The notes below the pieces were generated by a model, which had not been told where the DNA came from, did no database searches, and saw only the letters and a program-made list of their open reading frames with translations. Source: Treponema sp. (lineage in GTDB: Bacteria > Spirochaetota > Spirochaetia > Treponematales > Breznakiellaceae). Taken from it: a stretch of 54,462 nucleotides of DNA. Location of the stretch: the NCBI GenBank assembly GCA_009782955.1, contig WRIB01000008.1, forward strand, positions 1-54,462, in the 5' to 3' direction. Shown here one piece after another: positions 1-54,462 of the stretch (the first letter of the stretch is position 1; every line of letters starts with the position of its first letter). The translations under genes and the position numbers were made by a program.

Positions 1-1
1 C

Positions 2-1054
2 GACCTTACCCATACCATACATTTATCAGGCCCGGGATCGTCTCAAACCGTAAGCGTTACGGGCACTCAAACAGTCAGCTTTTCTGTAGTTCCCGGTAAA
101 TGGGAAATTACCGTTGAGGGAAGTCTGGAAGATGGCGAAATATTGTCTGTTGGTTCTGCCACGGTGAATATAACACCCGGAGATAATGGCAGGATTCCGA
201 TAACAATGAGGAGCAGCCCCTACTATTACGTCAGCGACTCTAATGGATGGAACAATGCCATCACCGCAATTACAAATGGAGGCAATAATAAAGAATATAT
301 GATCTTCCTTACCAATGATATAGTCGCGGCTGGTTACACAAGTAATACCTTTGGCTCTGCTTCCAATATAAACGTAACCGTCTTAGGGAGCAAAACCATA
401 ACATTGAACAGCAATGGCAGCCTACTCCGTATTGGCACAGGGCAGATAGTTACGGTGAAAGACGTACAGCTTAAAGGCCAAGGGGCAATCGTGAAGAATA
501 ACACTGCATTGGTTTATATTAACGGCGGCAAATTTGTCATGGAAACCGGTTCATTAATCTCCGGCAACAAATCCAGCACCGACAGCGAAGGCGGCGGAGT
601 GCATATACAAAGCGGAACCTTTACCATGAACGGCGGGACTATCTCCGGCAATACTGTCGAAAACGGCGGCGGTGTATTTTTAAGAAACGGCACATTCAAT
701 ATGAATGGCGGAATGATCTCCGGCAATATTGGCACCTTTATCGCTGGCGGTGTGCTTATTAGCGGCGGAACTTTTACCATGAGCGCCGGTACGATCTCCG
801 GCAATGAAGCCAACAACGTAGACATTGATGGCGGCACCGGCGTCTCGGGCGGCGGTTTCGGCGGCGGGGTGTATGTTGAAGGTGGTACTTTTGCTTTGCA
901 GGGCGGTACATTATCCGGCAACACGGCCGTTACCTCCGGAGCGGCGCTGTACATAAAAAGCGGAGGTACAGCCACATACGGCGTTCCAGGTACATCCTTT
1001 GGTACTCCGCCCATTGGAATAAATACCACCATCACTGAAACAGGGCCCCAATAA
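2..1054 (+). CDS. Secreted beta-helix repeat protein, 3' part (5' end outside window)
   Basis: The frame is open from the left edge to TAA at 1052-1054, giving 350 visible residues, so the gene starts upstream of the window; the TTG at 143 is internal. The first ~65 residues look like a beta-sandwich. The rest carries about five imperfect repeats of roughly 20-30 residues built on the pattern GGTFTMNGGTISGNT, the signature of right-handed parallel beta-helix proteins (polymorphic-membrane-protein or adhesin-like). Such proteins are usually secreted or surface exposed; the signal sequence would lie outside the window. There is no recognisable enzyme motif. The last 23 bases are overlapped by a possible ORF on the other strand. 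Function is unknown; adhesion or surface display is inference. Confidence 0.8.
   Translation, partial: DLTHTIHLSGPGSSQTVSVTGTQTVSFSVVPGKWEITVEGSLEDGEILSVGSATVNITPGDNGRIPITMRSSPYYYVSDSNGWNNAITAITNGGNNKEYMIFLTNDIVAAGYTSNTFGSASNINVTVLGSKTITLNSNGSLLRIGTGQIVTVKDVQLKGQGAIVKNNTALVYINGGKFVMETGSLISGNKSSTDSEGGGVHIQSGTFTMNGGTISGNTVENGGGVFLRNGTFNMNGGMISGNIGTFIAGGVLISGGTFTMSAGTISGNEANNVDIDGGTGVSGGGFGGGVYVEGGTFALQGGTLSGNTAVTSGAALYIKSGGTATYGVPGTSFGTPPIGINTTITETGPQ
551..960 (+). repeat. In-gene repeats encoding GGxFxMxGGxISGN beta-helix turns
   Basis: The repeat unit is degenerate at DNA level but clear at protein level: TFTMNGGTISGN, TFNMNGGMISGN, TFTMSAGTISGN and TFALQGGTLSGN follow one another with variable glycine-rich spacers. 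Each unit probably makes one coil of the helix. Confidence 0.75.
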
Positions 1055-1184
1055 GGAGGCAGCGTAACTGAGTTACCTCTACGTATTCCGGGTACAGCCG
1101 CATAAAGTCCCTAATAAACGTTTCGCTGTCGGCGGTGTGGTATACTAAAAAATACCATACATCTATCGTTTTACAATAATGCAT
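1032..1184 (-). CDS. Possible small protein or gene remnant, 50 codons
   Basis: An ATG at 1184 opens a frame of 50 residues (MHYCKTIDVWYFLVYHTADS, then ETFIRDFMRLYPEYVEV) that ends at TGA 1034-1032. The composition is protein-like, with aromatic and charged residues in natural proportions, unlike the proline/serine-rich shadow ORFs typical of non-coding frames here. It overlaps the end of the beta-helix gene by 23 bases, tail to tail. No clear ribosome-binding site is visible. I do not recognise a family. It may be a real small gene or the surviving end of a decayed gene. Confidence 0.4.
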   Translation of the reverse strand: MHYCKTIDVWYFLVYHTADSETFIRDFMRLYPEYVEVTQLRCLLIGALFQ

Positions 1185-1240
1185 AGTAGAATACAGTTAT
1201 AAATAGTGCTGCCAATAATGTTTAAAAAAGGAGAAACAAA

Positions 1241-1843
1241 ATGGCAAATGAAGGGAGTCTGTCCATTTCCGGCGTAGACGTACAGCAGGGCATTGCCATG
1301 ACCGGCGGTACTGTGAAGCTTTACCTTGAAGTCCTTTCCCTTTTCCGTAAAGATGCCGAAGACCGGCTGCCCCTGTTGCAAACAGTGCCGGAGGCGGACG
1401 CACTGCCTGCATATATTACCCAGGTTCACGCCCTAAAAAGCGCCTCTGCAAGTTTGGGGGCGGCGGAAATATCAAAAGAAGCTGCCCGGCTTGAAGCTGC
1501 CGGCAAGGCCGGAGATGCGGCGTTTATTCAGGAAAACCTGTGTGGATTTACGGAACGGTTGTCGGAACTGATAAAAAATATTGATACGGCTCTGGAAATG
1601 AACAAAGCCGCAGGCGGACAAGCCGGTGCAAACGATTCTGCGGATGCGCTTCCCTTGTTGCGCGAACTTGTCACTGCGCTGAAATCTGAAAACGACTCAG
1701 ACATTGATCGTATTCTTGACATACTTAACGAAAAATCGCTGGATGCAAAGACCAGGGAAATTCTTGATACAATTTCCGAGCAGGTGTTGATGTCTGAATT
1801 TGATAAGGCAATTGAAACGATTGGGGTAATTAATGACATTTAA
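1241..1843 (+). CDS. Hpt (histidine phosphotransfer) domain protein
   Basis: 200 residues. The Hpt motif HALKSAS places the phosphoacceptor at His63, followed by the usual helical stretch ([13 protein letters not shown]). The C-terminal ~75 residues form a second helical region with no phosphohistidine motif, possibly a dimerisation or partner-binding part. A good ribosome-binding site (AGGAG, 8 bases before ATG) fixes the start. It overlaps the following hybrid kinase by 11 bases, so the two are translationally coupled. In a phosphorelay, Hpt proteins carry phosphate from a kinase receiver to a final receiver; here the likely recipient is the receiver-adenylate cyclase two genes on. That routing is inference from the operon. 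Confidence 0.88.
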
Positions 1844-4403
1844 GAAAATCAAAAAACGTTTTTTACGGGTTCTTATCAATATTGGCACATCGGGAAAATA
1901 CACAGGGGAAAGGTCATTCGGCATGTCCGATTATCTTATCCGGTACATACTGATGAATTTTATCACTGCCTTGGGCAGCTTAATTCTTGCAGCATTTGCT
2001 GTGATAAATTACATAAAGGGGTGGTATTTTACATCGTTTGCCTGTATCGGAATGATCATCGTCGCCCTGCCCAGCTTTATACTGGCACGGACAAAAATCC
2101 GGCAAATCATTCCTTCTCTGATAATCATGATTTTTTATTGCCTGTTTTGCGTTATGATTACCTGGACCGGGGAAGCAGACGGGGCAAATTTCCTTTTTAT
2201 CTATATGTATCCATCGCTCACGATTATGCTGTTGGGGATGCGTTACGGTGTAACATTGTCGGCGATCCTGGGAACGTTGATCACTTTGGAAATGTTTGTC
2301 CCCAGCCTGTCGCGTTTTAATTACGAATTTGATTTTTCAATTCGTATGCTGGTAAATTACATTCTGGTTTTCTCTGTAATGATTGTAATAGAAAGCACCC
2401 GGACTACCAAAGACCGGATGATTGAAACTCAAAGCCGGCGGATGCAGGAACTCAAGGAGGAAGCGGAGGCGGCTAATCGTACCAAAAGCAATTTTCTTGC
2501 CAGCATGAGCCATGAAATCCGCACGCCCATGAACGCCATTACCGGCATGGCGGAGTTGTTGCTGCGCAGGGATCTTCCCGATGATGCCCGGACTGAGGTA
2601 CAGGACATCAAACAGGCAGGATCAAATCTTATTTCGATTATCAACGATATTCTTGATTTTTCTAAAATTGAAGCAGGTAAGTTGGAGATCATTCCCGTCA
2701 ATTACCTTCTTGCTTCTCTGGTAAACGATACGGTCAACATTATCCGTATGCGGCTTGCCGAAAAACCAATCCGTTTTTATACCAACATCGACGGTACTAT
2801 TCCCAACGGCCTGTTCGGGGACGAGGTGCGGCTGCGGCAGATATTGCTTAACCTTCTTTCCAATGCGGTAAAGTATTCGGACAAGGGGCATATCAGCCTT
2901 TCCATAACAACAGAGAAACGTGAGGAAATGCAGATTTGGCTGAAAATCGCCGTAGCCGATACAGGTAAGGGAATGAAACCGGAAGATCAGGCTAAACTTT
3001 TCAGCGATTTTGTCCAGGTAGACACAAAGAAAAACCGCGGCATTGAGGGAACAGGCCTGGGGCTTGCCATTACCAAACGCCTTTGCCTTGCCATGGGCGG
3101 TGATATCAACGTGGAAAGCGAATACGGCAAGGGCAGTACTTTTACGGCTGTTATACCACAGGGTATTCATGCCGAAGCGCCTTTTGCAGTGGTAGAGGAA
3201 CCGGATAAAAAGAAAGTGCTGCTGTATGAAGGCCGTGTTGTTTATGCCAAATCGGTATCCTGGGCGCTGGATAATATGGGTGTCCCTCATGTTATAACAA
3301 CTTCACCGGAAGAATTTTTCAAAGCCCTGTTTCAGGAAGAGTGGTTCTTTGTATTTTCCGGCTACGGTCTCTATGAAAAAATCAAACCGATGATGGACGA
3401 GCCTGAAATTGCTTTTTACGGCGGAAAGAGGCCGCCGTTGGCCCTGATGGTTGAGTTTGGAACCGAAGCCTACATACCCAACGTGCGTTTTGTATCCCTG
3501 CCGGTGCAATCGTTGTCTATCGCCAATTTATTGAACGGCAAGACGGATCGCCGGGATTTTTACGGAAGTTCTGACAGCTTAAACGCAATCAGGGTTACAT
3601 TCCCCACAGCGCGGCTGTTGGTTGTGGACGACATTGCTACCAACCTCAAGGTTGCCGAAGGTCTTATGGCGCCTTACAATGCTGTTATAGATACCAGCCT
3701 AAGCGGAATGCATGCAATAGAGATGGTAAAACAGCAGGAGTACGACATCGTGTTTATGGATCACATGATGCCGGAAATGGACGGCATTGAAACAACGGCC
3801 GCCATCCGTGCACTGGACGGTGAACGGTTCAAGTCCATGCCGATTATCGCACTGACAGCTAACGCTGTCTCTGGCATGCGGGAAATGTTCATTGAAAATG
3901 GTTTTAATGATTTTCTCGCCAAACCCATAGACATATCAAAACTTGATGAAACGCTTGACCGCTGGATACCAAAAGAAAAGCATGATAAACAAGCGGCGTC
4001 TTCTGCCGAAGTTTCAGAGAAGAGCGGTTCTTCTCCTGCACAGGAAAAAAAGCTTATTATCCTGGTAGATGATGATCCGGCGAATCTTAAAAGCGGTAAA
4101 ACCATACTGTCGGAAAAATACACCGTTGCCACCGTCCCTTCGGCGGAAAAAATGTTCAGCCGCCTGGAGAATGTGCATCCTGCATTAATCCTCCTGGATA
4201 TTGATATGCCGGCAATGGACGGCTATGCGGCTATTGAAATCCTCAAATCAAAACCGGAAACCAAAGATATTCCGGTAGTATTGCTGACAGAAACAACCGC
4301 TTCCCGGGACGAGGAAAAAAGCCGCACCTGTGGAGCAATAGACCATATCACCAAACCTTTTGATCCTGCGGCATTGATTGCCTGTATTGAAAAACATGTA
4401 TAA
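1833..4403 (+). CDS. Membrane hybrid histidine kinase with pseudo-receiver and two receivers
   Basis: 856 residues. About six membrane segments fill residues 30-185, followed by a short coiled coil and HisKA with His227 in SMSHEIRTP. The HATPase domain has an N box ([13 protein letters not shown]), a G1 box (DTGKGM) and a G2 box (GTGLGLAI). Residues ~455-565 look like a receiver fold without the acidic pocket or phosphoacceptor (pseudo-receiver). Then come receiver 1 (VVDD; Asp643 in FMDHMMP; Lys in LAKP) and receiver 2 (VDDDP; Asp789 in LLDIDMP; TKPF). The chosen ATG overlaps the hpt gene; an alternative ATG at 1923 would trim 30 residues and keep all membrane segments. Receiver 2 is almost duplicated in the next gene. 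The kinase probably feeds the free Hpt protein and the downstream cyclase. Confidence 0.92.
4055..4276 (+). repeat. Direct repeat copy 1 (kinase receiver 2)
   Basis: This segment matches 4436-4657 at a fixed offset of 381 bases (127 codons), with about 87% identity over some 216 bases in my hand alignment and no indels. Similarity falls off sharply after the IPVV/IPVI codons. Confidence 0.9.
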
Positions 4404-4415
4404 ACTGGAGCAGGT

Positions 4416-5720
4416 ATGGAAAGTGATAAAGATCTAATCATTCTGGTGGATGATAATCCGGCGAATCTTAAAATCGGCAAAAACATACTGTCGGAAAAAT
4501 ACACCGTTGCCACCGTTCCTTCGGCAGAGAAAATGTTCAGCCGGCTGGAAAGCGTACAGCCTGCATTAATCCTCCTGGATATCGACATGCCGGAAATGAA
4601 CGGTTATGAGGCGATAAAAATCCTCAAGTCAAAGCCGGAAACAAAAGATATTCCTGTTATCTTCCTTACTGCCCGGATGGAGTCGGATGATGAACTTGAA
4701 GGACTTTCTCTTGGAGCTATTGATTACATAACCAAGCCTTTTCAGCCGTCTCTGCTCCTTAAACGCATTGAGGTACATTTGCTTGTGGTCGAACAGCGGG
4801 TAACTCTGGAAAAGCAGGCGGCGGAACTGAAATACTTCAATGATAATCTGCGCAAGGCTTTTTCTACCTACCTGTCTGAGGAAGTTGTGGAAGAAATTGT
4901 CAGCGATCCTACAAAACTTCAGTTGGGCGGAACAGAGCGGCATATGACGGCTCTGTTTACCGATATCAAGAACTTTACAGGTGTGGCGGAATCTTTGGCC
5001 CCGGAAGAACTGGTTGAACTGCTTAACTATTATCTTTCAACCATGAGCGATGTTATTCTTGAACATAAAGGCACAATAGATAAATATGTGGGGGATGCGA
5101 TTATTTCATTTTTCGGCGCTCCCCTTGAATTATCCGATCACGCTCTGAGGGCCTGCACTGCCGCCATATTAATGAAGCGGCTGGAAGAAGAATTAAACAG
5201 CCGTTTAGCAAAAAAAGGGATGCCTTCGCTTATTACCCGGATTGGGATTAATACCGGCGAAATGATAGTGGGGAATATGGGAACGCAGAAGAAAATGAAC
5301 TACACAATCATTAGCAATGCGGTAAATCTGGCCTCCCGTCTTGAAGGAGCGAATAAACAATACGGAACCCAGATTCTGACATCGGAAGATACGGTAAAGG
5401 AAACACAGGAGCAGATCCTCTTCCGCCGGCTGGACCGGATCAGGGTAATTGGAATTAACGAACCGGTGCGTATTTATGAAGTGTTGGACATATACGCCGA
5501 TGCTTCAGCGGCTTTACATGATATGGTCGATCTCTTCAATAAAGCTCATGCTCTCTTTGAATCCCGTAACTGGGAAGCGGCTCAAAATGAATTCAACTGT
5601 ATTCTGAAGCGATTTCCCGATGACGGCCCTTCTCTTTTTTATCTGGAACGCTGCCGGCAATACCTCCAATCACCGCCGGCAAATGATTGGGATGGCGTGT
5701 TTAGTCTGGAAGAAAAATAA
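4416..5720 (+). CDS. Receiver-class III adenylate cyclase
   Basis: 434 residues, 12 bases after the kinase gene, with GGAGCAGG upstream of the ATG. Residues 1-125 are a receiver (Asp55 in LLDIDMP, TKPF). A short helical linker leads to a class III cyclase domain (~170-355). The metal ligands are Asp183 (FTDIKNF) and Asp227 (DKYVGDAIISFFGAP); the lysine of DKYVGD and the Thr of NYT are the residues that select adenine in bacterial enzymes, and VNLASR supplies the transition-state Asn and Arg. This predicts cAMP synthesis controlled by phosphorylation. The tail (~365-425) is TPR-like. The usual IGD before VNLASR is ISN here, a mild deviation. Confidence 0.93.
   Translation: MESDKDLIILVDDNPANLKIGKNILSEKYTVATVPSAEKMFSRLESVQPALILLDIDMPEMNGYEAIKILKSKPETKDIPVIFLTARMESDDELEGLSLGAIDYITKPFQPSLLLKRIEVHLLVVEQRVTLEKQAAELKYFNDNLRKAFSTYLSEEVVEEIVSDPTKLQLGGTERHMTALFTDIKNFTGVAESLAPEELVELLNYYLSTMSDVILEHKGTIDKYVGDAIISFFGAPLELSDHALRACTAAILMKRLEEELNSRLAKKGMPSLITRIGINTGEMIVGNMGTQKKMNYTIISNAVNLASRLEGANKQYGTQILTSEDTVKETQEQILFRRLDRIRVIGINEPVRIYEVLDIYADASAALHDMVDLFNKAHALFESRNWEAAQNEFNCILKRFPDDGPSLFYLERCRQYLQSPPANDWDGVFSLEEK
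4436..4657 (+). repeat. Direct repeat copy 2 (cyclase receiver)
   Basis: Partner of the 4055-4276 segment, in the same orientation and the same codon phase. This copy continues into a complete receiver with GAIDYITKPF, which suggests it is the more typical form. Confidence 0.9.
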
Positions 5721-5758
5721 GCTTATTCCTTACCCTTTGAATTTTCAAAACTGTACTT

Positions 5759-6418
5759 TCATACAGTATGTTTGATACTATGTCTTAAATTCGTATATGT
5801 CTGGCGCAGTGTCTCATGCTTTACGGTAGAAGGGATAAATTTTAAAAGGGCGAATGTAAACTGAATAAAAAAACCTATTGCAATTACAGAAATTATCGTT
5901 CCAATTCCCGCCATTCCTCCTAATATCCAACCAATAATTGTTACAGATAATTCAATTGTGCTTCGGCAAATCCCTATAGGCAGCTTTGCTTTTCTGTTTA
6001 AAACTACCATTAAACTATCCCTTGGTCCGGCTCCGAACGCTGCCTTTATGTAGAAATAAGAGCCAAGGGAAATAATAAACAACCCAATAATCAACATAAG
6101 CAGTCCGAATGTCAATGTTTCCTGTTCTGGTATAATATTCGATATTATAATCAAATCCATAAACACGCCTATTAGAACCATGTTAAGTAATGTTCCAAGT
6201 CCGATTTTTTCGCCAAGAACCAAAACTATTCCTACGACAACTACTCCTGTAAGTACTACCGCTGTTCCAATGCTCATTCCTGTTTTTTGAGCAAGTCCCA
6301 CATGGAAAACTTCCCAGGGAGCATATCCGATGTTTGCCTTTATTGAAAGGACAATTCCCAGTGCATATAAAAATAACCCAAACAGCAGGGTTATAATGCG
6401 GACTATAAATTGCTTCAT
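5759..6418 (-). CDS. YczE/YyaS/YitT-family membrane protein
   Basis: 219 residues, mostly hydrophobic, with about five or six membrane segments. The conserved family features are present: NIGYAPWEVFHVGLAQKTG near the N terminus and a second half with the related GAGPRDSLMV motif, consistent with an internally duplicated fold. Biochemical function of the family is unknown. It lies 36 bases downstream of the diguanylate cyclase gene on the same strand and is probably cotranscribed. It converges tail to tail with the adenylate cyclase gene, 38 bases apart. Confidence 0.8.
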   Translation of the reverse strand: MKQFIVRIITLLFGLFLYALGIVLSIKANIGYAPWEVFHVGLAQKTGMSIGTAVVLTGVVVVGIVLVLGEKIGLGTLLNMVLIGVFMDLIIISNIIPEQETLTFGLLMLIIGLFIISLGSYFYIKAAFGAGPRDSLMVVLNRKAKLPIGICRSTIELSVTIIGWILGGMAGIGTIISVIAIGFFIQFTFALLKFIPSTVKHETLRQTYTNLRHSIKHTV

Positions 6419-6454
6419 GACAGGTACATTCTATAATAAAATACAGTCGGCTTT

Positions 6455-7603
6455 CTACGCTTTGTAAATAACGGCACGGTTGCGCCCGCCTCTTTTCGCA
6501 TCGTACAGAGCTCTGTCGGCATAATTATACAGAGCATGTATGTCATTTGTTGTGCCGCAACGTATTGAATGTATTCCAATGCTGACGGTAACATGCGGGG
6601 CGACTTTTGATTTTTCATGCGGAATGTTTAACTCATTTATTATTTGTTGTATCTGCGAAACAGTATTGCCTGCATTCATGACATCTTTTTCATGCCAAAT
6701 CAGGGCAAATTCTTCACCCCCGACCCTGGCAGCATAAACACCCATACTGTCGTTCAGACCATTTAACGCTTTGCCGATGGAGCAGAGGCATTTGTCTCCT
6801 TGCGGGTGGCCGTAATGATCATTGTAGTTTTTAAAGAAATCAATGTCCATAATGGCCATGCAAAGCCAGTCGTCCGAATTTCGGTAGTTGGTCATACGCC
6901 TTTGAATGGTTTGCATAAAGTCCCTGCGGTTTTTAACTCCGGTTAGTTCGTCTATAGTACTTTGATCGTAATAGCTGTTACGTTCTTCTTCCAGTTTACC
7001 TGCGTTAAATACCGAAACAAGCCGGGACATGGAAATCTGCCATGTAAAAATTATACTGAATGCCCCGGCAATCAACACGTTAAAAATATCGAAAATCCAG
7101 ATGTTCCGCTCTTTGATTAAAACGGAAGCTGTAATAAAAAAAGCCATTGCACTCAATGTAAGAACAAGATTGTACAAAGGCGGGTTGATAAAGAGGAAAA
7201 GCGCACAAATTAAAAGAGTCATAAAAGTTGTTGCTGTCCCGTCCGGACTTGTCCAAACGCCTATGTATATACCGAATAGGATAACATTAACGTAATATAC
7301 AGTTGTTAATATGTAGCGATATATGTTTCCTGCCCGTGTATCCTGCTTAAATGCTTTTAAACAAAAGTTTGCTAAAATGGAAATCAATATTGCAATAAAA
7401 ATCGCAGCGAGATAAACGCCGGCCTTGAGGATATTTCTTTCGACTAACAGTGGGAAACACGTAAAACAGAAGCACAGAACGGAAACAACTATATTTGTAT
7501 TCCTTAGGCTGGCCAAATTATTTGGAATTATTTTTAAAATGCTTCTATTGTACTGTTCACGTTCAAGCGTGTAATACCGCCATAACCCTAGTATGTTTTT
7601 CAT
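6455..7603 (-). CDS. Membrane-bound diguanylate cyclase (GGDEF)
   Basis: 382 residues. The N-terminal ~190 residues hold about six hydrophobic segments, and a short helix leads into a GGDEF domain. DELTGVKNRRDF starts the domain, the metal site is in MDIDFFKNYND, and the active-site loop is GGEEF at residues 295-299. A full-length domain end (YADRALYDAKRGGRN) is present, so the enzyme should make c-di-GMP. The RxxD inhibitory site normally just upstream of GGEEF is absent (Ser and Val at those positions), so product inhibition through that site is not expected. AGGG lies 11 bases before the ATG, with a possible -10 (CATAAT) further upstream. Confidence 0.92.
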   Translation of the reverse strand: MKNILGLWRYYTLEREQYNRSILKIIPNNLASLRNTNIVVSVLCFCFTCFPLLVERNILKAGVYLAAIFIAILISILANFCLKAFKQDTRAGNIYRYILTTVYYVNVILFGIYIGVWTSPDGTATTFMTLLICALFLFINPPLYNLVLTLSAMAFFITASVLIKERNIWIFDIFNVLIAGAFSIIFTWQISMSRLVSVFNAGKLEEERNSYYDQSTIDELTGVKNRRDFMQTIQRRMTNYRNSDDWLCMAIMDIDFFKNYNDHYGHPQGDKCLCSIGKALNGLNDSMGVYAARVGGEEFALIWHEKDVMNAGNTVSQIQQIINELNIPHEKSKVAPHVTVSIGIHSIRCGTTNDIHALYNYADRALYDAKRGGRNRAVIYKA

Positions 7604-7708
7604 ATTTTATTCAGCCCTAAATTATGATACATCTTTCGTTTTACTCCTGCAAGAAGTATTTTACTGCTATTTCATAAAAATTCCCTGCTATTCGTAATTA
7701 AAAATACC

Positions 7709-7717
7709 TGTTATAAT
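7709..7717 (+). promoter_or_regulatory. Extended -10 promoter of pgi
   Basis: TGTTATAAT is a perfect extended -10 element. It ends 7 bases before the ATG at 7725, so transcription should start at or within a base or two of the start codon. No ribosome-binding site lies between. The -35 region is weak, as is usual with extended -10 promoters. Confidence 0.6.
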
Positions 7718-7724
7718 TTCCTCC

Positions 7725-9311
7725 ATGAACTACACCAATTTAGACAAAATCGCAGCCTGGACAAAGCTGCAATCGCTGGCTCCCGCTGGAAAAAACTTTA
7801 ATTTTGCCTCGCTTCTTGATGCAGAACGGGTAAAAAGCTGTACTGTTCCCATGGCAGGCAGCCTTGTTTATAACTGGGCGGCTAAAGTAGCCGATGAGCC
7901 AATATTGGCGGCGCTTCAGGCACTGGCAGACGAACAGGAACTTATTGGCAAATACCGTCTGCTTTTAGACGGTGAAGTTATGAATACCGGCGAAAAACGA
8001 ATGGTGCTTCATCACCTTTTACGGGGTCAATCCGGCAATAATGTTGTTTATGAAGGAAAGGATCTGGGTGAGTTTTACAAAAAAGAGCTTGACCGCTTTT
8101 CCGTTTTTGCCGAATTGCTGAGAGCCGGCAAAATAAAAGGTTCTACCGGCAAAGCATTTAAAAACGCCGTTCAGATTGGTATTGGAGGTTCGGATTTAGG
8201 GCCAAGGGCCATGTACATTGCCCTGGACAACTGGGCCGTTAAAAACGGCAGAAAAAAAATCAATGCGTATTTTATTTCTAATGTTGATCCCGATGATCCT
8301 TCCGCCATTGTTTCTTCGCTCGATCTTTCGGAAACGGTCTTTATCCTTGTATCCAAGAGCGGCACAACCCAGGAAACCCTGTCAAACGAACTTTTTGTAA
8401 AGGATAAACTTTCCAGGGCTTCTCTTGATCCCGGCAAGCATATAGTAGCGGTTACGAGCGAAACAAGTCCTCTTGCCAGAAATCCGGCTTACCTTGATTC
8501 GTTTTATATTGATGATTTTATCGGCGGCCGTTATTCTTCTACTTCCGCAGTAGGCGGAGTGATTCTTTCCCTGGCTTTTGGTCCCGATGTTTTTGCGGAA
8601 TTTCTTGCCGGCGCTCACGAAGCCGATAAAAATGCCCTGGAAAAAGACATACGGAAAAATGCAGCGCTCTTGGATGCTCTGCTTGGCGTTTGGGAACGTA
8701 ATTTTTTGGGATATCCGTCAACTGCGGTACTTCCCTACAGTCAGGCTTTATCCCGCTTTCCCGCACATTTACAGCAATTGGATATGGAATCCAACGGCAA
8801 GCGTGTTAACCGGGAAGGCGGTGAAATAAGCTATGTAACAGGACCGGTGGTGTTCGGTGAACCGGGTACCAATGGGCAACATTCATTTTATCAGCTTCTC
8901 CATCAGGGAACGGATATAATCCCTCTTCAGTTTGTAGGTTTTGAAGACAGTCAGCGGGACGATGATGTAACAGTAGACGGTTCGGTAAGTCAAACCAAAT
9001 TAAAAGCAAATCTTGCAGCCCAGATTGTTGCATTTGCCAAAGGGAAAGACGATGCGGACAAAAACAAATTTTTCCCGGGCGGCCGTCCGTCAAGCTTAAT
9101 TCACGGAAAACAGCTTTGCCCGGCGGCTTTGGGGAGTCTTTTGGCTCACTTTGAGAACAAGGTAATGTTCCAGGGTTTTGTATGGAACCTTAATAGCTTT
9201 GATCAGGAAGGGGTTCAGTTAGGCAAGATTCTTACCAAAAAAGTTCTTTCAGGGAATTCCGGCGACGGAGCTTTGGATGCATATAGCGCTTTACTGGGAA
9301 TAAAAATATAG
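7725..9311 (+). CDS. pgi: Glucose-6-phosphate isomerase
   Basis: 528 residues, a usual length for the family. It interconverts glucose 6-phosphate and fructose 6-phosphate in glycolysis. Family motifs include IGIGGSDLGPRAMY (sugar-phosphate binding), VSKSGTTQET, DFIGGRYSSTSAVGG and GQHSFYQLLHQGTD (with the catalytic-region His), plus the C-terminal VWNLNSFDQEGVQLGK signature. The gene stands alone, facing away from the diguanylate cyclase and ending 12 bases from the radC stop. The start at 7725 lies directly behind an extended -10 box and has no ribosome-binding site, which suggests a leaderless mRNA. Confidence 0.97.
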   Translation: MNYTNLDKIAAWTKLQSLAPAGKNFNFASLLDAERVKSCTVPMAGSLVYNWAAKVADEPILAALQALADEQELIGKYRLLLDGEVMNTGEKRMVLHHLLRGQSGNNVVYEGKDLGEFYKKELDRFSVFAELLRAGKIKGSTGKAFKNAVQIGIGGSDLGPRAMYIALDNWAVKNGRKKINAYFISNVDPDDPSAIVSSLDLSETVFILVSKSGTTQETLSNELFVKDKLSRASLDPGKHIVAVTSETSPLARNPAYLDSFYIDDFIGGRYSSTSAVGGVILSLAFGPDVFAEFLAGAHEADKNALEKDIRKNAALLDALLGVWERNFLGYPSTAVLPYSQALSRFPAHLQQLDMESNGKRVNREGGEISYVTGPVVFGEPGTNGQHSFYQLLHQGTDIIPLQFVGFEDSQRDDDVTVDGSVSQTKLKANLAAQIVAFAKGKDDADKNKFFPGGRPSSLIHGKQLCPAALGSLLAHFENKVMFQGFVWNLNSFDQEGVQLGKILTKKVLSGNSGDGALDAYSALLGIKI

Positions 9312-9323
9312 AGCCTCTTTTTT

Positions 9324-10061
9324 TTAGTTTTTCTCAAGAGCGGCCTTGCTGTAACTGTAATACCCTTCGGTAGAAAAAATTATGTGATCAAGAAAGTTGA
9401 TGCCAAGGATATCTGCTGCATCTCTGAGCTGGCTTGTAATATCATCATCTTCGCCGGATGGTTCCAGTTTTCCCGAAGGGTGGTTATGGGCTACGCAAAT
9501 GGCGCTTGCCCGGTCTTGTAGGGGATCGGAAAATACTTCTCTTGGATGAACTATTGTTTTGTTTACAAGCCCTACAGTTACTACCCGGATTGCAAGCACT
9601 TCATGGGCGCCATTTAACGAAATGCAAAGGAACCGTTCCTGCCTGCGGTCTGCATAATGTTTAATTAAATTGTAGACATCTTCGGGGGAGCGGAGGCTGA
9701 GTTCCCTTACGCCCCAGCGGCGGCGCCCCAGTTCAAGCACGGCTGCAATTGTAGCGGCCTTAAATTCTCCCAATCCGCCGATTTTTGTCAGTTCCTTACA
9801 TGAAGGAATACCGTTATTTCTGTCCAGCCTGTCCAGCAGTTCTTCGGCAAGGACATTGACACTCTTTCCCTTGATCCCCGTGTTAAGAAGAATGCTGAGC
9901 AATTCCCTGTCGGATAGTTTTTCCGGTCCTTCGCGAACAAGCCGTTCCCGAGGTCTTTTTTCTTTTGGAAGATCACGAACACAGTCAGTCCTGGCAATAT
10001 TGGCTGACAGGAGATTCATGCTTGTTCTGTAGTAGTTTGAATTACTTTGAAAATCGGACAT
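9324..10061 (-). CDS. radC: RadC family protein (JAMM domain)
   Basis: 245 residues. An N-terminal helix-hairpin-helix-like region (LSDRELLSILLNTGIKGKSV, IGGLGEFKAATIAA) is followed by the MPN/JAB domain with the complete JAMM metal site HNHPSG...PSGEDD. The length suits the family after an N-terminal extension of about 25 residues; Met15 is a possible later start. RadC is conserved and often annotated as a DNA repair protein, but its biochemical role is unsettled. It is divergent from recQ, sharing a 96-base upstream region centred on a perfect palindrome. Confidence 0.93.
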   Translation of the reverse strand: MSDFQSNSNYYRTSMNLLSANIARTDCVRDLPKEKRPRERLVREGPEKLSDRELLSILLNTGIKGKSVNVLAEELLDRLDRNNGIPSCKELTKIGGLGEFKAATIAAVLELGRRRWGVRELSLRSPEDVYNLIKHYADRRQERFLCISLNGAHEVLAIRVVTVGLVNKTIVHPREVFSDPLQDRASAICVAHNHPSGKLEPSGEDDDITSQLRDAADILGINFLDHIIFSTEGYYSYSKAALEKN

Positions 10062-10093
10062 TGTACTATCTACAGGGCTAAAACGACCATACT

Positions 10094-10125
10094 GCTTGTA
10101 TAAAAAAATATTTTTTTATACAAGC
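10094..10125. promoter_or_regulatory. Perfect 32-bp palindrome between radC and recQ
   Basis: The half-site GCTTGTATAAAAAAAT (10094-10109) is followed immediately by its exact reverse complement. It lies 32 bases from both the radC start and the recQ start. It is an AT-rich dyad with GC ends, consistent with an operator for a dimeric regulator of both genes or with a bidirectional promoter core. Confidence 0.75.
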
Positions 10126-10145
10126 GCCGTGTAATTTTTTCCCCT

Positions 10146-10153
10146 GGTATTAT
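10146..10153 (+). promoter_or_regulatory. Probable -10 element of recQ
   Basis: TGGTATTAT resembles an extended -10 (TG, one base, TATTAT). It ends 4 bases before the ATG at 10158, so the message would be leaderless if this is used. No ribosome-binding site is present. Confidence 0.45.
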
Positions 10154-10157
10154 AGAA

Positions 10158-11795
10158 ATGGAAAATAATAACGATTTTGATCCCCTGAGCAATGCCGCCC
10201 GAAAACTTTTTGGCTTACCGTATCTCTTTCCCTATCAGCGCCTGGTGATTTCTAATTTGCTTGAAGCCGCCTGTACTGCGGGTATTGCCGTAAATTGGCC
10301 TGGAACAAACACCGTTCCGGTTAATGACAGGATAAATGAACATGGAGCAGTTAATGACAAAACAGGCGATGTTGAAACGGAAAATGAAGAATTACAAAAT
10401 GACAGTGAAAACCCTGGCAGTCAAATTGTAATTTTGCCTACAGGGGCAGGAAAATCGTTGTGTTTTCAGCTTCCCGCCATGCTTCTTGCCGGCGGAGAAG
10501 GTTTACCGGGGAAGAATAACAGGAAAGCCGGTCCCACACTGGTGATTTATCCTATTCTTTCACTAATGGCGGATCAGGAACGGCGTCTTGCAGAAAAAGG
10601 GTTTTCGCCGGTGTTGCTCCGCGGAGGTCAAAGTGAAGAAGAACGGGAAGCCGTCTGGAAAAAACTTCGTGCCGGGGAAAGCAAATTTATTATTGCCAAT
10701 CCGGAAGTATTATTAACGCGTAAAGTGCAGGAACGATTGCCCGAATTGGGAATAATCCATACGGTGATTGATGAAGCCCATTGTGTAAGTGAATGGGGAG
10801 AAAGCTTCCGTCCTTCGTATCTGGAGATACATACTATTTTAAAAGCGGCCGGTTCTCCCCTGGTAACGGCTTTTACCGCAACGGCATCGGAAATGGTGCT
10901 GGAAAAAATAAAAAAATACATTTTCGGCGATATAGATGTCAGATGTATTACCGGTAATCCGGATCGGCCCAATATTGAATACCGTGCAGCTGGATGTATG
11001 TTACGTAACATGGCGGTACAGGATTTTCTTTTGGCAAACTCCAGGCCGGCCATTGTCTTTTGTTCTTCACGGCCGGGAACCGAACGTCTTGCAAAGTATT
11101 TACGAAACCGTTTTATGGAAATGGGATTAAGCTGGGCAAAGGAAATACGGTTTTACCATGCAGGGTTAAGCCGGGAAGAAAAAAAAGAAACGGAAAATTG
11201 GTATTTTGAAAACAAAGATGCGGTACTTATAGCAACTTGTGCATATGGGTTGGGTGTCGACAAAGCTGATATTCGTACGGTAATACACCGGGATTGTCCT
11301 CCAACGGTAGAAGCATACCTTCAGGAATCGGGCAGGGCAGGCCGGGACGGAAAACAATCACGGGCTATCCTGCTATGGGGACCGGAAGATACAATCCAGC
11401 TTAAAAGGGCAAAAACAGAACAGGATAAAATACGGCTAGAGCAACTCTTTGCGTATGCCAGAAATAATGCCCAATGCCGGCGGGAAGCATTGCTGAATCT
11501 GTTAAATTACGAAGGAGACAACAGTAAACCGGAGAAACAGTGCTGTGATGTTTGTGCAGGCGAAAGCAATTCAGAGCTTCGGGAAGAAAACAGTATAGTG
11601 AATTTTTTCCGCCGAAACAGCCGTTCCTATTCGGCTGAAGAAGCGGCCAGAATTCTTATGGAATTGGAAACATGGTCGGAAGAAGAGGCGGGAGAAGCAA
11701 TAAACATACTCATTAAAAAAGGGAGCCTTACAAAATACAAAGTTCCCTTTTGGAAAAACAGAATTACGGTGAATCTTAAAAATGCTACCCTTTAA
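10158..11795 (+). CDS. recQ: RecQ-family ATP-dependent DNA helicase
   Basis: 545 residues. A superfamily 2 3'-5' helicase: Walker A in LPTGAGKSLCFQLPA, motif II DEAH (VIDEAHCVSEWG), motif III FTATA, motif VI ESGRAGRDGK. A zinc-binding cysteine set (C in NAQCRR, then QCCDVC) follows, with a short winged-helix-like end; no HRDC domain is seen. About 45 polar residues (GTNTVPVNDR to NDSENPG) are inserted between the Q-motif region and Walker A. It converges with the flgN-like gene, overlapping it by 11 bases. It acts in recombination and replication-fork repair. Confidence 0.93.
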   Translation: MENNNDFDPLSNAARKLFGLPYLFPYQRLVISNLLEAACTAGIAVNWPGTNTVPVNDRINEHGAVNDKTGDVETENEELQNDSENPGSQIVILPTGAGKSLCFQLPAMLLAGGEGLPGKNNRKAGPTLVIYPILSLMADQERRLAEKGFSPVLLRGGQSEEEREAVWKKLRAGESKFIIANPEVLLTRKVQERLPELGIIHTVIDEAHCVSEWGESFRPSYLEIHTILKAAGSPLVTAFTATASEMVLEKIKKYIFGDIDVRCITGNPDRPNIEYRAAGCMLRNMAVQDFLLANSRPAIVFCSSRPGTERLAKYLRNRFMEMGLSWAKEIRFYHAGLSREEKKETENWYFENKDAVLIATCAYGLGVDKADIRTVIHRDCPPTVEAYLQESGRAGRDGKQSRAILLWGPEDTIQLKRAKTEQDKIRLEQLFAYARNNAQCRREALLNLLNYEGDNSKPEKQCCDVCAGESNSELREENSIVNFFRRNSRSYSAEEAARILMELETWSEEEAGEAINILIKKGSLTKYKVPFWKNRITVNLKNATL

Positions 11796-12288
11796 TATCA
11801 ATCAGCGTAGCGCTTTGTTGGGAAAAAACGGAACGGTGTATTGCATAAGGATTGGCCCTAAGCGCTTTCATTTCGTGCTGCAGTTCTCCCATGCGTTTGG
11901 TCAAAAGATCACGGTTTCGTGCCGAACGTATTACCGCTTCGGAACGGAGTTCTTCCAGCGCGGTTTTTAGGTTGGGTACTTCGCGGATTTCACCGGGCAA
12001 TATTTCGGATATGTGGGTCTGGTACATCGCTTCCAGCGGATCGATTACCTTTTGGATGGCAAAAATATCACCAATTATTTTTTCTTCCAGTTCAACATGG
12101 ACAATTAAATCGTCGGGATTTCCCTTTTCGATTACATCTTTCTGTACATCAAGTACTGTCAGGTACTCCTGAAAATGGTTCCGCTGCTGGGAAAGGAGTT
12201 CCCGAAACCGTTTAAGAATGGCTACTCTTCTTTCCAGTTCCTGTGCGCTGATTTCCGTTTGTGTTTCTGCATTCTTTGGTGTAAGCAT
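11785..12288 (-). CDS. FlgN-like flagellar export chaperone
   Basis: 167 residues from the ATG at 12288, with AGCAGG six bases upstream; a TTG at 12294 would give two more residues and a 4-base overlap with fliS. The protein is almost entirely helical and charged, with no membrane segment, and has the general look of the FlgN family, which keeps hook-associated proteins soluble before export. Sequence motifs are weak in this family, so the call rests mainly on its coupling to fliS, an arrangement known in treponemes. Confidence 0.65.
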   Translation of the reverse strand: MLTPKNAETQTEISAQELERRVAILKRFRELLSQQRNHFQEYLTVLDVQKDVIEKGNPDDLIVHVELEEKIIGDIFAIQKVIDPLEAMYQTHISEILPGEIREVPNLKTALEELRSEAVIRSARNRDLLTKRMGELQHEMKALRANPYAIHRSVFSQQSATLIDIKG

Positions 12289-12290
12289 TA

Positions 12291-12731
12291 TCAACCTGCT
12301 ATATTAACGCCCTCGACCGGACGGTTTTCGGAGTTGGTTTTGACAGCTATGTCCACCCAGGCGGATCTAAGATCAGCCAATTGATTTTTAACTGCTCCAA
12401 TCCTGGCTATGTCCATAGCTATATGGGCTTCCAGCAATTCCTTGTTAAACCAGGTATAAAGGGCAAAAAGATTCTGGGCTATTTCGCCGCCCTGTTCAAA
12501 GTCTAGAGAAACCATTAGTTCCGTAACAATATCCCGGGCTTTAATGATAGCTTTGCCGATTACTTCGATTCTTGACGGGTCCTGTTTATTGGATTTGTTT
12601 AAACTAAGCAGTTCAAGACCCTTGTCCAGTTGTTTTACAGCTTCGTCATAGAGCATGACTATGAGCTGTCCGGGACTTGCAGTGCGAATCCTCGTTTCTT
12701 TATAAGCGGATAATGCGTTGGTATATGCCAT
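12291..12731 (-). CDS. fliS: Flagellar export chaperone FliS
   Basis: 146 residues. The N terminus MAYTNALSAYKE, then TASPGQLIVMLYDEAVKQL, is characteristic of FliS, the cytoplasmic chaperone that binds the flagellin C terminus. The ATG at 12731 is preceded by GGGGAGGG at good spacing; the upstream TTG at 12746 would put this site inside the gene, so it is rejected. It is followed directly by the FlgN-like gene (TGA within a few bases of its start), so the two should be translated together. Confidence 0.95.
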   Translation of the reverse strand: MAYTNALSAYKETRIRTASPGQLIVMLYDEAVKQLDKGLELLSLNKSNKQDPSRIEVIGKAIIKARDIVTELMVSLDFEQGGEIAQNLFALYTWFNKELLEAHIAMDIARIGAVKNQLADLRSAWVDIAVKTNSENRPVEGVNIAG

Positions 12732-12782
12732 AATAACCCTCCCCAAATTAGATCTGTACTGTTCCAGTATCGGCAGGGGAAA

Positions 12783-13907
12783 TTAAAACTTAAGCTTTTT
12801 TTCAATTAATTTCCATAGTGATTCCAGGCCTTCCTTGGTTTTTGCCGAAACAGCCGTAAGTGCGCAGGAAAAAGCCGGAATTTCTCCCCTGATAGCGGTT
12901 TCTAAAGCTTTTAGCTCCTCTGCTGTCAGAAGATCCGCCTTGTTCAGCACCGTAACAAGGGGAATATTCTCCGCTCCAAGTTCCCTGAGCAGTTCCTGAA
13001 CTGTCCCGGAATGCTCTTTCCATGCAACGTCGGAAGCGTCCAGCACATGAATTAAGATATCCGCCTGGCAAAGTTCTTCCAGTGTCGAACGAAATGCATC
13101 AACCAGATTATGGGGAAGACGGCGGATAAAACCTACTGTATCGATAAAAATGATGTTTTTTCCTGTTCCTGAAGAACCCTGCCGGTAAACCTTGCGGGCT
13201 GTGGGATCCAAAGTGGCAAAAAGTTTATTTTCGACCAATACATCCGACCCGGTTAACGCCCGATGAAGTGAAGATTTTCCCGCATTGGTATACCCGACTA
13301 TGGCGCACACGGTAATTCCCTGTTTTTTTCGTTGTTTTCGCTGGAGTATTCGGTTGTTTCGTACATTTTCAATTTCTTTCCTCAAAATACCGATCCGTTC
13401 CCGTATTTGCCGTCTGTCGGTTTCCAGCCGGGTTTCACCGGAACCGCGGGTACCGTAACGCCCGCCCCGTTGCCGGGACAAATCTATGTATTTATGCGAA
13501 AGCCGGGGTTGGTTATAGAGCAATTCTGCCAGTTCCGCCTGAAGTTCGGCTTCTTTGGTTTTTGCACGGCTTGCAAATATCCGTATAATCAGTTCCTGTC
13601 GGTCCAAAACGGACAAGCCGCACAGTGTTTCGAGTTTTTTTTGCTGGGACGGGCTTAATTCACTGTCAAAAATGATGCACTGGGCTCCTGCAGAGAGCGC
13701 TTTTTCCGACAATTCCTTTATTTTTCCGGTACCTACTGTAAACCCTTTTTTTCTGACAACTATGGTTTCTGACCCTACAATGTTAAGTCCCAGAGTCTCT
13801 GTCAGTCCTGACAATTCGTCGATCAAGGGTTCTGTATCGGTACTGTGCTTGATTCCTGCTAAAAAGACCCTGACAGGTTCGATTTTGACGGTATGTAAGG
13901 CTTTCAT
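12783..13907 (-). CDS. hflX: GTPase HflX
   Basis: 374 residues from the ATG at 13907. The glycine-rich N-terminal HflX domain (GTGKIKELSE, SPSQQKKLE) and linker (RGSGETRLETDRR) precede the G domain, with G1 GYTNAGKSS, G3 DTVGFIRRLPH and G4 NKAD. HflX binds the 50S ribosomal subunit and splits stalled or stressed ribosomes. A longer open frame to 14036 exists, but its extra residues do not resemble the family and would run into the divergent gene. No strong ribosome-binding site is visible at either start. It lies upstream of fliS on the same strand, 51 bases apart in the opposite order of transcription from the flagellar pair. Confidence 0.93.
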   Translation of the reverse strand: MKALHTVKIEPVRVFLAGIKHSTDTEPLIDELSGLTETLGLNIVGSETIVVRKKGFTVGTGKIKELSEKALSAGAQCIIFDSELSPSQQKKLETLCGLSVLDRQELIIRIFASRAKTKEAELQAELAELLYNQPRLSHKYIDLSRQRGGRYGTRGSGETRLETDRRQIRERIGILRKEIENVRNNRILQRKQRKKQGITVCAIVGYTNAGKSSLHRALTGSDVLVENKLFATLDPTARKVYRQGSSGTGKNIIFIDTVGFIRRLPHNLVDAFRSTLEELCQADILIHVLDASDVAWKEHSGTVQELLRELGAENIPLVTVLNKADLLTAEELKALETAIRGEIPAFSCALTAVSAKTKEGLESLWKLIEKKLKF

Positions 13908-14021
13908 TGAATTAATGTGGCACAAAAATCTTATTTTAGATATACTATATTTGTATACTGTATAAAGCCGGCTTTTATTCCGATAATTGTAAGGAATAAT
14001 CTTTTTCTCAGGTGGGGCCAG

Positions 14022-16256
14022 GTGACTGTTTCTCAAAAAGCTGCTCTTTCACTTTTAATAGCGGTAGTATTGGCAGCAATTTTTTCTGTTCTGGCATTTA
14101 CCGGCTTCTTTAATCTTGTAGAAACCCGTTTTTATAATCCTTCGATAACTAAATCCCTGGAAAGGGAAACTGAACGGGATGCCAATACAATTCAGGATTT
14201 TCTCGATGAACTGCGGGATCGGTTTTCAACTGCTCTCTCTACAGATGCAATTAAGCGAAGTTTTCTGCCCAATCAGGCGGCCCAGGATATTTTTGAACGG
14301 ACCCGTGTTTACGGTTTGCTTTTGGAGTCCCAAAAAGGGATTCAGTCTGTACGTTTTGTCGATGCCGGGGGCTTAAGGATTCATTTCTCTACCAGTATCG
14401 AAGATATTCTTAGCCGGAGCGCCGAGACCATTTCTTACAAAAATTATGACGAGACTTCTCAATATGTTCCTTATCCGGAATTGGCGGTTACTTCCGGAGG
14501 GAACCCCAAAATTACACTGGATCAGCAGAACGAAAGAATTATTTTTTCATTTCCTTTTTATGATTCCATGGAAGTATACCGGGGAACGGCGTTTTATTCC
14601 ATTTCTATCCGGGCAGTAGCTGACCGGATGATTGCCGAAGGCCGGGTTAAAATAGGAGAAAATCTTTCGATTGTTTCAAATCCTCCCGGAATGGTTTCCG
14701 GGCTTCCCAATACTCTTAGTGAAGCGGATGTGTTACTTCCGATTGTTTCTTCAATATGGAATGAAGGTCTTTTGAACCTGACAGCCATGGATTCCAATAT
14801 GTCAGGTTCAGCTGTGGCTCTTATTTCGGCAAAAACCGAACAGGGTCTTTTTATAGGCCGGGTAGTGGACGAATCCCTTTTTGCTTTCCCTCAATCCATG
14901 AAGGTAATTCTGCTTACGGCAATTTTTTTAACCATTTTCCTTTCTTTATTTCTTGCATTAAACGTCCAGCCGGATACCATAACAGTAGTTCAGAACCGGC
15001 TGAAAAATCTCCAGCTTTCATTGATTCGTGAATATTACGAACGGAAAGGGGAAATGGACTGGAACCACTGGTACCGGGAACTGGAACAGCGCAGGGAAGA
15101 TGTACGAATCGAATTAAAACGCGGTGTCAAGAAAAAGCCGGAGCTTGTAGAAGACATCGATAACCTTATTGATAAATCGTGGGACGAGATACTTACTGCC
15201 ATTGGCGGCAAGCGTGAAACCCGTTTGGCAATAGACGAAGATAAACTCCAGAATATTTTAAACCGTATGCTTCTGGCAGCAGGTAATTCTCCGGTAATTC
15301 CCGGCGGCGGATCTTCTTCTGATACTATGGCGGGGTTAATGCCGTTTGCCAATGCCGCCGCGCCTGCAGCTTCTTCCGGAACAGAAGAGGTTTTGGAAGA
15401 ACTGGGAGAGGACGTTGAAGAAATTGAAGAGCTGGGCAGTGAATCGGAAATATTTGAAGAAGATTTGGTTGAGCATGAAGAAGTTTCCGAAGAGGAAACT
15501 TTGGAGGAACTGGAAGAACTGGAAGAGCTCTCTGATTCCGAAGAATCAGGTGATTCCGAAGAAATGTCGGAACTGGATGAACTTTCGGAACTGGATGAAC
15601 TTTCGGAACCGGAAGAACTTGACGGCCTGGAAGAAGTATCTGATACAATAACTGTTACATCGCCATTGGCCCCGCCTGTTATTGAATTCTCCGATCCTGG
15701 GCTTGTTGATGATTTATTGGATAGAAAACCAGTAGATGCCGGAGAACCGGAAGATCTTGATGAACTGGAAGAGCTTGAAGAACTTGAAGAATTGGAATCG
15801 ACCGGTTCTGCTTCTCCTGTTAATCAGGGTCCTTTAGGTCTCGATCCGGATGTTGCAAGCAAGATTGAATTCGAAAGCCCGTCCGTATCAGAAGATTTTT
15901 CTGAACCGGACACGGATAATGATTTTGTTATCGAATCTCCTTTTTCCAGCATGCTTTCCGAGTTTGATGATCAAAACAGTTTTGAGGCTGACGATGATGG
16001 CAGCAAAAAAGTAAAAACTTCGGGCCGTCTGGAAGAATTAAATGCTGATTATTCCATGTCGTTGGTGTATAAGCCCTTTCAGGATGAAAATAAAAATGAG
16101 CCGCAGGAACTGCCTTCTGTCGAAAGCGGAGTAATAAAGCAGAAAAACGGCATTAATTATGTTGATAAAAAAGCAAAAAAACCAGACGCTAAAATTTCCA
16201 AATCCCTGGACCCGGGATTAAAAAATCTTGTTGATTCTGTTATAGGAAAAAAATAA
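14022..16256 (+). CDS. Membrane protein with periplasmic sensor-like domain and acidic repeat tail
   Basis: 744 residues from the GTG at 14022, with GGTGGGG just upstream; the longer open frame from 13917 adds a tail that crosses the promoter region and is rejected. A membrane segment at ~6-28 and a second at ~290-312 enclose ~260 residues resembling an extracytoplasmic sensor domain. The cytoplasmic part has a basic helical region (~320-420), then a long acidic stretch rich in ELEELEE and ELDELSE (~450-600), and ends in a Lys-rich tail. No enzymatic domain is visible. It might scaffold or sense, but function is unknown. The acidic part is encoded by short tandem repeats. Confidence 0.82.
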   Translation: MTVSQKAALSLLIAVVLAAIFSVLAFTGFFNLVETRFYNPSITKSLERETERDANTIQDFLDELRDRFSTALSTDAIKRSFLPNQAAQDIFERTRVYGLLLESQKGIQSVRFVDAGGLRIHFSTSIEDILSRSAETISYKNYDETSQYVPYPELAVTSGGNPKITLDQQNERIIFSFPFYDSMEVYRGTAFYSISIRAVADRMIAEGRVKIGENLSIVSNPPGMVSGLPNTLSEADVLLPIVSSIWNEGLLNLTAMDSNMSGSAVALISAKTEQGLFIGRVVDESLFAFPQSMKVILLTAIFLTIFLSLFLALNVQPDTITVVQNRLKNLQLSLIREYYERKGEMDWNHWYRELEQRREDVRIELKRGVKKKPELVEDIDNLIDKSWDEILTAIGGKRETRLAIDEDKLQNILNRMLLAAGNSPVIPGGGSSSDTMAGLMPFANAAAPAASSGTEEVLEELGEDVEEIEELGSESEIFEEDLVEHEEVSEEETLEELEELEELSDSEESGDSEEMSELDELSELDELSEPEELDGLEEVSDTITVTSPLAPPVIEFSDPGLVDDLLDRKPVDAGEPEDLDELEELEELEELESTGSASPVNQGPLGLDPDVASKIEFESPSVSEDFSEPDTDNDFVIESPFSSMLSEFDDQNSFEADDDGSKKVKTSGRLEELNADYSMSLVYKPFQDENKNEPQELPSVESGVIKQKNGINYVDKKAKKPDAKISKSLDPGLKNLVDSVIGKK
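15567..15610 (+). repeat. Tandem 18-bp repeat in the acidic tail
   Basis: The 17-mer TCGGAACTGGATGAACT occurs at 15567 and again at 15585, with partial copies on both sides. A related run of GAACTT/GAAGAA hexamers lies at 15764-15797. These encode Glu/Leu/Asp-rich coiled-coil-like sequence and are likely to vary in length between strains. Confidence 0.8.
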
Positions 16257-16325
16257 TATAATCAGGTCTTTTCCAAAACTTCAGCTTCTGAATAAAATTA
16301 ATTTTTATATCTTTGCAGGTAACCA

Positions 16326-17780
16326 GTGTCAAAGATAGTCCTTTGTACAATTAATGCCAAGTGGATACACCCTTCTTTGGCCATGCGGCTTTTAAAGGCA
16401 AATCTGTCGCTGGAAAACTGTACCATTCTTGAATTTGCTCTGCGCCAGAGTCTTGCAGAAAAAGTAACAGCTATTCTGGCAGAAAACCCGAAAATACTTG
16501 CCTTGTCTGTTTCAATATGGAACCACCAGGCAACGCTGGAATTGCTTCATGCCCTGGACATTGAATGGGTAAAAAACATTGAAAAGCCGTCAATTGTTCT
16601 TGGCGGCCCTGAAATTATGCCTTTGCCGTCCGAAGCGGATATTTTTGGCTATGCGGATTTTGTGATACGCGGCGAAGGAGAATTAATTTTTGCAAAACTT
16701 TGCCGGGCGATTCTGGAAGATTTGGACTGGACAAGAAAAACATACGGCAAGTTTATTGATGGGATAAATGCAAATCTTAATGAAATAAAAAACGCTTATG
16801 ATTTATATACCGAAGATGATCTTGAACATAAACTGATCTATGTCGAATCATCCAGGGGTTGTCCTTACAATTGTGCGTTCTGTCAAAGCGCTGTTAATGC
16901 ATCGCTTAGGGAATTTCCCCTGGAATTGTTTCTTGCCGATCTTGACAGGCTATTACAACGCTGCCGGGGGAAAGTAAAAACCATTAAATTTCTTGATCGC
17001 AGTTTTAATGTTAATTCAGCAAGAGCCTTAACAATTCTGGATTTTTGTCTGTTAAAAATAAAAAATGCAGGAGAAAGCAGTTTTCAGTTTCACTTTGAAA
17101 TGGTTCCTTCGGGTTTTCCTGCAGAAGTATGTGATGTTTTAGCCTTATTTCCGCCGGAAACAATACGTCTGGAAATAGGCATACAAAGTTTTAATCCCAA
17201 AACCAATGCTTTAATAAACAGAATCAGCAATCCCGAAAAAGAGTTGGAAGTTTTGCGCTTTTTAAGGGAAAAAACCAATGCAATTCTCCATGTAGATCTT
17301 ATTGCAGGTCTTCCGTGCGAGGACATGGAATCCTTCCGAAAAGGATTCGACCGTTTATGGATTGCTTTAAGCGGCAATAAAGCAAATACCGTAAGTAAAA
17401 CAATGGACACTGGTTCCGTGCCTTTCGAAATACAACTCGGTATACTCAAGTGTCTGCCGGGAACACCTGTTTATGAAATGGCGAGAAAAGGTAGCTTTGT
17501 TTTAAAACATAATATTGCTGCTCCATACGAAGTAATTGAAACAGATTTTTTGCCGGAGCAGGATATGAAAAGAATTAAAAACTTTGCACGTTTTTGGGAA
17601 TTAATAGTAAACCGCCGTTCCTTTTCGGAATTGCTTCCTCAATTAATTACACCCGGAGAACCTGTGTTTACCCGTTTTATGGATATATCTAATACATTGT
17701 TTAATAGCTTTGGAAGGAATTGGGGAATATCAAAGCGTGAACTGGAGGATAAGCTAAAAAAAATTATAAACCCAGAATAA
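16326..17780 (+). CDS. B12-binding-type radical SAM protein (DUF4080-like)
   Basis: 484 residues. An N-terminal cobalamin-binding-like Rossmann region (~1-135, with LGGPEIMPLP and IRGEGE) precedes a radical SAM domain with Cys179, Cys183 and Cys186 (CPYNCAFC) for the 4Fe-4S cluster. The barrel includes LDRSFNVN, EIGIQSFNP and HVDLIAGLP. The C terminus resembles DUF4080. Such proteins catalyse radical methylation or related chemistry; the substrate cannot be told from sequence. The DxHxxG cobalamin motif is not clear, so B12 use is uncertain. The GTG start has GCAGG six bases upstream. It overlaps the end of the convergent transporter gene by 17 bases. Confidence 0.87.
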   Translation: MSKIVLCTINAKWIHPSLAMRLLKANLSLENCTILEFALRQSLAEKVTAILAENPKILALSVSIWNHQATLELLHALDIEWVKNIEKPSIVLGGPEIMPLPSEADIFGYADFVIRGEGELIFAKLCRAILEDLDWTRKTYGKFIDGINANLNEIKNAYDLYTEDDLEHKLIYVESSRGCPYNCAFCQSAVNASLREFPLELFLADLDRLLQRCRGKVKTIKFLDRSFNVNSARALTILDFCLLKIKNAGESSFQFHFEMVPSGFPAEVCDVLALFPPETIRLEIGIQSFNPKTNALINRISNPEKELEVLRFLREKTNAILHVDLIAGLPCEDMESFRKGFDRLWIALSGNKANTVSKTMDTGSVPFEIQLGILKCLPGTPVYEMARKGSFVLKHNIAAPYEVIETDFLPEQDMKRIKNFARFWELIVNRRSFSELLPQLITPGEPVFTRFMDISNTLFNSFGRNWGISKRELEDKLKKIINPE

Positions 17781-18327
17781 CTCCGGCAACTCCGGCTGCG
17801 GCGATGTACAGTATTGGGTGTTTTTTAAATTTTAGAACTAGGATAAAAAGAACCGCCAGCAAAATCACTTCTTTCCATTGTATGCCTTCGTACCAGGTTC
17901 CTCCCTGGCGGATAATATCCATGGAATACAGCGATAGTGCTATTACTCCAAAACCTGCGGCAAAAATCAATCCTGTGGCAGCCGGACGGAGTCCAGAAAA
18001 GACCGCCTTAACGGTTACGTTTTCCTTAAAGGACGAAAGGATACGGGAAACAATAATGATTACGACGATCGCCGGACTTATCAAGCCCAGAGCAGTCAGG
18101 CAAGCTCCGGGTATGCCTCCTGCAAGATAACCTATTTGAGTACTGGTATTTACCGCAATTGCACCCGGGGAGGCCTGCGCTATGGCAAGAAAATTTCCAA
18201 TATCTTCGGCTGTAAAAAAATCATAATTAGCTGCCATTTCATACAAAAAGGGAAGCGTTGCCAGTCCTCCGCCTACGGAAAAAAGACCTATCAAAACAAA
18301 TTTTATGTACAGTAAAAATAAGTTCAT
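17764..18327 (-). CDS. CHR (chromate) transporter, second half-size subunit
   Basis: 187 residues from the ATG at 18327, which forms an ATGA overlap with the stop of the upstream subunit. It is a single CHR domain with about six membrane segments; the FSVGGGLATLPFLYE and QASPGAIAVNTSTQIGY motifs are typical. Short CHR proteins work as pairs. Members are annotated as chromate exporters, but for gut anaerobes the natural substrate is unknown. The longer frame to 18378 lies inside the upstream gene and is rejected. Confidence 0.9.
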   Translation of the reverse strand: MNLFLLYIKFVLIGLFSVGGGLATLPFLYEMAANYDFFTAEDIGNFLAIAQASPGAIAVNTSTQIGYLAGGIPGACLTALGLISPAIVVIIIVSRILSSFKENVTVKAVFSGLRPAATGLIFAAGFGVIALSLYSMDIIRQGGTWYEGIQWKEVILLAVLFILVLKFKKHPILYIAAAGVAGVILGL

Positions 18328-18884
18328 GTATTGCCGTTGTCTTGTTCTTTCTGTTTTTTTGGCATGTAAAGCAGCCAACCTAAAAAACCTGCGCCAAGTA
18401 TTATGAATACCGGGGATTGCCCCAAAATGGCGGAAAGGGCAAAGGCAATAATAAAAATGGCAATACTTTTAGAATCGTTAAAAAAACCTTTTATAAGGCG
18501 GAGTATTGTATTGAGGATAAGGGCGCCGACAGCTACCCGGATGCCTGCAAAAGCATGCTGTACAGTTTCAAATTCTGCAAAGCGGCCGATAAAAACAGAG
18601 ATTATTGTCATCAGTGTTACACCGGGTATAATAAAACCAATTGTGGCGGCAATACCGCCGGGAAGTCCTTTTCGTTTGTATCCGATAAAGGTAGAAATAT
18701 TGATTGCAATAAGGCCGGGTGTTATCTGTGCTATAGTATAATAATCCATCACTTCATCCATGGTTATCCAGCACTTGCCGTGAATCAATTCTTTTTCCAG
18801 CACCGGAACTATTGCATAACCGCCGCCGAAGGTAACAGCTCCGATTCTGATAAAAGTCCATATTAGTTCGAGGTATTCTTTCAT
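18324..18884 (-). CDS. CHR (chromate) transporter, first half-size subunit
   Basis: 186 residues, one CHR domain. The motifs GAVTFGGGYAIVPVLEKEL and QITPGLIAINISTFIGYKRKG match the N-terminal half of full-length ChrA proteins, while its partner matches the other half. Its ATG overlaps the aspS stop (ATGA), so it should be translated by ribosomes leaving aspS, an unusual coupling. A polar tail (KKQKEQDNGN) follows the last membrane segment. Confidence 0.9.
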   Translation of the reverse strand: MKEYLELIWTFIRIGAVTFGGGYAIVPVLEKELIHGKCWITMDEVMDYYTIAQITPGLIAINISTFIGYKRKGLPGGIAATIGFIIPGVTLMTIISVFIGRFAEFETVQHAFAGIRVAVGALILNTILRLIKGFFNDSKSIAIFIIAFALSAILGQSPVFIILGAGFLGWLLYMPKKQKEQDNGNT

Positions 18885-20677
18885 GGTTTGATAATTGAAA
18901 GATGAAGTTCATTCATTTGTTTTTGTTCTACTTCACCGGGACAGTTATCCATGGGGCTTACAGCGAAAGAGTTTTTTGGAAAGGCTATTACTTCCTTTAT
19001 TGATGTTTCCCCCGCCATGAGCATTACCAGACGGTCCAGGCCGGGGGCTATGCCGCCGTGCGGAGGCGCTCCGTATTTAAAAGCATTGGTTAAAAACCCA
19101 AATCTTGTCTCCGCTTCTTCTTTGCTTATTCCTACAATGGAAAAAACCCGTTTTTGAAGTTCCGGGTCATGAATTCTGATAGAGCCGGATGCCAATTCAT
19201 AGCCGTTAAGAACAAGGTCGTAGAGATCCCCTTTAACCGGGCCCGGATCGGATTCCATGGTTTCCAGGTATTGTTCCTGAGGGCTTGAAAACATATGGTG
19301 TGCGGCTTCCCATCGTTGTTCTTCTTCGTTGTATTCAAATAGAGGGAAATCGACAATCCACACAAATTCAAATACGCCTTGTTTGCAGAGGTTCAGGTCT
19401 TTGCCAAGTTTGGAACGGACTGCTCCCAGAGCGACATTGGCAATTTTCTTTTTTGGATCTGCGGTAATAAGTATTAAATCACCAGGTTTTGCATTCAGAC
19501 CTGCAATTATTGCCTTATGATGTTCTGTAAAGAATTTTGAAACGCCGCCTTCCAGAACTGGTTCACTTTCAGTCCCGGTAACTTTCATCCAGGCAAGCCC
19601 TTTGGCCCTGTAAATTTTAGCATGAGTTTCAAGTTCGTCAATTTGTTTGCGTGAATAGACAGAGTTATTTCCAAAAGAAACGGAAGGAACTACCAGGGCT
19701 TTTACCGCACCGCCGGATGCCAAAGCATCCTTGAATGCCTGAAAATCTCCCGATAAAGCATATGAACTAAAATCCAGTAATGGAATGTCAAAACGAAGGT
19801 CGGGTTTGTCTGTTCCGTATTTTTCCATTGCTTCTTCAAATGTAAGCCGTTTAAACTGAGCAGGAAGATTAATGGCCAGGGTTTTCTTAAACACATAGCT
19901 CATAAAAGCTTCGGTCATGGCAAGCACATCGTCCCGGCTTACATAACTCATTTCAATGTCAATTTGGGTAAACTCCGGCTGCCTGTCTCCACGGGCATCT
20001 TCGTCACGGTAACATCGTGCAATCTGAAAGTACCTGTCAAAGCCGGATACCATAAGAAGTTGTTTGTATAATTGGGGGGATTGGGGTAATGCGTAAAATT
20101 TACCGGGATATAGCCGGGAAGGTACCAAATAATCCCTTGCGCCCTCCGGAGTAGAGCGGATAAACGTAGGGGTTTCGATCTCAAAAAAACCGTTGTCATT
20201 CATCCATTCACGAACGGCAAAAGTTACTTCATGCCGAAGTCTGATTCGTTTCTGCATTCCTGCCGAGCGAAGATCCAGGTACCGGTAACTGAGGCGCAAA
20301 TCTTCGTTTGCATTTGTTTTATCTTCGATTTGGAACGGGAGCACATCGCATTTATTAAGTATTACAAGGTTATTTATAACAACCTCAATTTCGCCGGTTG
20401 CCATTTCCGGGTTTATCATTGAATCAGGCCGTGCCCTGACCATGCCTTCCACGGCAATGCAATATTCATTGTGAAGCTGGGAAGCCAATGCTATAAGTTC
20501 GGAAGATGCGTCTTCGCTGACTACCGTTTGGGTTATACCATAACGATCACGAAGGTTGATAAAACCGATGCCGCCGTGATCGCGCTTCCGGTTAACCCAT
20601 CCGTTTAAAATAACGGTTTTTCCGGCATCTGTTTTTCTTAATGAACCGCAGTTTGCAGTCCGTTTGTACTGTTCCAT
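18881..20677 (-). CDS. aspS: Aspartyl-tRNA synthetase
   Basis: 598 residues, the usual length of the bacterial type with its GAD insertion. The N-terminal OB fold (GWVNRKRDHGGIGFINLRDR) binds the anticodon. Class II motif 2 is around FQIARCYRDEDARGDRQPEFTQ and motif 3 is GIAPGLDRLVMLMAG. The C-terminal segment reads AVSPMDNCPGEV in place of the DLMTGAPS-like sequence of many bacteria. The enzyme charges tRNA with aspartate; whether it is discriminating or also serves tRNA-Asn cannot be judged here. The ATG has a GGA-type weak ribosome-binding site. It heads a coupled string with the two CHR genes. Confidence 0.97.
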   Translation of the reverse strand: MEQYKRTANCGSLRKTDAGKTVILNGWVNRKRDHGGIGFINLRDRYGITQTVVSEDASSELIALASQLHNEYCIAVEGMVRARPDSMINPEMATGEIEVVINNLVILNKCDVLPFQIEDKTNANEDLRLSYRYLDLRSAGMQKRIRLRHEVTFAVREWMNDNGFFEIETPTFIRSTPEGARDYLVPSRLYPGKFYALPQSPQLYKQLLMVSGFDRYFQIARCYRDEDARGDRQPEFTQIDIEMSYVSRDDVLAMTEAFMSYVFKKTLAINLPAQFKRLTFEEAMEKYGTDKPDLRFDIPLLDFSSYALSGDFQAFKDALASGGAVKALVVPSVSFGNNSVYSRKQIDELETHAKIYRAKGLAWMKVTGTESEPVLEGGVSKFFTEHHKAIIAGLNAKPGDLILITADPKKKIANVALGAVRSKLGKDLNLCKQGVFEFVWIVDFPLFEYNEEEQRWEAAHHMFSSPQEQYLETMESDPGPVKGDLYDLVLNGYELASGSIRIHDPELQKRVFSIVGISKEEAETRFGFLTNAFKYGAPPHGGIAPGLDRLVMLMAGETSIKEVIAFPKNSFAVSPMDNCPGEVEQKQMNELHLSIIKP

Positions 20678-20698
20678 TTTATGTTTTTTCCATTTGCA

Positions 20699-21184
20699 TT
20701 AAAAATATTCCGGGAACCTTTCGTTTAAATATACATCAGGATCAAATATCTGGTAAAATGCAATAAAATCCTGCCAATAGCGGTTTTCCATTAATTCCAG
20801 TAAATCGTCCGGTAGCTCTGAAAGGTTTTCCATGCTTGCAATTTCGCCCAATAAAAACAAGAAGTCCATAGCTTCTTCCACGCCATTTTTATATCCGCAA
20901 CCAAGCGCCGAAATTAATGCCACTTTAAGCATAATAACCATACACTCTTCTTCAGTTGTTCCTGAAAAAGCGGACATATAGACGGGAAAAATTTCATCAA
21001 ACTCCATTTCGTCAAACTTATAATAAATATCAAGTAATTCTTTTTCCAGATTGCGGTCCATTACGATAAGCAGCATTTCTTCAGGTCCTGCCGAAACAAT
21101 CCGCTTTTCCAAAGCAGTAAGGTTCTGGGCAAAAAGTTCCGCCGCAAGAAAAAACAGCAGTAATGGAATAAATAATCTCTTCAT
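20699..21184 (-). CDS. Small secreted protein of unknown function
   Basis: 161 residues beginning with a clear signal peptide (MKRLFIPLLLFFLAAELFAQ, cleavage likely after AQ or near it). The mature part is acidic and helical without known motifs, ending in YLNERFPEYF. It lies 21 bases upstream of aspS on the same strand. A TTGACA at 21219-21214 and TTAACT at 21196-21191, 17 bases apart, could drive it and aspS, placing transcription start within a few bases of the ATG. Confidence 0.75.
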   Translation of the reverse strand: MKRLFIPLLLFFLAAELFAQNLTALEKRIVSAGPEEMLLIVMDRNLEKELLDIYYKFDEMEFDEIFPVYMSAFSGTTEEECMVIMLKVALISALGCGYKNGVEEAMDFLFLLGEIASMENLSELPDDLLELMENRYWQDFIAFYQIFDPDVYLNERFPEYF

Positions 21185-21240
21185 ATATATAGTTAACGAT
21201 CCCCTTTAAGTTGTGTCAAGCCGTGGCCGATACAATAGTA

Positions 21241-21948
21241 ATGCGTCTCCTTGCGGTCATTTTTTTGTTTTGCATAATTGCACAGGCAGAAATTCATTCA
21301 CAAATCCATGTTGAAGAAATATTTCCAATAAAAACCCCCCGTCTTTTTACCATTACAGAAAAAACCGTTTTAAGTCCATCAAATGATATTCCTGTTGTAA
21401 CAGATGTAGTTTTTCCCGATGATACGTTTTCCAATATAGTAGTAAATGATTTACCGTCCGTCCCATGGTTTATTATGGGAAAGGGCGAATTGAAAGCGCA
21501 GCATTTGGTTTCTTTTTTATTAAATGAAAACAAAAATGCCGATAGGGTATTTGTCGAAGCACTTGCTGCATATTACATCGTCGAAGCGGGTAAAGAGGGA
21601 GTAAATCACGATATTGCTTTTGCACAAATGTGTCTGGAAACAGGATTTCTTCGCTTTGGAGGTCTTGTAGTTCCGGAAATGAACAATTTTTGCGGTTTGG
21701 GTTCCATTGGTCCCGGCGAAGAGGGAATTTGGTTTTCGTCGGTTGAACTTGGAGTCAGAGCCCATATTCAGCATTTAAAAGCCTATGCAAGCGAAGATCC
21801 CCTGATTGGTGAATTGGTAGATCCAAGGTATCACTTTGTACGCCGCGGATCTGTGTTTACAATTAATGGACTGGCCGGTACATGGGCGGCAGACAAATTA
21901 TACGCCGGTAAAATCGAACTTATTCTTCACCGTCTATATCACCATTAA
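21241..21948 (+). CDS. Exported glucosaminidase-like peptidoglycan hydrolase
   Basis: 235 residues from the ATG at 21241, giving a signal peptide (MRLLAVIFLFCIIAQAEIHS); the open frame back to a TTG at 21211 adds residues that spoil it. Residues ~110-235 match the mannosyl-glycoprotein endo-beta-N-acetylglucosaminidase fold: AQMCLETGFLRFGG with the probable catalytic Glu, then NNFCGLG and VELGVRAHIQHLKAYA. It probably cleaves peptidoglycan in the periplasm. Its last 29 bases overlap the end of the convergent lipoprotein gene. Confidence 0.82.
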   Translation: MRLLAVIFLFCIIAQAEIHSQIHVEEIFPIKTPRLFTITEKTVLSPSNDIPVVTDVVFPDDTFSNIVVNDLPSVPWFIMGKGELKAQHLVSFLLNENKNADRVFVEALAAYYIVEAGKEGVNHDIAFAQMCLETGFLRFGGLVVPEMNNFCGLGSIGPGEEGIWFSSVELGVRAHIQHLKAYASEDPLIGELVDPRYHFVRRGSVFTINGLAGTWAADKLYAGKIELILHRLYHH

Positions 21949-23179
21949 TTGGTTCAGCATTATGTGATTCTGATTCTTCAGAGGGTTTAATCGCAATCCA
22001 TCCCCTGGCAAAACGCTGAGCTTCCATAAAGAGAAGGACGGAAGGATCATCGTATATTGCAAAATCATTGAAGGTTGTAGGTGATAGTTCCCTGATCTTT
22101 GATACAGGCAAGGGCAGAGGATCACTTAAGGGCGGACCGTATATGGCAAAGCCGTCTGTCAAAGATCTACCCAGACCCGCCCCTGTTCCGGCTCCCAGCT
22201 TTTTCTGTGTTCCCATACCTTGAAGAGGTTTATTTGAAAGAACAGCTTTTAAAAAAGAACCATAAAGGTAATGTGCGCGCAAAGGCAATTGTTCAGAATC
22301 GATAAGTACCAGTACATCATTGCTTTTGTTATAGCTTTTATAGTAAAACCCCTTTATGGTTATTGATCCTTCTCCGGCTTCGATAGTCCACGGCTTGGAA
22401 AAAGAAACTTTAACTATTGGACCATCGCTTGTTCCTTCCTTTTCTGAAATAAAAAAAGCCCAGGTATAAATAAAAGCATTGCTTACATCCAATGGTATAT
22501 TCCTGCCGCCGAACTCCCTGTCAAATTCTTCCGGTTCAATGTTCTCTAGTGTAAATGTAAAAAAATCATCCTCGAAACTAAAACGGCTTCCTTCAGGAGC
22601 TATTATCATTCTTCCCCTGCTAAAACGCTGAACTGCCGTTCCATTCAGATAAAATACTTCTCCCAGGGGAATGCCATAACCTGTAATACCGTTGGTGCGG
22701 TTATATCCGGCGCTTTTGCCGTACATATCCAAAATTGGTCCATGTACACTAAAAACATAGGCAAAGGCATTTTCTTTTTCTGTAAGTTCTGCAAGAGGTT
22801 CAAATTTTCCAAGAGCCAATACCAGATTATCTATGCCCCATGAATTGGGATTTGTTTCTTCATTAGTCCAGTTCTGACTCCAACTTTCAGGCGCTGTTTC
22901 AGGCCAGGGGTTGACCCTGTCGCTTCCTAAAACTCCTTTTAGTTTAAGATCTCTCAGCAGAGCTTCTGCATACGCATCCCGAAAAGCGTTCCGGATTATA
23001 CCTGTTTCATCCTCAGGGTTTTCTGAACGCCCTCCCACTTCGTCCGGTATTTCCAGGTCGGGCAATGATTGAGATATAAAAAACAATTCTGCCGGTAGAT
23101 GTACTGTTGGAGCGGTTGTATTACAGTTTGACAATACAATAATTAACACCGGTAGAAATAGTGAATAGTTTTTTTTCAT
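21920..23179 (-). CDS. Putative lipoprotein of unknown function
   Basis: 419 residues. The signal peptide ends in a plausible lipobox (VLSNC), so Cys19 may be lipidated, although the residue before Cys is Asn rather than the common Gly or Ala. The long mature domain is rich in beta-type sequence with no motif I recognise. It is coupled to the upstream gene by a 4-base overlap and overlaps the glucosaminidase gene tail to tail by 29 bases. Confidence 0.8.
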   Translation of the reverse strand: MKKNYSLFLPVLIIVLSNCNTTAPTVHLPAELFFISQSLPDLEIPDEVGGRSENPEDETGIIRNAFRDAYAEALLRDLKLKGVLGSDRVNPWPETAPESWSQNWTNEETNPNSWGIDNLVLALGKFEPLAELTEKENAFAYVFSVHGPILDMYGKSAGYNRTNGITGYGIPLGEVFYLNGTAVQRFSRGRMIIAPEGSRFSFEDDFFTFTLENIEPEEFDREFGGRNIPLDVSNAFIYTWAFFISEKEGTSDGPIVKVSFSKPWTIEAGEGSITIKGFYYKSYNKSNDVLVLIDSEQLPLRAHYLYGSFLKAVLSNKPLQGMGTQKKLGAGTGAGLGRSLTDGFAIYGPPLSDPLPLPVSKIRELSPTTFNDFAIYDDPSVLLFMEAQRFARGWIAIKPSEESESHNAEPINGDIDGEE

Positions 23180-23778
23180 TTAAGTCTCCTCAATTTTGCC
23201 AGGATTACCAGGCTGTTTGCTTCGGCCATTGCTTTTAGCCGGATAAAATCTTCTTTTGTTTCGGTGTCTGAACCGGAAAGAACAAGATCATTCCCCTTTC
23301 TGCGGTACCACAAGTAATGTTTGGAACGGATTTTACAGGATTGTTTTTGAGTACGAACTGCCAGCTGCCGATCCAGAATTTCTGCTAAAGTAATATGGTT
23401 ATCATCTCCTGAAAACCAGTATATGTCATCTTCTCCGAAATAAATTACCACGCGCCGGAACCCTTTTCCCAAAGAAGCATCGTTGCGGAACCCGTCCAGA
23501 ATCAGGTTTTGTCTGGCAAGACTCAGGTCATATCCCTGTTCCCGGAGCGATTTCCGCAGATAAACTATTTTCTGCCGAATTCTGCCGGATGTCTCTCCGT
23601 CGCTGTTTGCATTCTGCAGTTCATACCGCCAGGAACGAAGTTCTTCTTCATACTGTAAAAAAACCGGTGTTTTACTTAAAAAACCGGTTGTTTCCGAAAG
23701 TAACTTCCAGGTATCAGATAAACGGTCGGATAACAGATCTTTAAAAAATTGCTTTTTTAATGACTTTTTCTTATCCAT
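23176..23778 (-). CDS. Conserved-looking cytoplasmic protein of unknown function
   Basis: 200 residues without signal or membrane segment. The N-terminal half is basic and helical (KKKSLKKQFFKDLL; IRQKIVYLRKSLREQ); the C-terminal half looks beta-rich (FRRVVIYFGEDDIYWFSGDD, KHYLWYRRKGNDLVL). A TATATT box lies 6 bases before the ATG, so the message may be leaderless. It overlaps the downstream lipoprotein start by 4 bases. No family recognised. Confidence 0.75.
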   Translation of the reverse strand: MDKKKSLKKQFFKDLLSDRLSDTWKLLSETTGFLSKTPVFLQYEEELRSWRYELQNANSDGETSGRIRQKIVYLRKSLREQGYDLSLARQNLILDGFRNDASLGKGFRRVVIYFGEDDIYWFSGDDNHITLAEILDRQLAVRTQKQSCKIRSKHYLWYRRKGNDLVLSGSDTETKEDFIRLKAMAEANSLVILAKLRRLK

Positions 23779-23806
23779 ATTTTCAATATAAATAGTTTAC
23801 CCATAA

Positions 23807-23835
23807 TTGACTTCCATTGAAAAGGCATTTATAAT
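23807..23835 (+). promoter_or_regulatory. Sigma70-type promoter of the PilZ-TPR operon
   Basis: TTGACT (23807-23812), a 17-base spacer and TATAAT (23830-23835) form a near-perfect vegetative promoter. The -10 ends 7 bases before the GTG at 23843, predicting a leaderless transcript. The TTG of the -35 box is also the first possible start codon of the longer open frame, which this promoter rules out. Confidence 0.8.
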
Positions 23836-23842
23836 TATTCGA

Positions 23843-24757
23843 GTGGGTATTATAACAAGTCAAAAAATTATCACATTCTACGAAAAGTATAAAGCCATAG
23901 ATGTAACTTTTTCCAAAGAAATAATCCAGGTTACAGGGCTTGTTACCCAGCAGGTACACCTTAAATGCGGCAGTGATTTCTGGCCATGTGTACTCTATTC
24001 CAGTTCTTTTCAGGGTGCCAAGGTAGTCGCCAGTACTAAATCAGGATTGATTAACAAACTCCAGGCAACAAACAATTCGGTAAGCCTCCGTTTCTGTTTT
24101 AAATCATCCGATCATGAAGCCCCTGTAACTTTTTTTGTTTCTGCCAGAGTTGCCGGTTATTCTCCCTATGGCGGTTCCGAGGATGTAGCCCTTTTTAACC
24201 TTCAATATACTCAGCGTCCGCCGGATGTTCTTATTGAAATAGTAGGCAGGGTGCTGGATGCCAATGTCAATTCTGCCAAAAGAAAGGACGAACGGATCAA
24301 TTTAGTGCCTGATACAATCCGAAAGCTGAAAATTATTGCAAAGGAAGCAGCAGTTTTTATTCAGGGTGTGCCGCGGCGCTGTATGTTACGTGACGTTTCC
24401 TTTTCCGGTGCGAAAATCATCATGGTAGGGGTTGCCAAGTTTCTTGTAGACAGAGAAGCAGGACTTCGTATTGATTTTGAAGACCCAAGAGAAAGTTTTT
24501 TGATTAAAGGTATGTTTGTCCGGAGCGAGACAGTTGAAGGCAGAAAAGAACTGATTGCTTTGGCGATTGAGTTTACCGGTCCTGTTCCAATGGGATATAA
24601 GGTTCGGCTTAATGAATACTTTGGTTTAAAATCCGATTTAAAAGGGGACTCTTCTGTCAGTGAAATGCCGGCACCTCCGCCGCCAGAGAAACCTAAGCCG
24701 CCGCCGCCGGCAGAAAGTAAGCCACCAGCCGGGGCTGCTGCCGGTAATAAAGAATGA
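23843..24757 (+). CDS. PilZ domain protein with proline-rich tail
   Basis: 304 residues from the GTG at 23843, chosen because a promoter occupies the upstream codons. The N-terminal ~130 residues form an extra beta-rich domain of the kind that precedes PilZ in several spirochaete proteins. The PilZ domain follows, with an RKDERI motif, later RRC and DVSFSGAK corresponding to the RxxxR and D/NxSxxG c-di-GMP-binding motifs. The last ~35 residues are proline-rich (PAPPPPEKPKPPPP), probably a flexible or protein-binding tail. It should be a cytoplasmic c-di-GMP receptor. It overlaps the TPR gene by 4 bases. Confidence 0.88.
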   Translation: MGIITSQKIITFYEKYKAIDVTFSKEIIQVTGLVTQQVHLKCGSDFWPCVLYSSSFQGAKVVASTKSGLINKLQATNNSVSLRFCFKSSDHEAPVTFFVSARVAGYSPYGGSEDVALFNLQYTQRPPDVLIEIVGRVLDANVNSAKRKDERINLVPDTIRKLKIIAKEAAVFIQGVPRRCMLRDVSFSGAKIIMVGVAKFLVDREAGLRIDFEDPRESFLIKGMFVRSETVEGRKELIALAIEFTGPVPMGYKVRLNEYFGLKSDLKGDSSVSEMPAPPPPEKPKPPPPAESKPPAGAAAGNKE

Positions 24758-25992
24758 AGACTTTTCCGCTTGTTTATATAACCATACCGGAAAAGCTGCA
24801 AAAGAAAATCATTGGACAGGAAGATTTTGTTTTTGACTCCGCCATTCCACTGCCGGTTGAAATACCGTCCGGAATTGAAGAATCAAACGTGGATTTTACT
24901 GACGCAAAGGAACATCTTGATATAAAAAAAATCAAACAGGAAATGATTTTTTCGGGAATTCTCCAGCATTTGGCCGAAAATCCGGATCCCCCACCGAGAC
25001 TGACCGCTTCGGAGCGGTCAGGCGAAGGTTCCCCTCTGGCGAGTACCAACAGCAATTATTATCGTAATCTGATTTTTACATTTAAACCGGCAATTGTTTC
25101 TGAATTACAGGAAGCGGCAATTATAAAAGCCGGAAACGGGGATTATGAAACCGCACTTGAAATTTTTGATCTGCTTTTTGGGCTTAAAGGACAAGACCCT
25201 TATTTACTTCTTAACCGGGCGCTGATTTTGGAAGAGCGTGCTGCCGCTTTGGGGAAAAAATTGGAAAAGAATGTATCTCGTAAAGAAGAAAAAATGTATG
25301 ATGAAGCAGCGGAAGCTACTGAAACAGCTGAAGCAGCTTATGAAAAAGCCCTTGCCAATCCGGCTCCAGATACGCTTTTTTATGCAGCATTATATTATGA
25401 AAAACAGGCAGATTATTCCAAAGCCGCTTCCTGTCTGGAATCTTATTTAGACATTAGCAGTGAAGACGAATTATTGGATTCTGAAAACGATAAACAAATT
25501 AAAGCTGGGGAATTACTGGCGGAGATACGGAAAAACGGTCTGGACGACATGGTTTTTATGGAAGCGGTTACTTTAATCCGAAATTGTGATGAAGAAAAAG
25601 GAATCATAAAAGCAAAAGAATTTTTGGAACGGCATCCGGGAGCGGGAAGGGGCTGGTTTGTTCTTGGCTGGGGGCTTCGATGCCTTTCCCGCTGGGATAA
25701 TGCTGTAGAATGCTTTAGAAAAGCACTGACACTTGGCTGTGTTAATGCTGACACTTACAATGAACTGTCTATATGTCTCCTGGAAACAGGTGATCTTGCT
25801 GTTGCGGAAAAAGAACTGGAAAAAGCCCTGCATCTGGATCCGGATAATGTAAAAATAATCAGTAATATGGGAATTCTTGCAATGAAACAGGGAAACAATG
25901 AAAAGGCCAAAGCTTTTTTCCGCACAGCACTTGAACTGGAACCGGAAGACCCTGTTGCCGGAGCTTTTTTTGGTTTAAGCTCCGGCAATTGA
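24754..25992 (+). CDS. TPR-repeat protein coupled to the PilZ gene
   Basis: 412 residues with no signal peptide. TPR units are recognisable at ~125-150 (ALEIFDLLFGLKGQDPYLLLNRA), ~205-230 and three near the C terminus (GRGWFVLGWGLRCLSRWDNA; NELSICLLETGDLAVAEKEL; ISNMGILAMKQGNNEKAKAF). It probably serves as a scaffold, perhaps for the PilZ protein to which it is coupled by an ATGA overlap; the partner is inference. The stretch around residues 79-96 is encoded by an interspersed palindromic element in the linker before the repeats. It converges with the next gene, 12 bases apart. Confidence 0.86.
   Translation: MKTFPLVYITIPEKLQKKIIGQEDFVFDSAIPLPVEIPSGIEESNVDFTDAKEHLDIKKIKQEMIFSGILQHLAENPDPPPRLTASERSGEGSPLASTNSNYYRNLIFTFKPAIVSELQEAAIIKAGNGDYETALEIFDLLFGLKGQDPYLLLNRALILEERAAALGKKLEKNVSRKEEKMYDEAAEATETAEAAYEKALANPAPDTLFYAALYYEKQADYSKAASCLESYLDISSEDELLDSENDKQIKAGELLAEIRKNGLDDMVFMEAVTLIRNCDEEKGIIKAKEFLERHPGAGRGWFVLGWGLRCLSRWDNAVECFRKALTLGCVNADTYNELSICLLETGDLAVAEKELEKALHLDPDNVKIISNMGILAMKQGNNEKAKAFFRTALELEPEDPVAGAFFGLSSGN
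24991..25039 (+). repeat. Interspersed palindromic element, copy A, inside TPR gene
   Basis: The element starts CCACCGAG, has a central 8-bp inverted repeat (TGACCGCT/AGCGGTCA at 25001-25020, TCGG loop) and ends GGCGAAGGTTCCCCTCTGG. The start and end blocks recur in two other genes of the window (42849-42887 and 46942-46990). Here it encodes RLTASERSGEGSPL without breaking the frame. Confidence 0.75.
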
Positions 25993-26004
25993 CAGCTGAA
26001 ACTA

Positions 26005-26385
26005 TCAGGTTTTTCCTACATTTTTTAGTTCGGTTTCCTTTTTTTCCAGAGTTTCTTTTAAAGATGTAATTTGGCCAAGAATTGTTCCGATTTCAGGTTC
26101 TTCAGCCGAAAAAGATTTTTCCTGTTCAAATAAACTATAAACTTCGGCTCCCAAAAGGCTAATGAGTTTTTTTGTTTTACCTTCAAGTTGCTTAATTTCC
26201 AGCATCAGGGCGCCTTTTTCTCCAAGTTCCTGAAGTTTAGCGCCGGCTTTGGAAGCAAAATCTTTTGAAGCTTCCAGGCCTTTGGTACCCCAGTCCTGGG
26301 CTTTTTCACTGGCTTTGGCTCCCAGCTCTTTGGAAACTACCATGCCCTGATCCAACAGTTCTTTTATTGTTTCGCTAAATCCCAT
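26005..26385 (-). CDS. Small coiled-coil protein of unknown function
   Basis: 126 residues, soluble, rich in Lys, Glu and Ala, predicted all-helical with heptad-like spacing, particularly after residue 60 (LEIKQLEGKTKKLISLL; LKETLEKKETELKNV). The first half has repeated AxxKAxxxG patterns like stress or amphipathic-helix proteins. A very strong ribosome-binding site (GAGGGGG, 6 bases before ATG) suggests abundant expression. It lies upstream of nothing obvious on its strand and converges with the TPR gene. Confidence 0.75.
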   Translation of the reverse strand: MGFSETIKELLDQGMVVSKELGAKASEKAQDWGTKGLEASKDFASKAGAKLQELGEKGALMLEIKQLEGKTKKLISLLGAEVYSLFEQEKSFSAEEPEIGTILGQITSLKETLEKKETELKNVGKT

Positions 26386-26431
26386 GTAATACCCCCTCTG
26401 TTAGTATCATCCTGCAATGTGCAGGGTGAAT

Positions 26432-29400
26432 CTATTTCCTGTTTACTCCCAGTATAGTTAGATCGTCATATTGATCATCCTCTTTTACACGAGTATAGTA
26501 CATATATGCATCATTGCCGGGATTTTCCATGGTATCGTAGCAATAATCCCGGTATTGGATAAAGTGTTTCCGTAAAAAATCATCTACTTTTTTATCAACA
26601 AGTACCCTTGAATCAGCGCCTGCTTTCGGATCCTTGTACATACGGAACATTTTTTCTACAGATACCATGGCCATTATTGCTTCTTCTACCTTGCCTTCGC
26701 AATAGGTAAAATCAAATTTTAAATCATGGTTTTCACCTTCCGGATTATGGTACTTGTGCAAGGTATACACTTGCTTGTTCATTACCGCATCGATTATATC
26801 CTGTACCCGTTCAGGGCTCATTTCTTCATCGCCCTGACCTACGGTATGGGTAGCATGGGGAGTATCTTTTTCTCCTTCTTCGCAGACAATTTCCTGAAAG
26901 GATGTATTGCGGAAACGGCGTTTGGCTTCTTCTATACCGTCAGTGTAGAGGAAAAGTATATCGCCGTGATCTATTGTCAAAGTTTGCACCATATATCCGC
27001 CTTTGGACTCCACAAGGAAGTTGGGAAGTACCCCGGTTGCAGGTGTTTCCCTTAAGGTAACAATTTTCATTTTTCCTTCCGACGCATCGTACCAGTGGAT
27101 AATATTGTCTCCTGCGTTACAGAACCGGACAACACCGGTTTGGGAATCGAAGAGGCAGAGCGTAAAGGCAGCGAACCGGCCTTTAAACCCTAAAGCTTCA
27201 ATAAAGTCGTTGATCTGATAAACCAAATCTTCTATATGCATGCCCCTTTCGGTCGGTTTCCATCGTCTGAAATGGCCAAGGAACATGGTTGCTACCTGGA
27301 TCATAATTAATGCAGCAGGTATACCTTTGCCGGCCACGTCGCATTTGATAATTGCAAAGTAACGTCCGTCAAGATCCTGATAGTCAAAATAGTCTCCGGA
27401 AACACCCTTGGCCCCTTCATAATAACCGAAGAATTGGACATTCTTGGTATCCTTAAAGCCGCTGGTCAGTTTATTCCCTTCCCGGTTGATTTCCAGCGGA
27501 ATGAATTTTTTCTGAATTTCCTTGCCAAGAGAAAGGTCCGATGCGGCAAGGGCTGCTTTAACAAGACCATGGGTCATGTCATTTATGGTGTTTCCCAGGG
27601 TGGCGATTTCGTCTTTGCTTTTAATAACAATATCCACACCTTCCAGTTTGGTTTTATCATCCGTATCACGAATCCGCTCAACATGGCTCACAAGACGGAT
27701 GATGGGCCGGATTATCAGGGTAGAAAGAATTAGTGCGCCCACCGTACCTATGGCAATGGCCAGGAGGGCAATGGGCAGAATTACCCGGAGTATATTCCAT
27801 TGCGCTGCACGGATCTGTTCGATAATTGATTCAATGCTCAGCTCCGCCCTTACAAGGCCGCGGTAATAGACATTGTCGGAACTCGATCGATAGAGGATTG
27901 GCTTAAAGAAAACGTAATTTCTTACGGTGTTTTCCTTAATGGAACGCGTAGAGAAAGCCGGTTCAGAGCCGATATCTCCGCTTATTCTGGTAAGAGCTTC
28001 GCTGACTCTTATTTGAAGAGCCTGTGTAGTTATTGCAATTTCGTCAATACGGTTTCTTTGTTCTACTGTTGGATTGGACAGTTCAATTAATTGAATCGCT
28101 TCTCGGGTAAATGCATTGATAGTTTCCGAGGTGTCTCCTATTTCGGCCGCAGCTCGTGAATTCATTTCCCTTTCTATATCGCTTGTCCTGTATGTAAGGG
28201 TATCTTCCAGCCTGGAAAGGCCAATTTCCAGTTCAGCTGTATTGATTTTTTCAGTAATAGCAGGGTCGTTGGTCGCCAGCACATAATCAGAGAATATTGT
28301 TTGTTCATCTCCTGCCCCTGTAATGGTTATATAGTGGGCTTCCGGAATTACATGTGATTGTGATGGCAGATAGCCGAGTTCCAGATGATTGTTCGAGGGC
28401 ATAAACACCCTTGCTTCGGTGGCAATGCCTTCCAAAAGTACCCTTGTCCGGTCGTAAAGGCCCTGGAGCAGGGTGGCTTCCTGGGTCCTTCCCATCATCA
28501 CATAGAGAGGACTTGCGATCATTATTACTACAAGGATAACCAGGGCTATGGTAAAAGAAGCCATTTTAAGGCGAAGTCCTCCGCCCTTGCGTTTGATCAT
28601 GGTCATACGTCTTTTCTTTTCCGAGGGCATAATATCTCCTGTAATAAGGGCAATTGTTTCCATCCGGATTGCCGTGCCTTCCGCCGCTGCATTACTGATT
28701 CCTCTAACCGATGCGAAAAATCCCACCACGCAAAATATCAGGATTGCAATCAGGGCAAGTATGGTCATATCCACCTGGAATTTTCTTACCAGTCTTTGTG
28801 CCCAGGAAGGCTGCCAGATTTGAGTATAATCACCGTACTTGACTGTTCCTGTTCTGTCTATGGAAACAATGGGTGGTGAAACATACATTCCCCGCCCGCT
28901 GTGATATAAAAGTATCCGATAAACTCCTGCCGGAACATCGCTGACCTGAATTCCGGTTATTTCCCTGTCGTTAAGAATCCGGAAATCTCCGGTTTCAAGG
29001 TAATATTCCCTGTCGTATGGTTCCTGCCCATCTTGATCAAGGATAACCCTTGTTATTCGTCCCCCGTCAGAAAAACCGCGGCCGAGAATCCTCATAACCA
29101 TGTTGCCTATTTCGTCTTGGCGGGTTTCGGCATATGTTACGATGGTATGGGGAATAAATTTATTGGTTTTAAAGAAATACCGGGAGGGAGGGCCAATGTT
29201 TCCCACTTCGTCAACTGCAGAAACGGTAAAGACCCACAATCCGTTGTCCTGGTTGGTGTAAACAGCACTATTTCCCGGTCCCATAATAGTTCTTGGAGCC
29301 TGAGCCACGTTGGGGAACCGTTCCGCTGCTATCCGATTCAGAGCATTACCGGTTTCCGGCAGGACGGAAGAAGATCCCAGAAATTCCAGATTCCAGGTAT

Positions 29401-31015
29401 ATCCTGCTATATCTGATGCAGGAGGAGTATTCCATCGCATGGAAAAGGTATTGGAAATTAAATAACCGTTATCATCGATTTCGGGAGGAATAATACTTGC
29501 TGCAGGCGGAGGAGTTGTATCACGGATAAAAGAAACCTGTACCGGATCGGACCATGCACCGCTGAAGTCCTGGGCAATAATCGAGAAATACCATGTCCCG
29601 TCTTCGGAAGCGGCTAGTTCAAGTGCAGGCATTACTGAACTGCTCATTATTTCACGGGGCGGCTCATCATTAATATTTTTACTCCAGGACCAGGCATAGC
29701 CTCGTATACCGGATCCTGCACGGGGAGTTGCCCAGCCAATAATAGCCGAACTGTTACCACTGCGTCTGCCGGGTGTAAAATTACGGGCAATAAGCTGGGG
29801 CTTGAGTATGGATGTATCCGGTGCCAGTGAGTATATCCGGTTTTGATTTTGTCTTGTCGCCTGCCAGAATATTATCAGGCTGTCATTTGAAACAACCGGC
29901 CGTCCAAATGTCGCTTCTCCTCCGGCATCGTGGGAAAGGTCAACACCGGGTTCCCAGCCATAAGGGCTTTGGGAAGACATCATGATCCGGTTACTTCCAT
30001 ATCGGCTGTTATCAAACCAGATAACTACGGTTCTTTCCTTTAATTCCATGGCTATGGGGTTATTGCAGTAAGCGTTGTTAAAGTTGATTCGATCCGTAGC
30101 GCCGGATATGGAACCGTTATTCATCAGTTTTGTTCCGTATATCTGCGGAGTACCGCTTCTGAACCGCCGTTCCCAGACTACGAAAAGCTGGCCTTGCTGA
30201 ACTGATAAATGAGGCCGTTGATTGTCAAATTGATCGGGTTGGGAGTCCTGGACAAAGGGATCACGAAAACTGGTAACACGTACCGAGTTGGACCAGGTTC
30301 TTCCGTTATCGCCTGAAGATTTAAAAAAGAGCTGAAATGTCAGATCGGTAGTTCTTACCTGGGACTGGTATACCACATATTCCCTTCCGTTAAAACTCAC
30401 ATGGCTGGGAAGAAAATTTATTGTTCGTGCCTGTTCGGTAATAAAAGGTTGAAACGTTGACCATGTATTTCCGTTGTCAGAACGTGAATAATAAAGTGTA
30501 AGGCTTTCTCTGCTGCTTCCCCGTGTAACAAAAAGGAGATAACCGCCGTCGGATCGGGTATAAATACGGGGAGCTACCGAGCTTTCAGAACCCATTTCCA
30601 GCCTGCGTTGTGTAAACGTGGCGCCTAAATTTGAAGAAATAAGGATATCTGTTTCTCCGGCGGATACTGCTGCGGCAATAAGAATCCTTCCCAGATCGTC
30701 CACAACAATACTAAGTGTTGCAGGCTCAGATGGCCCTGAATAGTCATACTCGGCTATATGCGGCCGGGTTATCCAGTCTCCTCTGCCCTGTTTTACCGCA
30801 ACATTAACCCGTATACTGCCTCCATCGGCTCTGGTGGTAGTTTCCTGCCATGCTACAGCTGCAATGTTTTTTCTGTAGGACGATACGGGAAAACTGCCGC
30901 TTTGAGAAGAAAAAAGCCGCGGTTCTTCCCAATACATTTCCTGAGCGGATAATTTCGGGACAAACAATATGCCAATAATACCGGCAAAAACCAGGAATAA
31001 TACTCTGGATCTCAT
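26432..31015 (-). CDS. Giant membrane sensor with C-terminal SpoIIE/PP2C phosphatase
   Basis: 1,527 residues. A signal peptide (cleavage near SAQ25) leads to a ~720-residue extracytoplasmic part: BNR/sialidase-like propeller repeats (SDNGNTWS, SGDNGRTWS), fibronectin-type segments (GWATPRAGSGIRGYAWSW) and a beta-sandwich before the membrane. Membrane helices fall near 746-768, 818-838 and 1073-1095, with a second extracytoplasmic sensor between the last two. HAMP (~1096-1150) precedes the SpoIIE domain (~1200-1420), with metal residues in GVSGDYFDY, CDVAGKGIPAAL and FLYTDGIEEA. It probably dephosphorylates an anti-sigma-factor antagonist. Its ATG overlaps the upstream gene by 4 bases. Confidence 0.88.
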   Translation of the reverse strand: MRSRVLFLVFAGIIGILFVPKLSAQEMYWEEPRLFSSQSGSFPVSSYRKNIAAVAWQETTTRADGGSIRVNVAVKQGRGDWITRPHIAEYDYSGPSEPATLSIVVDDLGRILIAAAVSAGETDILISSNLGATFTQRRLEMGSESSVAPRIYTRSDGGYLLFVTRGSSRESLTLYYSRSDNGNTWSTFQPFITEQARTINFLPSHVSFNGREYVVYQSQVRTTDLTFQLFFKSSGDNGRTWSNSVRVTSFRDPFVQDSQPDQFDNQRPHLSVQQGQLFVVWERRFRSGTPQIYGTKLMNNGSISGATDRINFNNAYCNNPIAMELKERTVVIWFDNSRYGSNRIMMSSQSPYGWEPGVDLSHDAGGEATFGRPVVSNDSLIIFWQATRQNQNRIYSLAPDTSILKPQLIARNFTPGRRSGNSSAIIGWATPRAGSGIRGYAWSWSKNINDEPPREIMSSSVMPALELAASEDGTWYFSIIAQDFSGAWSDPVQVSFIRDTTPPPAASIIPPEIDDNGYLISNTFSMRWNTPPASDIAGYTWNLEFLGSSSVLPETGNALNRIAAERFPNVAQAPRTIMGPGNSAVYTNQDNGLWVFTVSAVDEVGNIGPPSRYFFKTNKFIPHTIVTYAETRQDEIGNMVMRILGRGFSDGGRITRVILDQDGQEPYDREYYLETGDFRILNDREITGIQVSDVPAGVYRILLYHSGRGMYVSPPIVSIDRTGTVKYGDYTQIWQPSWAQRLVRKFQVDMTILALIAILIFCVVGFFASVRGISNAAAEGTAIRMETIALITGDIMPSEKKRRMTMIKRKGGGLRLKMASFTIALVILVVIMIASPLYVMMGRTQEATLLQGLYDRTRVLLEGIATEARVFMPSNNHLELGYLPSQSHVIPEAHYITITGAGDEQTIFSDYVLATNDPAITEKINTAELEIGLSRLEDTLTYRTSDIEREMNSRAAAEIGDTSETINAFTREAIQLIELSNPTVEQRNRIDEIAITTQALQIRVSEALTRISGDIGSEPAFSTRSIKENTVRNYVFFKPILYRSSSDNVYYRGLVRAELSIESIIEQIRAAQWNILRVILPIALLAIAIGTVGALILSTLIIRPIIRLVSHVERIRDTDDKTKLEGVDIVIKSKDEIATLGNTINDMTHGLVKAALAASDLSLGKEIQKKFIPLEINREGNKLTSGFKDTKNVQFFGYYEGAKGVSGDYFDYQDLDGRYFAIIKCDVAGKGIPAALIMIQVATMFLGHFRRWKPTERGMHIEDLVYQINDFIEALGFKGRFAAFTLCLFDSQTGVVRFCNAGDNIIHWYDASEGKMKIVTLRETPATGVLPNFLVESKGGYMVQTLTIDHGDILFLYTDGIEEAKRRFRNTSFQEIVCEEGEKDTPHATHTVGQGDEEMSPERVQDIIDAVMNKQVYTLHKYHNPEGENHDLKFDFTYCEGKVEEAIMAMVSVEKMFRMYKDPKAGADSRVLVDKKVDDFLRKHFIQYRDYCYDTMENPGNDAYMYYTRVKEDDQYDDLTILGVNRK

Positions 31016-34000
31016 AGTCTCGATTCCACACGTTGATGGAGTGTAACGACTTTACCTATATAGCGGTAATCCGGATTTAGCGAATAGATTTGATTTAGCA
31101 ATTGCCTTGCTCGGATTGCATTGTCCTGGGTTAATGCCTGGGCAGCCTGCTGATAGAGCCGTTCCGCTTCAGGAAGAAGTACGGTCCCAATAATCCTGAT
31201 TTTCCTGGAAGCTTCATCAAAGAGAGGTCCTGCATCACGGTTATTGGGATCAATGCGCCTGGCCCTGCTTAATTCGTCCCGTGCTCCGATAATGGCATCC
31301 AGGTTGTTTCCGGCAATTATTGACCTCGATCTGGCAACAATGGCCGCCGCTTCGGCTATTTCTTCCGGACTAGGCGGCCGCGGCCTGAGCCCGGCATCTA
31401 CTTCCGCCTGGAAAATAATGGCTTCCCAGTTGGGGAGGAAATCCCGGAAAACAGTCCTGTAATTACGGAGATCGTTTACCGCTTGAATTCTGGCTCCTGG
31501 GGATCCTGTTCTGGTTATTTGTATGGCGCCTTGTATCTTTGCATTCAGGGTTGCGGCAAAATTCGGATCCAGTTCCCGGTCTATCATTAAATCCAGTATT
31601 CCGGCATCTTCGTTCATAGGGTAGACAAGTTTTACCTTTTCCAGGTCTTGTTTGGCGCTGTTCAGCCTGCGCCTTCCTTCCGATGTGGATGTAAGAATTA
31701 GTGTCCGCCCTTCTTCATAATTCTTCCGGGCATCGCTTAACAACTGGCTCATTTCGGCATAGAGGGGGGCGGTGGGCGGTATGGTTCTGCCCGAACGAAT
31801 CCCGGCCACGATCATATTGTTCCAGTACACAAGATCAGGGTGATCCTGGGCTTGTGTCAGTTTCCAGATGTTCTGGGCGCGGGAAATAAGCCGTTCGGCC
31901 TGATCGAAATCATTGCCGTAATAACTAACCTGGATTTGATCCACAAGTTCTCTTACCTGACGTATTACATCCTGGTTATATGCTTCGGAGATTCTTTCAT
32001 CCAGGTCATGTACCGATGTATTTCGCATGGCCCATGTGTTTTCATCGTATTCCCGTTCCAAAGATTGATCGTAGGCTTCCGCTGCTCTTTGAACTCTGGT
32101 TTGAGCTGTTGTAAAATCACCTCTGGCCAGCGCAGACTGGGCCTCAGCATAAAAACGGTCTCCGTCGCGGCGAAGATTTGCCGCATCCGTCGACTGGGAA
32201 CGCGCCAGAGTTGCCATGTTCCTGCCCTGAGATCGGGTATTGTCCAGGCGGCTTAGCATGGCTGTCGCTTCTTCTTGCAGAACCTTTACCCGCGAACTTC
32301 CGGTTATATCTGCATTGTATTCACCTAAAAGGGTTTGAAGAGACTGTCTGTCAGCCTCCATAGATCTGTCCATTTGAGTTAAGAGTTCTGCGGCTCGTGT
32401 CGGAAATTTGGCCAGATAATCATCCCGCCGTGTTCCTTCAAAAAGTACTGTACTGTCAGTAAATTCCTTTTCCCTTGCCTTAATGCGGTTATCTATTAAC
32501 CCGTTTGCTATTGTATAACGGCGGAAAGAAGATGTTTCCTCCTGATCGCCTATCAACTTAAGTAAATCTTCCGTTGATGAGTTGATTCCTTCCAGGTAAA
32601 TCTGGTATCCGGAATCGGGAATTCTGGTTTCAATATTTCGGTATCTGGCGCTTCCTTGCTGGATCGTGTTTAGAAGGGTTCTGGTGTCTGTCCTTATTTG
32701 GCGGAGTATAGTAATCGAATTTGATTCTGCACGGATAAGCTCATCGCCGTTTACTCCGTTTCTCCAGAGGTTTATTGAATCCTGATTCGGAACGGCAATA
32801 TAGCGGCTTCCCAACTGCCCCAGCGTTCGCCATAGAGCTGAAGATTCTGCAAGGTAGCGGAATTTCAGATAGAATCCTGCTTCTTCTGCCGGTACGCTTC
32901 GGTCAAATATAGTTTCTTTTTGTGCCAAATGATAACGGCCCCATCGTTCTTCCAAATCTTCCGGAAATGATCCGTAAGCAGCCAGGATATCTGAACGTGC
33001 GGCAATTCTGCCATATTCCCGTGCTGAAGCATCATTTACAATTGCGGTAAATACCATCCGGGTTTTTTGATCCAATAACTCTCTGGCCTGAGGTATAGCT
33101 TTGTACCAGATTGTATCAAAAACATTAAGCATGCCTCCCAGATCACCTCTGCCTTCCATGATGCGAACTGCAAAAGCCAGAAAATTCCGGTCACCTTGTT
33201 GTGGGAAATTCCTCCGCAGCAATGACAGGTCTTCTTTAAAAGCCGTATCGGTATTTGCAAAAGTATTCCTCAGAGTTGTAAAACGATCCATTTCCGAACC
33301 CAGGCGGTTGTAGGCATTCCTGTATGTAACAAGATTCTGCGATTCAATACCCTGGCTTGAAAGGGTTTCCAGCGCATTAACTGCTTCCTGAAGGGCGTTT
33401 ACTGCAGATGTAACGCCGGCAATATTACTGTTTATACCGTTAAGTTCCTGACGTGCGCGGTTTTCCATTGCCTGCCCGTATTGTCCTGAAAAGAATTCCG
33501 TCTGATATATGGTAAATCCTTCTGTATAGGTCCGCAGGGCTTCGGCATAGCGGCTCTGATTAACCAGTTCCTGACCCTGGGTAAGGATACGATCCAGCCG
33601 CCGCATATTGGATCTGAAAAGGGCCAACTCTCTGGTTTTGTTTATAAAATCCTGGGTTTCGGCAATACGCTCGGGGTCAAGTTCATAAAGCTGATTGGTC
33701 AGGGTTAAAATCTTCTCATTGTCAGGTTCTTCCTTTTCCATTTCATCCAAAAGCCCCTGAGCAATCCTGTTGTATTCTTCTTTTATAAACAATATTTGTT
33801 GTACCCTTTTTTGGGCCGCTTCAAAATTTTTAGGGTTATCTTTCATGTAGGGGACAAGTATGCTTAACGCCTCGGTATATCGTTTTTGTGTTATTAGCTC
33901 GTCTACTCTGGATAAAACATCACCCTGCTGTCCCCTGGCATAACTTAAAACAGGAATAGCTAAAAAAAGAGTCAGAATAAGTACTGTTCGGCACAGCGAG

Positions 34001-34056
34001 ACACATGCTCCACGCTGCTGGGTGCGGTTCCGCCATATTGGACGGTATAGTCTCAT
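31012..34056 (-). CDS. Large exported helical-repeat protein of unknown function
   Basis: 1,014 residues. The signal peptide has a long polar start followed by VLILTLFLAIPVLSYARG. The body is almost entirely helical with TPR-like units (VDELITQKRYTEALSILVPY; YAEALRTYTEGF; SALARGDFTTAQTRVQRAAEAY; NQIYSLNPDYRY) and coiled-coil stretches. It probably lies in the periplasm. The 4-base overlap with the SpoIIE sensor and the shared order with treponemal genomes suggest the two proteins work together, for example one presenting or sensing envelope state; this is inference. AAGG lies 11 bases upstream of the ATG. Confidence 0.82.
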   Translation of the reverse strand: MRLYRPIWRNRTQQRGACVSLCRTVLILTLFLAIPVLSYARGQQGDVLSRVDELITQKRYTEALSILVPYMKDNPKNFEAAQKRVQQILFIKEEYNRIAQGLLDEMEKEEPDNEKILTLTNQLYELDPERIAETQDFINKTRELALFRSNMRRLDRILTQGQELVNQSRYAEALRTYTEGFTIYQTEFFSGQYGQAMENRARQELNGINSNIAGVTSAVNALQEAVNALETLSSQGIESQNLVTYRNAYNRLGSEMDRFTTLRNTFANTDTAFKEDLSLLRRNFPQQGDRNFLAFAVRIMEGRGDLGGMLNVFDTIWYKAIPQARELLDQKTRMVFTAIVNDASAREYGRIAARSDILAAYGSFPEDLEERWGRYHLAQKETIFDRSVPAEEAGFYLKFRYLAESSALWRTLGQLGSRYIAVPNQDSINLWRNGVNGDELIRAESNSITILRQIRTDTRTLLNTIQQGSARYRNIETRIPDSGYQIYLEGINSSTEDLLKLIGDQEETSSFRRYTIANGLIDNRIKAREKEFTDSTVLFEGTRRDDYLAKFPTRAAELLTQMDRSMEADRQSLQTLLGEYNADITGSSRVKVLQEEATAMLSRLDNTRSQGRNMATLARSQSTDAANLRRDGDRFYAEAQSALARGDFTTAQTRVQRAAEAYDQSLEREYDENTWAMRNTSVHDLDERISEAYNQDVIRQVRELVDQIQVSYYGNDFDQAERLISRAQNIWKLTQAQDHPDLVYWNNMIVAGIRSGRTIPPTAPLYAEMSQLLSDARKNYEEGRTLILTSTSEGRRRLNSAKQDLEKVKLVYPMNEDAGILDLMIDRELDPNFAATLNAKIQGAIQITRTGSPGARIQAVNDLRNYRTVFRDFLPNWEAIIFQAEVDAGLRPRPPSPEEIAEAAAIVARSRSIIAGNNLDAIIGARDELSRARRIDPNNRDAGPLFDEASRKIRIIGTVLLPEAERLYQQAAQALTQDNAIRARQLLNQIYSLNPDYRYIGKVVTLHQRVESRL

Positions 34057-34165
34057 TAATATAGTACCTTAATTAACTATCGGTTGCCCAATTCCTACAC
34101 TATACTAAATAATAGGATAGAAAACAATCGGATTTTCCGATAAATTAGTGTATATTAGAAGTGGA

Positions 34166-35473
34166 ATGACGGGATATAAGCGTTTTCATATATTGTTTTT
34201 CCTCATTTTTGTCCTGATTTTCCGGGGGAATGTTGCACTTGTTGCGCTTGATTTTAGTCCCGATGCCTACGGTTCCCTTTCGGATATTTATGGGGTGGAC
34301 AGTAATGCAGGTCTTACCGCCTTTCCCGTACTCCGGATTCCCATGGGAGGCCAGGCGGAAGGTATGGGAACAGCCTATACAGCCGTAGCCAACGATCTGA
34401 CTTTTATCGAATGGAACCCTGCCGGCTCTTCCATGCTTGTCAACACCGAGGCGGGATTTTTTCATAATAACTGGATAGCAGATACAAAAATAGAAAGTAT
34501 AGTTTTTGCATCCCGGCTGAATCATTTGGGTTATGCGGCAGGAGTAAAATGGCTCTACACACCTTTTTCCGAATACAATATGTATGGGAACCGGGTTTCC
34601 AAGGGTTATTATTCGGAAGGGGTAGTAACCCTCAATATTTCATATAATTTTTTGGCCGGGTACTACTTTTCCGGAATCTCTCTGGGTGCAAACCTTAAAG
34701 GCGCTTTTCGTTTTATGCCGGATTATTCGACTGCCGATGACAAAGGAGAAAACGAAGGTACAGTAATTGCCGGGTCAGGTCTTTCTCAATCGGCAATAAT
34801 GGGTATGATGGATTTTGGGGCTTTAGTCCGGTTTAATGTATTTAAATTCTACAATGCCAGAGAAAAAAACACCGGAGTCGCCCTGGTGGTATCCAATTTG
34901 GGACCTTTTTCCAAAGGTGAGCCTTTACCGACATCAATTACGGCGGCTTTGTCTTATAAGCCAATTCGGCCTTTTACCCTCGCTTTTGATTTTACCTATC
35001 CCCTTAATTTGCAGGATATTACTTTGTCGGAAAAACCTTCCTGGGCAACGGGATTTAATGTTAACATTACTGATTTTCTTTCGATGCGGGCAGGCCTGTT
35101 AGGACGTTACGGCGGTTATCGTTTTACCATTGGGAGTTCCGTAGACTTGGGTAAAATATCCCTGGATTTGAATTATTCCCTGGATCTTTTGACCCAGTTT
35201 ACCCCCCTTAACCGGATAAGCCTTGGCGCACGGATCAATCTGGGCGATCAAGGCAGGAAGGAAAAATCCGAACGTGTTGACGATCTTTACCTTTCGGGAC
35301 TGGATGCATATAACACTGGTAATTATTCTCAAGCCCGTTCAGATTGGGAAGAAGCGTTGAATATTGATCCCAGATTTGATCCTGCAAAAGAAGGATTATC
35401 GCTGATTAAGGATTCCGGTGATTTGGACAGGCGTATCGATTCAATGCAAAGCCTGGACGAAGACTATCTGTAA
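34166..35473 (+). CDS. UPF0164-family outer-membrane-type protein
   Basis: 435 residues from the ATG at 34166; a GTG at 34148 is possible, but a TATATT box at 34151-34156 argues against it. Signal peptide (FLIFVLIFRGNVALVAL) then the UPF0164 pattern: AFPVLRIPMGGQAEGMGTAYTAV and FIEWNPAGSSML, as in the FadL-like beta-barrel family expanded in treponemes. Alternating beta-strand sequence follows. The last ~60 residues contain a TPR-like helix pair (AYNTGNYSQARSDWEEALNI), probably periplasmic. Likely an outer-membrane channel for hydrophobic molecules, by analogy with FadL. Confidence 0.85.
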   Translation: MTGYKRFHILFFLIFVLIFRGNVALVALDFSPDAYGSLSDIYGVDSNAGLTAFPVLRIPMGGQAEGMGTAYTAVANDLTFIEWNPAGSSMLVNTEAGFFHNNWIADTKIESIVFASRLNHLGYAAGVKWLYTPFSEYNMYGNRVSKGYYSEGVVTLNISYNFLAGYYFSGISLGANLKGAFRFMPDYSTADDKGENEGTVIAGSGLSQSAIMGMMDFGALVRFNVFKFYNAREKNTGVALVVSNLGPFSKGEPLPTSITAALSYKPIRPFTLAFDFTYPLNLQDITLSEKPSWATGFNVNITDFLSMRAGLLGRYGGYRFTIGSSVDLGKISLDLNYSLDLLTQFTPLNRISLGARINLGDQGRKEKSERVDDLYLSGLDAYNTGNYSQARSDWEEALNIDPRFDPAKEGLSLIKDSGDLDRRIDSMQSLDEDYL

Positions 35474-35475
35474 AG

Positions 35476-37068
35476 TTATTTCTTTCGAGCGAATACACGA
35501 TGGTTGACAAAGGGAAGAAAGTAATGCCTTCGTTCAAGGGCTGTAAGCCATTCCGTGCTGACATGACTTGAACCCAATGCTTCATAAATGGTTGTAAAGT
35601 TTCTCAGCGCTCCTTCCAGTTCCTGTTTGGCATGATCCCTGCTTACCCTGCTTTGGTACTGTGGGTTTAAAGCTTTTGACCAGTCTGTGCTTTGGGCAAA
35701 AAGAAGTTCTCTTGCCGCCTGATTTAAAGCCCTTTCTTTTAGTCCTGTGTCGCCGGTAAAACGTTCTGTCAATTCTGCCATACGCTGAATGGAACGGAAA
35801 ATATGACGGTAAATCCAGTCGTTGGAAGCGTCAAGCAGCAGTTCAGCATACCCGTTTAACAGATTTGAAGAATATCCCGGCTCCACAGTTTGAATGGAGG
35901 ATCTCATTATTTCTGCCAGGTAATCAGATGGAGTACACAGGCATGGAGTTTTTCTCTGATTGATTTCCCTGATTAACATTTTTAAAAATAATATCCCTTC
36001 ATACCATGTATGGAGTAATTCGCCGGCATTTAATGTACAGATACATATAGGGTTTTCCATATATTCGGATGCAGCTTCCAGGCGTGAAAGCCGGAGATCA
36101 AGGTATTTCTTTGCTGCTGCAGCAGCACAATTTTCTGCCGCCTCCCGGTTGTATGGCTGGTGTTTTTTTTCTGTGCCGCATGTCCAATACCGATAACCGG
36201 TGGAACAACGGATGTTTTCCTCACCCAGGAACTGTTTAAGAGCCCTTGAAGAAAGTTCAAATCCCGCATCGTGGCAAGATCGGTATATTCCGGGTTCGGC
36301 ATTAATTTGATTTTCCAAATCCAGCTGGGCAGTACTGTCCCTGCCAAATACCAAAAGACCTGACGAAGTTTTTACCGGGTAAAAAAAACCGGTTTTTGCC
36401 GGCGGGTTTCCCATTACAAGGGCATGGGCATCTGCAATTGTATACGTTAATCCGTATTCATTCAGGTAATTTCCCAGTTCCGCTGTCCATCCCATTTCCG
36501 GCAGCCAAAAACCGGTTGGATTCTTTCCAAAATATTTCCGGTGGTGAATTAATGCAGTTTCTATTTGGGCATGGATTGCCTCTTCCATGGAAGCGTAAAA
36601 AGGAAGATATGCATTTGTAGCTGCAGTTAATAAGAATTCCACTTTGCCTTTTTTTTGAAAACCCGTAAAGGCTCCCAAAAGATCCATGCTGTATTTATCA
36701 GTTAATGCTGTTTTTATGTGACAATCTCTGTTATAATACTGTTCAGCAAGGATTTTCATTTCTTCGTTTGCTGCACAACGTCTTAATTCTTTCTTGCCAA
36801 AATCAATTCGTTTATCAAGCCAAGTTAAGTAGCGTTCCAAAAGTCTATTGTCCTGAAAAAGACCGCAAAGGGAAGGTGACAGAACCATTCCCAGTCTGAA
36901 TGGCAAATCTTCTTCTTCAAGCTGTTCAAGTAAATCAATTATGGGCAGCCATGTTTCCGAAAGTGTTTCAAAAAAATCCCGTTCCTCTTCGGAAAAATCA
37001 CCTTTTATTTCGGTACAAACAAAAGGGTGATGTCCAAAAATGATTAATGAAATATATTTTTGCTTCAT
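35476..37068 (-). CDS. GH57 family glycan-acting enzyme (glucan branching-type)
   Basis: 530 residues. GH57 landmarks: GHHPFV near the N terminus (region 1), GFWLPEMGW with the nucleophile Glu (region 3), and GRDSTAQ with the acid Asp (region 4), followed by a helical C-terminal domain (EQNYSSNL-like area; LLLDASNDWIYR) like DUF1957. Such enzymes act on alpha-1,4-glucans and include 1,4-alpha-glucan branching enzymes, which is the usual annotation in treponemes; 4-alpha-glucanotransferase is the alternative. It overlaps the DUF4912 gene by 4 bases and shares its control. It ends 2 bases from the UPF0164 stop. Confidence 0.88.
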   Translation of the reverse strand: MKQKYISLIIFGHHPFVCTEIKGDFSEEERDFFETLSETWLPIIDLLEQLEEEDLPFRLGMVLSPSLCGLFQDNRLLERYLTWLDKRIDFGKKELRRCAANEEMKILAEQYYNRDCHIKTALTDKYSMDLLGAFTGFQKKGKVEFLLTAATNAYLPFYASMEEAIHAQIETALIHHRKYFGKNPTGFWLPEMGWTAELGNYLNEYGLTYTIADAHALVMGNPPAKTGFFYPVKTSSGLLVFGRDSTAQLDLENQINAEPGIYRSCHDAGFELSSRALKQFLGEENIRCSTGYRYWTCGTEKKHQPYNREAAENCAAAAAKKYLDLRLSRLEAASEYMENPICICTLNAGELLHTWYEGILFLKMLIREINQRKTPCLCTPSDYLAEIMRSSIQTVEPGYSSNLLNGYAELLLDASNDWIYRHIFRSIQRMAELTERFTGDTGLKERALNQAARELLFAQSTDWSKALNPQYQSRVSRDHAKQELEGALRNFTTIYEALGSSHVSTEWLTALERRHYFLPFVNHRVFARKK

Positions 37069-37856
37069 GAACGGTTATGTGAAACCCTGTCTGAGGATCG
37101 AAGTATCGAGAAGTCCGATACACCGGAAAGCTGAATCAGCGGACTGGCCAGATAATTGGAATTTCCAGGGCTATTTAAAAACTTTGGAAGTATAAAAGGA
37201 TTGGATAAAACAAGTGTAATATTCAGTCCTTGAACCCAAAGAGCGATACGATACATTCCGGAAGAAGGGAAACCCAGATACCGGGAATTATCTTCCTTCT
37301 CGATAGGTACAGTAAATGATTCGGTAAAATCGCCGTCTTTGCAGCTTTCCAGGCTGCCTTCATTGCTTTTTTTGTTTTCCAGTGCTTTAAGTGCATAACC
37401 TTCAAAGCCGGGGTTTATTTCGTAGCGTTCTTTGTCCTGGGCTTTAATCTCCCAAAAAACATAAACCCACTGAGGGTCCCGGGGCAGAACTTCCAGATAG
37501 GTAATGTGATACTGTAAAGGCAAAAAAGCTGTTTTTGCATGTAAAGAAGAACCGCGCGAATTTTCGTTTACAATGCTGTCTTTGATTGGCTCTGAGTTTC
37601 CATTAAAATACTTTCCGGATATCATTGATGTTTTACCGTTTTCTTTATCTGCCGAAATATTATTTCTTTTAAAAAAAGGTTTTGAAAACACTTCTTCATC
37701 AAGCATATAATCCAGTAATTCCCTGATTATAAAGATCCTGTCCAGATCCGGAGGAATGGTAATCCCCGCCTGATCTGCCAGTTTTATTAATTCTTTTGTT
37801 GTTGAACTTTCCAAAAATGTTTTATATTTTGCTGTTTCACTGTTTAGCATGCACAT
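37065..37856 (-). CDS. DUF4912 protein
   Basis: 263 residues from the ATG at 37856; an ATG at 37850 (MLNSE) is equally possible, since AGGAGG lies 4 bases before the first and 10 before the second. The open frame to 37916 runs back into the leader and is rejected. An N-terminal helical region (TKELIKLADQAGITIPPDLDR) like a Rho-N/SAP fold precedes the DUF4912 core (LPLQYHITYLEVLPRDPQWV, YVFWEI). DUF4912 often accompanies GH57 genes; its role is unknown, possibly polysaccharide binding. Translation is probably tuned by a hairpin over its ribosome-binding site. Confidence 0.8.
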   Translation of the reverse strand: MCMLNSETAKYKTFLESSTTKELIKLADQAGITIPPDLDRIFIIRELLDYMLDEEVFSKPFFKRNNISADKENGKTSMISGKYFNGNSEPIKDSIVNENSRGSSLHAKTAFLPLQYHITYLEVLPRDPQWVYVFWEIKAQDKERYEINPGFEGYALKALENKKSNEGSLESCKDGDFTESFTVPIEKEDNSRYLGFPSSGMYRIALWVQGLNITLVLSNPFILPKFLNSPGNSNYLASPLIQLSGVSDFSILRSSDRVSHNRS

Positions 37857-37873
37857 ACCGCCTCCTGGCGGTA
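37856..37873 (-). promoter_or_regulatory. Hairpin covering the DUF4912 ribosome-binding site
   Basis: On the mRNA strand TACCGCC pairs with GGCGGTA around the loop AGGA. The Shine-Dalgarno AGGAGG lies partly in the loop and partly in the stem, and the final A is the first base of the ATG at 37856. Confidence 0.6.
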
Positions 37874-37897
37874 AACTATAATAATTTCCATGCGCTC

Positions 37898-37914
37898 GTG
37901 GGGCAAAGCCCCAC
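37898..37914 (-). promoter_or_regulatory. GC-rich hairpin in the DUF4912 leader
   Basis: GTGGGGC and GCCCCAC form a 7-bp stem with a 3-base loop, 42 bases before the start codon and just after the promoter. No T-run follows, so it is not a standard terminator. Confidence 0.6.
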
Positions 37915-37925
37915 ATGATATTATA

Positions 37926-37954
37926 ATCATGGGAAAACGGTTTTTTCTTGTCAA
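37926..37954 (-). promoter_or_regulatory. Likely promoter of the DUF4912-GH57 operon
   Basis: On the minus strand a perfect TTGACA (37954-37949) is followed after 17 bases by CATGAT (37931-37926). A TATAAT slightly further on (37925-37920) could act as an alternative -10 but would need a 23-base spacer. Confidence 0.5.
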
Positions 37955-37967
37955 GGGGCGTGTAACA

Positions 37968-39710
37968 TCATTCTTTTCTTCGCACAGCTTTGAACAGTTC
38001 ATCCCGGCTTAATGTTTTCCAAAGGGGCCGCCCATGGGGACAACGAGGCAGGGATACTTCTTTATCAGATAATTTCAGTACAGATTCTGCCAATGAAAGC
38101 GCCGATTTGTCATCCAGGTAATTTCCATCTTTTATTGCTGTATGGCAGGCAAGGGTAGCTGCCCATCGTTCAACGAGGTTTTCATTTGCATTTTGCAGAG
38201 CAAGAATAACTTCAACCGTTTTGCTATCTGTGGTTTTCCAGCCGGCGGGGAGAGCCTCTATAAGCCATGAGCCGCCGCCTTCGTTTTGCAACATAATACC
38301 CAGATTTGTAAATTCGTCTTTTTTTGTCTGTAAAAAAGTATCTTCTTCGTCATTACCGGTGCTAAAGGGGATTGGTATCAGTAATTTCTGGGTACTAATA
38401 TTGGCAGATAAAAAATGATCATAGAGGATTCGTTCATGAGCAGCATGCTGGTCGATTAGATAGAGTTTGTCTCCCTGTTCAACGATAATAAAAAGATCAA
38501 AGACTCTTCCGACAAGCCGAATGTTATTGTGTTTTTTTTCAGCGTTTCCGGCGCTTGAACCTGAATATTCAACCGGATTATAACCAGTTTCTTTTTCCGC
38601 TGCAAACGCTTCCTGTGTTTGGTTTCCTGATGACAGTGAAATAAATCCTTCCTGTTTTTCCGGCGTTGTTTTTATTACCGGCTCGTTGCCGTATTTTATA
38701 TGCGTGTAGTCATGTGTATTGCCGTGAATATATTTCCGAAGCGCGGCAGTAACACTGTGGTGAATTGCTCCGCTGTCCGCAAAGCGGACTTCCCGTTTTG
38801 CCGGGTGGATGTTAAAATCCGCCATGGCCGGATCTGTATCTATAAAAACAGCTCCAAGCGGATGAGTACCATTGGGGAATAAACCGGCAAGGCCGAATTC
38901 CAGAGCCTGCATCATTCCGAAATCCTGGATACGCCGCTTGTTGGCAAAGATATATTGCTGACGCCGGTCTTTGCGGAATAATTCCGGCCCTCCGAATACA
39001 ATTGTTACACTGAACCCTTTGCCGGCTGTTTTTTCGGCATGAAGAAACGAACGCTCCTGTGGCTCAAGGATCGATTCTCCAAAACGTTTTTGCAAAACAG
39101 AAGCGTTTTCTCCGGTATTTGTACAGGAAAGAAACTGGAGTTTTAATACACCGTCCTGAACAAAGCGGAATGAAACGCCGGGGAAAGCCATAGCTTTTTC
39201 CGTAAAAATCTGACGGCACAGCATTGCTTCGCTTGGTTCCCGCTTAAGAAATCGCTTACGGGCAGGGATTGAATCAAAAAGACCGAAAGCTCTGACGCTG
39301 GTTCCGCGGTTTCTTCTGGTTTGGGTTAGTTTGTATGGTTCTGTTTCAAGAAGCCATGCTTCTTTACCGTCGGTACTTGTAACTATTTCCAGTCTGGCAA
39401 CGGCTGCTGCGGCTGCCAGGGCTTCACCGCGAAAACCCAATGTAGTAAAACGGGAAAGATCATCAAGAGATTGTATCTTGCTGGTAGCATGTGTTTTAAT
39501 GCAAAGAGAAAGGTCATTCTTGTTCATTCCGCAGCCGTCGTCAACAATCTCTGTTTTTTTTATACCGCCCTTTTCGATTGACAGCTCAATGTTTAACGCT
39601 CCGGCATCAAGTGCGTTGTCTATCAGTTCACGAACAAGCGCTGCAGGCCGATCTATTACTTCGCCGGCGGCAATTTTTTTTGCTTCATCCGGTTCCAGGA
39701 TTCTAATCAT
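37968..39710 (-). CDS. mutL: DNA mismatch repair protein MutL
   Basis: 580 residues. The GHKL ATPase has AAGEVIDRPAALVRELIDNALDAGA, DDGCGM and FRGEAL, then NIHPAKREVRF of the transducer domain. The C-terminal domain carries DQHAAHERILYD, ACHTAIKDG and CPHGRP, which match the metal-binding set of endonuclease-type MutL, though the last acidic residue of the first motif is Asp instead of Glu. It likely nicks the strand during mismatch repair. The ATG at 39710 shares a base with the xseB stop (TGATG); the TTG one codon earlier is ignored. Confidence 0.96.
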   Translation of the reverse strand: MIRILEPDEAKKIAAGEVIDRPAALVRELIDNALDAGALNIELSIEKGGIKKTEIVDDGCGMNKNDLSLCIKTHATSKIQSLDDLSRFTTLGFRGEALAAAAAVARLEIVTSTDGKEAWLLETEPYKLTQTRRNRGTSVRAFGLFDSIPARKRFLKREPSEAMLCRQIFTEKAMAFPGVSFRFVQDGVLKLQFLSCTNTGENASVLQKRFGESILEPQERSFLHAEKTAGKGFSVTIVFGGPELFRKDRRQQYIFANKRRIQDFGMMQALEFGLAGLFPNGTHPLGAVFIDTDPAMADFNIHPAKREVRFADSGAIHHSVTAALRKYIHGNTHDYTHIKYGNEPVIKTTPEKQEGFISLSSGNQTQEAFAAEKETGYNPVEYSGSSAGNAEKKHNNIRLVGRVFDLFIIVEQGDKLYLIDQHAAHERILYDHFLSANISTQKLLIPIPFSTGNDEEDTFLQTKKDEFTNLGIMLQNEGGGSWLIEALPAGWKTTDSKTVEVILALQNANENLVERWAATLACHTAIKDGNYLDDKSALSLAESVLKLSDKEVSLPRCPHGRPLWKTLSRDELFKAVRRKE

Positions 39711-39943
39711 CAATCTGCGCCGTTAAACAAATCCAGTTCCGGACTTTCCTGTAACTTTGCATCCGGAGAGTTAAGGAGTATTTCGATGCGGCTTTCGATT
39801 TTTTCAAGATCTTTTTCAAGGGAACGGGCCAGTTTTATTCCTTCTTCAAACGCCTTAAGGGAATCTTCCAGAGGAATATCGGTTTTACGGATTGATTCAC
39901 CAAGATTTTCCAGTTTTTCAAGCCGTTCTTCAAAATTTTTCAT
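39710..39943 (-). CDS. xseB: Exodeoxyribonuclease VII small subunit
   Basis: 77 residues from the ATG at 39943 (AGAGG 7 bases upstream), overlapping the xseA stop by 4 bases. The pattern FEERLEKLENLGESIRKTDI, then PLEDSLKAFEEGIKLAR is the whole XseB family signature. It is a helical hairpin that assembles with XseA to degrade single-stranded DNA. The acidic tail (SPELDLFNGAD) is usual. Confidence 0.96.
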   Translation of the reverse strand: MKNFEERLEKLENLGESIRKTDIPLEDSLKAFEEGIKLARSLEKDLEKIESRIEILLNSPDAKLQESPELDLFNGAD

Positions 39944-41163
39944 ACACACGCCTCTTGTGATTTCTGCAATTTATCTATTTTTTCCGTTACTGCAAAGACC
40001 ATTCCTTCCATGGGTCTGATACTCAGTTTATCGCCGGGCTTTGCATCCTGTCCGCGGCGCAGTATTTCCCCCGATCTTTCGTTAACCACAACAGAAAAAC
40101 CCCGTGCCAATACTGCAAGAGGGCTTCCTACTTCCAGACTTGTTCTGGCCAACGTTAGACGTCTGTGATATGCATCAAGCCTTTCCTGCAGGGAATAAAT
40201 AAGTGTTTCCTTGGCATCGTCAAAACGTACCAGAACGGGCTGCAGTATTGCTCTGAATCGCTGTTCCAGATCATTAATGCCGAAAGGTCTCAATAAAAGC
40301 CGCGCTCTGTCGAGTTTTGACATTACAGCGTTTTTAATTTCTTCTTTAAGATAAATTATTTGTTCCAGTGTTTCGTTTCTGTTGGCACTTACCAGTTCTG
40401 CGGCTGCTGACGGAGTAGGTGCACGGAGATCCGCCGCCAAATCACAAAGGGAGTTATCTATTTCGTGTCCCACTGCACTGATTACGGGGATTTTCGAATC
40501 TGCCACTGCACGAACCACAACTTCTTCGGAAAAAGGAAGAAGATCTTCCAAAGAACCTCCGCCTCTGCCGACGATAAGCACATTAGCCAATTTCCATTGA
40601 TTTGCCTGTTCAATGCGCAGTGCGATATTTTCCGCAGCATCATCCCCCTGAACCAGTGTCGGAAAGATGATCACATGAATCCCGGAAGCCCTGCGCCGCA
40701 GTATATTAAGTATATCCTGTACTGCCGCTCCTGTGGGTGAACTGACTATACCTACAGTTTCCGGAAAAAGCGGGATGGTTTTTTTTCTTTCTTTGTCGAA
40801 AAGACCTTCGGCTGCCAGTACACGTTTCCGCTTTTCCAGCATTGCCAGGATATCCCCCGTACCTGTCAGTTCCATTTCTTCACAGACAAGCTGGTAATTT
40901 CCGCGCTGTGGATATACCGAAATACGCCCCCTGACCCTCAGACGCATTCCGTCTTTGGGTTCGAAATTCAGTGTCGACAGACGGTTCTTAAACATTGCGG
41001 CATCTATTTTTGCTTCCGGGTCTTTTAAGGAAAAATACAAATGTCCTGAACTGGAAGGACGAAAATTGGACAGTTCCCCTTCAACCGTGATCTGCGGAAA
41101 GGCACTTTCCAAATTTTGCCTGATAAGGCCGGTTAGCTCGGAGACGGTAAGACTTTGCTGCAC
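39940..41163 (-). CDS. xseA: Exodeoxyribonuclease VII large subunit
   Basis: 407 residues from the GTG at 41163, which gives the normal N terminus (VQQSLTVSELTGLIRQNLE); the open frame to 41289 lies within the HD-GYP gene end and is rejected. The OB-fold nucleic-acid domain (GELSNFRPSSSGHLYFSLKD) is followed by the catalytic region (VGIVSSPTGAAVQDILNIL; GRGGGSLEDLLPFSEE; SAVGHEIDNSLCDLAADLRA), a coiled coil and the C-terminal beta segment. Together with XseB it cuts single-stranded DNA. No ribosome-binding site is visible before the GTG. Confidence 0.95.
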   Translation of the reverse strand: MQQSLTVSELTGLIRQNLESAFPQITVEGELSNFRPSSSGHLYFSLKDPEAKIDAAMFKNRLSTLNFEPKDGMRLRVRGRISVYPQRGNYQLVCEEMELTGTGDILAMLEKRKRVLAAEGLFDKERKKTIPLFPETVGIVSSPTGAAVQDILNILRRRASGIHVIIFPTLVQGDDAAENIALRIEQANQWKLANVLIVGRGGGSLEDLLPFSEEVVVRAVADSKIPVISAVGHEIDNSLCDLAADLRAPTPSAAAELVSANRNETLEQIIYLKEEIKNAVMSKLDRARLLLRPFGINDLEQRFRAILQPVLVRFDDAKETLIYSLQERLDAYHRRLTLARTSLEVGSPLAVLARGFSVVVNERSGEILRRGQDAKPGDKLSIRPMEGMVFAVTEKIDKLQKSQEACV

Positions 41164-41200
41164 TGAAACAGTATACCATGTAAAAGCATGGCAAACAATA

Positions 41201-42313
41201 TCAATTTTGTTTTTTGGTGTTTGTACCCTTGGATACTTTGTCAAATTGATCCGAAACTTCCCTGAATATTTCCACCAAAACAGGATCAAAGTGAGTTCCG
41301 GCGTTTTCTATAATGATTTTACGTGCGTCTGTATGGGTAAATGGTTCTTTATAGGGACGTACGGAGGTTAATGCATCGTATACATCGGCAATTGCCATAA
41401 CCCTGCCTTCCAGAGGGATGTTTTTGCCCTTGAGTTTCATTGGGTATCCGCTACCGTCCCATTTTTCGTGATGTGTTCCGGTAATGTACAGCGCATGTTT
41501 CAAAAAAGCATGTTCCCGGGTTATGCTGATTATTCTTTCTATTGCATCTACTCCCACAACCACATGAGTTTTCATAATTTCGAATTCTTCATCCGTTAAC
41601 TTGCCCGGTTTGTTCAGAATTAAATCACTAATGGCGATTTTTCCCACGTCATGGAGCTGAGTCGACGGCAGCAAGAAATCCTTGTCCCATTTGGACATTT
41701 CTTCTTTATAAATTGCTTTGTTAAAAAGTCCTTCTACAAGCGCCTTAAAATAAAGCTGAGTACGTTCTACATGGCCTCCAGTAAAGGTATCGCGGAATTC
41801 AACTAGGTCCGATACTGTAGTAAGCACGGCATTTTGTAAATTCAGTACTTCATTGGTTTTTTCCCGTACCCTTGTTTCCAGATTTTCGGCGTGATCCATA
41901 AGAGCAGTCTGAGCAGTCAGCAAATCGTTTCTTTGCTTAATAATCAGGAGCTGGTTTTCTATGCGTTTAAGCAGGAGCGGGCCTGAAAAAGGCTTGGAAA
42001 TATAATCAACCGCTCCAAGATCGAACCCTTCCAGTTCACTGTCTTCATCATTTTTTGCCGTTAAAAATATTACAGGAATATCTTCAGAGCGTTTATCGGC
42101 TTTAAGTCTTTTTATAACTTCGTATCCGTTGATTTCCGGCATTTCGATATCAAGAAGAATTAAATCGGGAAGGATGTTTTCCAGAATTTCAAAAAGTTTG
42201 GCTGCAGAAGGAGCGGGGTATACCTCATAAAATGTTTTCAGCATGTTTCTGCCCATGGTCAGATTTGCCATGCTGTCGTCGACAATAATTATTTTATGAC
42301 GGATATCATCCAT
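41201..42313 (-). CDS. Receiver-HD-GYP c-di-GMP phosphodiesterase
   Basis: 370 residues. The receiver has VDD at 11-13, phosphoacceptor Asp55 (LLDIEMP) and SKPF. A coiled-coil linker (~125-160) leads to the HD-GYP domain with HD at 221-222 (QLHDVGK) and HHEKWDGSGYP at 281-291, ending in a complete domain (AGTHFDPVLVEIF). It should hydrolyse c-di-GMP when phosphorylated. The receiver resembles those of the kinase/cyclase operon at the window start. GAGG lies 6 bases before the ATG. No partner kinase adjoins it. Confidence 0.94.
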   Translation of the reverse strand: MDDIRHKIIIVDDSMANLTMGRNMLKTFYEVYPAPSAAKLFEILENILPDLILLDIEMPEINGYEVIKRLKADKRSEDIPVIFLTAKNDEDSELEGFDLGAVDYISKPFSGPLLLKRIENQLLIIKQRNDLLTAQTALMDHAENLETRVREKTNEVLNLQNAVLTTVSDLVEFRDTFTGGHVERTQLYFKALVEGLFNKAIYKEEMSKWDKDFLLPSTQLHDVGKIAISDLILNKPGKLTDEEFEIMKTHVVVGVDAIERIISITREHAFLKHALYITGTHHEKWDGSGYPMKLKGKNIPLEGRVMAIADVYDALTSVRPYKEPFTHTDARKIIIENAGTHFDPVLVEIFREVSDQFDKVSKGTNTKKQN

Positions 42314-42366
42314 GCATTACCTCGCAGTTCTTCTAAGAAAAGTATATCATCTTTATGTAGCCTTTT

Positions 42367-44403
42367 TCAATATACTACTTTTTTGCCATTATTAATAGGT
42401 TTTTTTATAAATCTAAGGGTAAAATCAATTGATTCTGAAAGGTGTTGATAAAAAAGACGGGAGAATTCCAGATGTTGTTTAAAAGGATCTGTTTCCTGCA
42501 GCTCTTTTTCCAGTTCTGAAATTGGAGGGAAAAGAAAACCGGCGGCTGCTTTTACAGGACTTGCAGCAATGGCGGCATTGGTTTTGTCCAGTTTTTTAAG
42601 GATTTTTTCGTTTTCCTGTATGTTATTCCTGTGCTGTACCGGAATGTTTTTTGCAACAGACACTGCTTCACCTGCTCTGTCCCGTATTTCTTCAAGACCC
42701 CGGACAAGATCGGTTAGAGCATCAGAATAACGACTGGTCCGGTTTTCTTTCTCTGAACTATGGTTAAATTGAGCATCAATACGGCTGAACAATCCCGTCA
42801 GCAGCCGGTTTATTTCTTTGCGGCGTTCGGGCAGCGAAAGAAGTTTTTCCAGAGGGGAACCTTCGCTCACTTTCGTTCGCTCGGTGGAGTATTCATGTTC
42901 GGCGGGAACAAGACCGTGTATAGCAAGCCCGTCGGAAGAAAGACTGCGGTTAGTCACATTGGCTTGTTCAATGTGGTGTTCAAACCATGCTGCATACAGT
43001 GAAAGCCGTTTGTCGGTAAGTACTTTACCTCCGCGGGCTGATGCAGCCATAAAAGGAATGCCGTTTTCAAGTGTTCTTACAGAAAGTGTTTCTATTGGTG
43101 AAAACCGTTTTGAAACAGCATGGGAGTTTTCTTCAAAAAGGGCGCCTTTGTAATGGGTACGATAGTCCGGAAAAGCCAAATCGAGACCGGCAATCCAAAC
43201 ATCGGAAGGACCCAGGAATCGTGCAAAATCCCAGGCTGTAGTTGCTACTGAACCTCCGGCACATAGTATACCTTTGGGGTCGGTACGATCTTCGATAAAG
43301 CGCCCGAGCGGGAAAAGCGACTGACAAAAAAAGACCCTCATAAAAGCAGAATTACGCAGCACTGACGGATATACAGCAGATTCCGCTATCAGCGTTGTAT
43401 TGGGCGCTTCGAGCCGGTGAAGATGAAGAGCATTCCAATATTGAGGATCGACCGACACAATAAAATCCGGTTCCACACCGTTTTTTAGAAGGCAGCGAAG
43501 GGAAGTATCAACCGCTATTGTCAGGCAGCGGCTGTGGATTTCCTTCATGTGTTTTTCTATATTGTTCAGTGATGGTCCTGCAGCGGCAAGAAATACAGGA
43601 ATGTCCGTGTGGTGCAGTATGTTTTCCAGATTTTTTACTCCGGGAAATTTCAGTACCCCTTCCATATTTGCCGCCAGGTTTTTTGTCCAGCGTTTTCCAA
43701 AACGCTGCAAGGTGGCGGCATTAATCTCGTCTTTGGAAGCCCATGTATTAATCCGCCGTTCTACATCTGTATACCAGGATTCATCTTCGGCTGTTAAACC
43801 GGTAAGCGCCCGGTTTTTTATGACAAGCGGTTTTTGTGTTTCTGCAAATGCAAGAGCGGCGTGAATGGCTGCGGGTTCGCTGCTCAATACAAACATTGCC
43901 TTTCCTGGTGAAATCAGACGTTCCAAATTCCGCGATTTTAGCGCCAAAGTAAACAAATCCTTATGCCGTTCAACAATGATCAATGAACTGTTGTGCTGTG
44001 CCAGTACTTCGGCCATGTAACCGAGTCCAAAACCCAATAAAATGATTATTCCGTTTTTATCATTAGTTTTATTTTTTTCCATGGCTTCTGTTAAAGCCGC
44101 TTCAGCCTGTCGCTGGCCTTCACGGACAGGGTCCCGCCGTGAATGGATGGATATTTCCGGGGCGGTATTGTTTTCCCTGTAAAACAGAGTAGGGTTTCCG
44201 GATGGTGTTTGTTCCAATCGCCAATGGTGTTCAAAATGGCAGCAATTACTGTTTTCGATCTGGTGTGCCAGTTCAGGATAATGGGAGCGGAGCAGGGCAA
44301 GATTGTGATTCCAAAACAATTCCGCCGGTAAACTCTGCCGGGCGAACTCTTGTTCGCTGTTTTTCTCCGGTATTGCCGGAATTTCTGAATTAGGAACGAT
44401 CAT
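42367..44403 (-). CDS. DUF115 / MptE-like (motility accessory factor-type) protein
   Basis: 678 residues, soluble. A Rossmann-like part (LLGFGLGYMAEVLAQH; IIVERHKDLFTLAL) precedes the DUF115 core (PVFLAAAGPSLNNIEKHM; VDPQYWNALHL; GGSVATTAWDFARFLG; AGLDLAF). Related Maf proteins add nonulosonic acids to flagellins; a role in flagellin or envelope glycosylation is inference. The C-terminal ~170 residues are helical. Residues around 503-515 (STERTKVSEGSPL) are encoded by an interspersed element copy. The ATG overlaps the upstream PBP stop by 4 bases. Confidence 0.83.
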   Translation of the reverse strand: MIVPNSEIPAIPEKNSEQEFARQSLPAELFWNHNLALLRSHYPELAHQIENSNCCHFEHHWRLEQTPSGNPTLFYRENNTAPEISIHSRRDPVREGQRQAEAALTEAMEKNKTNDKNGIIILLGFGLGYMAEVLAQHNSSLIIVERHKDLFTLALKSRNLERLISPGKAMFVLSSEPAAIHAALAFAETQKPLVIKNRALTGLTAEDESWYTDVERRINTWASKDEINAATLQRFGKRWTKNLAANMEGVLKFPGVKNLENILHHTDIPVFLAAAGPSLNNIEKHMKEIHSRCLTIAVDTSLRCLLKNGVEPDFIVSVDPQYWNALHLHRLEAPNTTLIAESAVYPSVLRNSAFMRVFFCQSLFPLGRFIEDRTDPKGILCAGGSVATTAWDFARFLGPSDVWIAGLDLAFPDYRTHYKGALFEENSHAVSKRFSPIETLSVRTLENGIPFMAASARGGKVLTDKRLSLYAAWFEHHIEQANVTNRSLSSDGLAIHGLVPAEHEYSTERTKVSEGSPLEKLLSLPERRKEINRLLTGLFSRIDAQFNHSSEKENRTSRYSDALTDLVRGLEEIRDRAGEAVSVAKNIPVQHRNNIQENEKILKKLDKTNAAIAASPVKAAAGFLFPPISELEKELQETDPFKQHLEFSRLFYQHLSESIDFTLRFIKKPINNGKKVVY
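42849..42887 (-). repeat. Interspersed element, copy C, inside DUF115 gene
   Basis: On the coding strand it reads CCACCGAG, a 12-13 base centre containing direct repeats of GAGCGAA, then AGCGAAGGTTCCCCTCTGG. It lacks the strong central palindrome of copies A and B and is 10 bases shorter, yet the end block is identical to copy A over 17 bases. Confidence 0.65.
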
Positions 44404-46268
44404 TCCAGTTCAAGGATTATTGTCATTCCGGGTCTGAAAGGGGTTCCCGGAACAGGATTTTGACGTATTACCCAGCCTTCGCCGCGAATGTCCAGAATCA
44501 GATCATCCCGCAAGAGCAGGGGAGCAAGGCTCCGTTTGGCCCTGCCGCTAAAGTCTGGTACGGTATTTCCTATGGTAAGTGCCTCTTCTACGGGGATTGT
44601 AATTTCTCCGGGATGGGTTACCTGTGGGTTCCTTCCGCGGGGTATTCCCAGGTAATCTATCAGGGCTTCTGCAGTTTCCCGTATAGCCGGAGCAGCTGTC
44701 CGGCTTCCAAAATAGTAGTTTCCCATGGGTTTTATCATCACCATATAAAGAATTAGAGACGGGTTTTCTGCAGGAAGCAAAGCAATGCAGCTGGCAATAT
44801 AATCGGTTGCGGAATATGTTCTTGTTCTTGGATCGTACATCTGGGCAGTGCCGGTTTTTACACCAATTGCAATGTCTCTTACCCTGGCAAAACGGCCTAT
44901 TCCCAAATCTTCAGTTCCGGCTTCCATATAACGCCGCATCTTCCGTGCTGTTTCTTCGCTCAATATTCGCCGTGGTTCTGCCGCACGGAATTCCCGAATG
45001 GTTTTACCATCATCGGACACGATACGGGACACGGTTCTGGGATGGATTAATACCCCGTCATTGGCTATGGCTGTTGTTGCCTTGAGCATCTGAAGTGCTG
45101 AAACGCTTATTTCCTGACCCATTGCAATAGTCGGCTTGGAACGTTCTGACCATTGGTTTATCGGACGGAAAAGTCCGGGTGTTTCTCCGGGTGCGCCGGC
45201 GCCGGTTCTGCTGCCAAAGCCATAGTCTTCCAGAGCTGCAGCAAAAGCAGTTGTGCCCATGCGTTCGGAGGCATAAGCCGCTCCGGCGTTACAGGAAAAA
45301 ACAATGATGTCTTCAGCATTAACATTGCCGTGGATACCCATACATTTAATGGTAATCCTGTCTCCCCTGGTATATTCTCCGTTACAGATAAAATGTGTGT
45401 CCGGCTCTATTGCATTGGAATCCATCAAAGCGGCTATTGAAAACACCTTAAAAGTTGATCCCGGTTCATAAGCCCAAATGGCAGTTCTGTCCATCCGGGC
45501 AATTTCGGTCGATGCAGAAATATTGTTTGGATCAAAACCCGGCAGGATTGCCGAGCCCAGAATGTCTCCGTTCCGGGGATCCATGGCCAATAACATTACC
45601 GCTTCCGCCTTGTTTTGTTCCATTGAACGGGCGGCAATATCTTCCAGTATATACTGAATATTGGTATCAATTGTCAGAACAATTTGATTTCCGTTTCTTC
45701 CGTCTCTCGGGGCCAGTTCCGAATCAAATGAATATTCAATGCCGGCAAGGCCTTCATTGTTGCTGCCGGTAAAACCTATTATCTGGGCTGCAAGATTTTT
45801 TTCCGGATAGATCCTGCCCAATACCGGTTCAATGCTGATTCCCGCCAATTTCCCCTGGCTGCGGAGACTTTGAATGCGTTGTATTACCGATTGATCGGCC
45901 TGTTTTTTCAGGTAAAGAAAATCGCTTGACGATCCTTCTATTATTCTTCTGATTTCCCCCGCCGAGATTTCCAAAAGAGGCGAAAGGTCTGCTGCAAGTT
46001 CTTCGATGTTTTTAATATCAGGCCGCCAGACACTGATATTTCCCATTCTTGTCTGCAAAGCAAGGATTCGTCCGTTTCTGTCCAAAATGGCGCCTCGTTC
46101 CAATGTTTCTTTGGGAGCTGCAAAAATAGTAGCTCCCGGCGGATTCAACATTGCTACAAAGTACCGGAGCAAAACATAAAACGCCACTCCTCCCAAAATA
46201 AGGACAATAACAAGAAATCGCCGTTTTATCTGCTTTTGATCTGTTTTGATCATTGTACTGTGATTCAT
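44400..46268 (-). CDS. Class B penicillin-binding protein (transpeptidase) with PASTA domain
   Basis: 622 residues. One N-terminal membrane segment (~18-40) is followed by a dimerisation region (RGAILDRNGRILA) and the transpeptidase domain with Ser271 (STFK), SCN at 325-327 and KTG at 471-473. A PASTA domain ends the protein (~550-622). It cross-links peptidoglycan; FtsI (division) or an SpoVD-like role fits the PASTA domain, with elongation less likely. It overlaps lepB by 4 bases. No ribosome-binding site is visible, which suggests coupling to lepB. Confidence 0.93.
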   Translation of the reverse strand: MNHSTMIKTDQKQIKRRFLVIVLILGGVAFYVLLRYFVAMLNPPGATIFAAPKETLERGAILDRNGRILALQTRMGNISVWRPDIKNIEELAADLSPLLEISAGEIRRIIEGSSSDFLYLKKQADQSVIQRIQSLRSQGKLAGISIEPVLGRIYPEKNLAAQIIGFTGSNNEGLAGIEYSFDSELAPRDGRNGNQIVLTIDTNIQYILEDIAARSMEQNKAEAVMLLAMDPRNGDILGSAILPGFDPNNISASTEIARMDRTAIWAYEPGSTFKVFSIAALMDSNAIEPDTHFICNGEYTRGDRITIKCMGIHGNVNAEDIIVFSCNAGAAYASERMGTTAFAAALEDYGFGSRTGAGAPGETPGLFRPINQWSERSKPTIAMGQEISVSALQMLKATTAIANDGVLIHPRTVSRIVSDDGKTIREFRAAEPRRILSEETARKMRRYMEAGTEDLGIGRFARVRDIAIGVKTGTAQMYDPRTRTYSATDYIASCIALLPAENPSLILYMVMIKPMGNYYFGSRTAAPAIRETAEALIDYLGIPRGRNPQVTHPGEITIPVEEALTIGNTVPDFSGRAKRSLAPLLLRDDLILDIRGEGWVIRQNPVPGTPFRPGMTIILELE

Positions 46269-46705
46269 TTGTGGGCTACTACTTTTCCTAAAATATGATC
46301 CAATGGAACAAGGCCGTAAGACCTCGAATCAAACGATTCCAGGTCATTGTCCCCTCGTACAAAAAATGCCCCGTCTTCATTAACCGATTGACATCGTTTA
46401 ACCGCCCTTTCTCCCAGGGGGGTATAGAACACCAGAATGTCTCCGGGCCGGGGATTAGACCAGTGGAAAAGATAAAAACCCAGGCCGGGAACGCGAAAAC
46501 CAAAGGCGGCTTTGTTTACTACTAACAGCGAACCGGGTTTAAGGGTTGGAAGCATAGACCTCCCCTGGGTAATCATCAGGTCGATAAACAGTAATTTTAT
46601 GACCAAGGCAAGGACCAAAGCCAGTATTACAGCCCGGAATACTCCGTTCTGCCTGATAACGCGGTCAGGTTTCTGTACCCTGTCCTTTTTGCTTTTCACT
46701 TCCAT
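46265..46705 (-). CDS. lepB: Signal peptidase I
   Basis: 146 residues, shorter than the E. coli enzyme and like the compact Gram-positive type. One membrane segment (~22-44) precedes the catalytic Ser50 (QGRSMLPTL) and general-base Lys103 (ERAVKRC); GDN follows at ~118-120. It removes signal peptides from exported proteins on the outer face of the membrane. The ATG lies 8 bases after a -10 box and has no ribosome-binding site. Confidence 0.92.
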   Translation of the reverse strand: MEVKSKKDRVQKPDRVIRQNGVFRAVILALVLALVIKLLFIDLMITQGRSMLPTLKPGSLLVVNKAAFGFRVPGLGFYLFHWSNPRPGDILVFYTPLGERAVKRCQSVNEDGAFFVRGDNDLESFDSRSYGLVPLDHILGKVVAHK

Positions 46706-46713
46706 TTATCGGA

Positions 46714-46742
46714 AGTATAATGATTAGCCTTGATTATGTCGA
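46714..46742 (-). promoter_or_regulatory. Promoter of the lepB-PBP-DUF115 operon
   Basis: On the minus strand TCGACA (46742-46737), a 17-base spacer and TATACT (46719-46714) lie 8 bases before the lepB ATG, predicting a leaderless or nearly leaderless message. Confidence 0.65.
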
Positions 46743-46754
46743 TAAAAGCCTATA

Positions 46755-48092
46755 ATGAAGGATATTATCGCAGCTCAGCACATTCAACGCCGGTCTAAAC
46801 CGTCTCTTTTGCCTGCAATTCACGAACACAAATTATCACAGTATACTGTTCCGATAATGCAGAATAATTCATTCATTGCTGATCAGCATCTTCCAAAACG
46901 CAGAAAAAAACGGCTTCTTGAAAAAATCCGTGGCGGAATAGCCAGAGGTGAACCTGCGCCTGACCACTTTAAAGTGGACAGACTTGGTGGAATATTCCGG
47001 ACTTTAGAAAAATATATCAAAACGTCTGTCTACAGCAAAAAAAAGATAAAAAAAGATAAATCTGGTTTTTCGGAGGGAAACCTTCGTTCTCGTTTATTTG
47101 GCCGGCGGAGTATACCGGCCAAAGATCAAACGCCGCTTGAAGATCATCCCGGTTTTCTTGCAACTGCCGGCGATTTTTTTGCCCGTCTTCCCGGAAAAAT
47201 GTTCCTGTGTGGTTTTCTTTGCCTGGCAGCAGGATGTTTTGCCCTGATGTTGGATTATATTCCCGAACCTGAACCCCCGGAAGACAGGACAATTCGGGAA
47301 CAAAGTCCAAGACCCGAAGCTTTTTTCGGCAGTGAAGGCGATGAAATTCCCCTTGATTTAACAGAAAATTTTGCCTGGCAAAACTATACAGTCCGTTCCG
47401 GCGATTCGGTAGAAGCCATATCACGGCGTTTTGGTCTTTCTCTGGATGCGGTAATTGCTTCCAATGATCTTCGCAATGTCCGGCAGCTTAAGGCCGGACA
47501 AAAAATCCGTATTCCCAACATGGATGGTATTCCCTATAAAGTAAAAACCGGGGACAGTTATTCCAAAATAGCCCAGTCGTTTGGTGTACCGCTGGAAGCG
47601 GTACTAGATGCCAATGATATACAAAACGATTCTATAACCATTGACACTGTGCTGTTTATTCCCGGCGCCAGAATGGACAAAAATGCCCTCCGGCAGGCTT
47701 TAGGGGAACTTTTTATCTGGCCCATTTCAGGCAGACGCAGTTCGGGATTTGGCTGGCGTAACGATCCCTTTACCGGAGTCAGGAGTTTCCATGCCGGATT
47801 GGATATTGTAGGTCCTGTAGGTTTATCGGTAAAGGTTACAGCAGATGGAAGAGTAACCGCTACAGGGTATAATGCCACATTCGGGAATTTTATAATTGTT
47901 AAACATACGGATGAGTATGAGACCATGTATGCTCATTTAAGTAAAATGTTTGTTAAAAACGGAACCTATGTAAATCAGGGGGCGATTATCGGCCAGGTAG
48001 GCAATACCGGCCGCAGTACCGGATCGCATCTTCACTTTGCGGTATACAAAAACAAACGGGCCATAAACCCTCTTGAAGTACTAAATAAATGA
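46755..48092 (+). CDS. Membrane-anchored LysM / M23 peptidoglycan endopeptidase
   Basis: 445 residues. A basic cytoplasmic N terminus (~1-150) leads to one membrane segment (~155-172), two LysM domains (YTVRSGDSVEAISRRFG; YKVKTGDSYSKIAQSFG) and an M23 domain with His346, Asp350 and the His425-x-His427 metal ligands (HAGLD, HLH). It binds and cleaves peptidoglycan in the periplasm. A TATAAT overlaps the chosen ATG at 46751-46756; if it is the promoter, translation would begin further in, e.g. ATG 46857. The cytoplasmic part holds element copy B and a possible degenerate copy. Confidence 0.92.
   Translation: MKDIIAAQHIQRRSKPSLLPAIHEHKLSQYTVPIMQNNSFIADQHLPKRRKKRLLEKIRGGIARGEPAPDHFKVDRLGGIFRTLEKYIKTSVYSKKKIKKDKSGFSEGNLRSRLFGRRSIPAKDQTPLEDHPGFLATAGDFFARLPGKMFLCGFLCLAAGCFALMLDYIPEPEPPEDRTIREQSPRPEAFFGSEGDEIPLDLTENFAWQNYTVRSGDSVEAISRRFGLSLDAVIASNDLRNVRQLKAGQKIRIPNMDGIPYKVKTGDSYSKIAQSFGVPLEAVLDANDIQNDSITIDTVLFIPGARMDKNALRQALGELFIWPISGRRSSGFGWRNDPFTGVRSFHAGLDIVGPVGLSVKVTADGRVTATGYNATFGNFIIVKHTDEYETMYAHLSKMFVKNGTYVNQGAIIGQVGNTGRSTGSHLHFAVYKNKRAINPLEVLNK
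46942..46990 (-). repeat. Interspersed palindromic element, copy B, inside M23 gene
   Basis: Read on the minus strand it begins CCACCAAG, has a 14-bp perfect centre (CCACTTTAAAGTGG at 46964-46977) and ends GGCGCAGGTTCACCTCTGG. It is inverted relative to its host gene, where it encodes ARGEPAPDHFKVDRLGG. It has the same length as copy A, with the palindrome at the same place. Confidence 0.7.
47097..47123. repeat. Perfect 9-bp inverted repeat inside M23 gene
   Basis: TTTGGCCGG and CCGGCCAAA flank a 9-base loop. It lies in the variable cytoplasmic region beside a stretch (47070-47113) that resembles a decayed copy of the interspersed element. Confidence 0.6.
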
Positions 48093-48209
48093 TGATAAAC
48101 TTGTGTTTGTTGGAAGAACCTTGAGGCTTCTGGTTTCGAGTGTAAAGAAATTGTTTTTGTTAAGGAAGCTGCTGTTGCAGCAATTTTATAGCCAGAAGGC
48201 GGCATATGC

Positions 48210-48335
48210 ATGCGTAAACTTGTATTGATTTTGATAGCTTTCTTTGCAGTGGTAACTTTTATCCGGGCTTTTGCCACTACGGAGGACATTGCGGTTCCCG
48301 TAACGGTTGAATATATCGAAGCTATAGATGGGTAA
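48210..48335 (+). CDS. Small exported or membrane peptide, 41 codons
   Basis: MRKLVLILIAFFAVVTFIRAF forms a signal peptide or membrane anchor, followed by ATTEDIAVPVTVEYIEAIDG and TAA. AAGGCGG lies about 9 bases upstream. It is in the same frame as the next ORF, separated by one stop codon and two sense codons, so the two might be one broken gene. No family recognised. Confidence 0.55.
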   Translation: MRKLVLILIAFFAVVTFIRAFATTEDIAVPVTVEYIEAIDG

Positions 48336-48341
48336 GGCCAA

Positions 48342-48581
48342 TTGATTATCGAACAAAATGGACAGAACGTTCCTGCTGAACTTTCTGTCCCTGTCATTAC
48401 TAATCAACATCTTTCTTTTGAAACCCTTTTAGAGGGTATATGTGAACGTCTTCAGGATACCAGGCAGCAAGGCTCGCTGAAACGAATACAAAAAATGGAA
48501 GAAACCCTGGATGAACTGGAAAAAGAATTGGATGAAGTTGACGAATTGTTATCCATCCAGACAGGCCATAACTCGGGGTGA
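48342..48581 (+). CDS. Small acidic coiled-coil protein
   Basis: 79 residues from a TTG at 48342 (AAGG five bases upstream). The second half is a charged coiled coil (LKRIQKMEETLDELEKELDEVDELL). There is no in-frame ATG before residue ~50, so the start is uncertain. It overlaps the next gene by 4 bases (GTGA). Function unknown. Confidence 0.6.
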   Translation: MIIEQNGQNVPAELSVPVITNQHLSFETLLEGICERLQDTRQQGSLKRIQKMEETLDELEKELDEVDELLSIQTGHNSG

Positions 48582-50947
48582 GCATGAAGCTCCATAAATT
48601 ATTATTTATTTTTTTAAGCCACTGTTTATTATTTTTATTGTTAGCTGTTCATTGCAATGCAAATATTCGTTTTTCCGGGCTGGATTTAGCGGAAGACAAC
48701 CGGCTGTTGTTTTCCGCTATTTCAAGCGGCGGAGGCAGTGTTAATCAAAGTGCGCTCTTTGTTGCAGCGCTTCCAAATCGTTCCTTTTCCATGCTCAGTA
48801 CCTTTCCGGAAAAAATGGAATTGATTGACGGAGGAAGAACAATAATTGTTCACAATACCTTTGGTTCACAACAGCTTCCCGTATCCGGCGGTCTGCCCCG
48901 TTCTTTTCCGGGTTTTTCTGCATTTACAGGTACTCCCGGACTCAGGGTAGAAAGCACAAGCGCTTCTCCCAACGGCCGCTGGCTTCTCTATGTTGAACCG
49001 GAAACCCATAGCAGAGGAACCCTGATGCTTCTGGACGGTGTTTCGGGGCGGAAGATTCGTGTTTCTGTTGATGTTGAAAGACCAGCCCGTTATTTTCCCG
49101 CCATTTGGGGAGCTGATTCCCGGGGTTTTCTCTATGCAAAAGAAGGGCGTCTTTATTTTTATTCGGTTGTTACCGATGCTCCTCCTCCCGATGAGCGGTA
49201 CCGTATTATTGGTGAAGGTGCAATTCCTTCACTGTACTGGGACAAGGGAGAAGTTTTTTATTATCTCCGTTCCTCCACCGTATACCGGGTCCGGAGCAGT
49301 GAACTTTTTGCCCGTACGCTTTATTCAGGTTTTCTTGATCTGGGAGAAGTAGCGGGAAAAATCCCTTTTAATTTTGATCCGAATTTTGATCGTTACTGGA
49401 TTTCTCCCGACGGACTTTCCTTAATCCTGTGTAAAGGGGGCAGGAACCTTTTCTATTATCCACTTGGAATACAATCGGATACCGAGACGGATTTTGCTTC
49501 TCTTCCCTATATTATGGCTCCGCGTTCGGGTTCCAGAATTAATGTTATATGGTCTTCTGATGGAATTGCAACAGTACTGATTGGATCTGCATCAGGGACA
49601 CGCAATAATAGCGCTGTAACCGGCTATACTGCAGCTTACCGGCTTTTTTCACGAAGCAGTAATGCTGCGAACAGGACTTTTCAAACCATGGAAACTCCTC
49701 CTGCTTTTGAAGCTGCTCTTTCTCCCGACGGGAGCCGCATTGTCTTTTGGACAGGAGAAGGATTGTTCCTCTACGATTACCGAAACTGGAAATTACTGTC
49801 AAAACCTGTTTCGCAGCCGGTTTATTCCTGCCTGTGGGTAAAAAACGATGAACTCATTATCGGCGGAGGGGAACGAATTGAAAGTATTCGTTTGTCGGGA
49901 AATGCTATAGCAGAGCGAAAATTAATATGTCTTTCCGCAGCCTCGCGTTATGGGTTTGAAGCTGAAATAACACAATCTTCATCAAGGCGTATTTTGGCCT
50001 TTTCCGAAAACAACTGGTATGTTACCGACGGAGAGAGTCCCTGGACAGCAGTCAGAAACCCTTTGTTAAAAGATACAACGCTTGTTTCCGGCCGGTTTCG
50101 TGTATATCTGGAAGATCGCTCCGGTTTTTTTGAAAATGTTCCCATGGTTCGGAATGTTGCATCGGTTGGAACTTTTTCTTTATTTGACAGCGAAATAAAG
50201 CCGGTAAACCGCAATTCTGGAATGCCGGGGGTAAATGGAGTTCCAAAAGTAAATCCCAGCATAATTCATATTTCCGGAGATACGTATGTTTTTAATCATG
50301 GTGTAAGGGCAGTACGGCAAATAGCCCTGTGCTTTGATATTTACGATGATTCATCCGGATTAAGCATGGTTTTGGATGCGCTTGGCCGTTTTGGAATCAG
50401 GGCAACGTTCTTTGTTAATGGTGAGTTTATCCGCCGCCATCCGCAGGCAGCAAAAGACCTTGCCCTTTCGGGACATGAAATTGCTTCCATGTTCTATGCA
50501 CCCATGGATCTTTCCAATGCGCGTTACCGCATTGACAGAACCTTTATTGAACGGGGACTGGCTCGTAACGAGGATGAATATTATAAAACTACCGGCAAGG
50601 AACTTGCATTACTCTGGCATCCTCCTTTTTATGCCCTGTCCAAAGAAATTGCAGATGCTTCTGCTGCCGTGGGATACCGTACCATTGGCCGTGATGTAGA
50701 CAGCCGGGACTGGATCTCTTCCATAGATGCAAGGCGGCTGGGAATCGATCAGCTTTCCGCAGCAGATATAATCGACAATGTCGTGGATGCTGTACAGGGA
50801 GGATCGATCATCCCAATACGGCTTGGACTCCTGGAAGGGGGCAGGGCTGATTATCTTTATAACAGCCTGGAAGTATTGCTTGATGCTCTTCTTCAGGAAG
50901 GCTACGAGATTGTAAGTGTATCATCATTGCTCGGCAGGAACCGCTAA
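48578..50947 (+). CDS. Exported beta-propeller protein with degenerate polysaccharide-deacetylase domain
   Basis: 789 residues from the GTG at 48578; ATG 48584 gives a cleaner signal peptide (KLLFIFLSHCLLFLLLAV). Residues ~30-540 are TolB/WD40-like (SPNGRWLLYV; SPDGLSLILC; SPDGSRIVFW). Residues ~570-789 match the NodB fold (IALCFDIYDD; IRATFFVNGEFIRRHP; GHEIASM; LWHPPF). The metal-binding HxxxxH motif after GHEI is replaced (Met and Pro at the His positions), and motif 3 has His-Pro-Pro for Arg-Pro-Pro, so classical zinc-dependent deacetylation is doubtful. It may be a wall-binding protein. Confidence 0.83.
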   Translation: MSMKLHKLLFIFLSHCLLFLLLAVHCNANIRFSGLDLAEDNRLLFSAISSGGGSVNQSALFVAALPNRSFSMLSTFPEKMELIDGGRTIIVHNTFGSQQLPVSGGLPRSFPGFSAFTGTPGLRVESTSASPNGRWLLYVEPETHSRGTLMLLDGVSGRKIRVSVDVERPARYFPAIWGADSRGFLYAKEGRLYFYSVVTDAPPPDERYRIIGEGAIPSLYWDKGEVFYYLRSSTVYRVRSSELFARTLYSGFLDLGEVAGKIPFNFDPNFDRYWISPDGLSLILCKGGRNLFYYPLGIQSDTETDFASLPYIMAPRSGSRINVIWSSDGIATVLIGSASGTRNNSAVTGYTAAYRLFSRSSNAANRTFQTMETPPAFEAALSPDGSRIVFWTGEGLFLYDYRNWKLLSKPVSQPVYSCLWVKNDELIIGGGERIESIRLSGNAIAERKLICLSAASRYGFEAEITQSSSRRILAFSENNWYVTDGESPWTAVRNPLLKDTTLVSGRFRVYLEDRSGFFENVPMVRNVASVGTFSLFDSEIKPVNRNSGMPGVNGVPKVNPSIIHISGDTYVFNHGVRAVRQIALCFDIYDDSSGLSMVLDALGRFGIRATFFVNGEFIRRHPQAAKDLALSGHEIASMFYAPMDLSNARYRIDRTFIERGLARNEDEYYKTTGKELALLWHPPFYALSKEIADASAAVGYRTIGRDVDSRDWISSIDARRLGIDQLSAADIIDNVVDAVQGGSIIPIRLGLLEGGRADYLYNSLEVLLDALLQEGYEIVSVSSLLGRNR

Positions 50948-53230
50948 TTAAAATTTTCCCATCAATGATTCAACCTTTTCTGTAAAACGGCGGTGGTTTT
51001 TTTCCGCCTGTTTAACAAAGGAACTGTCTTTGGCTGTTCCCACGACATTGTCCATTTCTGCCTTGTTCCGGTATGTAATAATTCTGAAAGGATTGTGAAA
51101 ATCCTTGGCCCTGCTTACATACACCTGTTTTCTAATCCAATCGCTGATTTTAACTGTTTTTTCCATAGCTGCTTTAAAAGCCTCCGGTTTTTCAAGGGGA
51201 TGTGCGCTATCTGATTTGCCGCATATAAAGGACAGCGTTTTCCAGGCATGGCAGGCTTTTTCTTTTTCGTAAGCTGCAGCCATTTCATCGTACCGGGCAT
51301 GGATACTTTTCCAGTTTTTAATGTTTCCTTCCCGGATGTCTTTTCGTAAGGCATCAACAAAAAATGCAGGAACTATTTGACCTCCCATGTTTATCCAGTC
51401 TTTTACTTTGTTTTCTGAGCTGTTTAAATCTTCATTTATCTGTGAAATACTATGTTCAAAGGAAAAATCAGCCTGGTTTTCCAAATAACAAATTGTGGTT
51501 TTCATGCCGTAATAAAAGAGCATGTCTTTGTAGGCAGCCATAGCTTTGCGGGGTTTTAGAATCACAACCGGGCGGGTATGCCGTTCGAGCCCAAAAGCAG
51601 GTATAGTTTCATCTTCGTCTTTGGTACTGTAATCGTATTCGTGATATTCATCTTTTCCTTCCCTTTCGTAATCGGATTCAAAGTCTGCAGTTCCTTCATT
51701 CATTCCTGCTGAACTCATCCATTCTTGTATCAGTTCCAGGGCTTTGATAATTTCCCCGGCCGTATCGGGGGCCATGTATTCTGTTTCGATATATTGTTCT
51801 TTGCGGAAGCGCCTGTCCCTGTTTTTTGTTTTCCAGGAATTTCGTTCCAGTGCAAAGAGGTTGTAGAGCCAGAAGTAAGCAGGCATAACTTCCAGTCTGT
51901 TTGCATGAACATTATTGATGACCAGGGAAAAGGGAAGAGGAATGTTGAGCTCATAAGGAAAATCCCCTTTTGCAATAAGACAGAATGATGCAAAACGGCT
52001 TGAATGTTTCAGGGTTACCGAAAGTCCCGGCCAGAAACCCCGGCCTGCCCTGATTTCCCCGTCATTTGCCCTGCTGTTGTGGTTGCTTCCCACGGTGGCG
52101 GCGGCGGCCATGTTACATGTCCCTTCGATTAAACTGGCAATAAGAAACGAGTTGTTGTGGTGTTGTTCATGAACGGGAAAGACAAGATTGTTCAGTATTT
52201 CGCAGCATGAAACGGTGGAGTTGTCTCCCAGTACGGAATGAATAAGCCGTGCCCCGTATTTAAGACTGCAATGGCGTCCTAAAACAAAACGAACCGCCTT
52301 TGCGCCGTAAAAAACATGGCAGCCATAACCGACTATTCCATTAACCAATTCCACCCCTTCCCCTATTTGAGTGGCTTCGTCTTCGCACGAAAGGATCGTA
52401 AGGTTTTTAAGTTTGTTAACCCCCTTTATGTAAGCCGATTCTCCCACCATTGTATCTTTGATAATTCGGCAGCTTTTAATTAATGTTCTACGACCAATGG
52501 TTCCGTAAAAACCACGCTGCCGGGATTGTACTCCCGCTTCCGGACTATACTTATTATTACCGCCGCAGCACAGCAGGGCTTGAGTTTCCTGGGTAATTTC
52601 CCTGAGTTTTTCCACCAGCGCTGTATCGTCCCTCCAGGCTGCCCAGAGGAAAGCATCTGCGGGAATCATATCAACAAAGGGAAGAATGGAACGCCCTCCG
52701 GCCTCGTTCATTACATCGATCCAGATGCGGACATCTTCGTCTTCGCCTTCTTTGACAATTCCGTTTCCGAACTTTGTGTGGTTAGTGGTAACCAGTTCAT
52801 CGATGCGGGAACATATACAGTTCTTTCCAATAATGTAATGGGAAACAAGCGAACAGTCCTGAATTGAAACATAATCCCCAATGTCACAGGAAATAATTGT
52901 GCTGTTCCGTATTCCCACAGGTACGCAAAAGTCGTGATGTTTAAGAAGTTTATTTTCGGTTCTGCCCAAACGTACCAGACCATAGAATGCAGAGTTTCTT
53001 ACCATGGCTGGATCAAAGGGATCGACAACCAATACATCGTTCCAGTTACCGGCACGGCAGCCGTTTTGTTCCAGTATGGCAATTTCGTCCGCACGTACAT
53101 TTCTCCAGGGCATTTCTCCCAAAACAGCGGCAGCCTGGAGATTGCGTATCCAATATTCATCGTTCCCTTCCGGAAGATATGGTGTTGGTACAAAGCCGTA
53201 TCCATAGGTTTCTGAGTTTAATAATTCCAT
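50948..53230 (-). CDS. DUF4954 protein with left-handed beta-helix
   Basis: 760 residues, cytoplasmic. The N-terminal ~400 residues hold hexapeptide-type repeats like those of nucleotidyltransferase/acyltransferase left-handed helices (VGIRNSTIISCDIGDYVSIQ; IIGKNCICSRID; HCSLKYGARLIHSVLGDNST), and the rest is helical. The family occurs mainly in spirochaetes and Bacteroidetes, and has been likened to sugar-nucleotide pyrophosphorylases, without a proven reaction. TATTAT ends 6 bases before the ATG, suggesting a leaderless mRNA. It ends directly beside the deacetylase-like gene. Confidence 0.87.
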   Translation of the reverse strand: MELLNSETYGYGFVPTPYLPEGNDEYWIRNLQAAAVLGEMPWRNVRADEIAILEQNGCRAGNWNDVLVVDPFDPAMVRNSAFYGLVRLGRTENKLLKHHDFCVPVGIRNSTIISCDIGDYVSIQDCSLVSHYIIGKNCICSRIDELVTTNHTKFGNGIVKEGEDEDVRIWIDVMNEAGGRSILPFVDMIPADAFLWAAWRDDTALVEKLREITQETQALLCCGGNNKYSPEAGVQSRQRGFYGTIGRRTLIKSCRIIKDTMVGESAYIKGVNKLKNLTILSCEDEATQIGEGVELVNGIVGYGCHVFYGAKAVRFVLGRHCSLKYGARLIHSVLGDNSTVSCCEILNNLVFPVHEQHHNNSFLIASLIEGTCNMAAAATVGSNHNSRANDGEIRAGRGFWPGLSVTLKHSSRFASFCLIAKGDFPYELNIPLPFSLVINNVHANRLEVMPAYFWLYNLFALERNSWKTKNRDRRFRKEQYIETEYMAPDTAGEIIKALELIQEWMSSAGMNEGTADFESDYEREGKDEYHEYDYSTKDEDETIPAFGLERHTRPVVILKPRKAMAAYKDMLFYYGMKTTICYLENQADFSFEHSISQINEDLNSSENKVKDWINMGGQIVPAFFVDALRKDIREGNIKNWKSIHARYDEMAAAYEKEKACHAWKTLSFICGKSDSAHPLEKPEAFKAAMEKTVKISDWIRKQVYVSRAKDFHNPFRIITYRNKAEMDNVVGTAKDSSFVKQAEKNHRRFTEKVESLMGKF

Positions 53231-53475
53231 GTTCTTATAATATAAATTTAATGACGGAAAAAATAAGTACCCGATGCGGCAAAGGCACGCATCAATCTTC
53301 CCTGTAATATATAAAGCAAAGACGCCTGAAACTGCGCCCTATGGGTTACCCTCCGGAGAAACGTTTAATTTTATTTTGCCAAGCGGTCAACCAAAAGAAG
53401 GGTAAAATAATATCTGGAAAAACTGGTTACCTCTATGATAGACTGTGATATGTTATAGTTTCATGGAGGAACATA
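53231..53475. other. 245-bp divergent intergenic region before ileS
   Basis: The longest gap in the window. It holds the start region of DUF4954, a small ORF (53274-53405), a GATGCG/CGCATC hairpin near 53273-53293 and a TATAGT-type -10 before ileS. I looked for T-box hallmarks (GGUGGNACCGCG) and for c-di-GMP riboswitch cores and did not find them. Confidence 0.6.
53274..53405 (+). CDS. Possible small ORF upstream of ileS, 43 codons
   Basis: The frame reads MRQRHASIFPVIYKAKTPET, then APYGLPSGETFNFILPSG, ending in TAA. The composition is protein-like, but there is no clear ribosome-binding site and no recognised family. It could be a leader peptide, a gene remnant or chance. Confidence 0.3.
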   Translation: MRQRHASIFPVIYKAKTPETAPYGLPSGETFNFILPSGQPKEG

Positions 53476-54462
53476 GTGTACAAACCAGTTGATCCAAAGG
53501 TAAGTTTTCCCAAACTGGAGGAAAATGTCCTTGCCTTTTGGACATCCAACAATATTTTCGAAGAATCCGTATCACAGCGGGAGGGCAGGCCGGATTTTGT
53601 CTTTTACGATGGGCCTCCCTTTGCAACAGGGCTTCCTCACTTTGGGCATTTTGTTCCGTCTACCATAAAGGACATTATTCCCCGCTATAAAACCATGAAA
53701 GGTTTCCGCGTGGAACGCCGCTTTGGCTGGGATTGTCACGGCCTTCCGGTAGAAGCGCTGATAGAAAAAGAACTGGGGCTGAATTCCAAAACCGATATAG
53801 ATCGCTATGGTGTCGCCAAATTTAACGAAGCCTGCCGTGCTTCGGTGCTGCGCTATGTCAAGGAATGGCGGGCGGTTATTACACGCCTTGGGCGCTGGGT
53901 GGATTTTGACAACGACTACAAAACGATGGAACCCGCATACATGGAAACAATTTGGCACGCTGTCGCCAGTCTGTGGGAAAAAGGTCTTCTTTACGAAGGC
54001 CATTACATACTGCCGTACTGTCCTCGCTGCGCTACGGTGCTTTCCAATCATGAATTGAATCTTGGCGGCTATAAAGAAGTTTCCGATCCGTCAATCACGC
54101 TGCGTTTTAAAGTTACCGGCATGGCTCCCGGCAGCCCTGCCGCCAAAACTATCGAGGCCGCCGACCTTGCGCAGGGTGCAGGAGGCGCCGCGTACATTTT
54201 AGCATGGACGACGACTCCGTGGACGCTGCCTTCCAACCTGGCCCTTGTCCTTGGACCGGACATTGATTACGTGCTGATCCTCGATGGCGCAGATCGTTAC
54301 ATTCTTGCCGAATCCCGGCTCGGTGCGTATTATAAAAATCCTTCCGATTACAAGGTTATTTGGCGGAAAAAAGGCGCCGATCTCAAGGGAATTAAATTTG
54401 AACCGATGTTTCCTTACTTTGCCCATGCAGAAAAAGACAATGCCTTTCAAACGTATTTGGGT
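53476..54462 (+). CDS. ileS: Isoleucyl-tRNA synthetase, 5' part
   Basis: The GTG at 53476 follows GGAGG by 6 bases. 329 codons are visible and the frame is open at the right edge. The class I HIGH motif is LPHFGHF, preceded by YDGPPFATG; GWDCHGLPVE and the start of the editing domain (AWTTTPWTLPSNLA) follow. The sequence (KTDIDRYGVAKFNEACR) resembles the eukaryote-like type-2 IleRS found in treponemes, often associated with mupirocin insensitivity in other bacteria. It charges tRNA with isoleucine in the cytoplasm. Confidence 0.95.
   Translation, partial: MYKPVDPKVSFPKLEENVLAFWTSNNIFEESVSQREGRPDFVFYDGPPFATGLPHFGHFVPSTIKDIIPRYKTMKGFRVERRFGWDCHGLPVEALIEKELGLNSKTDIDRYGVAKFNEACRASVLRYVKEWRAVITRLGRWVDFDNDYKTMEPAYMETIWHAVASLWEKGLLYEGHYILPYCPRCATVLSNHELNLGGYKEVSDPSITLRFKVTGMAPGSPAAKTIEAADLAQGAGGAAYILAWTTTPWTLPSNLALVLGPDIDYVLILDGADRYILAESRLGAYYKNPSDYKVIWRKKGADLKGIKFEPMFPYFAHAEKDNAFQTYLG

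Follow-up and report, generated by a model that had tools for sequence, protein, structure and literature searches.

Probable miniature hairpin elements inserted in frame in protein genes of Treponema and related spirochaetes

Results and Discussion

Four copies of a small element in three unrelated genes

We analysed a stretch of 54,462 nucleotides from a Treponema sp. (contig WRIB01000008.1, positions 1 to 54,462; hereafter the window), part of a 2.56 Mb draft genome that is 86% complete (G000). The original prediction was that three genes of this stretch, encoding a TPR protein, a DUF115 protein and a LysM/M23 peptidase, share a module of two conserved blocks around a variable, often palindromic centre. 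The sequence AGGTTCMCCTCTGG occurs exactly at 25026-25039 (+), 42849-42862 (−) and 46942-46955 (−), in three unrelated genes and in both orientations. With up to 2 mismatches allowed, the window held six matches, whereas 100 shuffles averaged 0.6 and never reached six; the shared module is therefore real. The genes and the copies within them are:

24754..25992, + strand: gene for a TPR protein of 412 amino acids, host of copy A
24986..25039, + strand: copy A, a 54-nt element with core 24991-25039, inside the TPR protein gene; covariance-model E 1.3e-4
42367..44403, − strand: gene for an MptE-like protein of 678 amino acids with a Maf N-terminal-like stretch, host of copy B
42849..42893, − strand: copy B, a 45-nt element with core 42849-42887, in the DUF115/MptE-like gene, coding for EYSTERTKVSEGSPL; covariance-model E 4.3e-12
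46755..48092, + strand: gene for a LysM and peptidase M23 protein of 445 amino acids, host of copies C and D
46942..46995, − strand: copy C, a 54-nt element with core 46942-46990, antisense to the LysM/M23 peptidase gene and read as ARGEPAPDHFKVDRLGGI
47070..47114, − strand: copy D, 45 nt long and decayed, which shares the M23 gene with copy C

Copy C was weak to the covariance model (E 0.09), and copy D, the fourth copy, which had been missed when the first three were noticed, gave E 0.0034 in the whole-genome search and 5.8e-4 in another model search. Both orientations were used and the reading frame stayed open in the window copies, as had been claimed. The bounds needed revision: the true start lies 5-6 bases 5′ of the first block as it had been drawn, and we add to the description that the two bases at one end covary with the two at the other. 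The two copies of 49 bases are 24991-25039 and 46942-46990; the core of the DUF115/MptE-like copy is 39 bases long.

Copy number, consensus and distribution

Searching the genome with the 18-base 3′ block at up to 3 mismatches gave 45 matches, against 2 for the reversed control, so that there are about 45 copies rather than the three first seen. We also trained a covariance model on 19 copies from the window genome; across the whole genome it found 47 places at E≤1, four of them in the window. A pattern with fixed spacing, tried as a query, found one place because the length of the centre varies. The consensus reads (T)ATACTC-NN-CCGAG, a variable stem-loop, and then GCGAAGGTTCCCCTC-NN-G, and most elements are 36 to 54 nt long, with a few longer. 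An Rfam scan of six loci returned matches at E 0.22 and 0.54, both below threshold and neither of them at the element. For copies from public genomes the scan required exact CCGAG and GCGAAGGTTCCCCTC and left NN and the stem free, so the conservation of the required letters is partly built in. Among the resulting 163 parsed copies are array units and some spurious rows, namely L059, one row of 73 nt in each of L052 and L147, and a decayed unit from L042; we dropped copies with fewer than two of the three end pairs and those too close to a contig end.

Among 97 relatives searched with the covariance model under stricter filters, 23 were matched, all of them from one family (23/58), with none among the 39 others. 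An exact 15-mer had one match outside the family, in G071, compared to two matches for the reversed control. A scan of named genomes yielded at least 107 stretches; among the 80 matches listed, 78 were spirochaete records, mostly Treponema metagenome assemblies, many of which, judging from isolate names, are presumably of termite-gut origin. One of these records, Spirochaetaceae bacterium Nl494_bin56, seems to agree with the same-genus genome G002 in where two copies lie. Four viral contigs each carried a copy. Two were examined: in one the copy neighbours a capsid gene, and in the other it lies between genes for an integrase and a terminase. The copies on phage contigs are at L223:2972-3010 and L220:6321-6363; that in L223 is read in frame, close to the end of a small gene located between those for integrase and terminase.

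Empty sites and insertion edges

Comparison with orthologues revealed sites from which the element is missing. Copy A corresponded to a 54-nt DNA gap in the sister species G004 and two further genomes, and copy B to a 45-nt DNA gap in four genomes, being present in G004; copy C was present in G004 and absent from three other genomes aligned as DNA. At the protein level, the 18 columns of copy A held one residue in 25 of 28 distant orthologues and 4 to 7 in the other three, and the columns of copy B (15 residues) held one residue in all 28, so that none of the 28 carries the residues of copies A and B. Neither of the two results that would have refuted the original prediction, just three copies in the genome or these residues in distant orthologues, was thus obtained. 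G004 does have residues in the copy A columns because a tandem duplication aligns there: its orthologue (L225) has no element at the site and a tandem duplication of about 41 residues of the TPR protein.

The aligned stretches of G000 and G004 were mostly 80-95% identical. In stretches chosen around copies, at least nine sites were common to the two species and four were not. A 45-nt copy in G004 was matched by an empty site in G000 at TCTG^AAGAA, and a second G004 copy by one at CCTG^ACAAT; conversely, a 108-nt double copy in G000 was empty in G004 at TTCTG^AAAGG. One public genome (L085) contained the palindrome GGCGGCAGG^ACGCCGC both filled and empty, with the empty site CAGG^ACGCC. All six empty sites could be read as T/G-G^A; the exact cut positions, taken from the alignments, are probable rather than fixed, as the aligner's own gap fell a few bases off at copies A and B.

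The same edges were found in the larger collection. For 125 non-tandem copies, the left edge was KG in 99, compared to 21 to 34 at seven shifted positions, and the right edge was A in 103. The first bases of the left and right KG were the same in 58 of the 125 copies and different in 67, and they also differed at two empty sites. There is thus no consistent duplication beyond the shared G, and a single shared G is indistinguishable from a 1-bp duplication. With agreement of the middle bases in 58/125, we rejected target duplication by copying of the left flank into the 3′ end; we also rejected a MITE, as neither terminal inverted repeats nor a consistent target duplication were found.

Palindromes are a minor class of target. 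Of 67 deduplicated non-coding copies, four lay in long palindromes and 10 did so at a lenient score (3.7% expected); among 48 coding copies none did at a score of 7 or more, and we rejected general insertion into hairpin loops. A separate repeated palindrome with the loop AGGA and T-rich, terminator-like ends was present in L085, L065, L105, L220 and others, and some of its copies carry the element in the loop.

Residence in protein genes

Open reading frames of at least 150 codons contained 77 of the 163 parsed copies, and 59 of these 77 were on the sense strand. In the stretches from G000 and G004, 37 of 69 model matches (E≤0.5) lay in such frames. Copies with the end pair AA/TT were mostly outside them (67/90), whereas those with other pair types were mostly inside (54/73). 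The insert adds about 12 to 18 amino acids and leaves the frame open. A single 3′ phase accounted for 53 of the 77 coding copies (39 loci), mostly read as ...EGSP(L/P); in this phase KG^A cuts a GAN codon between its first and second bases, and the junction residue was D in 22, E in 13, V in 10, A in 5 and G in 3.

Among host proteins scanned, 19 of 20 had a Pfam match, and many hosts are housekeeping genes. In a phosphoglucomutase (L343) the insert of 15 residues directly follows DADRFGIAV, and the inserted segment is a gap in the best alignment to the solved sugar-phosphate mutase 1wqa. Further hosts were a GH57 protein, an E2 acyltransferase, a DEAD helicase, histidine kinases, a ClpC-like ATPase, a methylthiotransferase-like radical SAM protein and, in G004, ribosomal protein L9, where the insert lies in the tail behind the domains; an RsmD-like methyltransferase contained a weak element match.

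Hairpin fold and covariation

The two bases before CC pair with the two bases after CTC. Among the 163 parsed copies these pairs were AA/TT in 90, CG/CG in 27, CA/TG in 21, AG/CT in 6, and AC/GT and GA/TC in one each, and the remaining 17 had other combinations. The variable part forms a stem-loop that differs in sequence between copies. Pairing covered 94.8% of cells in the 36-nt class (33 distinct cores), for which the covariation score was 0.335 compared to 0.108 for shuffles (0/500) and at most 0.054 for slid versions; in the 39-nt class (29 distinct cores) the figures were 96.2%, 0.345, 0.180 (0/500) and at most 0.070, all with structures drawn from the same sequences and thereby favoured over the slid versions. 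Further pair types did not exceed those in shuffles (69/500 for the 36-nt class and 164/500 for the 39-nt class), nor, clearly, did pairs changed on both sides (52/500 and 11/500, respectively). A tandem G.A plus A.G mismatch was retained in 22 of the 29 cores of the 39-nt class. Folding the three copies first noticed gave an energy beyond that of shuffles for copy C (z −3.75) and weak results for copy A (z −1.14) and copy B (z 0.20, not better than shuffles); a consensus-like 39-nt core was likewise no better (z 0.48), and one long-stem core did exceed shuffles (z −2.80).

From these patterns we model the element as a constant base, in which C-NN-CC would pair with GG-...-NN-G and which would contain a GA/GAA internal loop and an unpaired TTCCCCTC, topped by a freely variable hairpin crown. 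The pairing of differing centres had been taken to suggest selection on a hairpin, and the covariation does support constraint. In orthologous resident copies, though, pairs are often broken, and pairing therefore seems to be kept by the copies that spread, so that the constraint more likely acts on these than on the host genes. Compensatory change in resident copies was considered, since orthologous copies of B and C differ as CA/TG and CG/CG, yet other pairs in them are broken and we rejected it. Some pairing could also arise through palindrome correction without selection.

Tandem arrays

In 22 abutting pairs the units were joined with a 5-6 base head; the stem was mostly common to both units, and unrelated stems occurred in L148 and L099. 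Orthologous arrays at L344:4013-4139 (G000, three 42-nt units) and L320:3307-3413 (G004, two 54-nt units) had similar flanks, but every unit had a stem unlike those of the other species, which looks like replacement of the entire array. At L335:2981-5338 a tandem array, read antisense as repeats of PEGNLRPMGSVEY, lay in a helicase C-terminal-like ORF of 786 residues.

Search for a mobilising enzyme

No transposase was found with or near the element. Y1 profile matches were absent from 11 of the 23 genomes that carry copies, including G001-G004 (drafts 64-85% complete) and G032, which is a single contig. One Y1 gene is present in the window genome; G030 and G026, with at least 40 and 28 Y1 transposase matches, respectively, have no element copies, and none of the 30 Y1 loci examined had a copy. 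With drafts that are incomplete, neither profile distribution nor gene context favours a Y1/RAYT partner. IS607 serine transposases over the curated cut-off were found in none of the 97 genomes, and weaker matches in 49, none of them G000-G004; we therefore set aside an IS607-type minielement. Integron integrases over the cut-off occurred in 23 of the 97 genomes, none of which was among the 23 carriers (at E≤0.001 there were matches in 94 of the 97, most below the cut-off), and GTTRRRY is missing from the consensus, which does not support an integron attC site.

Proposed origin and movement of the element

We propose that these copies probably constitute, in Treponema-like spirochaetes, a family of miniature gene-inserting elements, which would enter after T/G-G and before A and would likely be moved in trans by an enzyme recognising a folded single-stranded hairpin. 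Such machinery would see the constant base, and the crown would only have to pair. As most copies end in KG followed by A, an insertion would recreate its own target, and this would explain the head-to-tail arrays, including those in which neighbours have unrelated stems. Within genes, purifying selection may favour the phase that cuts the GAN codon behind its G, giving ...EGSP(L/P)-D/E, which would keep the host residue and add a hydrophilic linker. Once inserted, copies would drift, and phage-borne copies may provide a route between species.

Of the other explanations, recurrent local events are the most durable, though we regard them as unlikely: a palindrome might be copied between genes by template switching during replication or by gene conversion, with no dedicated enzyme. 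That no enzyme was found would agree with this, as would the replacement of the stems in all units between L344 and L320, which conversion or slippage might give. The preference for KG^A edges over the 125 copies and at the six empty sites, however, points to site-specific cutting, and the mismatches retained in 22 of 29 cores would have been erased by palindrome correction. Slightly less probable still is that the repeat is no selfish element but a functional motif, in RNA or DNA, retained because it serves the host in mRNA processing, regulation or chromosome organisation, its spread being secondary. Covariation with non-canonical G.A pairs, the nine or more sites common to the sister species and the non-coding copies in loops of terminator-like palindromes fit such a role; against it, four sites differ between the sister species, the host genes are unrelated, pairs are lost in shared copies, and no match turned up in 35 of the family's 58 genomes.

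Elements moved by Y1 HUH transposases have hairpins, lack a consistent target duplication and insert 3′ of a short fixed sequence, some of them into hairpin loops. A REP-like element moved by an enzyme of this kind (RAYT/IS200 type) would account for the hairpin architecture, the missing duplication, the fixed sequence 5′ of the insertion, the few targets in hairpin loops and the single Y1 gene of the window genome, but carriers without Y1, Y1-rich genomes without copies and Y1 loci without a copy make it very improbable. Ordinary conserved protein sequence or chance similarity, plausible for the first three copies taken alone, is refuted by the counts relative to controls, the use of both strands and the empty sites.

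Returning to a family of mobile elements, we would venture, as a distinctly tentative extension, that this one is defined by its fold and is among the smallest spreading coding hairpins, with machinery outside the HUH-Y1, IS607 and integron classes that may read the constant base, ignore the evolving crown and write a linker of 12-18 residues into core enzymes. Such a family would offer proteins a lasting means of acquiring linker segments, and with its clean empty sites, its defined edge preference and covariation that can be measured, the question of how such elements move would become directly testable.

Relation to known systems

Palindromes spread through protein genes have so far been discussed mainly for Rickettsia and Wolbachia, from which the spirochaete system would be separate. 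The Rickettsia palindromic elements (RPEs) and their Wolbachia equivalent are dispersed palindromes lying in frame in many unrelated conserved genes and also between genes; RPEs are described as 105-146 or about 150 bp long, with 12-bp terminal inverted repeats, and fall into ten families (PMC2229807, PMC10969869). The behaviour likened to that of RPEs in the original prediction holds, namely in-frame insertion in unrelated protein genes and absence from orthologues. Membership does not follow, because the architecture, compared with RPEs by description rather than by sequence, differs: the spirochaete element is mostly 36-54 nt long, has no terminal inverted repeat but only C-NN/NN-G end pairing, takes a single asymmetric fold whose crown varies, shows KG^A edges and forms tandem arrays. 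Size is no clean divide, since one paper treats RPE-4 and RPE-6 as small CGTC REPs (PMC3733652).

The GTAG and CGTC REPs and the REPINs are hairpin repeats of 20-40 bp with a variable stem and loop and compensatory changes, and sometimes lie inside genes; the CGTC REPs have no dedicated transposase, and Spirochaetes are among the phyla named with CGTC repeats (PMC3733652, PMC3116915). The present element is likewise a small hairpin repeat with a variable stem that is sometimes found in genes, but its consensus has neither the GTAG nor the CGTC tag, its two-base ends covary, it has an 8-base unpaired 3′ segment, and it does not track with Y1. PARCELs are palindromic coding repeats, suggested to be mobilised, that form protein domains of 25 residues repeated in tandem within ORFs whose function is unknown (PMC2996958). 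The spirochaete elements, in contrast, are mostly single inserts, many of them in housekeeping genes.

The integron attC site is a folded single-stranded site that combines a conserved base with unpaired bases and a terminal structure that varies, all of which have counterparts here; the spirochaete element differs in having neither the GTTRRRY core nor a cassette. Cyanobacterial small dispersed repeats are very small and presumably mobile, and the likeness to them, drawn from description alone, is one of size and presumed mobility. No description of such elements in Treponema was found by title or abstract opening, in a search that lay mostly outside the subscription literature.

A larger repeat carrying the element

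In L056, L060, L067, L111, L112 and L146 a larger repeat was present with one element near one of its arms; in several copies of this repeat the arms were inverted and about 20 bp long.
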